Positions 1 to 34,354 of a stretch of DNA of 34,354 nucleotides are shown here, piece after piece. How positions within the stretch are numbered: the first letter of the stretch is position 1; every line of letters starts with the position of its first letter. The DNA lies in assembly GCA_947624045.1 (NCBI GenBank), contig CANQIL010000016.1, forward strand, positions 1 to 34,354. The letters are read 5' to 3'. The notes under the pieces were generated by a model, which worked only from the letters and a program-made list of their open reading frames with translations, had not been told where the DNA came from and ran no database searches. Position numbers and translations under genes: made by a program. Source of the DNA: an uncultured Bacilli bacterium (GTDB lineage: Bacteria > Bacillota_I > Bacilli_A > RF39 > UBA660).

Positions 1-84
1 GGGGCGTCAGACAAACTTCTCACAATGAATAAAATACAATTAGAAAGAGAGGAATGCCGAGATGTCTACTCGACAGGTATAAAG

Positions 85-915
85 ATGTCAATAACATTAA
101 CTGATGTTATATCCTTAGTTAGAAATATTGCTGATATTTCACTAGTGTGGTTGATTTTTTATTTCATATTAAAAAATATTAAAAATAACGTTAAGCTTTC
201 TTTAATTTTTAAAGGAGTAGCTTTTATTATAATATTAAAATTTGTAAGTGATTTTTGTGGATTTGTTACGATAGGTGTATTGTTAGAATATGTAATTCAA
301 TGGGGACCTATTGCTTTAATTGTTATATTTCAACCGGAAATTAGAAATATTTTAGAACAATTAGGAAGAAGTCAATTGTTAGGTAGACATAAAGTATTAA
401 CTGTAGATGAACGTGAAAGAATGGTTTATGAAATGGTTAATGCGATTGACTATTTAAGAAAAGAAAGGATAGGGGCTTTAATAGTAATTGAAAGAGATAT
501 TAGTTTAGGAAATTATATTGATAAAGCTAAGAAGTTATATGCCGATTTATCAAGTGATTTATTAATAGCTATCTTTTATGAGGGCAATCCTTTGCATGAT
601 GGAGGAGTTATAATTCAAGGTGATAGAATAACTTGTGCAGGAGCAGTTTTTCCAACGAGTAGTAGTCCTAAACTAAATAGACGACTAGGTACAAGACATA
701 GAGCGGCTTTAGGTTTAGCTGAAGAGACGGATGCTATATGTATAGTAGTATCAGAAGAAACAGGAAGAGTTTCTATAGCAGTAAAAGGAGAAATGCTTTA
801 TAATTTAACAATTGATGATGTTAGAATGATGTTAATTGATGAGTTAAAACCTAAACAAGATATAGATTTGGAATTAGAAATGGAAGAGGAAGAGATATAT
901 GAAGAAGATAGATAA
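85..915 (+). CDS. cdaA: Diadenylate cyclase CdaA (membrane-bound c-di-AMP synthase)
   Basis: Makes cyclic di-AMP from two ATP at the membrane. The N-terminal ~90 residues hold hydrophobic membrane segments, followed by a DAC domain. The DGA motif reads D172-G173-G174 (HDGG), so the usual Ala is Gly; the RHR motif is intact in GTRHRAA (R204-H205-R206). I chose the ATG at 85 because the protein then has 276 residues, close to usual CdaA length (B. subtilis about 273), and begins just before the first membrane segment; an AGG lies 7 bases upstream. An in-frame ATG at 25 would add 20 polar residues and has no ribosome binding site. It overlaps cdaR by 17 bases, the usual cdaA-cdaR pairing. The promoter is outside the window, and the glmM gene that often follows cdaR is absent. 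Confidence 0.93.
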   Translation: MSITLTDVISLVRNIADISLVWLIFYFILKNIKNNVKLSLIFKGVAFIIILKFVSDFCGFVTIGVLLEYVIQWGPIALIVIFQPEIRNILEQLGRSQLLGRHKVLTVDERERMVYEMVNAIDYLRKERIGALIVIERDISLGNYIDKAKKLYADLSSDLLIAIFYEGNPLHDGGVIIQGDRITCAGAVFPTSSSPKLNRRLGTRHRAALGLAEETDAICIVVSEETGRVSIAVKGEMLYNLTIDDVRMMLIDELKPKQDIDLELEMEEEEIYEEDR

Positions 916-2251
916 GAATAATAAGGGTATTTTTCATCATATTGGTTCATTCTTTGATAAATGGTTGATAACTCCAATTACAAAATTATTTTTAAGACTT
1001 TCTGATTTGTTTAGTGCAGGTTCTAAGTCTATAGATAGGCTTGCTTCTAAAAAATCGACTTTAATTGTAGTTAGTTTGATTTTAGCTTTTGGAACATTTA
1101 TTATAGTAGACCAAGAGTCAAATGTTATGATAGACCAGTATGCGGAAATATTATATGATAGACCGGTCTCAGCAGTATATAATGAAGAGTTATATGTAGT
1201 AGAGGGGCTTCCTAAAAGTGTAGATATTACTTTGATAGGACAAAGAAGACATATCTTTTTAGCTAAGCAATCTCCTGCTAAAGATGTATCTGTTGATTTA
1301 ACAGGGTTAAAGCCTGGTAATCATAAAGTTACACTTAAGTATACACAGAGATTAAAATCACTTGATTATAAATTAGACCCATCACAAGTAACAGTTACTA
1401 TTTATGAAAAAGTTAGTGAAACAAAAAGTTTAACTTATGATATATTACATCAAGATAATTTAGATAAGAAATTATATATTGATGATGTTGAACTTGATAG
1501 AACTGATGTAATTATAAAAGGAGCAGAATATAAACTTAAAAAAGTAGCTTCAGTTAGAGCTTTGGTTGATGTTGATAATATACCTAATCCTAAAGCAGGT
1601 GAGTTAACATTAAAAGATATACCATTAGTTGCTTATGATAATGATGGTAAAATGGTTGATGTAGAAATAGTTCCTAAGACTGTTGAAGCTAAAGTTACTA
1701 TTACATCACCTAGTAAAGAAATTCCAGTTAGAATAGTACCTACAGGTAACTTAGCCTTCGGAAAAGCTATTAAATCATTGACGCCAAGTATTTCAACTAT
1801 TACAGTTTATGGTGAAGATAAGGCTGTTTCTGATATTGAACAGTTAGATGTAGAAATTGATGTTAATGGACTTGACAAAGATAAAGACTTTAATGTAACA
1901 TTGAAAAGACCTAAAGGAATTACAGAATTGAGTAGTAAGACTATTTCAATTAAAGTAGCAGTTGATAACTCAATTACAAAAGAATTTGCGAATGTATCAG
2001 TAAGGTCAGAAAACTTAGCTAGTGGATTAAGTGTTCAGGCCGCTACCGAAAATGATAGAAAAGTAACAGTTGTTGTTAGTGGTAGTGAAGAAGTTATAAA
2101 TAAATTAGATGTTACGGATATAATTGCTTATATTGACCTAGATGGTTATGGAGTAGGGGAACATAATGTTCAAGTTAAAGTTCGAGGTAATGATTTAAGA
2201 CTTACTTATGAATCAAAGAAGAAAGAAGTTAGAATAGTAATTTCAGGATAG
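899..2251 (+). CDS. cdaR: CdaR, YbbR-domain regulator of CdaA
   Basis: Membrane-anchored extracytoplasmic partner of the cyclic-di-AMP synthase. A cytoplasmic N-terminus of about 50 residues is followed by one membrane segment (TLIVVSLILAFGTFIIV), then a long outer region of repeated YbbR-type beta domains, recognisable from recurring patterns such as LPKSVDITLIGQ, LKPGNHKVTLKY and DLDGYGVGEHNVQVKV. Its 450 residues fit several YbbR repeats. It starts inside the 3' end of cdaA with a purine-rich GAGGAAGAG upstream, so translation is probably coupled. A terminator hairpin overlaps its stop codon, ending the operon here. Confidence 0.9.
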   Translation: MKKIDKNNKGIFHHIGSFFDKWLITPITKLFLRLSDLFSAGSKSIDRLASKKSTLIVVSLILAFGTFIIVDQESNVMIDQYAEILYDRPVSAVYNEELYVVEGLPKSVDITLIGQRRHIFLAKQSPAKDVSVDLTGLKPGNHKVTLKYTQRLKSLDYKLDPSQVTVTIYEKVSETKSLTYDILHQDNLDKKLYIDDVELDRTDVIIKGAEYKLKKVASVRALVDVDNIPNPKAGELTLKDIPLVAYDNDGKMVDVEIVPKTVEAKVTITSPSKEIPVRIVPTGNLAFGKAIKSLTPSISTITVYGEDKAVSDIEQLDVEIDVNGLDKDKDFNVTLKRPKGITELSSKTISIKVAVDNSITKEFANVSVRSENLASGLSVQAATENDRKVTVVVSGSEEVINKLDVTDIIAYIDLDGYGVGEHNVQVKVRGNDLRLTYESKKKEVRIVISG

Positions 2252-2267
2252 TTACTATTCTTTTTTT
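2231..2267 (+). terminator. Intrinsic terminator of cdaA-cdaR
   Basis: Perfect 10-bp stem AGAATAGTAA (2231-2240) / TTACTATTCT (2252-2261) followed by a T-run. The stop codon of cdaR lies in the loop region. Confidence 0.85.
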
Positions 2268-2296
2268 GTAATAATTTGTATTAGACTCCATATAAT
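2267..2296 (+). promoter_or_regulatory. Candidate promoter of the lipoprotein gene
   Basis: Consensus -10 TATAAT at 2291-2296. The best -35 is TTGTAA (2267-2272) with an 18-base spacer; it touches the T-run of the previous terminator. Confidence 0.5.
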
Positions 2297-2322
2297 TTAT
2301 TAGAAAGTTTATGGGGTGAAAT

Positions 2323-3318
2323 ATGTTTAAAAAAATTTTATGTTTAGTTATTATGGTAGTTATGCTTAGTGGATGTGATAAATATAGTGAGAAAAGTATT
2401 GTAAAAGAGCTTAATAAAAAATTAGATAAGGCTTCAGCATATAAATTAGAGGGAGATTTAGAAATTACTAATAATGATGATGTATATAATTATGAAATAG
2501 TTGCTAGTTTCAAGAAAGATAATTATTATAGAATAGAACTTACTAATAAAGCTAATAGTCATACGCAGGTTATTTTAAAAAATGATAGTGGTGTTTATAT
2601 TTTAACGCCCTCATTAAATAAAAGTTTTAAATTTCAAAGCGATTGGCCTTATAGTAATTCGCAAATATATTTATTAAATGCTTTAATTAATGATATTAAT
2701 AAAGATGAAAAAAGACAATTTGCTAAAGAAGAGAATGGGTATTCATTTATAACTAGTGTTAATTATCCTAATAATAGAAATTTAAGTAAACAAAAAATTG
2801 AACTTAATAATAATTTAAAAATAAAGAAAGTTACTGTTTATGATAAAAATGATGTTATTTGTATGAAGATGAATTTTGAAAAAATTGATTATACACCTAA
2901 TTTTAAAAAAGATTACTTTGATTTAAATACAGTGATGGATGAAAAAAATGATAATATAGAAGCTAAGCAAACAGGTAATTTTGATGAAGCTATATATCCA
3001 CTTTTTCTACCTAGTGGAACTAAATTAGTAGATGAAGAAAAAATAAAAAAAGATGATGGTGAAAGAGTTATTATGACTTTTGATGGAGAAAAACCTTTCT
3101 TGTTAGTAGAAGAAAATGCTACTAGTATGGAAGAATTTACTATTATACCTACATATGGTGAGCCTTATAGGTTAATGGATTCTTTAGGAGTAATGACAGA
3201 TAATTCATTATCTTGGGAGAGTAATGGAATAGAGTATTATTTAGTTAGTGATGTATTAAATCAAGATGAATTAATTGAAATAGCTCAATCTATTTATAGC
3301 TTGCCTACTATGAAATAA
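2323..3318 (+). CDS. YdcC/GerS-like (LolA-fold) lipoprotein
   Basis: Exported lipoprotein of 331 residues. The signal peptide ends in the lipobox LSGC (Cys18), so the mature protein should be lipid-anchored to the outer face of the membrane. The middle region (about residues 35-200, with YILTPSLNKSFKFQSDWPYS) resembles the LolA/RseB-like beta fold of the B. subtilis YdcC and clostridial GerS lipoproteins. The last ~110 residues (PLFLPSGTKLVDEE... onward) look like the small DUF4367-type domain often seen in this group. A GGGGTG ribosome binding site precedes the ATG. It is transcribed alone, between two terminators. Family members are linked to sporulation or envelope stress in other Firmicutes; its role here cannot be told from sequence. 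Confidence 0.7.
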   Translation: MFKKILCLVIMVVMLSGCDKYSEKSIVKELNKKLDKASAYKLEGDLEITNNDDVYNYEIVASFKKDNYYRIELTNKANSHTQVILKNDSGVYILTPSLNKSFKFQSDWPYSNSQIYLLNALINDINKDEKRQFAKEENGYSFITSVNYPNNRNLSKQKIELNNNLKIKKVTVYDKNDVICMKMNFEKIDYTPNFKKDYFDLNTVMDEKNDNIEAKQTGNFDEAIYPLFLPSGTKLVDEEKIKKDDGERVIMTFDGEKPFLLVEENATSMEEFTIIPTYGEPYRLMDSLGVMTDNSLSWESNGIEYYLVSDVLNQDELIEIAQSIYSLPTMK

Positions 3319-3319
3319 A

Positions 3320-3350
3320 AATTGTTCATTATTTGAGCAGTTTTTTCTTT
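3320..3350 (+). terminator. Intrinsic terminator after the lipoprotein gene
   Basis: Nine-pair stem AATTGTTCA (3320-3328) / TGAGCAGTT (3334-3342), with two G-U pairs, and then a T-run. Confidence 0.75.
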
Positions 3351-3388
3351 TAAGAGGGATTTTCATTTTAGTTAAGTTAATTTAAAAA
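3329..3388 (+). repeat. Left copy of imperfect direct repeat flanking the BRO-N gene
   Basis: This stretch (TTATTTGAGCAG..., then TTTAAGAGGG, TCATTTTAG and TTTAAAAA) recurs with small gaps and changes at 4365-4417 on the far side of the BRO-N gene. It includes the 3' arm and T-run of the upstream terminator. Confidence 0.6.
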
Positions 3389-3393
3389 AAGAC

Positions 3394-3422
3394 TTGCAGC
3401 AAGAACAAATGTTTGGTATAAT
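3394..3422 (+). promoter_or_regulatory. Promoter with LexA/DinR-type SOS box in its spacer
   Basis: -35 TTGCAG (3394-3399), 17-base spacer, -10 TATAAT (3417-3422). Inside the spacer, GAACAAATGTTT (3403-3414) matches the core GAACRNRYGTTY of the Gram-positive DinR/LexA box at every position; the outermost bases of the consensus differ. A repressor bound here would block RNA polymerase directly, so SOS induction of the downstream gene is a reasonable inference. Confidence 0.75.
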
Positions 3423-3445
3423 ATTTACATCAGAGGAGGAACTTT

Positions 3446-4306
3446 ATGAATCAAGATAAAATGCATTTAGTAAACAAAATATTTAATAATGAAACAATTA
3501 GAACTGTTTGGGATGAGGAAGCAGAAAAATATTTTATTAGTGTTGTCGATATAGTTGGTGTTGTTTCAGAAAGCGATAATCCACAAACATATTGGAGAGT
3601 GCTTAAGAAGAGGCTTAAAGATGAAGGAAATGAAACCGTTACAAATTGTAACGCTTTGAAACTTAAAGCTAAAGATGGTAAATATCGTATGACTGATGTT
3701 GTTGATATCGAAGGAATGTTTAGAATAATTGAATCAATTCCAAGTAAAAATGCCGAGCCTATCAAACAGTGGTTAGCAAAATTAGGTAGTGAAAGAATTG
3801 ACGAAACATTTGATCCGTCACTAGCAGCACAAAGAGCGATAGACTTATATAGAGCTAAAGGTTATGATGAAAAATGGATTGCTAAAAGAATTAAAGGTAT
3901 TCAAGATAGAAAACAACTTACTGATGTATGGAAAGATGGTGGAATAACTGAATCAAAAGAATATGCAATTCTAACAAATGAAATTTATAAAGAATGGTCT
4001 GGCATGACTGCAAAAGAGTATAAATCATTTAAAGGCCTTAGAAAAGAATCTCTAAGAGATAATATGTCTGATGTTGAAGTTGCACTTGCAGATTTAGGAG
4101 AAATAGCAACAAGAGAAATTGCGAGAAAGCATAAACCTTACGGTTTAGAACAAAATAAAAAAATAGCGAAAATGGGCGGCAATACTGCAAAAGTTGCTAG
4201 AGATGATCTTGAAATAAAATTAGGAGAGTCAATAGTAACAAGTAATAATGCTTTAAATTATAAATATATCGATGAAAAAAAAGAAATAGAAGATAATGAA
4301 AAATAG
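3446..4306 (+). CDS. BRO-N domain protein (phage antirepressor-like)
   Basis: A 286-residue protein with an N-terminal BRO-N DNA-binding domain (about residues 10-115; IRTVWDEEAEKYFISVVDIV, WRVLKKRLKDEGNE, DVVDIEGMFRIIESIPS, EPIKQWLAKLG). The C-terminal region has conserved blocks ARKHKPYGL and KMGGNTAKVARDDLE, as in a widespread family of stand-alone bacterial proteins annotated as antirepressors or damage-inducible proteins. AGAGGAGGA precedes the ATG. It has its own promoter with an SOS box and no phage genes around it, so it is a single-gene module rather than part of a prophage. Imperfect direct repeats flank it, suggesting insertion into or duplication of the neighbouring intergenic region. 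Its molecular role is not known from sequence. Confidence 0.8.
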   Translation: MNQDKMHLVNKIFNNETIRTVWDEEAEKYFISVVDIVGVVSESDNPQTYWRVLKKRLKDEGNETVTNCNALKLKAKDGKYRMTDVVDIEGMFRIIESIPSKNAEPIKQWLAKLGSERIDETFDPSLAAQRAIDLYRAKGYDEKWIAKRIKGIQDRKQLTDVWKDGGITESKEYAILTNEIYKEWSGMTAKEYKSFKGLRKESLRDNMSDVEVALADLGEIATREIARKHKPYGLEQNKKIAKMGGNTAKVARDDLEIKLGESIVTSNNALNYKYIDEKKEIEDNEK

Positions 4307-4364
4307 GTACTATAATAAATATAAAAAGTTTTAAATTTTGGTGAGTTATAGGTTTACTGTTTAA

Positions 4365-4417
4365 TTATTGAGCATTTTTTTTAAGATGGGTTATCATTTT
4401 AGAAAAGGCTTTAAAAA
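4365..4417 (+). repeat. Right copy of imperfect direct repeat flanking the BRO-N gene
   Basis: TTATTGAGCATTTTTTTTAAG followed by TCATTTTAG and TTTAAAAA, matching 3329-3388 with a few deletions and substitutions. It contains a T-run but I see no convincing stem of its own. Confidence 0.55.
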
Positions 4418-4484
4418 TGAGAACATTTATGTTAAAAATGGACTTTTTATTAATAATTTGATATTATAAATATGGTGATTAGAA

Positions 4485-4991
4485 ATGGCAAAGAAAAATA
4501 CTAGAAAAAGCAAAAAAATTAATGAAGAAGAAAATATTAAATTAAAAAATATAATTATAGTTATATTAGTTGTTTTAATATTCTTAGGTATATTTTATTT
4601 AATAACAGTAAAAGTTACAAAGAAAGATGATAGTACTAGTGAAGAAGATACAGAAACTTATATATCTTCAGAAGAAATACTAGTAGGGTCTAGTTTTAAT
4701 AGAGCTGGTAGTGAATACTTGGTTGTTTATTATGATAAATCTAATAATGATAATAGTGCAATTAGTAGTAAAGTTTATACTTATAGAAATAAAGATGAAA
4801 GAATTCCTTTATATGAAGCAGATATGAGTAATATTTTTAATAAAGAATATGCAACTGAGGAAGATGTAAATAAAGAGCCTAAGAATATAGATGAACTTAT
4901 GATTAATGGACCTACTTTGATTAAATTTAGTGATGATAAAGTAGTAGAATATATTGAGGGTATAGACAATATTTTAAATTATTTAGGTTAA
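4485..4991 (+). CDS. Membrane-anchored thioredoxin-fold-like protein
   Basis: A 168-residue protein with a Lys-rich cytoplasmic start, one membrane segment (about residues 24-43, IIIVILVVLIFLGIFYLITV), an acidic Ser/Thr linker and an outer domain. That domain has the pattern of a thioredoxin-like fold: a strand EYLVVYYDKS, a helix-like region, IPLYEADMSN, and then INGPTLIKFSDDKVVEYIEG, which resembles the thioredoxin cis-Pro strand and final hairpin. There is no CxxC, so redox catalysis is unlikely. It lies 13 bases upstream of the CtpA protease and is probably co-transcribed with it, perhaps as an accessory. The function is unknown. Confidence 0.65.
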   Translation: MAKKNTRKSKKINEEENIKLKNIIIVILVVLIFLGIFYLITVKVTKKDDSTSEEDTETYISSEEILVGSSFNRAGSEYLVVYYDKSNNDNSAISSKVYTYRNKDERIPLYEADMSNIFNKEYATEEDVNKEPKNIDELMINGPTLIKFSDDKVVEYIEGIDNILNYLG

Positions 4992-5004
4992 TTAGGGGTA
5001 GATT

Positions 5005-6246
5005 ATGAAGAAAGATGATAAGAAGAAAAAGAAGAAGACTACTAATAAAAAGAAAATAGAAGATGAGAAAAGTTTTACTTTTAATGGCTTTGAAGTTTGT
5101 TGGATGATAATTTTATCAATATGTTTTGGTATGATTATAGGTTTTCTTGTAACATATAGAAGAAATCCAATGTCAGGTGAAGAAGTATCTGATGAGTTGC
5201 AAGAATTTATACAAGTCTATGATAATATTAGAGAGAATTCTTTTAGTGATGCTAAAGATAAAGAATTATTAGAAGCAGCTATCTCAGGAATGGTTAGTAG
5301 ATTAGGGGACCCTTATTCAGTTTATATGAATGAGGAAGCTACTTCAGAATTTAATGAATCTATAGATGGAACTTATACAGGAATAGGGGCCGCTATTCAG
5401 ACAGTAGAGGGAAAGAATATAGTAGCTCAAGTGTATAAAGGGCTTGCTGCAGAAGAAGCAGGGTTAAAAGTAGATGATGTAGTTATTAAAGTAGATGATA
5501 AAGATGTTACTGAGATGAATAGTACGGAAATATCTGATTTAGTAAGAGGAAAAGTTAATACTAAAGTTAAAATTACAGTTTTAAGAAAAGATAAAGAAAA
5601 GACTTTTACTATTAAAAGAACTAAGGTAGAGTTAAATTATACTCATAGTAAAGTAATAGAGAAAAATGATAAGAAGATAGGATATTTATTTATAGAGTCT
5701 TTTTCATCAAATATATTTAAACAGGTTGAAAAAGAGTTAGAGTCTTTAGAAGAGAAAAATATTGATTCTTTGATTATTGATTTAAGAGAAAATCCAGGTG
5801 GATATTTAGCTCAAGCTAAAAAAGTATTGGATTTATTCTTTGATAAGAAGACCGTTTTATATCAAATTGAAAATAATGATGGAGTAAAGAAGTATTATGC
5901 TTCTGATAATGAGAAAAGAACTTATCCTATTGTTTTGTTAGGTAGTAATTCAACGGCTTCGGCAGCTGAGGTAGTTATTGCTTGCTTTATGGATAATTAT
6001 AAGAATGCAACTTATGTAGGGGAAACTACTTATGGAAAAGGTACTGTACAGAGGTCTATTCTTTTATCAACAGGGTCTAGTGTTAAGTATACTACTCAGA
6101 AATGGCTTACTTCAAAAGGAAAGTCTATTGAGAAAAAAGGATTAGAGCCAGACGAAGTAGTATTATTAAATAAAGAGTATTATGATAATCCTTGTGATGA
6201 AACGGATAAGCAGTTGCAGGCGGCATTAGATATTTTAGCTAAATAA
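5005..6246 (+). CDS. S41 carboxyl-terminal processing protease (CtpA type)
   Basis: Membrane-anchored serine protease that trims or degrades exported proteins from the C-terminus. In order: a very Lys-rich cytoplasmic tail (residues 1-20), one membrane segment (about 31-50), a cap region containing LGDPYSVYM, a PDZ domain (about 115-200, AAEEAGLKVDDVVIKVDD) and the S41 catalytic core. The catalytic serine is S319 in STASAAE and the general-base lysine is K345 in TYGKGTVQ, the standard Ser-Lys dyad with near-standard spacing. Length 413 is normal for CtpA/CtpB. GGGG lies before the ATG, and the thioredoxin-fold gene just upstream is likely in the same operon. Confidence 0.9.
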   Translation: MKKDDKKKKKKTTNKKKIEDEKSFTFNGFEVCWMIILSICFGMIIGFLVTYRRNPMSGEEVSDELQEFIQVYDNIRENSFSDAKDKELLEAAISGMVSRLGDPYSVYMNEEATSEFNESIDGTYTGIGAAIQTVEGKNIVAQVYKGLAAEEAGLKVDDVVIKVDDKDVTEMNSTEISDLVRGKVNTKVKITVLRKDKEKTFTIKRTKVELNYTHSKVIEKNDKKIGYLFIESFSSNIFKQVEKELESLEEKNIDSLIIDLRENPGGYLAQAKKVLDLFFDKKTVLYQIENNDGVKKYYASDNEKRTYPIVLLGSNSTASAAEVVIACFMDNYKNATYVGETTYGKGTVQRSILLSTGSSVKYTTQKWLTSKGKSIEKKGLEPDEVVLLNKEYYDNPCDETDKQLQAALDILAK

Positions 6247-6252
6247 GTATTT

Positions 6253-6286
6253 AAAAGTGATGAAAGAAATTTTGTTGCTTTTTTTA
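6253..6286 (+). terminator. Intrinsic terminator after the CtpA gene
   Basis: Stem of 13 pairs (6253-6265 with 6270-6282, four of them G-U) closing a GAAA tetraloop, followed by a T-run. Confidence 0.6.
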
Positions 6287-6337
6287 TTTTGGACTAAATT
6301 ATTGTACAAATTGTATAAAATAAAAATTAAAAAGTTC

Positions 6338-6374
6338 TTGACAATACCCAATTGGGGGGGGGGTATGCTATAGT
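6338..6374 (+). promoter_or_regulatory. Poly-G spacer promoter of variable protein 1 (putatively phase-variable)
   Basis: Perfect -35 TTGACA (6338-6343). Ten consecutive G occupy 6354-6363. They are followed by overlapping -10 candidates: TATGCT (6364-6369, spacer 20) and the extended TGCTATAGT (TATAGT 6369-6374, spacer 25). The flanks ATACCCAATT...GTAT would form a 16-bp palindrome if the tract were only three G long, and the spacer to TATAGT would then be 18. Because G-tract length sets the -35/-10 distance, slipped-strand changes should alter promoter strength, as known for Neisseria porA. The same element lies before the paralogue at 27935. Confidence 0.8.
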
Positions 6375-6416
6375 TAGATAAAAATAGAAACAGTGGAAAA
6401 AAGGTGTTTAAAAATT

Positions 6417-9161
6417 ATGGAAAAGTTTAATAAACATATTCTAATTTTAATAGCAGTAATTGTAATTGGTATGAGTATAGGTTATTCTGCTCTAAATAGT
6501 GATTTAAAAATAAGTGGTGAAGTAAACTATCGTCCTCAAGAAGATGTAAGAATTACTAATTTTACGACTGATAATAAGCCTAATGAAATGACAATACAGT
6601 ATTCAGATTATTCTAAGTATGAAGTTAAGTTAGGCTATACAACTACTGGGGCTTATAGTATTACTTATACTGTAGAAGTATCAAACTTTTCAGGTGTGAA
6701 TATGGGTATTTTAGAAATAGGTGGCTTAGATAATAGCGTAGTAGTTCAAAGTGATATTATTGGTAAAAAATTAGTAGGACCTGCTAGTACTAAGACTTTT
6801 ACAATTACTTTTAATTCTACTGTAGCAGAAACAAAGACGTATTTATTAAGCTTTGATTTTGAACAAGTTTTTACAATTACTTATAATGGTTTTAGTAATA
6901 CTGATAATTATAAAAAAGAAATACTAGAGGGAGAAGATTATACCCAAAACTTTGGTAGTAATGCTCCAACAAAATTAGAAGTAAGAATGGGTGGAGTAGC
7001 TATTGAAAATTATACATACAGTAATGGTACTTTAACTATATTAAATGTAAATGGAAATATAGAAATTACTGCTCCTAAAGTTTGTGAATTTTCATCTTAT
7101 ACAGATAGTAGTGGCGCAAATGCACCAGTATTAAATGGTGATATGATACCGGTAGTATATAGCGAAAAATGTCAAAGTTGGATTAAACAAGATTTAGATA
7201 AAAGCTATGATTATTCCAAACAAGTATGGGCTAATGCTGTAACTGTAGTAGAAGATAGTATAAGAGAAAAATCCTTAGGAATGGAGGCTAAGGATTTACT
7301 TAATACAAATTTAGGTTATAAAAGTACAAATCAAGGAGTAAATGCCGAAGAAGATGATGATGGATACATAACAAATGAATCGATAAGTAATTTAACATTA
7401 ATCTTTAAGACAGGTGTAACAGGAGGAACATTATCTTTTGATTACTCAGTATCAAGTGAGGAAGAATATGATTATTTAACTATTAAAGTAAATGACAAAA
7501 CTATAGCAAGTGAAATATCTGGAGAATATAGTGGAAACTATAGTGAAGAATTAAGCCCAAATACAAAATATACAATAGTAGCTAATTATGAAAAAGATTC
7601 AAGTGGTGATGGAGGTAGTGATGATACTGCTACTATAAATAATTTAGTAGTACCCAATGATTTATCAGAATCATTGTCAGTAGTTTCAACAGGTGATTAT
7701 CAATGGACACAAAATTATAAATATTATATAAGTTCAAATTATGACCTTGATAAAATGACAGGAAATTTTTTATTAAAAAATATAGAGGGACATAATTTTA
7801 TTTCAAGTGATGTAGGAAAATATATGTGTGCAGATGGAGCACCAAAAACTTGCAAAGAATTATATAAAATAACAAAAGTAGAAAGTAATATTATAAAAGA
7901 AGTAGAAAAATTTACATCTGAGCAATTTAAAGCAAGAGAACTGTATATAAATGCACCTGTTGGAACGGAAATTCCAATGGAAGATATAAACACAATGTGG
8001 GTGTGGATTCCAAGATACTCATATACAATAAAGAGTGAAAATGGAATAGACTATTTTGGTAAAGCTAGTTTTGGAAATAGTGCTCCTACAAGAGAATTGC
8101 CAGGTGAAATAGATATAAAATTTATAAAAAATGAAACTGAAAAAGGAGCAGCTCAATATATAGGTGATAATACAAGCGGTTGGCGAACAAATGAGGCATT
8201 TAATTTTGGAGGAGTGAATCAAACAGGTATGTGGGTTTCCAAATTTGAGCCGACAGGAATCTCCCCAAAATGTACTAATATAAATTGCGATGTAAGTAGT
8301 GTAACAGTAAAGCCAGGTAAAGTTTCTATAAGAAGTGGTATAACAGTAAGTAATTTTTACTTTATGTCAAGAAGTATGCAATTAAATAATGCCAGTACTT
8401 ATGGATTTAATAAAGATAGTGGCGATTTGCATATGATGAAAAATGATGAGTGGGGAGCAGTAGCCTATCTTTCCCAAAGTAGATATGGCAAATATGGAAA
8501 TAGTGATTATACAGGTGCAAATAAAGAAGTATATATAAATAATGATGGTGGTTATATAACTGGTCATAGTGGAGGAAGTCCAAGTGCAAGTGGAAGTAGT
8601 TCGGAAACAAAATATGAATATAATGATATGACTAATTTAGGAGAAGGAAAAGGACAAGCCGGGCCTGGAGCTTCAACAACAGGAAATATATATGGAATAT
8701 ATGATATGTCAGGTGGAGCATATGAATATGTAATGGGTGTATTAGAATATGATGCTCAAGGAGAAGATGAGCATAGTGGACAAATTGTAACAGGATCATC
8801 AGGATTTAAAGGGTTAAGTAGTAGTGGAAATTCAACAGGAAGTTATGACTTACCAAATGAGAAATACTATAACAAATATAAAAGTGCCAAACCAACATCA
8901 TATAGGTTTCCAGATGCTAATTTTGACTCAGCTTGTAATGGAGAGGTATGTTATGGTCATGCTTTAAGTGAAACTTATGGAGCAAGTAGTGGAAATTATG
9001 GTTGGTATGGCGATTATGTCGACTTTGTCTACCGCAGTGATCCTTGGTTCAGACGCGGCGGCTACTGGGGCAATAGCACGAGCGCAGGAGTGTTCCACGA
9101 TCTCGCCGGCAATGGCGGTTCCAACATTTACAACTCTTGCCGTTTAACTCTCACGCCATAG
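6417..9161 (+). CDS. Variable secreted protein 1 with C-type-lectin/FGE-like C-terminus (putative DGR target)
   Basis: A 914-residue exported protein, paralogous to 28013-30697. The start is ATG 6417, because AGGTG (6402-6406) sits ten bases upstream; an upstream in-frame GTG at 6393 has no ribosome binding site. In order: a hydrophobic signal/anchor segment ending YSALNSDLKISGEV (SipW-type look); two beta-rich Ig-like regions to about residue 220; the block SGANAPVLNGDMIPVVYSEK; a Gly/Ser/Asp-rich beta domain differing from the paralogue; VWIPRYSY; then an FGE-sulfatase/C-type-lectin-like domain (HMMKNDEWGAVAYLSQSRYG, TGNIYGIYDMSGGAYEYVMG). It ends in a tip, WFRRGGYWGN...AGVF...SCRLTLTP, typical of DGR variable proteins. 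The last ~160 bases have markedly higher G+C. There is no cell-wall sorting signal, so any anchoring would be by the N-terminal segment. Expression is probably set by the poly-G promoter. Confidence 0.8.
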   Translation: MEKFNKHILILIAVIVIGMSIGYSALNSDLKISGEVNYRPQEDVRITNFTTDNKPNEMTIQYSDYSKYEVKLGYTTTGAYSITYTVEVSNFSGVNMGILEIGGLDNSVVVQSDIIGKKLVGPASTKTFTITFNSTVAETKTYLLSFDFEQVFTITYNGFSNTDNYKKEILEGEDYTQNFGSNAPTKLEVRMGGVAIENYTYSNGTLTILNVNGNIEITAPKVCEFSSYTDSSGANAPVLNGDMIPVVYSEKCQSWIKQDLDKSYDYSKQVWANAVTVVEDSIREKSLGMEAKDLLNTNLGYKSTNQGVNAEEDDDGYITNESISNLTLIFKTGVTGGTLSFDYSVSSEEEYDYLTIKVNDKTIASEISGEYSGNYSEELSPNTKYTIVANYEKDSSGDGGSDDTATINNLVVPNDLSESLSVVSTGDYQWTQNYKYYISSNYDLDKMTGNFLLKNIEGHNFISSDVGKYMCADGAPKTCKELYKITKVESNIIKEVEKFTSEQFKARELYINAPVGTEIPMEDINTMWVWIPRYSYTIKSENGIDYFGKASFGNSAPTRELPGEIDIKFIKNETEKGAAQYIGDNTSGWRTNEAFNFGGVNQTGMWVSKFEPTGISPKCTNINCDVSSVTVKPGKVSIRSGITVSNFYFMSRSMQLNNASTYGFNKDSGDLHMMKNDEWGAVAYLSQSRYGKYGNSDYTGANKEVYINNDGGYITGHSGGSPSASGSSSETKYEYNDMTNLGEGKGQAGPGASTTGNIYGIYDMSGGAYEYVMGVLEYDAQGEDEHSGQIVTGSSGFKGLSSSGNSTGSYDLPNEKYYNKYKSAKPTSYRFPDANFDSACNGEVCYGHALSETYGASSGNYGWYGDYVDFVYRSDPWFRRGGYWGNSTSAGVFHDLAGNGGSNIYNSCRLTLTP
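8999..9160 (+). other. Putative DGR variable region (VR) at the 3' end of variable protein 1
   Basis: Over 9001-9160 I count 86 G+C in 160 bases (about 54%), against roughly a third in the preceding part of the gene. Many codons here (TAT, TAC, GGC, GAT, GTC, GAC, CGC, AGT, CAC, GCC, GGT, ATT) differ from AAC or AAT only at the first two positions, as expected from adenine-directed mutagenic retrohoming of a template rich in Asn codons. The encoded frame RRGG...AGVF...SCRLTLTP matches the conserved scaffold of DGR lectin-fold targets, with variable residues between. No template repeat or reverse transcriptase was found in the window, so the assignment rests on composition and codon pattern. 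Confidence 0.6.
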
Positions 9162-9196
9162 AGCGTAAGCGATTTACTCTTTTGCTTTGTTCTGTA

Positions 9197-9229
9197 CTAA
9201 CTTCCTCTTTTTCCAGAGGTGGGTGTTAG
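9197..9229 (+). other. Hairpin just downstream of the putative variable region
   Basis: Two-part stem: CTAAC (9197-9201) pairs with GTTAG (9225-9229), and CCTCT (9204-9208) pairs with AGAGG (9215-9219), around a TTTTCC loop. No T-run follows, so it does not look like a terminator. A hairpin shortly after the variable region is a known feature of some DGR targets. Confidence 0.45.
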
Positions 9230-9319
9230 GGATTTATTCGTAAAAAGTTTTCTTGAGCTTGTCAAGACTAGTGTGTAAATTTTTTAATTATTTTGTTTTT
9301 AGAGCAAATATATGAATAA

Positions 9320-9357
9320 AAAAAGACTTAACAAATTTGTTTGCTTTAAGTCTTTTT
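9320..9357. terminator. Bidirectional terminator between variable protein 1 and the sortase gene
   Basis: Twelve-base arms AAAAAGACTTAA (9320-9331) and TTAAGTCTTTTT (9346-9357) give a stem flanked by A-run and T-run, so it works for both converging units. It overlaps the stop codon of the sortase gene. Confidence 0.85.
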
Positions 9358-9934
9358 ACTTTTCAATACAATTGATAACTAACTGCATATCATCTTTGGT
9401 TGGACTGCAAGTAGTTAAAATTAATTGCTTTTTATCTTCTTTTAAAACATTGATGTCACCATCTTTTTTTTCTTCCCAATAATTCTTAACCTTATAATAA
9501 TATTCTTTATCATTGTAAATTAACTTTACTTCATCATTAATAGCTAACTCGTCTAGATGTCTAAAATAGGCAGCTTTGCCAGAACCTGAATGAGCCGCTA
9601 TAAACATGATACTATTATCATTATCAGGAGTTATAGAATTATTTAAAATAGTAACATTTTTATCAACATTATTTAAAGTACTATTAATACTATATAGATT
9701 ATTATTAATATTTAGCTTATCAATAATTAATTTACCAACTATATTTTCTTGCTCAATTTCTATTTCTTTTTCCTTAAGACTAGCCTTTGAAGTATTCATA
9801 TGTATGATATTATCAAAAGATAAATTACTAAACATATGACTTGTAATTTTTTCAGTTCTATTTAGCTTTATAGTGGTTGCTAAAAAGAGAAGAGAAATAA
9901 CTAATATTAGTATTAAAAATAGTTTCTTTAACAT
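9356..9934 (-). CDS. Sortase (class D-like) dedicated to the adjacent adhesin
   Basis: Cysteine transpeptidase that would attach surface proteins to peptidoglycan. The 192-residue protein has an N-terminal membrane anchor (residues 4-21), a linker and a compact sortase domain. The catalytic His is H115 in AAHSG and the catalytic Cys is C176 in LTTCSP. The residue aligned with the usual catalytic Arg, eight after the Cys, is Q184 (DDMQLVI), which is unusual. Its ATG overlaps the stop of the adhesin gene by seven bases (ATGTTAA), implying translational coupling, and no separate ribosome binding site is evident. The pairing with a protein carrying a VPDT sorting signal suggests a one-substrate sortase. 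Confidence 0.85.
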   Translation of the reverse strand: MLKKLFLILILVISLLFLATTIKLNRTEKITSHMFSNLSFDNIIHMNTSKASLKEKEIEIEQENIVGKLIIDKLNINNNLYSINSTLNNVDKNVTILNNSITPDNDNSIMFIAAHSGSGKAAYFRHLDELAINDEVKLIYNDKEYYYKVKNYWEEKKDGDINVLKEDKKQLILTTCSPTKDDMQLVINCIEK

Positions 9935-11343
9935 AATATTTCAATTAAGAAAGAAATAAGAGCATCGAAAAAACTAGTTGATTTAGTATCAGGAACTTTT
10001 ATTTTATAATTTTTTAATTTGTAAGTAATAGTCTTTCCATCTTTTACTTCAAAAGAAATAGGCTCTACTTTTTCATACCCCTCAGTAGTATTAACTTGTT
10101 CTAAATAATATTTTCCATAGGGAAGAATTATTTCAGCATAGCCAAGTTCATTAGTAGTTAGAGTTTTTATTAATTCTTTTTTAGAATTATAAATATTAAA
10201 TTTAATATTAGCTTCAGGAGTAAAAGTAGAATCTTCACCATACTCTTTGTATATTACTAGTTTACTTTTTATAACTTCATTTTCTAACTTTATAGTTTGA
10301 AAACGACTGTTTCTATTAACTTTGAACATAATTAAATTTTTATTAACAGTATAACCTTTACCGGCTTTTGTTTCTCTTAAATAATATGTTCCATAATCAA
10401 TATTTTCGACATAAGCAGTATTGTTTTTTAGATTTAGAGTCATTATTTTTTCCTTATTAGCATTTAATAACTCATAGACTGCTCCATTTAGTTCGGCTTC
10501 ACCTGTTGTTTTAGTAGATTTAGTATCTTTATCTATCTTGTTAAAAGTTATTTTGTTAGAATCTACATAAATATAAATTTTAAAAAAAGTATAATCAAGA
10601 TTACCTGTTTCTAATAAGTCTTGACTATCAGCAGATTGAAAAAATACGACAGGAGTTCTATAGGTGTTATCTTTTCTATTAAAAGATATTTGATGATAGC
10701 CTTCATTTAAGTCAGTAATTGTTAGAGTATTATTAGATATTTTAGCATAATCAACTGGAGAAGAATATAAATCTAATAAATTATTAGTATCAGTAATAAC
10801 TAAGTCTTTTCCTTTTACTACTTCAAATGTTTGTTCATCGAATGAGGGTTTTAAATAGCTTTTTGCGACTAAAGCATTTAATTCATTAATTTCATCGGTA
10901 AAACGGTCTATTCTATTGCCATCTAGATAATCAGTAAAATAGAAATCATCGTTGGGGTTAGCTTCTTTCCATATTAATACTTGAGTGATCGCAATCCATT
11001 TTACGTCAGTATGATTAGCGTAGCCATAACCATAATGAGCTAGGGCAGAAATGTTTTTTCGTTGTGTTTCAGATAAATTTTCAGGGTAGTATGTGCTACT
11101 GTAAGAACTACTTGAGTTTATACCTATAAAAGGCTCAAGACAATAAGCAACATTGTTATTTCCTTTTTCTCTGTATACTTGGGCAGTTTGATAGTAGGTA
11201 GTGTTGGTAGAAGAGTCATGTCTTTTTAGATAAATGCCATCTAAAAATTCAGCACCGTAGAAATGGTAAGTCTTCGCATAAGCGAAATTTGGTAAGAAGA
11301 TGAAACTAGTTATTGTTATTAAGAAAAATAATACTTTTTTCAA
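9928..11343 (-). CDS. Thioester-domain/CnaB surface adhesin with VPDT sorting signal
   Basis: Cell-wall adhesin of 471 residues. I choose a TTG start at 11343 because AAGGAGGG lies 6 bases upstream and the protein then begins with a clean signal peptide ending PNFAYA; an in-frame ATG at 11385 would add a basic tail and overlap the promoter. A thioester domain follows: C68 in AYCLEPF and Q121 in TQVLIW are the expected Cys-Gln bond partners used for covalent host attachment. Two CnaB-type domains come next, with typical Lys-containing first strands (FNKIDKD, LVIYKEYG) and Glu-containing strands (YYLRETKAGKGY, YYLEQVNTTEGY), so internal isopeptide bonds are likely. The end is KVPDTKST plus a hydrophobic segment, a sorting signal of non-canonical VPDT type. 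It forms an operon with the sortase. Confidence 0.85.
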   Translation of the reverse strand: MKKVLFFLITITSFIFLPNFAYAKTYHFYGAEFLDGIYLKRHDSSTNTTYYQTAQVYREKGNNNVAYCLEPFIGINSSSSYSSTYYPENLSETQRKNISALAHYGYGYANHTDVKWIAITQVLIWKEANPNDDFYFTDYLDGNRIDRFTDEINELNALVAKSYLKPSFDEQTFEVVKGKDLVITDTNNLLDLYSSPVDYAKISNNTLTITDLNEGYHQISFNRKDNTYRTPVVFFQSADSQDLLETGNLDYTFFKIYIYVDSNKITFNKIDKDTKSTKTTGEAELNGAVYELLNANKEKIMTLNLKNNTAYVENIDYGTYYLRETKAGKGYTVNKNLIMFKVNRNSRFQTIKLENEVIKSKLVIYKEYGEDSTFTPEANIKFNIYNSKKELIKTLTTNELGYAEIILPYGKYYLEQVNTTEGYEKVEPISFEVKDGKTITYKLKNYKIKVPDTKSTSFFDALISFLIEILC

Positions 11344-11375
11344 AATATCCCTCCTTTTTTTTCTTAACGGAATTG

Positions 11376-11404
11376 ATAATAACATGATATTTTAATTGAC
11401 GCAA
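11376..11404 (-). promoter_or_regulatory. Promoter of the adhesin-sortase operon
   Basis: On the minus strand: TTGCGT (11404-11399), 17-base spacer, TATTAT (11381-11376), placed upstream of the ribosome binding site of the adhesin. Confidence 0.55.
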
Positions 11405-11517
11405 ACGGCGAAAAATAAAAATTGAGGGGGTATTTTGGGGTGAATTTTTAAAATTCGTCGGGGGAAAATTAAAAATTCAGGAAAAAAGTAAGTTGAAAAT
11501 TAAAATTTAGTAAAATG

Positions 11518-11526
11518 TGATATAAT
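11518..11526 (+). promoter_or_regulatory. Extended -10 promoter of fhs
   Basis: TGATATAAT gives a TGn extended -10 with a perfect TATAAT at 11521-11526. No well-spaced -35 is visible. It lies 23 bases before the proposed TTG start. Confidence 0.6.
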
Positions 11527-11549
11527 TTTTTGTAAGGGAGATGGTATTT

Positions 11550-13166
11550 TTGCAAGATATAGAAATTAGTCAAAGTAGTAATAAAATAAATATAGAAGAT
11601 GTAGCTAAAAAACTAGGCCTTAGTAAAGAAGATATAATACCTTATGGATATGATAAAGCTAAAATAAAAAAAGAAAGGTTAGAAAGAAAAGCTAAATTAA
11701 TATTAGTAACGGCTATAAGCCCTACTCCTTATGGAGAGGGAAAAACTACAGTAAGTATAGGTCTTCATGATGCTTTATGTAGGCTTGGTGAAAAGTCTTT
11801 AGCTGTACTTAGAGAACCCTCTATGGGCCCTGTCTTTGGTATGAAAGGAGGAGCTACTGGAGGGGGATATAGTCAAGTTGTACCAATGGAAGATATTAAT
11901 CTTCATTTTACGGGGGATTTTTATGCGATAGAAGCCGCAAATAATTTACTTTGTAGCGCTATTGATAATCATATTTATCAAGGTAATGAGTTAGATTTTA
12001 AAAAAGTTTTGGCGCAAAGATGTTTAGATGTTAATGACCGAGCTTTAAGAAATGTTAAGTTAAATGATAGAGATGAGCATTTTAATATAACGGCGGCTAG
12101 TGAAGTTATGGCTTTGTTTTGTTTAGCTGATAGCTTAGAGGATTTAAAAGAAAGATTAGGAAAAATAGTAGTAGGTTTAAATAGTAAAGATGAATTTATT
12201 TATGCTAAAGATTTAAAAGTAGAGGGGGCTATGAGTGTTTTATTAGAAAAAGCTTTCATGCCTAACTTAGTTCAAACTTTAGAAAATAATCCGGTAATAA
12301 TTCATGGTGGGCCTTTTGCGAATATAGCGCATGGGTGCAACAGTGTGGTCGCAACTAAATTGGGGTTAGGTTTAGCTGATTATGTTGTAACAGAAGCTGG
12401 CTTTGGAGCTGACTTAGGAGCTGAAAAATTTTATGATATAAAGTGTCGTAGCGCTAAGATTAAGCCGGATTGTACAGTACTAGTTGTTACGATTAAAGCT
12501 TTAAAATACCATGGCGGAGTAAGTAAAGAAAAGATATATGAAAAAAATGAAGAAGCTTTGATTAAGGGACTAGCCAATTTAGAGAAGCATTATGAAAATT
12601 TGAAAAAATTTGGTAGAAATGTTATTGTTTGCTTAAATAAATATGATACTGATATGGAAGAAGAAGTAAATCTAGTTAAGAAATTTTGCCAAAAAGAAGA
12701 AATGCCTTTTGAAGTGAGTACGGCTTATAAAGATGGAGGCGTTGGTGCTTTAGCTTTAGCTAACTTAGTTAAAGATACTTGTAAAAAAGATAATGAATTT
12801 AAATTATTATATGAAAGTGATTTAGGCATAGAAGAAAAAATTAATAAAGTATGTAGGGAAATTTATGGAGCTAAAGATGTTAAGATAAGCAGTGAAGCAG
12901 TAGAGAAAATTAATTTATTAGAAAAAAATAATTTAGGTAAACTTCCAATTTGTGTAGCTAAAACACAATATTCGTTATCAGATGATGCGAAAAAAATCGG
13001 AGTACCAAAAGATTTTAGTGTGACTGTTAGAGATATAACACTTTATAATGGAGCAGGTATTATTACAGTATTGTTGGGTAATATAATGACAATGCCGGGA
13101 TTACCTAAACGTGCTAATTATGAAAATATAGGAATTATTGACGGAAAAATAACAGGTATAAGTTAG
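11550..13166 (+). CDS. fhs: Formate-tetrahydrofolate ligase
   Basis: Makes 10-formyl-tetrahydrofolate from formate, tetrahydrofolate and ATP in cytoplasmic one-carbon metabolism. It contains the nucleotide-binding loop TPYGEGKTT (near residue 60), the conserved block LREPSMGPVFGMKGGATGGG, NLHFTGDFYAI, the central HGGPFANIAHGCNS and the C-terminal TMPGLPKRANYE. I favour a TTG start at 11550: AAGGGAG (11534-11540) is then 9 bases away, whereas it directly abuts the in-frame ATG at 11541, and the N-terminus MQDIEISQ matches family style. Length 538 is slightly short of the usual ~555. It is transcribed alone from an extended -10 promoter. Confidence 0.93.
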   Translation: MQDIEISQSSNKINIEDVAKKLGLSKEDIIPYGYDKAKIKKERLERKAKLILVTAISPTPYGEGKTTVSIGLHDALCRLGEKSLAVLREPSMGPVFGMKGGATGGGYSQVVPMEDINLHFTGDFYAIEAANNLLCSAIDNHIYQGNELDFKKVLAQRCLDVNDRALRNVKLNDRDEHFNITAASEVMALFCLADSLEDLKERLGKIVVGLNSKDEFIYAKDLKVEGAMSVLLEKAFMPNLVQTLENNPVIIHGGPFANIAHGCNSVVATKLGLGLADYVVTEAGFGADLGAEKFYDIKCRSAKIKPDCTVLVVTIKALKYHGGVSKEKIYEKNEEALIKGLANLEKHYENLKKFGRNVIVCLNKYDTDMEEEVNLVKKFCQKEEMPFEVSTAYKDGGVGALALANLVKDTCKKDNEFKLLYESDLGIEEKINKVCREIYGAKDVKISSEAVEKINLLEKNNLGKLPICVAKTQYSLSDDAKKIGVPKDFSVTVRDITLYNGAGIITVLLGNIMTMPGLPKRANYENIGIIDGKITGIS

Positions 13167-13177
13167 TTTAAAATAAT

Positions 13178-13199
13178 AAGTGTATTTCTTTATACTTTT
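13178..13199 (+). terminator. Weak terminator after fhs
   Basis: Seven-pair stem AAGTGTA (13178-13184) / TATACTT (13191-13197), with one G-U pair and a short T-run. It slightly precedes the next promoter. Confidence 0.4.
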
Positions 13200-13201
13200 G
13201 T

Positions 13202-13230
13202 TTGTTTTAAGAAGCTATTTGATATATAAT
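13202..13230 (+). promoter_or_regulatory. Promoter of the AAA-ATPase/nuclease-fold gene
   Basis: TTGTTT (13202-13207), 17-base spacer, TATAAT (13225-13230). Confidence 0.65.
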
Positions 13231-13255
13231 AGAATTAGAAAGAGGTGAGTACTTA

Positions 13256-14929
13256 GTGAAAAAAATACCTTACGGAAAAATTGATTATAAAAGATTAATA
13301 GAAGAAGACTGCTATTATGTAGATAAGACAATGTATTTAGAAAAATTAGAAAATGTCAGTGATACAGTATTTTATTTAAGACCAGGAAGATTTGGAAAAA
13401 GTTTGTTTACTAGTATGATAGGCTATTATTATGATATTAATAGTAAAGATTTGTTTGATAGTTTGTTTAAAGATACTTATGTTTATGAGAATCCTACGAA
13501 AGAGAAAAATAGTTATTATGTTTTGAAATTCGATTTTTCAGGAATAAGTGAAAATAAAGATGAAGAAGCACTAACTGAAAGTTTTAAAAATTGCGTTGTT
13601 GCAGGAATAGATGTTTTTTTAGCAAAATATAAATTTACTTATGATTATAACAAAAAAATGCCAGCAGATGATATGTTAAAGATGTTTTTAAATTATATAT
13701 CTAGTTTAAATTTAGAAAATAAAATATATATAATAATTGATGAATACGATAATTTTACAAATGCTATCTTAGAGGGGGACGCTATTAAGTTTAAAGAAGT
13801 TGTAACGAAAATAGTAAAAAGTTTTTATGCTAATATAAAAATATATGTAAAGGATGGAGTAGTTGGTCGATTCTTCGCAACAGGTATATGTCCTATAACA
13901 TTAGATTCTATGACTACAGGCTTTAATATCGCAACAGATATTTCTTGTGATGTAAGATTTAATTCTATGATAGGTCTAACTCATAAAGAAGTAAAAGAGT
14001 TATTAGAACAAGTGGTAGAAGAAAAAGATAGAGATAGTATTTATGATTTAATGATAAAAAACTATGATGGTTACTTGTTTAACAAAGATGCAACGGAAAG
14101 AGTATTTAATGCAACATTAGTGATGTATTTATTAAATTATTATGAAGCATTTAAAAGGGTACCTGATGAATTAATGGATAAAAATATCGTCAGTAACTAT
14201 GGTAAAATAGGAAACTTACTAAAACTAAAAGATAATGAATACTATAAAGATATTTTAAATGAATTATTAAAGACTAGTGAAATAGATGGACAATTAGTAA
14301 TAAACTTTAACTTATTAATTGATTTAAATGAAAATGATTTGATAAGTTTACTTTATTACTTTGGCTATTTAACAATAAAAGAGTATGATTTGGTTGCGAA
14401 TAAAATAATATTTAAAATACCAAATGAGGTAATGAAAGAAACTTATAATAATTACTTTATTGAAATATTAAATAAAATGGAAATAACTATAGATGATAAA
14501 AGAACAAAAGCTATTTTCAATGAAACAATATTATCAAGTAAAATTACAGAATTAAGTGAATATGTAAGTGACTTATTAAAAAGTACAGATAATAGAATCT
14601 TTATGAAATTTGATGAAAAATATATAGCATTAATATATTATACCCTTTTAAGACATCCATTAATGGCAATATATTTAGAATATCCGTGTAAAAATGGTTA
14701 TATAGATATTTACTTACAAAGTCAGAATAAAGAAATAATGAAGAAAAATATCATTATAGAACTAAAATATATAAAGAAGCAAGATTATACTGATAAATTA
14801 TTAGAAGAAAAAAGATTAGAAGCTAAAGAACAATTACTTAACTATAGTAAAGATGAAAGATTAGGGGATGTTTGTAGATATTTAGTAGTCTTTGTAGGTA
14901 ATGATTTAAAAATATTAGAAGAAGTATAA
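13256..14929 (+). CDS. AAA-ATPase-like protein with C-terminal PD-(D/E)XK nuclease fold (DUF1703 type)
   Basis: A 557-residue protein of a family very common in gut anaerobes. The N-terminus (IPYGKIDYKRLIEEDCYYVDK) opens an AAA-ATPase-like domain with Walker A RPGRFGKS (R42-S49) and Walker B IIIDEYD (D162-D165). The C-terminal third carries a PD-(D/E)XK-like core: NGYIDIY (D484) followed by IIIELKY (E502, K504). GTG start at 13256 with AGAGGTGAG eight bases upstream. It has its own promoter and terminator. Family members occur in expanded paralogous sets and their role is unsettled; defence or mobile-element functions have been suggested, but nothing in the flanking genes supports one here. 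Confidence 0.82.
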   Translation: MKKIPYGKIDYKRLIEEDCYYVDKTMYLEKLENVSDTVFYLRPGRFGKSLFTSMIGYYYDINSKDLFDSLFKDTYVYENPTKEKNSYYVLKFDFSGISENKDEEALTESFKNCVVAGIDVFLAKYKFTYDYNKKMPADDMLKMFLNYISSLNLENKIYIIIDEYDNFTNAILEGDAIKFKEVVTKIVKSFYANIKIYVKDGVVGRFFATGICPITLDSMTTGFNIATDISCDVRFNSMIGLTHKEVKELLEQVVEEKDRDSIYDLMIKNYDGYLFNKDATERVFNATLVMYLLNYYEAFKRVPDELMDKNIVSNYGKIGNLLKLKDNEYYKDILNELLKTSEIDGQLVINFNLLIDLNENDLISLLYYFGYLTIKEYDLVANKIIFKIPNEVMKETYNNYFIEILNKMEITIDDKRTKAIFNETILSSKITELSEYVSDLLKSTDNRIFMKFDEKYIALIYYTLLRHPLMAIYLEYPCKNGYIDIYLQSQNKEIMKKNIIIELKYIKKQDYTDKLLEEKRLEAKEQLLNYSKDERLGDVCRYLVVFVGNDLKILEEV

Positions 14930-14934
14930 AGAAA

Positions 14935-14960
14935 ACCACTTAATTTAAGGATTAAGTGGT
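14935..14960. terminator. Bidirectional terminator between converging genes
   Basis: Perfect 10-bp stem ACCACTTAAT (14935-14944) / ATTAAGTGGT (14951-14960). On the minus strand it is followed by a TTTTCTTT tract; on the plus strand the T content is weaker. Confidence 0.75.
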
Positions 14961-15745
14961 AATTTACTTTTAGATGAGCTAGGGCAAACATTTTTAAATT
15001 CTTCTTCACTGACCTCGTTACCGTCTTTATCATAATACTTGCCGTTAGCTTGTTCACAAGATGGCTTGTTTTCTTCTTTTGATGGAGTAGGTGTTTCTTG
15101 AGTAATAGGGGTTTTAGGCATAGGAGTATATACAGTGATATCTCCTTGATACCTAGTGCCATTATAAGTAATATAATACTTATAGTTATTATCAACAGAA
15201 GTATTTACACTAGAAATATCTAAAGTAATATTCTTTTTCATTTCATCAGTTAAGTCATTTTCAAGATAGAAAGAATAATCATAATTATTAGCTTCATTTG
15301 GGATTGGTAAGGCTTTACCTACTTCAAGTTTTATTTCTTTTAATTTTAACTCAACAACAGGTAGAGTTTTTTCCTTAACGATTACAGTTCCATTATACTT
15401 TTTCTTTTTAAAAGTAATAGTATATGTGTAAGTACCAGCTTCATTTACTTTAACCATAGATGTATCTAATTTTAAAGCTTTTAAAGTACTTTCATCTATT
15501 TGGTCAGTATTTTCTAAGTAATCTTTTACATTTACACTTAAGGGATTATTTATTTCAATAGTAATTTCTTTTAAGACTATTTCATTTGTTTTTGATTCAT
15601 TTACTCTTAAATTATTAACTGATAAAGAGTAAGATGTTTCAATAATGGGATGGATAGAGGCATTCATCGCAAGACCACTACCTACCATAATAATTCCCCA
15701 ACTTGCTAAAGTAATCGATAAAATACGTTTTTGTTTACTGTTCAT
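14945..15745 (-). CDS. Secreted or membrane-anchored protein with two Ig-like repeats
   Basis: A 266-residue protein that I do not recognise as a named family. It has an N-terminal hydrophobic segment (about residues 9-27, LSITLASWGIIMVGSGLAM), two beta-rich repeats whose ends resemble each other (TYTITFKKKKYNGTVIV and KYYITYNGTRYQGDITV, like bacterial Ig-type domains), a Pro/Thr linker (MPKTPITQETPTPSKEE), and a small C-terminal two-cysteine module (CEQANGKYYDKDGNEVSEEE...C). No LPxTG-like signal follows, so it is either secreted or held by the N-terminal segment. AGGAGTG precedes the ATG. It is convergent with the ATPase gene and divergent from NfeD. An envelope or surface role is likely, but nothing more specific can be said. 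Confidence 0.65.
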   Translation of the reverse strand: MNSKQKRILSITLASWGIIMVGSGLAMNASIHPIIETSYSLSVNNLRVNESKTNEIVLKEITIEINNPLSVNVKDYLENTDQIDESTLKALKLDTSMVKVNEAGTYTYTITFKKKKYNGTVIVKEKTLPVVELKLKEIKLEVGKALPIPNEANNYDYSFYLENDLTDEMKKNITLDISSVNTSVDNNYKYYITYNGTRYQGDITVYTPMPKTPITQETPTPSKEENKPSCEQANGKYYDKDGNEVSEEEFKNVCPSSSKSKLPLNP

Positions 15746-15772
15746 TTTTTACACACTCCTATTATATAGTTA

Positions 15773-15801
15773 ATCATACTATAAAATAGAGAATTTCACA
15801 A
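15773..15801 (-). promoter_or_regulatory. Promoter of the Ig-like protein gene
   Basis: Minus strand TTGTGA (15801-15796), 17-base spacer, TATGAT (15778-15773). A TATAAT nearer the gene lies too close to the ribosome binding site to serve as the -10. Confidence 0.6.
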
Positions 15802-15818
15802 GATTTTTTAAATATTTA

Positions 15819-15847
15819 TTGAAAATAGACATTTTTTTTCATATAAT
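15819..15847 (+). promoter_or_regulatory. Promoter of the nfeD-SPFH operon
   Basis: TTGAAA (15819-15824), 17-base spacer, TATAAT (15842-15847). The AAAGGAGG ribosome binding site begins a few bases later, so the leader is short. Confidence 0.7.
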
Positions 15848-15870
15848 AGTGGTAAAGGAGGACGAGTTTT

Positions 15871-16293
15871 ATGGCTTATGGGTGGTTTATTACTTTTATA
15901 GTTTTGCTTTTTATTGAATTAGTTACAGTAAATTTAGTTACTATTTGGTTTGCGGTAGGGAGTTTAATGGCTTTTGTTACAACGTTTTTTACTGATAATT
16001 TATTAATTCAAATAGGAGTATTTATCGTAGTTAGTGTCATTGCTTTATTATTAACTAAACCTATTATTAAGAAATTTAAAACTAATGTGATAGTTCCTAC
16101 TAATTCAGATAGAGTACTTGGTAGGAGTGCTGAAGTAATTAAGAAGATTACGGAGGATGAATATGGTGCGGTAAAGGTAATGGGTAGTGTATGGACGGCT
16201 ACGGGTAAGGGTAGTTTTGATGTAGGTGAAAAGGTAAAGGTAAAAGCTATTGATGGTGTAAAACTTGTTGTTTGTAAGGAGGAAGAAAAATAA
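15871..16293 (+). CDS. NfeD-like membrane protein
   Basis: A 140-residue protein with two or three membrane segments in its first ~65 residues (WFITFIVLLFIELVTVNLVTIWF; IQIGVFIVVSVIALLLTKPII) and a C-terminal OB-fold-like beta domain (VLGRSAEVIKKI ... GSVWTATGKGSFDVGEKVKVKAIDGVKLVV), the NfeD signature. NfeD proteins pair with stomatin/SPFH proteins in membrane microdomains; the SPFH gene begins directly after its stop codon (TAAATG). AAAGGAGGA ribosome binding site. Confidence 0.85.
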   Translation: MAYGWFITFIVLLFIELVTVNLVTIWFAVGSLMAFVTTFFTDNLLIQIGVFIVVSVIALLLTKPIIKKFKTNVIVPTNSDRVLGRSAEVIKKITEDEYGAVKVMGSVWTATGKGSFDVGEKVKVKAIDGVKLVVCKEEEK

Positions 16294-17184
16294 ATGGAAA
16301 TTGGATTAATTATTATAATTATCATCGTTGTTATTGCGGCAACAGGTATTAAGATTATTCCACAGTCAAAATCTTATGTTGTGGAAAGATTAGGGGCATA
16401 TCATAGAACTATGCAAACAGGACTACATTATGTAATACCTTTCATTGAAAGAGTTGCGAATAATGTAAACTTAAAAGAAATTGTTAAAGACTTTGCGCCA
16501 CAGCCTGTTATTACAAAAGATAATGTTACAATGCAAATTGATACAGTTGTTTATTTTCAAATTACGGATGCTAAACTTTATACTTATGGAGTTGAAAATC
16601 CAGTGAATGCTATTGAGAATTTAACAGCTACAACACTTCGTAATATTATTGGTGAATTAGAGTTAGATGAAACGCTTACATCAAGAGATGTCATTAATAC
16701 TAAAATGCGTTCTATCTTAGATGAAGCTACAGACCCTTGGGGTGTAAAAGTTAACAGAGTTGAAGTTAAAAATATTTTGCCACCTCGTGATATTCAAGAA
16801 TCTATGGAAAAGCAAATGCGAGCTGAAAGAGAAAGACGTGAAGCTATTTTGAAAGCTGAGGGTGAAAAGAAAGCTGCTATCTTAATTGCCGAGGGTGAAA
16901 AAGAAAGTACTATTTTACGAGCTGATGCTAAAAGAGAAGCTCATATTAGAGAAGCTGAGGGTGAAGCTGAAGCAATTATTAAAATTCAAGAAGCTACAGC
17001 TCAAGGTTTAAAATTATTAAGAGAAGCTAAAGCAGATGAGGCAGTTTTAAAATTAAAAAGTTATGAAGCTATGGTAGAAGTTGCGAATGGACAAGCTACT
17101 AAGATAATAGTACCAAGTGAATTACAAAACTTAACAACAATAGGTACAACAATAGCTGAAGCTATGGAGAAACCTAAAAAATAA
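16294..17184 (+). CDS. SPFH/Band 7 stomatin-like protein
   Basis: A 296-residue membrane scaffold protein of the stomatin/paraslipin/QmcA group. One N-terminal membrane segment (residues 4-20) is followed by the Band 7 domain (about 25-185, KSYVVERLGAYHRTMQTGLHYVIPFIERV, and NRVEVKNILPPRDIQESMEKQMRAERERREAI in two blocks) and a long Ala/Glu/Lys-rich coiled coil with repeats of the type EGEKKAAIL, EGEKESTIL and EGEAEAII (about 190-260). It oligomerises in the membrane and, with NfeD, is thought to organise membrane domains or guard proteases. It follows nfeD with no gap; a terminator follows. Confidence 0.9.
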   Translation: MEIGLIIIIIIVVIAATGIKIIPQSKSYVVERLGAYHRTMQTGLHYVIPFIERVANNVNLKEIVKDFAPQPVITKDNVTMQIDTVVYFQITDAKLYTYGVENPVNAIENLTATTLRNIIGELELDETLTSRDVINTKMRSILDEATDPWGVKVNRVEVKNILPPRDIQESMEKQMRAERERREAILKAEGEKKAAILIAEGEKESTILRADAKREAHIREAEGEAEAIIKIQEATAQGLKLLREAKADEAVLKLKSYEAMVEVANGQATKIIVPSELQNLTTIGTTIAEAMEKPKK

Positions 17185-17187
17185 AAA

Positions 17188-17210
17188 CAAATAAAATTAT
17201 TTGCTTTTTT
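17188..17210. terminator. Terminator after the nfeD-SPFH operon
   Basis: Stem CAAATA (17188-17193) / TATTTG (17198-17203), then a T-run; on the minus strand it is followed by T-rich sequence too, so it can also serve the converging radical SAM gene. Confidence 0.65.
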
Positions 17211-17229
17211 AGAATTAGACTTAGTAAGT

Positions 17230-18171
17230 TTAGTTCTTTTTTTCTAGCTTTTTACCTTGATAAGTATCTCTTCTTACCATTTCTTTATCAATATCATTTA
17301 AAAGAGAAACTTTTTTTATTAACCAAGTAGGCTCAATTAAATCATCTAACTTAGGGTCGGCCGTTAAGCGATGAATTACTATTTCAGGGCGTAATAATTC
17401 TAATTGGCTTACTACAATATCAATGTATTCTTCTTTAGATAAGACTTTAAATTTTTCTTTCTTATAAAGGTCGGCTAGGGGTGTATCTTTTAAAATACTA
17501 AGAGCATGTATTTTTATACCTTGAATATCTAGTTCGTTGAGATACTTAACTGTATTTAACATATCATCTTTTGTTTCATAAGGTAGACCATTAATGATAT
17601 GAACGACAACATTTATTTTTCTAGCACGTAGTTTTTTTACCATTGTTTCAAAGCATTCTAAAGTATGACATCTATTTATTAATTTTGAGGTAGCTTCTTT
17701 AGTAGTTTGAAGACCTAGCTCTATAGTAAGATAAGTCTTTTTACTTAGGTTTTCTAAGTAGTCAAGACACTCATCAGTTATAGCGTCACATCTAGTCGCA
17801 AGAGATAAGCCTATTACATTATCTTGCTTTAAAATAATATCGTGCATTTTTTTTAATTCTTCAACAGGAGCATAAGTATTAGTATGAGCTTGAAAATAAC
17901 CAATATATTTAGCTTTAGGCCATTTTTTTAACATCATATCTCTAATAGATATAAATTGTTCTTCTAAAGAGTCATCTTTGTTGCCGGCATATTCCCCACT
18001 ACCACTTTTAGAACAATAAATACAACCACCATAGCCTACAGTACCATCTATATTAGGACAAGTAAAATTAGCATTTAAACTGACTTTGAAAACTTTAGAG
18101 TTAAACTTTTCTTTATAAAAATAATCTAGAGTATGGTATCTTTTATTAGTATTGGAATATTTAAAATTCAT
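17230..18171 (-). CDS. Radical SAM protein, YhcC-like (TIGR01212 family)
   Basis: A 313-residue radical S-adenosylmethionine enzyme related to E. coli YhcC. The iron-sulfur cysteines are C38, C50 and C53 in FTCPNIDGTVGYGGCIYC, the family's typical variant spacing. Further family blocks are YFQAHTNTYAPVEELK, GLSLATRCDAI, IELGLQT and HIINGLPYETKDDM, and near the end HRLTADPKLDDLIEP. I prefer the ATG at 18171: AGAGG lies 6 bases before it and the N-terminus fits the family. An ATG at 18192 would overlap the upstream patatin gene. With one base between it and that gene, the two form an operon. The substrate of the family is unknown. Confidence 0.87.
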   Translation of the reverse strand: MNFKYSNTNKRYHTLDYFYKEKFNSKVFKVSLNANFTCPNIDGTVGYGGCIYCSKSGSGEYAGNKDDSLEEQFISIRDMMLKKWPKAKYIGYFQAHTNTYAPVEELKKMHDIILKQDNVIGLSLATRCDAITDECLDYLENLSKKTYLTIELGLQTTKEATSKLINRCHTLECFETMVKKLRARKINVVVHIINGLPYETKDDMLNTVKYLNELDIQGIKIHALSILKDTPLADLYKKEKFKVLSKEEYIDIVVSQLELLRPEIVIHRLTADPKLDDLIEPTWLIKKVSLLNDIDKEMVRRDTYQGKKLEKKN

Positions 18172-18172
18172 C

Positions 18173-19357
18173 TTACGCCTCTGTGATAGCAAAAAGATAA
18201 ATGGCTTTTAATAACTCAAAAGGGTGAGTTAAAGCTTTCTTTTGAAGCTCTCTTAGATTATTTTCTTTTAATTTTTGGAAAAGCTCTATTTCAGTAGTAA
18301 TCTTTTTATTAGAAATATCTTTGTTTTTTAGATTAGCTTTTAATTTTTTCTTTAGTTCTTTATTAAACTTCTTGTAAGAGTAAATTTTAGTTTCATCTAA
18401 GGAAAAGCTTTTGCCAGTTTGTTCCATTATTTTTAAAAATATTTTTTTTCTAGAGTCAGTTGTTTCATTAGTGGTAATATTTAAAACATCAGTAATAGCA
18501 TTAATGAGTGTTTTAGAATTAATTATCTTTTTGATAATATGCTCATAAGTTTCTTGATATGCTGAGCAATTCTTTAATAGATGCGATTTTTTGAAAGTAA
18601 ATTCAGTACCCTCTAATTTATTAAATACTTTCATAGTATCGTTGTAGCCAAACTTTATATTTTTAAGATTACCTTCTTCATAAAAGTTTAAAAAATTAGT
18701 TAGCTTATTATTAGGTATGATAGTAGTGGTAGGAATTCTTCTTTTAGGTGATTTTTTAATACCAGGAGCTCTTAGGTCAACGGCAATTATTTCATCAGCA
18801 CCCATAGTTAGAGCTAAATTGATAGGAAGATTATCATAAATGCCACCATCAATATATTTCAAACCCTCAATATCTTTCATTTTAAAGGCTGGATAACAAG
18901 TAGCAGAGGCCATTAAGTAATCAACTAACTTTTCTTTTTGAATATCTTTTTTAGTTATTTCAATAGCTTTATTCTTACTTAGATTATAAGTTACTAAGCC
19001 ATAGTTAATTTTTGATTTATAAAACTTATTTTTATTAATACTACTTTCAATAATATTTTCAATTTCTTTGACATCCATGCCACCATTTTTGACGAAATTT
19101 TTACCATACATCTTATAAATATCTATAGTTTTATTACTTTCAATAGCGTCTTCACCAAATAAAACCTTTAAATTTATCCTTTGCCATAAACGTAGAGCTT
19201 TATAAAAATTTCCTTGGGTAATTAAAGCTCCATTTAAAGCGCCAACGGAAGTGCCTGTTACTATATCAAATTTAATATGAAGTTTTTTCAAAGCTTTCCA
19301 AACGCCAATTTGATAAGAACCTTTAGAACCACCACCAGATAATACTAATGCTCTCAT
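18173..19357 (-). CDS. Patatin-like phospholipase family protein
   Basis: Predicted lipid acyl hydrolase of 394 residues. The patatin core occupies residues 1-200: oxyanion loop GGGSKGSYQIG (8-18), nucleophile S37 in GTSVGALNG, and the catalytic Asp D170 in YIDGGIYDNLP, so the Ser-Asp dyad is complete. The remaining ~190 residues are Lys-rich and helical and do not match a domain I recognise. There is no signal peptide, so it is probably cytoplasmic. GAGGAG ribosome binding site; a TATAAT-like -10 lies at 19389-19384 on the minus strand, without a clear -35. It is co-transcribed with the radical SAM gene and divergent from the carboxypeptidase gene. Confidence 0.87.
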   Translation of the reverse strand: MRALVLSGGGSKGSYQIGVWKALKKLHIKFDIVTGTSVGALNGALITQGNFYKALRLWQRINLKVLFGEDAIESNKTIDIYKMYGKNFVKNGGMDVKEIENIIESSINKNKFYKSKINYGLVTYNLSKNKAIEITKKDIQKEKLVDYLMASATCYPAFKMKDIEGLKYIDGGIYDNLPINLALTMGADEIIAVDLRAPGIKKSPKRRIPTTTIIPNNKLTNFLNFYEEGNLKNIKFGYNDTMKVFNKLEGTEFTFKKSHLLKNCSAYQETYEHIIKKIINSKTLINAITDVLNITTNETTDSRKKIFLKIMEQTGKSFSLDETKIYSYKKFNKELKKKLKANLKNKDISNKKITTEIELFQKLKENNLRELQKKALTHPFELLKAIYLFAITEA

Positions 19358-19453
19358 AATACTACTCCTCGCTTTTTTTAACTATTATACTATAAATAAA
19401 AGTTTTTAAAAAGGAAATTTTATGATAGAATTAAGATAGTAGTAGGTGATAGA

Positions 19454-20584
19454 GTGGAAAAAGTAGTAAAAAGAAAACTAGTATTAAAAGCACCTTTTGT
19501 AAAATTAGGAAAAATATTAGGAGTTATCTTAGTTATTTTACTGGCTGTTTTTATCTTCTATCGTAAAGAGATAAATGAAATAAAAGAGCTAGGTTATAGT
19601 GAAAAAGCTAGTAATAATATATTGTTTAAATTTAAAAAAGATTATGTATTATCAGTCGGGGAAAATAAAACGTTAAATGCAGCTTTTGAAAGTGATTACT
19701 TTAAAGAGAAAAACTTAGAAGATTATTCGAAAATAGATTATGTAAAACAAAAAGACTTGATTAAGAATATAAATAAACTTATAAATAAAGGCTATATGAA
19801 TACAGAAATATCACTTATATTAACACATGGTAGTAATAAAGATGTGTCAGAATTTACAAAAAGAGAAAAAGTAAAGTACTTAGAAGAATTTTTTAATGTT
19901 TCTTATGCAAAGCTTGCGAATTATGATAGATACTTAAATTACTCATATGAAACAGGGGAAGATGAAGAAACAACTGTTTTGTATGTAAATCTTAATTTAG
20001 ATAAAGAGCCTTATGAAGATTATGTTGATGTTAAAGACTTTTCTTATGATATGGTAGTTAATAAATATCGAAAATTAGATGAGAAGTTTGAGCCTGACTT
20101 AGTGGAAATAAAAGAAGAATACGCTAGTGAAAAAGGACTTAAAGCTGAAAAAGTAGCTGTAAATGCATTTATAAAAATGTATAATGATGCCAAAAAAGAG
20201 GGGTATGATTTAGTAATTAATTCTAGTTATAGAAGTTATCAAGACCAAGTAGATATTCAAGAAGAGTATCGAAAATTATATGGGGATAATTATGTTTTAA
20301 AATATGTAGCAAGACCAGGATACTCTGAACATCAAACAGGACTTGCCTTTGATATAGGTAGTAAAAATAGTAATGTTTTTGCGAACTCTAAAGAATATAC
20401 TTGGATGTTAGAAAATGCTTATAAGTATGGGTTTATTTTGAGATTTCCTAAAAAGTATGAACATATTACAGGTTTTAGAAGTGAGCCTTGGCATTATAGA
20501 TATGTTGGTACTAAGATAAGTAAATATATATGGGAAAATGATATAACCTTAGAAGAATACTATGCGTTATTCCTAGATAAATAA
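19454..20584 (+). CDS. D-Ala-D-Ala carboxypeptidase family protein (VanY/M15B type)
   Basis: Membrane-anchored zinc peptidase of peptidoglycan. It starts with GTG (ribosome binding site AGGTGA), has an N-terminal anchor (about residues 19-38, ILGVILVILLAVFIFY), a stalk region of about 180 residues, and a C-terminal M15B domain: NSSYRSYQDQ, then SEHQTGLAFDIG with zinc ligands H293 and D300, and EPWHYRYVG with E344 and the third ligand H347. All key residues are present, so it should be active, trimming the terminal D-Ala of stem peptides. No vancomycin-resistance genes are nearby; a housekeeping wall-remodelling role is likelier. Confidence 0.88.
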   Translation: MEKVVKRKLVLKAPFVKLGKILGVILVILLAVFIFYRKEINEIKELGYSEKASNNILFKFKKDYVLSVGENKTLNAAFESDYFKEKNLEDYSKIDYVKQKDLIKNINKLINKGYMNTEISLILTHGSNKDVSEFTKREKVKYLEEFFNVSYAKLANYDRYLNYSYETGEDEETTVLYVNLNLDKEPYEDYVDVKDFSYDMVVNKYRKLDEKFEPDLVEIKEEYASEKGLKAEKVAVNAFIKMYNDAKKEGYDLVINSSYRSYQDQVDIQEEYRKLYGDNYVLKYVARPGYSEHQTGLAFDIGSKNSNVFANSKEYTWMLENAYKYGFILRFPKKYEHITGFRSEPWHYRYVGTKISKYIWENDITLEEYYALFLDK

Positions 20585-20596
20585 AGAAAAAAATTT

Positions 20597-20618
20597 GATG
20601 TTACTTACATCTTTTTTT
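20597..20618 (+). terminator. Terminator after the carboxypeptidase gene
   Basis: Stem GATGT (20597-20601) / ACATC (20607-20611) with loop TACTT and a run of seven T; an A-run precedes it. Confidence 0.75.
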
Positions 20619-20630
20619 CTGTTTTCTACT

Positions 20631-20658
20631 TTGCAACTTTTCGCAAATGTGTTATCAT
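20631..20658 (+). promoter_or_regulatory. Promoter of the GH31 operon
   Basis: TTGCAA (20631-20636), 16-base spacer, TATCAT (20653-20658). Confidence 0.5.
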
Positions 20659-20686
20659 ATTATTAGTAGAATGAGAAGGTGTTGGT

Positions 20687-23107
20687 ATGTATCCACTTGG
20701 TAGACAATTTGAAATTGATAATGCTAAAGCAAAAAGTGATAATAAAGCGGTTATACAAGGTAGCAAATTTAGAATTTCTCTTATTTCTGAGCGTATTGTT
20801 AGACTAGAATATTCACCTGATGGAAAATTCAATGATAGACCAACACAGCTTGTAAGAAGAAGAAATATCGGTTTACCTGATTTTTCAGTGCGTCAAGATA
20901 CTAATCTAGTAGAAATTACAACTAAATACTTTATTCTTACTTATGTAAAAGAAAGGCCATTTGCGGGACCAGCAGTAGACCCTATGCGTAATTTGAAAAT
21001 TACTTTACAAAGTAGAGATAGGGACAGGAATAAAGATTGGTATGTAGGGCATGCAGAAGCTAGAAATATGTTAGGTAATATGGTAGGTGTTGATGTAAAT
21101 ATACCAAAACAATTACAAAAAGGGCTTTATTCTTTAGATGGGTTTGCTTCAATTGATGATAGTTTGGGTAAAATTATTATGGAAGATGGTACTTTAGCTG
21201 AGCCAATACCTAAACATACAGATATTTATGTTTTTATGTATGATAGAGATTTTAAACAAGCTTTATTTGACTACTTTAGAATGACAGGGGCACCAGCTTT
21301 AATACCAAGATATGCTCTAGGTAATTGGTGGAGTAGAAATATTACTTATGATGATGAAAAGATTCATGAATTAATTAGAAAGTTTGAAAAATTAAAAATA
21401 CCTATAGCAGTAATGCTTTTTGACCATGATTGGCATATTAGAAATAATAAAGAGTTTCATGATTTAAAAGGTGGGTATACTTTTAATACTAATCTAATCA
21501 AAGACCCTAAAAAAATGATTTTAGAGTTTCATAAGAGAGGTATTAGAGTTGGTTTGTGTGTGAATCCAACGGAGGGAATTTATCCACATGAGATGTATTA
21601 TAAACAAGCAAGTGAATTTTTAGGAATAACAGATTCATCAGTAATAAAGTTTGAGCCACTAAATCCTAAGTACTTAGATGTGTTATTTAAAATGTTTTTG
21701 CATCCTTTGGAGGCCTTGGGGGTAGATTTCTTTTGGAATGATTCAACTGGTGATATGGATGTTACTAAATTATGGGCACTTAATCATTACATGTATACTG
21801 ATTCAGGAAGAACTAATAATAAAAGACCGATGTTACTAGCAAGAGGTAGTATTTATGCACCACATAGGTATCCCGTTTTATATGGAGGCTCTAGTGAAGT
21901 AAGTTGGGAAGCTTTAAAAAACTTGCCATTTCTATATTTGAATGCCGCTAATATTGGTGTTAGTTGGTGGAGTCATGATGTTGCGGGTAATCATGGTGGT
22001 ATTGAAGATGGAGAGCTTTATGTTAGATATGTACAGTTAAGTTGTTTTAGTCCGATATTACGTTTTCATGGCGCAAGAGGTCCTTACTATAAAAAAGAGC
22101 CGTGGTTATGGGATGTAAAAACAGAAAGAATTGCGATAGACTACTTGCGTTTACGTCATAGATTAATTCCTTACTTGTACACAGAAGCTTATAATTATAC
22201 AAGAGCCGGAACGCCTTTGATACAGCCATTTTACTATAATTATATGTGGGTTTATGATGATAGTTTGTATAGAAATCAGTATTACTTTGGCTCACAATTA
22301 CTAGTATGTCCTATCTTAGATAAGAAAGATACAACAATGAATAGAACTATCCATAGATTCTTTATACCAGATGGTGTTTGGTATGATTTTGTGACAGGAA
22401 AGAAATTTCCGGGTAATAAAAAATATATTTCTTTCTTTAAAGAATCAGATTATCCAGTCTTTGCTCATGCAGGAAGTATAATTCCACTTTCTAATAGAAG
22501 TGATTACAATAATATAGGGTTACCTACAGACTTAGAAATACAAATATTTCCAGGAGTAAGTAATACTTATACAATGTATGAAGATGACGGTGTTACATCA
22601 CTTTATAAAGAGGGATACTACTTAAAAACATCAATAGACTATAACTACTTAAGAAATAACTATACCGTAATAATAAGGTCAATAGATGGAAAAAGTGGAA
22701 TAGTTCCTGAAAGAAGAAACTATAAACTAGTCTTTAGAAATACCAAAGAAGCAGAAAACGTAACAATCTATTTCAATGCCGATAAATTAAATAGTGAAAA
22801 TTATGTTGATGGAGCAGACTTTGTAGTAGAAATAAAAGGTGTACCAACCATTGGACAATTAACAATAAACTGTAAAGGAAAAGATATTGAAATAGATGCT
22901 GTTCGTTTAATAAACGATGATGTAAATGAAATACTTATGGATTTACAAATTAATACTTATCTAAAAGAAGAAATAGCAGGAATAATGTTTGGAGAATTGC
23001 CAATTAATAAGAAAAGAATAGCTATTAGAAAATTAAAAAAGAAAAACTTAACAAAAGACTATATAAATTTATTCTTAAAACTATTAGAATATATTAGTGA
23101 AGTATAG
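20687..23107 (+). CDS. Glycoside hydrolase family 31 (alpha-glucosidase-like)
   Basis: An 806-residue cytoplasmic retaining alpha-glycosidase. The N-terminal beta domain (RISLISERIVRLEYSPDGKF) leads into the (beta/alpha)8 barrel: ALGNWWSRN, LFDHDWHIRNN, VGLCVNPTEGIYPHE, and the nucleophile region VDFFWNDSTG with D352. Later barrel blocks are VSWWSHDVAGNHGG and CFSPILRFHGARG. C-terminal beta modules include PVFAHAGSIIPL and TYTMYEDDGVTSLY. The motif after the nucleophile is STG rather than the more usual MNE, so substrate preference may differ from classic alpha-glucosidases. A Lys-rich tail of about 60 residues (INKKRIAIRKLKKKNLT) is extra. No signal peptide. GAAGGTG ribosome binding site; it is followed after ten bases by a hypothetical gene in the same operon. 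Confidence 0.9.
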   Translation: MYPLGRQFEIDNAKAKSDNKAVIQGSKFRISLISERIVRLEYSPDGKFNDRPTQLVRRRNIGLPDFSVRQDTNLVEITTKYFILTYVKERPFAGPAVDPMRNLKITLQSRDRDRNKDWYVGHAEARNMLGNMVGVDVNIPKQLQKGLYSLDGFASIDDSLGKIIMEDGTLAEPIPKHTDIYVFMYDRDFKQALFDYFRMTGAPALIPRYALGNWWSRNITYDDEKIHELIRKFEKLKIPIAVMLFDHDWHIRNNKEFHDLKGGYTFNTNLIKDPKKMILEFHKRGIRVGLCVNPTEGIYPHEMYYKQASEFLGITDSSVIKFEPLNPKYLDVLFKMFLHPLEALGVDFFWNDSTGDMDVTKLWALNHYMYTDSGRTNNKRPMLLARGSIYAPHRYPVLYGGSSEVSWEALKNLPFLYLNAANIGVSWWSHDVAGNHGGIEDGELYVRYVQLSCFSPILRFHGARGPYYKKEPWLWDVKTERIAIDYLRLRHRLIPYLYTEAYNYTRAGTPLIQPFYYNYMWVYDDSLYRNQYYFGSQLLVCPILDKKDTTMNRTIHRFFIPDGVWYDFVTGKKFPGNKKYISFFKESDYPVFAHAGSIIPLSNRSDYNNIGLPTDLEIQIFPGVSNTYTMYEDDGVTSLYKEGYYLKTSIDYNYLRNNYTVIIRSIDGKSGIVPERRNYKLVFRNTKEAENVTIYFNADKLNSENYVDGADFVVEIKGVPTIGQLTINCKGKDIEIDAVRLINDDVNEILMDLQINTYLKEEIAGIMFGELPINKKRIAIRKLKKKNLTKDYINLFLKLLEYISEV

Positions 23108-23117
23108 GAGGAATATT

Positions 23118-24014
23118 ATGATAACTACGGAAAAAATAGAAAAGAAAGTTAGTAGATTAGAAGCATTAAAAAGATTAACATTAGAAAAATACCTAGATGA
23201 AATAGAAGACTTAAATAGTGATATTTTACTATATGATGTTATGTTTCATCATTTAGTAGAGGGAGATTTTTTTGAAGACTATGAGTTTAGCTCATTAGAG
23301 GGTACTAGTAAAGATGAGAAAAAAGAGATAATAGAAAAAGTAAAAAAATACAGTGATTTATGTTTTTATGATGGACAAGTTGATTATTGGTCTGATTCTA
23401 TTGAAACGGTTAAAAATATGGATTATGAATTTATTTCCTCAGAATTACTTGATAATTATGAATTTTTGATAGGCTTATGTAAAGATAGTGATGAAGAAGT
23501 ATTAGAAAAATTAGAGAAATTAAAAGAAGAAGACGGATTTAATGAAAGTAGTGTTATTGAGTATTTAAGAAATAATTTTAAAAATGATGAAGTGCTTGCT
23601 AAAACTATATTGAATATGTCTTCTCGGAATAGCTTATTTAAAGTATTTAGTGATAAAGAAAAAGCTATATTATTAAAATATCCTGAGGGTGTTTTGTATT
23701 TTTATGATAATGATTCAATAAAAATGACATCGGCTTTGTACTTGGCATTGGAGATTTGTAATAGAATGGGAGAAGATGTTTCTATTAGAGATAGAGAAGA
23801 TGTGGAAAGAGCTATTTTAGATGTTACGGAAAAATTAAGAGATGCTGATGTAGTTGATTTTGAAGAAGTAGTTACGGATATGTCTGATGATTATTTGGAT
23901 AATTTAGATACTTTTGGTCGTAATGGAACTGATAGTATGATAGTTTTAAGTGATGATGGTACGTTGAGTAAGAAAGTTTGGAATAAAGATAAAGATAAAA
24001 ATTGGATAAAATAA
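23118..24014 (+). CDS. Hypothetical acidic alpha-helical protein
   Basis: I do not recognise this 298-residue protein. It starts at ATG 23118 with a perfect AGGAGG seven bases upstream; a GTG at 23097 would overlap the GH31 gene. It is very rich in Glu, Asp and Lys, with predicted helices throughout (KKVSRLEALKRLTLEKYLDE; EEVLEKLEKLKEEDGF), no signal peptide or membrane segment, and no visible catalytic motif. Near the end, MIVLSDDGTLSKKVWNK resembles a short beta hairpin. It sits 10 bases after the GH31 stop, so the two are co-transcribed; whether they act together is unknown. Confidence 0.7.
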   Translation: MITTEKIEKKVSRLEALKRLTLEKYLDEIEDLNSDILLYDVMFHHLVEGDFFEDYEFSSLEGTSKDEKKEIIEKVKKYSDLCFYDGQVDYWSDSIETVKNMDYEFISSELLDNYEFLIGLCKDSDEEVLEKLEKLKEEDGFNESSVIEYLRNNFKNDEVLAKTILNMSSRNSLFKVFSDKEKAILLKYPEGVLYFYDNDSIKMTSALYLALEICNRMGEDVSIRDREDVERAILDVTEKLRDADVVDFEEVVTDMSDDYLDNLDTFGRNGTDSMIVLSDDGTLSKKVWNKDKDKNWIK

Positions 24015-24017
24015 GTA

Positions 24018-24045
24018 TTGTCATTTGAAAAATGTGTGATATAAT
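24018..24045 (+). promoter_or_regulatory. Promoter of the T-box/leuS operon
   Basis: TTGTCA (24018-24023), 16-base spacer, TATAAT (24040-24045), with an extended TGa before the -10. Confidence 0.75.
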
Positions 24046-24051
24046 AGGCTT

Positions 24052-24256
24052 ATATTTTGTGATGAGAAAGAAGTATTAGTAAATTAGTAAATTGAAGAGA
24101 GCTTTTGGTTGGTGGAAAAAAGTATTTATGATTTATGAACTTGTCTTTTGAGCAAATGGGTAATTCCGTTATCAAGAAAGAGTATAAGTTTTTTACTTAT
24201 AAATTAAGGTGGTACCGCGAGCATTTCGTCCTTAGGGATTGAGGTGCTTTTTTTTA
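24052..24256 (+). promoter_or_regulatory. T-box riboswitch (leucine) controlling the leuS operon
   Basis: The T-box sequence AAGGTGGTACCGCG is perfect at 24206-24219. Upstream are Stem I landmarks: the AGAGAG element and a GGTTGGTG distal-loop motif near 24100-24115. The likely specifier is CTT (24140-24142, in GAACTTGTC), a Leu codon followed by a purine, which agrees with the leuS gene downstream. The terminator is formed by AGCA..TCC (from 24220) pairing with GGA..TGCT (to 24248), ending in a T-run. Uncharged tRNA-Leu would pair with the T-box bulge and allow read-through. Confidence 0.92.
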
Positions 24257-24265
24257 GGAGGAGAT

Positions 24266-24643
24266 ATGGAAGAGGTTATATTATTTTTATTGAGCTTTGT
24301 TTTTATATTTTTGCTTTATCAAATAATTATAATTGGGCCAGCTAAGAGGAGTAAGTCTTTAAAGACGAGGGGCAAGAGGAAGGATAAAAATCCGATTGAA
24401 GTTAAGTATTTGATAAGTAAATATAAGCTTGATATGGAAAAGGTTAATTATAATCAATTGCTACAAATAGTGGCAATTACTTCTTCTTTCGATATTGCTT
24501 TAATTGGGAGTTTGATTATGGCAGTTGAGGATTTTTTTCTATCAGTAGTGGTAGGAATTGTTGCGATAGTAGTTTTGATAATGGGAAGTTATCACTTAGT
24601 ATATTTATTTTATAAAAAGAAAGGTATGGTAAAAAATGGTTAA
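24266..24643 (+). CDS. Small membrane protein cotranscribed with leuS
   Basis: A 125-residue protein beginning at ATG 24266 behind AGGAGGAG; an in-frame ATG at 24239 lies inside the T-box terminator and is not used. It has one N-terminal membrane segment (residues 3-23), a basic loop of about 45 residues (SKSLKTRGKRKDKNPIEVKY) and two C-terminal membrane segments (about 57-77 and 83-112). Its stop overlaps the start of leuS by eight bases. I cannot name it. Its position under leucine T-box control makes its expression follow tRNA-Leu charging. Confidence 0.75.
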   Translation: MEEVILFLLSFVFIFLLYQIIIIGPAKRSKSLKTRGKRKDKNPIEVKYLISKYKLDMEKVNYNQLLQIVAITSSFDIALIGSLIMAVEDFFLSVVVGIVAIVVLIMGSYHLVYLFYKKKGMVKNG

Positions 24644-27449
24644 TTTTAAAGAGATAGAAAAGAAGTGGCAAAAATATTGGGAAGATGAGAAGATTTTTGT
24701 TGCGGATAATAATAGTAGTAAGAAGCCTTATTATGTATTGGTTGAGTTTCCTTATCCAAGTGGAGCAGGGCTACATGTTGGGCATGTAAGAAGTTATACA
24801 GCACAGGATGCGGTGGCTAGAATGAAAAGAATGCAAGGGTATAATGTTTTATATCCAATGGGTTGGGATGCTTTTGGAGCACCTGCAGAACAGTATGCTA
24901 TTAAGAATCATATTCACCCTAAAGAAGCCGTTAAGGAAAACATTAAGACTTTTAAGGAGCAAATGAAATCATTAGGTTTTTCTTTTGACTGGACAAGAGA
25001 GTTTTCGACAACGGACCCTGAATATTATAAATGGACACAATGGCAATTTTTACAATTTTATAAGCATGGTATGGCTTATAAAGATACTATTCCAGTAAAT
25101 TGGTGCCCTAATTGTAAGAGTGTTCTTTCTAATGAAGATGCGGCTGGGGGAGTTTGTGAAAGATGTGGTAGTAAGGTTGTTCAAAAAGAAAAATCACAAT
25201 GGATGCTTAGAATGAGTGATTATGCCGAGGATTTATTAAAGGGCTTAGATGATACTAATTTTGCCGAGAGGGTTAAGTTAGGACAAATTAACTGGATAGG
25301 TAAGTCAATAGGAGCTCAAGTTGATTTTCAAGTTAAGGGATTTGATAAGAAGTTCACTGTATTTACAACAAGATGTGATACATTATTTGGGGCAACTTAC
25401 TGTGTACTAGCACCTGAACATAAAGACGTTTTGGAGATAACGGCACCTGAGAAGAAAGAAGAAGTTTTGAAGTATATTGAAGAGTGTTCTTGTAAAAATG
25501 AGATGGAAAGAACGGAGCTTAATAAGGAAAAGACAGGTGTTTTTATAGGGGCTTATGCTATAAATCCAGTTAATAATAAGGAAATACCTATTTATATATC
25601 TGACTATGTTTTAGCAAGCTATGGTACAGGAGCAATTATGGCAGTACCGGCTCACGATGAGAGAGATTATGAGTTTGCGAAAAAGTTTGATATTCCAATT
25701 ATTCAAGTTTTGGAAGAGGTAACAGGTATGCCTCACGAGAACGAGAGTGAAAAGAAGTCTATTGTAGCGGTAGTTTATGATAAGAGTAAGGATAAGTATT
25801 TGACAATTAATTGGGGTGAAGCCGGTGGTAGATTATTTGTAGGTGGAACAATAAAAGATGAGGAAAGTCCTGTTGAGTGTGCTTTGCGGGAGATAAGAGA
25901 AGAAACGGGCTATACGGATTTAGAGTTAGTTTGTGAAGACTTTAAGATTAATCATCATTATTACGCTTATAATAAGGATAAATATTTTAATATAGAAGCA
26001 ACACCACTTTTGTTTGAGTTAAAAAGTGATAAGCAAGTTGAGCAGAACTTAGATGATGATGAAAACTTTAGTGTTGAGTGGGTAGACAAAGATGTTGTTT
26101 TGAAAGAGATAAAAGATGAGTTACATAAAAAAGCTTATGAATATGTGATGAATCCTGGAGCCATGACAAAGGACGGTACACATACAAATTCGGATTTCTT
26201 GAATGGCTTAAATAAAGAAGAAGCTATTGAAAAGATGATTAGTTGGTTGGAAGAGAATAATCTTGGTAAAAAGCAAGTTAATTATAAAATGCGTGATTGG
26301 ATTTTTTCAAGACAGAGATTTTGGGGTGAGCCTATTCCAATTGTGTATTGTGAAAAATGTGGCTATGTACCAATGAAAGAGGAAGATTTGCCTTTGTTGT
26401 TGCCTGATGTTACGGAGTATGAGCCTACAGAAGATGGGGAAAGTCCACTTGCGAATATTGAAGAGTGGGTTAATACGACTTGTCCTTGTTGTGGTGGTAA
26501 GGCTAGAAGAGAAACGGATACGATGCCTAATTGGGCTGGGTCTAGTTGGTATTTCTTGAGATTTATGGACGCAAATAATGATAAGGAATTTGCTTCAATG
26601 GAGGCAATGAAGTATTGGAACAGAGTTGATTGGTACAATGGTGGTATGGAGCATACGGCTAGACATTTGTTATATGCAAGATTTTGGGTACAATTTTTGT
26701 ATAATATTGGCTTAGTTCCAAATAAGGAAATGATATGGACAAGAGTTAGTCACGGTATGGTACTTGGCTCTAATAATGAGAAGATGAGTAAGAGTAAGGG
26801 TAATGTAATAAATCCTGATGATATCGTTAAGGAGTATGGAGCAGATACTTTGAGGGTCTATGAGATGTTTATGGGTGATTATCAAATGGATGCTCCGTGG
26901 AGTACTGATTCTTTAAGAGGTTGCAAAAGATTTATCGATAAGGTAGTTAGGCTATTTGATAAGGTAAATGATAAAGAGGGATTTACTGAGTCTTTAGAGA
27001 TGATTCAAAATAAGAGTATTAAGAAAGTAACGGAGGATTTGACAACGCTTGGTTATAATACGGCTATTTCTACTTTGATGATTTTGGCTAATGCTTATGA
27101 TGATTTGGATAGTATAACTAAAGAAGATTATCGTCTACTTTTGGTACTACTTAACCCTATTGCGCCACATATTACTGAGGAGATGAATGAGAAGTTAGGT
27201 TATGAGCCTATTTGTTTAGGAAAGTTCCCAGTTTGTGATGAGAGTAAGATAATTGAGGAAGAAAAGGAAATTGCTGTTCAAGTAAATGGTAAGGTAAGAG
27301 CAACTATTAAGATTAAGGTTGATGAAGATGAGGAGTCTATTAAGAAAAAGGCGCTAAGTGAGGAAAATGTTATTAGACATATTGATTCTAAAGAGGTAGT
27401 AAAAATTATTGTTATTAAGGATAGAATTGTTAATATTGTCGTAAGATAG
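24636..27449 (+). CDS. leuS: Leucyl-tRNA synthetase with an inserted NUDIX domain
   Basis: Charges tRNA-Leu with leucine. Class I core: HVGH at residues 47-50 and KMSKS at 716-720, plus zinc-knuckle cysteines (CPNCKSVLSNEDAAGGVCERC) and a second cluster (YCEKCG, CPCCGGK). The CP1 editing domain shows TTRCDTLFGATYCVLAPEH and AVPAHDERDYEFAKKFDIPI. Directly after that, about residues 365-507 form an extra domain with a complete Nudix box, G404-Y426 (G-x5-E-x7-REIREETGY; R418, E419, E422, E423). The reading frame then returns to normal LeuRS sequence (THTNSDFLNGLNKEEAIEKM). This explains the length of 937 instead of the usual ~805. It overlaps the small membrane protein gene and is under the T-box. 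The insertion is in frame, with intact motifs on both sides, so it looks functional. Confidence 0.95.
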   Translation: MVNFKEIEKKWQKYWEDEKIFVADNNSSKKPYYVLVEFPYPSGAGLHVGHVRSYTAQDAVARMKRMQGYNVLYPMGWDAFGAPAEQYAIKNHIHPKEAVKENIKTFKEQMKSLGFSFDWTREFSTTDPEYYKWTQWQFLQFYKHGMAYKDTIPVNWCPNCKSVLSNEDAAGGVCERCGSKVVQKEKSQWMLRMSDYAEDLLKGLDDTNFAERVKLGQINWIGKSIGAQVDFQVKGFDKKFTVFTTRCDTLFGATYCVLAPEHKDVLEITAPEKKEEVLKYIEECSCKNEMERTELNKEKTGVFIGAYAINPVNNKEIPIYISDYVLASYGTGAIMAVPAHDERDYEFAKKFDIPIIQVLEEVTGMPHENESEKKSIVAVVYDKSKDKYLTINWGEAGGRLFVGGTIKDEESPVECALREIREETGYTDLELVCEDFKINHHYYAYNKDKYFNIEATPLLFELKSDKQVEQNLDDDENFSVEWVDKDVVLKEIKDELHKKAYEYVMNPGAMTKDGTHTNSDFLNGLNKEEAIEKMISWLEENNLGKKQVNYKMRDWIFSRQRFWGEPIPIVYCEKCGYVPMKEEDLPLLLPDVTEYEPTEDGESPLANIEEWVNTTCPCCGGKARRETDTMPNWAGSSWYFLRFMDANNDKEFASMEAMKYWNRVDWYNGGMEHTARHLLYARFWVQFLYNIGLVPNKEMIWTRVSHGMVLGSNNEKMSKSKGNVINPDDIVKEYGADTLRVYEMFMGDYQMDAPWSTDSLRGCKRFIDKVVRLFDKVNDKEGFTESLEMIQNKSIKKVTEDLTTLGYNTAISTLMILANAYDDLDSITKEDYRLLLVLLNPIAPHITEEMNEKLGYEPICLGKFPVCDESKIIEEEKEIAVQVNGKVRATIKIKVDEDEESIKKKALSEENVIRHIDSKEVVKIIVIKDRIVNIVVR

Positions 27450-27519
27450 TGACAAGTTTTTACAACTAAAATTAGAAAAAATGTTAAATATTATCAAAAA
27501 TATTAATTTAAATGATAAA

Positions 27520-27557
27520 GACTATTAACTAATATGAGTTAGCTAATAGTCTTTTTT
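27520..27557. terminator. Terminator after leuS
   Basis: Long stem: GACTATTA (27520-27527) / TAATAGTC (27544-27551) and CTAA (27529-27532) / TTAG (27539-27542), followed by a T-run; AAA precedes the 5' arm, so it may also stop the converging XRE gene. Confidence 0.85.
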
Positions 27558-27577
27558 GCACAGTTTTTGTGGAAATT

Positions 27578-27802
27578 TTATTTCTTCTTTTCTATCGTTA
27601 TGATTAGGTTATGTTTCTTAGCAATTTTCATTAAAGTTTGAAATGTAAAACTATTTACACCTCGTTCAATTTGTTTAATGGTGTGATAGTTTTTGTAGCC
27701 TAGTTCTTTAGCAAATTGTTCTTGGGTTAGCTCTGACCACTCTCTGATTATTTTGAATACTTCTTTTGGCTCATAGTTATTTGCGATTAATTTCATTTTC
27801 AT
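27578..27802 (-). CDS. Small XRE-family HTH regulator
   Basis: A 74-residue DNA-binding protein made almost only of a Cro/C1-type helix-turn-helix: FKIIREWSELTQEQFAKELGYKNYHTIKQIERG, quoted here in outline (LTQEQFAKELGY then NYHTIKQIERG), followed by TFQTLMKIAKKHNL. GAGGTG precedes the ATG. No toxin-like partner adjoins it. It diverges from variable protein 2, with about 130 bases between its start and that gene's -35, and a near-perfect 20-bp palindrome lies in the gap. It is therefore a candidate local regulator of itself and of variable protein 2; variable protein 1 has no such neighbour. Confidence 0.85.
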   Translation of the reverse strand: MKMKLIANNYEPKEVFKIIREWSELTQEQFAKELGYKNYHTIKQIERGVNSFTFQTLMKIAKKHNLIITIEKKK

Positions 27803-27850
27803 TTTTCACCTCATACTAAAATTATTGCTTTGTATATTATTTTATCATAT

Positions 27851-27870
27851 AAACGGTAAACTTACAGTTT
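27851..27870. promoter_or_regulatory. Near-perfect palindrome, candidate operator of the XRE regulator
   Basis: Arms AAACGGTAA (27851-27859) and TTACAGTTT (27862-27870) are inverted repeats with one mismatch per arm. The half-site AAACTGTAA recurs exactly at 27908-27916, 19 bases before the -35 of variable protein 2. At the equivalent place before variable protein 1 it is AAATTGTAT, with two changes. Confidence 0.5.
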
Positions 27871-27934
27871 TTTTTTAAGCTTTTTTTAAAAAGTTAAATT
27901 ATTGTGCAAACTGTAAAAAAAAATTAAAAAGTTC

Positions 27935-27970
27935 TTGACAATACCCAATGGGGGGGGGGTATGCTATAGT
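27935..27970 (+). promoter_or_regulatory. Poly-G spacer promoter of variable protein 2 (putatively phase-variable)
   Basis: TTGACA (27935-27940), then ATACCCAAT, ten G (27950-27959), then TATGCT (27960-27965, spacer 19) overlapping TGCTATAGT (TATAGT 27965-27970, spacer 24). It is the same element as at 6338 but one base shorter: one T is missing before the tract, so the two copies have different spacings (20 against 19) with the same number of G. Confidence 0.8.
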
Positions 27971-28012
27971 TAGGTAAAAATATAATTTGTGGAAAAAAGG
28001 TGTTTAAAAATA

Positions 28013-30697
28013 ATGGAAAAGTATAATAAATATATCTTAATCTTAATAGCCGTAATTGTAATTGGTATGAGTATAGGCTATTCTGCCTTAAATAGTAATT
28101 TAAAAATAAGTGGTGAAGTAAATTATAGGCCCCAAGAAGATGTAAGAATAACTAATTTTACGACTGATAATAAACCTAATGAAATGACAATACAGTATTC
28201 TGATTATTCAAAATATGAAGTTAAATTAGGTTATACAACTAGTGGGGCTTGTAATATTACTTATACTGTAGAAGTATCAAACTTTTCAGGTGTAAATATA
28301 GGTATTTTAGAAATAGGTGGCTTAGATAATAACGTAATAGTTCAAAGTGATATTATTGGTAAAAAATTAGTAGGTCCTGCAGATACTCAGACATTTACTA
28401 TTACATTTAATTCTACTATAGCAGAAACAAAAACTTATTTATTAACTTTTGATTTTGAACAAGTATTTACAATTACTTATAATGGTTTTAGTAATACTGA
28501 AAATTATAAAAAAGAAATATTAGAGGGAGAAGATTATACTCAAAACTTTGGTAGTAATGCCCCAACAAAATTAGAAATAACAATGGGTGGAGTAGCTATA
28601 GAAAATTATACTTATAGTAATGGTACTTTAACTATATTAAATGTAAATGGAAATATAGAAATTAATGTTCCTAATGCCTGTGAATTTCCATCTTATACTG
28701 ATAGTAGTGGAGCAAATGCACCAATTTTAAATGGAGATATGATACCAGTAGTATATAGTGAAAAATGTCAAAGTTGGATAAAACAAGATTTAAATAAAAG
28801 TTATGATTATTCAAAACAAATATGGGCTAATGCCGTAACAGTAGTAGAAGATAGTAAAAGGGAAAAGTCGTTAGGTTTAGAAGCTAAAAATTTAATTAAT
28901 ATTAGTTCAATAGCTTATAAAAGTACAAATCAAGGTCAAGATAGAACAACAAGTAATTTAACATTAACATTTAAAACAGGAGCTACAGGAGGAACATTAT
29001 TATTTTATTATTCAGTTTCAAGTGTTGATGGTTATTTATGCATTGATATAAACGGTAATACGATAGTTGAGGATTTGTCAGGAGAATATAATGGAAGTTA
29101 TAATAAAGAATTAAGCCCAAACACAAAATATACAATTAAAGTTGACTATTATGAATATGCAAGTAATGAGGGTGATGGAACAGCTTACATAAGTAATTTA
29201 GTAGTACCAAATGATTTAGCGGAACCTTTAACAGTAGTTTCAACAGGAAAATATCCATGGACTCAATATGAGGTCCCTAATTCAAGATATGTATTATTTT
29301 TGGACTATGAATTGGATATAGACAAAGAAATATTTGCATTGAAAGGTGTAGAAAGACATAGCTTTAGTTCAAGTGATGTAGGAAAGTATATGTGTACTGA
29401 TGGAGTGTCAGCAACTTGTAGTGAATTATACAAAATAACAAAAGTAGAAGATAATATTATAAAAGAAGTAGAAAAATATACAATTGAGCAATTTAAAGCT
29501 AGAGAAAACTATGTAAATGCGCCTGTTGGAACGGAAATTCCGATGAGTTATATAAATACAATGTGGGTATGGATACCAAGATATTCCTATACAATAAAAA
29601 GTGAAGATGAAGGTAACTATTTTGGTAAGGCAAGTCTTGGAAATGATAGTCCAACTAAAAAATTACCAGGAGAAATAGATGTAAAATTTATAAAAAATGA
29701 AACAGATAAAGGAATTGCTCAATATATGGGAGATAATGTGAACGGTTGGCGGACAAATGAAGCTTTCAATTTTGGAGGAGAAAAGAAAACAGGCATGTGG
29801 GTTGGAAAATTTGAAACTTCAGGAAGATTAAAAAGAACTTGTGTTGACGAAACGTGTGATGTTAGTAACGTTACAATAAAGCCAAGTGTTACTTCATTAA
29901 GTACTCAATTGGTAAGTAGTTTTTTCTTTATGTCCAGAAGTATGCAAGTCAGTTATGCAGATACTTATGGATTTAATAAAAATAGTGGAGATTTACACAT
30001 GATGAAAAATGATGAGTGGGGAGCAGTAGCTTATCTTTCCCAAAGTAAATATGGAAAATACGGAAATACTGATTATATTGGAGAAAATAAAGAGATTTAT
30101 ATAAGCAATTCTTTTAGAAAAACAGGAAATAGCGGAGGAAGTCCAAATGCAAGTGAAGATGATGAAGATTATGAGTATAATGATATGACTAATTTAGGAA
30201 CAGGAAAAGGCCAAGCTGGCCCTGGAGCTTCTACTACGGGAAACATTTATGGAATATATGATATGTCAGGTGGAAACTATGAATATGTAATGGGCGTATT
30301 AGAATATGATGCTCAAGGAGTGGATACTCATAATGGACAAATTGCAACAGGTGGCTCAGAATTTAAAGGATTGGATTATTATGGAAGTGCAACAGGAAGT
30401 TATGACCTGCCAAATGAAAAATATTATAATAAATACAAAAGTGCTAGTCCAACATCTCATGATTTTACAACTGCAAAACCGGAATTAGCTTGTAATGGAG
30501 AAGTATGTTATGGACATGCTTTATCAGAAACTTCAAGTTGGTATAGTGATGGTGCTAATTTTATCTCCTATGATTATCCATGGCTTCTACGTGGTAACTA
30601 CTATATGGACACTACTATTGCAGGAATATTTTCTATTTATGATTATATGGGTGATAGTACTGATGAGAATTCTTGTCGTCTTACCTTTACTCCATAA
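28013..30697 (+). CDS. Variable secreted protein 2, paralogue of variable protein 1
   Basis: An 894-residue exported protein. ATG 28013 is chosen as in the paralogue (AGGTG ten bases upstream). The first ~230 residues are nearly identical to variable protein 1 (signal/anchor, Ig-like regions, block SGANAPILNGDMIPVVYSEK); the middle beta domain (about residues 290-410) is shorter and diverged; the C-terminal FGE/C-type-lectin-like part is again similar (HMMKNDEWGAVAYLSQSKYG, TGNIYGIYDMSGGNYEYVMG). The tip reads WLLRGNYYMDTTIAGIF...NSCRLTFTP, aligned with the paralogue's RRGGYWGN...AGVF...SCRLTLTP but with most intervening residues different and in AT-rich codons. Its leader has the same poly-G promoter, plus an adjacent XRE gene and palindrome. 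There is no cell-wall sorting signal. Confidence 0.8.
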   Translation: MEKYNKYILILIAVIVIGMSIGYSALNSNLKISGEVNYRPQEDVRITNFTTDNKPNEMTIQYSDYSKYEVKLGYTTSGACNITYTVEVSNFSGVNIGILEIGGLDNNVIVQSDIIGKKLVGPADTQTFTITFNSTIAETKTYLLTFDFEQVFTITYNGFSNTENYKKEILEGEDYTQNFGSNAPTKLEITMGGVAIENYTYSNGTLTILNVNGNIEINVPNACEFPSYTDSSGANAPILNGDMIPVVYSEKCQSWIKQDLNKSYDYSKQIWANAVTVVEDSKREKSLGLEAKNLINISSIAYKSTNQGQDRTTSNLTLTFKTGATGGTLLFYYSVSSVDGYLCIDINGNTIVEDLSGEYNGSYNKELSPNTKYTIKVDYYEYASNEGDGTAYISNLVVPNDLAEPLTVVSTGKYPWTQYEVPNSRYVLFLDYELDIDKEIFALKGVERHSFSSSDVGKYMCTDGVSATCSELYKITKVEDNIIKEVEKYTIEQFKARENYVNAPVGTEIPMSYINTMWVWIPRYSYTIKSEDEGNYFGKASLGNDSPTKKLPGEIDVKFIKNETDKGIAQYMGDNVNGWRTNEAFNFGGEKKTGMWVGKFETSGRLKRTCVDETCDVSNVTIKPSVTSLSTQLVSSFFFMSRSMQVSYADTYGFNKNSGDLHMMKNDEWGAVAYLSQSKYGKYGNTDYIGENKEIYISNSFRKTGNSGGSPNASEDDEDYEYNDMTNLGTGKGQAGPGASTTGNIYGIYDMSGGNYEYVMGVLEYDAQGVDTHNGQIATGGSEFKGLDYYGSATGSYDLPNEKYYNKYKSASPTSHDFTTAKPELACNGEVCYGHALSETSSWYSDGANFISYDYPWLLRGNYYMDTTIAGIFSIYDYMGDSTDENSCRLTFTP
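30534..30694 (+). other. Variable tip of variable protein 2 (possible older or differently sourced VR)
   Basis: Aligned with the GC-rich tip of variable protein 1, this stretch keeps the scaffold residues (WYSDG, RG, AG(I)F, SCRLT(F)TP) and has many AAY-derivable codons (TAT, AGT, GAT, GGT, GCT, ATC, TCC), but its composition matches the host. Shared scaffold residues use different synonymous codons from copy 1, so the two tips do not come from one recent template. Confidence 0.4.
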
Positions 30698-30721
30698 ATT
30701 TTGCACTATTTTCATAAAAAA

Positions 30722-30738
30722 TGCACAATCATTGTGCA
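30722..30738. repeat. Perfect 17-bp palindrome downstream of variable protein 2
   Basis: TGCACAAT, a central C, then ATTGTGCA (30722-30738). TTTTGCAC upstream (from about 30699) and GTGCAAAA form a wider nested inverted repeat. No T-run follows directly, so it may be a protein-binding site or processing hairpin rather than the terminator. Confidence 0.5.
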
Positions 30739-30760
30739 AAAGTGTACTATAAAAAGGTAA

Positions 30761-30796
30761 AAATGCACAATATTTTGAAATTATTGGGCATTTTTT
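30761..30796 (+). terminator. Terminator after variable protein 2
   Basis: AAATGC (30761-30766) pairs with GCATTT (30788-30793) and CAATA (30768-30772) with TATTG (30782-30786), one mismatch between them, followed by a T-run. Confidence 0.75.
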
Positions 30797-30832
30797 GATG
30801 ATGAAGCTAAAAAATAAGTTATTTAAAAAGAC

Positions 30833-30861
30833 TTGCATTTTTCTTGATAATGTGCTATAAT
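30833..30861 (+). promoter_or_regulatory. Promoter of the Fic-family gene
   Basis: TTGCAT (30833-30838), 17-base spacer, extended -10 TGCTATAAT (TATAAT 30856-30861). This is one of the strongest promoter matches in the window. Confidence 0.8.
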
Positions 30862-30883
30862 ATGTACAATTTTAGGAGGATGT

Positions 30884-31762
30884 ATGCAAGAAATTATTTC
30901 TATTAAAAAAATGAGAGATAGTGGAAGTGCACCTATTGTTAACTTAAAAATATTTGACTCAGTAAAAAATCTTAAAGTAAATGACTTTGTTTTAGACCAT
31001 CACGATTATACACTTGATATGTATAAAGAATACTTAGATAGTATACAAACGCTTGAAGAAAAAAAGATTATTCCCTATCTTAAAGCTATTAAAATTATGG
31101 AAAGTATTGATAATCAAGCTTTTGAAAAAGAAGACTCTTTCTTGATGTCAATATATTCACAAATGGAAAATGAAAGTGCCATTGATTATTTACTTGGGCA
31201 ACCTGAGATAAATCGAGAAAATTTTATTGAGGGACATAAAATACTATTACGAGGAACAACTGGAGAAGATTATGTTGATAGAGATTATCGTGATAGTGAT
31301 GAAACTTATGTAGGTTATACTGATGTAGATGGTATACATATTGATTACTTTCCAATTACTCATACGGAAATAGAAGAAGCAATTGGAAGATTACTAGAAT
31401 TTTATCACTCAGAAGAATTTACGGAAAATATCTTTTTAAAAGGACAAATAATTCATGGGTTAATTGCTTGCTTACAAATGTTTAATGATGGAAATTCTAG
31501 ATATGCTAGGATATTACAAAATATAAAACTAGGTCAATTGACTAAAGAAAAATTAGATTATCCTTATTCATTACCGGCTTTATATGGAACTAGGTCTTAT
31601 ATGGCATTTAGATATGATTATCGTAACTTAATAAAAAGATTAGCTATTAATCCTAGTGATGATGAGTGGAGTAAATGGTTTGATTTTAACTTAAATAGAA
31701 CAGAAGATACAATGTATTTTAGTAATGAAAAATTAGCTCAATATAAAAAAGTAAGATTATAG
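30884..31762 (+). CDS. Degenerate Fic-family protein
   Basis: A 292-residue protein with the fold signature of Fic AMP/UMP transferases. An N-terminal helical part contains the inhibitory-helix-like segment SIYSQMENESAI, and later VGYTDVDGIHIDYFPITHTEI resembles the flap, followed by the core helix pair. The active-site loop reads QMFNDGNSRYAR (Q198-R209) where the consensus is HxFx(D/E)GNGRxxR: the catalytic His is Gln and the second Gly is Ser, while F200, D202, G203, N204, R206 and R209 remain. It is thus probably not a standard AMPylase; it may be a pseudo-enzyme or have altered chemistry. AGGAGG ribosome binding site, strong promoter and own terminator show that it is expressed rather than decaying. 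Confidence 0.8.
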   Translation: MQEIISIKKMRDSGSAPIVNLKIFDSVKNLKVNDFVLDHHDYTLDMYKEYLDSIQTLEEKKIIPYLKAIKIMESIDNQAFEKEDSFLMSIYSQMENESAIDYLLGQPEINRENFIEGHKILLRGTTGEDYVDRDYRDSDETYVGYTDVDGIHIDYFPITHTEIEEAIGRLLEFYHSEEFTENIFLKGQIIHGLIACLQMFNDGNSRYARILQNIKLGQLTKEKLDYPYSLPALYGTRSYMAFRYDYRNLIKRLAINPSDDEWSKWFDFNLNRTEDTMYFSNEKLAQYKKVRL

Positions 31763-31765
31763 ATG

Positions 31766-31800
31766 AAAATTATTATGACTAGCTTATAATAATTTTTTTT
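31766..31800 (+). terminator. Terminator after the Fic-family gene
   Basis: Perfect 11-bp stem AAAATTATTAT (31766-31776) / ATAATAATTTT (31786-31796) with a run of eight T. Confidence 0.8.
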
Positions 31801-31858
31801 GGTCTTTTTTCAACAATTTTTGTGGATAAAATATTTTATTATTAAATGGGTGAAGAAA

Positions 31859-32035
31859 ATGAAAGTAAAAATATTTGATTATGAAGATGAAAGAGATTTG
31901 GAAGAAGATGTTAATCAATTTATAGAGCAATTAAATGGAGAAGTAATTGATATTAAATATCAAGTTAGTGTTGGTGTTTTTAGTGAGGAGCAAGTTTTTT
32001 GTTTTTCAGCTATGATTATTTATGCGGAAAAATAA
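31859..32035 (+). CDS. cse60: Cse60-like small protein
   Basis: A 58-residue protein starting at ATG 31859 behind GGGTGAAG; a longer in-frame ATG at 31799 lies in the preceding terminator's T-run and is rejected. The sequence VKIFDYEDERDLEEDVNQFI and then VIDIKYQVSVGVF...FCFSAMIIY matches the Cse60 family, known in Bacillus as a sigma-E dependent sporulation protein of unknown function and widespread in Firmicutes. No sporulation genes are nearby, so its presence does not prove that this organism forms spores. Confidence 0.78.
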   Translation: MKVKIFDYEDERDLEEDVNQFIEQLNGEVIDIKYQVSVGVFSEEQVFCFSAMIIYAEK

Positions 32036-32088
32036 ATTTACTTTGATTATCTTTCTATGATATTATAAAAGTAGGAGGATAAGTAGTA

Positions 32089-33780
32089 ATGGCAGACAGT
32101 AGAGTAAAAAGAGCAAAGAAAAGAGAAAAGCAAGATAAGAAAAAAGACAAGACAATGAAGAAAAATACTTTTGTAACGGGTGCTTTTATTGCGACTTTGA
32201 GTATTGTTGTATCGAAGATTTTAGGAATAGTTTATGTTATTCCTTTTCATGCCGTTATTGGGGAAAAGGGTGGAGCTTTATATGGCTATGCTTATTCTAT
32301 TTACTTAGTTTTTATTTCTTTATCTTCGGCAGGTATTCCTTTAGCAATTAGTAGGATAATTTCAGAGTATCAAACTTTAGGTTATATGGATGCTAAGAGA
32401 AGAGCTTTTGCTATGGGAAAAAGGATAGCTTGGTTACTGGGCTTTGTTTGCTTTATTATTCTTATGCTTTGTGCACCATTTTTAGCTAAATGGATATTAG
32501 GTGATATTACAGGTGGCAATACTATTGAAGATGTTACTTTTGTAATAAGAGTTATAGCTTCCGCTATTTTGGTTGTGCCTATTTTGAGTATATATCGTGG
32601 TTATTTTGAGGGACATAGGATAATGAGTCCGCCCTCTATTTCTCAAGTTATAGAGCAAATCGTTAGAGTGCTTGTTATAGTTTTGGGGAGCTTTTTAACA
32701 TTAAAAGTTTTTAAATTATCTTTAACTACAGCTGTTGGAGTAGCAGTGTTTGGCGCTACTGTGGGGGCTTTTGTTTCTTATGTTTATTTAGTTGATAAGA
32801 AAAGTAAAAATAAGGATAAGTTGGAAATTGATGCTAGAGATGTAAAAGAGCCAATTATTACTGATAAGGAAATATTAAAAAAGCTTTTGTTTTATGCAGT
32901 GCCATTTATTTTAATTGATATATTTAAGTCACTTTATGGGTATGTTGATGTGGTTACGGTTATAAAGGGGTTAGTTAATTTAGCTAATTTTACTATAGGT
33001 GATGCGGAAATTATTATGAGTATTATTTCTACGTGGGGTAATAAGTTTAATATGATTATATTGGCGGTATCAACAGGAATTATCGTTAGTTTAATACCGA
33101 ATCTTACTAAAAGTGTGGTTGAAGAAAAGAAGTATGAGATAAATGCGAGGGTGAATCAAGCTTTAAGTATTTTGTTGTTTTTAATGTTTCCGATGACTGT
33201 GGGGATAAGCTTTTTAGCTAAAGCTATTTGGGTAGTATTTTATGGAACAAGTAAATATGGGGCAAATGTGCTTACTTATTATATTTTTATTGGATTAATA
33301 TCAGGTATTTTTACGGCAGTAATTACAATGGTGCAGACGTTGAAAGACTATAAGACAGTTTTTATTAGCTTGTTGGTGGGAATAATTATAAAAATAATTT
33401 TGAATAATAAGTTGATTTTTGTATTTTATAAAATGGGCTTTCCAGCTTATTATGGAGTGATTACTGCTAGTGTGTTAGCTTACTTAGTACCTCTTATTAT
33501 ATGTTTAATTGTGCTTAATTTGAAATATAAAATTAAGTATGAAAAGGCGGCTAAAAATACTGTGGATATTATTTTTACTACAGTTCTTATGTTGATTGTG
33601 TTGTTTGTTTTTAAGATATTTGTACCTGTTGTTGTGGAAAATAGACTTTTAAATATTTTAGTTATTTGCTTTTATACTTTAGTAGGTAGTGTTGTTTACT
33701 TTAGTTTTGCTAAAAAGATGGGAATAATTAAAAATGTGTTTGGGGATTCGCTAGATAAAATTTTTAAGTTAAAAAGATGA
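32089..33780 (+). CDS. murJ: Lipid II flippase of the YtgP/MurJ type (SpoVB-like MOP family)
   Basis: A 563-residue polytopic membrane transporter that would flip lipid II for peptidoglycan synthesis. After a Lys-rich cytoplasmic leader of about 24 residues come some 14 membrane segments. The first block, TGAFIATLSIVVSKILGIVY then VIPFHAVIGEKGGALYGYAY and GIPLAISRIISEYQTLG, matches B. subtilis YtgP closely; other SpoVB/oligosaccharide flippase relatives are more distant. The ATG at 32089 has AGGAGG ten bases upstream. Ends with TGA, showing TGA is a stop in this genome. A terminator follows. Confidence 0.88.
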   Translation: MADSRVKRAKKREKQDKKKDKTMKKNTFVTGAFIATLSIVVSKILGIVYVIPFHAVIGEKGGALYGYAYSIYLVFISLSSAGIPLAISRIISEYQTLGYMDAKRRAFAMGKRIAWLLGFVCFIILMLCAPFLAKWILGDITGGNTIEDVTFVIRVIASAILVVPILSIYRGYFEGHRIMSPPSISQVIEQIVRVLVIVLGSFLTLKVFKLSLTTAVGVAVFGATVGAFVSYVYLVDKKSKNKDKLEIDARDVKEPIITDKEILKKLLFYAVPFILIDIFKSLYGYVDVVTVIKGLVNLANFTIGDAEIIMSIISTWGNKFNMIILAVSTGIIVSLIPNLTKSVVEEKKYEINARVNQALSILLFLMFPMTVGISFLAKAIWVVFYGTSKYGANVLTYYIFIGLISGIFTAVITMVQTLKDYKTVFISLLVGIIIKIILNNKLIFVFYKMGFPAYYGVITASVLAYLVPLIICLIVLNLKYKIKYEKAAKNTVDIIFTTVLMLIVLFVFKIFVPVVVENRLLNILVICFYTLVGSVVYFSFAKKMGIIKNVFGDSLDKIFKLKR

Positions 33781-33815
33781 GTGATTTTGATTAAAATTTT
33801 GTGTTGATTTATGAG

Positions 33816-33845
33816 AAAGCCCGTTGCGATAAGTAACAGGCTTTT
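33816..33845 (+). terminator. Terminator after murJ
   Basis: AAAGCC (33816-33821) / GGCTTT (33839-33844), with an inner GTT/AAC pairing, then a short T-run. Confidence 0.7.
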
Positions 33846-33873
33846 AATGATTTATATTTTAAAAGTTGAAAAA

Positions 33874-34354
33874 GTGAACGGATATGAACAGAAAGTGAAC
33901 GCATATGAACAGAAGTGAATGCATTTGAACAGAAGTGAACGGATGTGAATGGAAAGTGAACGCATATGAGCGGATGTGAACGGATATGAACAGAAAGTGA
34001 ACGGATATGAACAGAAAGTGAACGCATTTTAACGGAAGTGAACGCATTTGAATGGAAAATGAACGGATATGAACAGAAAGTGAACGGATATGAACAAAAA
34101 GTGAACGCATTTGAATGGAAAGTGAACGGATATGAACAGAAGTGAATGGATATGAACAGAAAGTGAACGGATATGAACAGAAAGTGAACGGATATGAACA
34201 GAAAGTGAACGCATTTTAACGGAAGTGAACGCATTTGAATGGAAAATGAACGGATATGAACAGAAAGTGAACGGATATGAACAAAAAGTGAACGCATTTG
34301 AATGGAAAGTGAACGGATATGAACAGAAGTGAATGGATATGAACAGAAAGTGAA
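33874..34354. repeat. Tandem repeat array of 20-21 bp units with 187-bp higher-order period
   Basis: About 23 head-to-tail units of the type GTGAACGGATATGAACAGAA fill the region to the window end. Each unit is itself two 10-11 bp halves of the form RTGAACRSAT. Variants differ at fixed places (CGGATATG, CGCATTTG, CATTTTAACG). From 33976 on, the array repeats exactly at an offset of 187 bases (nine units): 33976-34167 equals 34163-34354. Units mix 20 and 21 bp lengths, and I see no ribosome binding site, so the open frames on the minus strand (VHIRSLSVHIRS style) are probably by-products. The array has no spacers and is not CRISPR. It continues beyond the window. Confidence 0.9.

Follow-up and report, generated by a model that had tools for sequence, protein, structure and literature searches.

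The window, which is the whole stretch of DNA analysed here (34,354 nucleotides), is contig 16 of an assembly of 1.65 Mb in 83 contigs. It contains two related loci in which a promoter with a run of ten G precedes a gene for a variable surface protein:

6247..9310, plus strand: cassette of promoter and gene, located between the S41 protease and sortase genes, where sister species lack it
6338..6343, plus strand: -35 hexamer TTGACA of promoter 1, common to all 32 main-type promoters of the genome
6344..6353, plus strand: fixed part of the spacer, ATACCCAATT, 10 bases (9 bases in 30 of the 32 copies)
6354..6363, plus strand: G10 tract, the putative slippage-prone part of the spacer
6364..6369, plus strand: -10 hexamer TATGCT at a spacing of 20, picked via relatives that keep TATAAT right after the tract
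6369..6374, plus strand: alternative -10 hexamer TATAGT, overlapping TATGCT, at a spacing of 25, not conserved in relatives
6375..6416, plus strand: conserved leader, with the ribosome-binding site AAAGGTG at 6400-6406
6417..9161, plus strand: variable surface protein 1, likely start ATG 6417 (mechanical ORF: GTG 6393)
27935..27940, plus strand: -35 hexamer TTGACA of the second locus
27950..27959, plus strand: G10 tract of the second locus
27960..27965, plus strand: -10 hexamer TATGCT of the second locus, at a spacing of 19
28013..30697, plus strand: variable surface protein 2, with 75% identity to protein 1 and a C-terminus like a retroelement variable region; likely start ATG 28013

The two overlapping -10 hexamers of promoter 1 are both contained in TATGCTATAGT (6364-6374), directly 3' of the tract. 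All parts named in the original prediction (TTGACA, G10 and the overlapping -10 hexamers, at 6338-6374) are present, and the spacings that it gave, 20 to TATGCT and 25 to TATAGT, are correct; its wording, however, omitted the ten bases of ATACCCAATT that separate TTGACA from the tract. Such long G runs exceed chance expectation both in the window and genome-wide. In the window, G7 has 8 overlapping matches, corresponding to the two G10 tracts, against 0.55 expected, and none of 100 shuffles reaches this count. Runs of one to five G number 4173, 863, 134, 41 and 9, respectively, and the next are the two G10 runs with none in between; extrapolation of the run-length decay gives an expectation of 0.004 G10 runs for the window. 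The twin promoter at 27935-27970 has a fixed spacer part that is one base shorter than that of promoter 1.

Protein 1 has an N-terminal membrane anchor, in line with the earlier assignment of the controlled gene to a surface protein; no Pfam or NCBIfam model matches either variable protein of the window. In two sister species (G006 and G003), little DNA lies between the S41 protease gene and the sortase gene convergent with it; the window has about 3 kb there, including the promoter and gene 1. These two therefore seem to have entered the site as a unit. None of seven sister species has a tract after the S41 gene. Beside the cassette, on the minus strand (9356-11385), a sortase gene adjoins the gene for a protein with SpaA and thioester domains. 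Elsewhere in the window, a leucyl-tRNA synthetase (24636-27449) contains a match to the NUDIX domain at residues 397-501.

Tract promoters and their genes across the genome

The assembly contains 36 runs of seven or more G, every one of them 9 to 11 long, although only about 0.4 runs of nine or more would be expected per genome under independent bases. These runs comprise 32 promoters of the main type, two promoters of a second spacer type and two intragenic tracts. The main type consists of TTGACA, 9-10 bases, G9-11, TATGMT, a conserved leader with a ribosome-binding site and the start codon; 28 of its tracts are G10, three are G9 and one is G11. A homopolymer of about nine or more is thus present between a recognisable -35 and -10 in these promoters, and in all 34 the G run reads along the direction of the gene that follows. 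Both copies of the second type (L054, on C69) have the tract close to the -35 hexamer (TTGACT-TA-G10-..-TATAAT). One further copy of the main-type promoter (L284, on C10) has a broken tract, GGGGGTGGGG, with a total length that is still ten, and is perhaps a locked version. The two intragenic tracts, both on C35, L048:1502-1511 (G10) and L049:1502-1510 (G9), are located inside genes that, in our reading of the translations, appear to encode acyltransferase-like proteins; they are out of frame as assembled and are likely to represent translational phase variation.

Each of the 34 promoter tracts is followed by a gene whose product has a hydrophobic N-terminal anchor, and nearly all the tract-controlled genes belong to one paralogous set. 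With protein 1 as the query, 123 matches were found, about 60 of which (our own count) include the shared C-terminal part. For other genomes and named loci, among the matches listed, a hydrophobic N-terminus is encoded by the first open reading frame after the tract in 152 of 179 cases, compared with 153 of 592 control frames from these same loci. In a few examples, Pfam domains were identified in the tract genes, namely BspA-type leucine-rich repeats, Listeria-Bacteroides repeats and bacterial Ig-like domains.

About twenty paralogues in which the G tract is absent or interrupted were also read. Those with a clear TTGAC[AT] promoter mostly have a spacing of 17 bp, and further tract-less paralogues have a separate conserved block instead. 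Within the group L285-L302, palindromes span the 17-bp spacer of several members, which also seem to have a divergently oriented gene upstream, as though each one had its own regulator. Given that tract promoters, palindrome or 17-bp promoters and others all occur in one family, there are at least two styles of control.

Conservation in relatives and the choice of the -10 hexamer

The pattern TTGACA-N3..11-H-G8 is present in 52 of the 243 genomes of the family and in 39 of its 148 genera, with up to 45 occurrences per genome, against two matches to the reversed control pattern in the same survey. In a sample of the order, which comprised only the same family, 31 of 146 gave matches; in other families of the class, matches are sparse, mostly one to six per genome. 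A scan of GTDB species genomes yielded at least 119 stretches with the pattern, many of them from samples labelled as gut and, among the matches listed, derived from Bacilli, Clostridia, Saccharibacteria, Selenomonadaceae, Spirochaetaceae, Streptobacillus, Helicobacter, Streptococcus and others. Judging from its relatives, the window organism is probably gut-dwelling. IMG/VR, scanned for further copies of the promoter of the window species, contained none. In three of the relatives (G117, G141 and G175; L077-L102), many contigs stop about 100 bases or less from a tract, as if the assembly were broken by repeats or by mixed tract lengths. On the coding strand, every spacer tract is a run of G, and the C-run version was found in none of 58 family genomes; slippage alone is no explanation for this strand preference.

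Which of the two hexamers serves as the -10 is best judged from these relatives. By hexamer alone, TATAGT outscores TATGCT in the window genome and carries a TG extension, and transcription could start from this overlapping extended -10 (TGCTATAGT) without the tract, which would then be a passenger with the spacing irrelevant. In sister species and other genera, however, neither the fixed part of the spacer nor the leader is related to that of the window, and only the -35 hexamer, the tract and the -10 hexamer that abuts it are conserved. The N parts of the family genomes with TTGACA-N-G(8-21)-TATAAT are also unrelated to one another, and TATAAT is located directly 3' of the tract, for example, in G001, G141, G175 and G251. 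Because the relatives keep a good -10 abutting the tract, TATGCT was taken as the -10, which gives spacings of 20 for promoter 1 and 19 for its twin, and TATAGT was rejected in spite of its higher score. Furthermore, one promoter (L040) has TATGATAGGCT, without the second hexamer, and the total spacing clusters at 18-20 despite the variable fixed part. Initiation from the extended -10 is, in our estimate, very improbable.

The unrelated fixed parts in relatives also bear on the interpretation of the tract as one arm of an operator, a near-palindrome (ATACCC-AATT-GGG..GGTAT) that would be the site of a CsoR/RcnR-type repressor. ATACCC indeed faces GGGTAT at both loci of the window, but the ACCC arm is present in only 17 of the 32 copies in the genome, the others having GACAAGCTC, TGACGGTAT and other sequences. 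With the palindrome not conserved among the copies, this candidate was rejected, and we regard such an operator as extremely improbable.

Spacing and the proposed switch

Spacing was compared among promoters with exact TTGACA and TATAAT hexamers in which G8 abuts TATAAT, taken from the matches listed in the GTDB scan (103 genomes), the pattern of which let in spacings of 15 to 20 equally. Among these matches, the tract promoters show two humps, at 15-16 and 18-20, with a dip at 17 (14 promoters at 15, 22 at 16, 8 at 17, 32 at 18, 38 at 19 and 12 at 20), whereas tract-less exact promoters at the same loci are centred on 17 (6 at 16, 15 at 17, 5 at 18 and one each at 19 and 20). The share of 17-bp spacings among the matches listed is 8/126 with a tract versus 15/28 without (Fisher p=3.5e-8); in the set of relatives, in which spacing was unconstrained, 17 occurs in 1 of 76. 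The two humps may partly reflect lineage. In many genera, the mode is 19 while the fixed part ranges from 5 to 11 bases. Assembled tract alleles at 18-20 (or 15-16) are one to three bases off 17; thus, the consensus tracts are slightly too long or slightly too short for the best spacing. Since 17 bp is avoided by tract promoters, the majority of the assembled alleles look to be OFF or weak, as far as sequence can indicate.

Tract length varies between promoters with closely similar flanks. L029 (G11) and L055 (G10) share 115 identical flank bases, L128 (G10) and L134 (G12) have a single flank difference, and in the relative G175 one flank type is associated with tracts from G8 to G21. All these are paralogous promoters rather than alleles of one locus, each species being represented by one consensus assembly, and long G runs may be misjudged by short-read assemblies.

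Such variation is relevant to the possibility that the tract is a fixed structural element, in which stacked G-rich DNA alters the length or twist of the spacer, 19 bp is an always-on spacing and selection holds the length. This would agree with the strong mode at 19 across many genera, with the invariable presence of G rather than C on the coding strand and with the 28 G10 tracts among the 32 in the window genome, a distribution that is tighter than free drift might suggest and counts against switching, although Neisseria tracts show a similarly strong mode, at 9-10 (PMC5953494). Nevertheless, lengths from 8 to 21 are found within single genomes with flanks alike; the spacings form two humps around 17 (among the matches listed), where a shifted optimum should give one; and Treponema pallidum tp0126, which has a tract, works best at 17 (PMC7864442). 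A fixed element therefore appears unlikely.

The phase-variable promoter of the original prediction agrees with the geometry of the promoters, with their paralogues and relatives and with the spacing control, and it is highly probable that the tracts constitute a spacer-length switch on surface-protein genes. The G10 tract would be the slippage-prone part of the spacer of a sigma-70-type promoter; strand slippage during replication would add or remove G and shift TATGCT relative to TTGACA, so that the promoter would fire well at 17-18 bp and be weak or off at 19-20 bp, as assembled. Each of the 32 paralogous surface-protein genes would have its own switch, so the cells of a population would differ in the members of the repertoire that they display. 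We infer slippage in the population, the ON state at 17-18, the start of transcription and a role in interaction with hosts or phages. The original prediction even understates the case because the promoter is one of 32 of its kind and the protein is, in addition, an apparent target of a diversity-generating retroelement (DGR).

A diversity-generating retroelement and comparison with known systems

The components of the putative retroelement system are located in the window and on contig 1 (C1):

9020..9161, plus strand: DGR-type variable region (VR) of gene 1, differing from the template C1:106603-106737 mostly at A
C1:106343-106512: VR of contig 1, in a target gene with its own G10 promoter
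C1:106603-106737: DGR template repeat
C1:107674-108234: reverse transcriptase, with RVT_1 over the cut-off

The 3' end of gene 1 is G+C-rich. Compared with the template, 24 of 50 A are changed in the window VR versus 21 of 108 other bases (p=0.0003); for the neighbouring VR on contig 1 and the same template, the counts are 26 of 50 at A versus 9 of 108 elsewhere. The region C1:106343-108234 (L310, L314, L304) shows the standard DGR order, with the VR in a G10-promoter gene followed by the template repeat, Avd (PF22296 bAvd above the Pfam cut-off) and reverse transcriptase. A second template/VR pair (C1:48982-49397) is located at the end of another G10-promoter gene. Further reverse transcriptase genes occur on two other contigs, C29 and C62, and C22 has a broken one. 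The window VR is far from any template or reverse transcriptase, with template, Avd and reverse transcriptase elsewhere in the genome, and gene 1 would be diversified in trans. Several tract-controlled proteins, including protein 1, look to end in a DGR variable region. With regard to a C-type lectin or FGE-like fold, as expected of a DGR target, the predicted structure of the C-terminal domain is a poor model (pLDDT 28.6), a profile search of PDB sequences found nothing, and in one relative there is a near-threshold FGE-sulfatase match.

The C-terminal region of several proteins would thus be of the kind that the DGRs of this genome rewrite. With slightly better than even confidence, we propose a two-layer system: dozens of poly-G promoters, one to three G off the working length, would let rare cells show single members of the repertoire, and DGRs would rewrite the binding end of the same proteins; a resting length off the optimum would mark such promoters generally in host-associated bacteria and could be recognised from assemblies alone. 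Such coupling, if true, places two sources of diversity on one surface, namely which gene is shown and the form of its tip. Most known cases of spacer-length phase variation concern a few pathogen genes, whereas here it would be the standard promoter of a large surface-protein family; the switch recurs across an uncultured Bacilli family and, at lower density, in records of Clostridia, Saccharibacteria, Spirochaetaceae and others. Avoidance of 17 bp provides a simple test of phase state that is usable on existing assemblies.

The mechanism is already known from porA, tp0126 and vlp. In porA of Neisseria meningitidis, a precedent already invoked by the original prediction, the poly-G lies between -35 and -10, and the spacing controls transcription (PMC7864442). 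In T. pallidum, tp0126 likewise carries poly-G in the -35/-10 spacer and performs best when the total is 17 nt, and tprL reporters are active with G8 but close to background with G10; in vivo, the tprL tract is 7-11 long, most often 9, and its length alone does not fully predict expression (PMC7864442). Neisseria poly-G tracts are strongly modal at 9-10 (PMC5953494), the G10/G11 pilus tracts of Bifidobacterium breve slip in vivo in the gut (PMC9187656), and in Mycoplasma hyorhinis the vlp surface lipoprotein genes are switched independently, each by its own promoter poly-A (PMC10502178). A literature search, in which subscription journals were thinly covered, found neither this number of tracts nor clade-wide use nor pairing with DGRs; the scale, the use throughout a clade and the link to DGR-type proteins seem, provisionally, to be new.

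The system resembles tp0126 and tprE/G/J/L in combining a promoter poly-G with surface proteins (PMC7864442), but T. pallidum is a spirochaete with a handful of outer-membrane protein genes, whereas here 32 near-identical promoters serve one paralogous family in a bacterium of the Bacilli class. Unlike porA, a single porin gene, the window genome has a multigene battery and a DGR. The vlp genes, too, form a family with a homopolymer in each promoter (PMC10502178), but with poly-A, far fewer genes and no retroelement. B. breve, a gut commensal, has tracts in the same G10/G11 range, but its switching is intragenic and translational, and promoter-spacer tracts are merely mentioned there (PMC9187656). 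Finally, the VR, template repeat, Avd, reverse transcriptase and A-biased differences are those of DGRs of the BPP-1 Mtd and Treponema TvpA type, from which the present system differs in that its targets are located behind poly-G promoters and the target in the window is distant from the template and reverse transcriptase.
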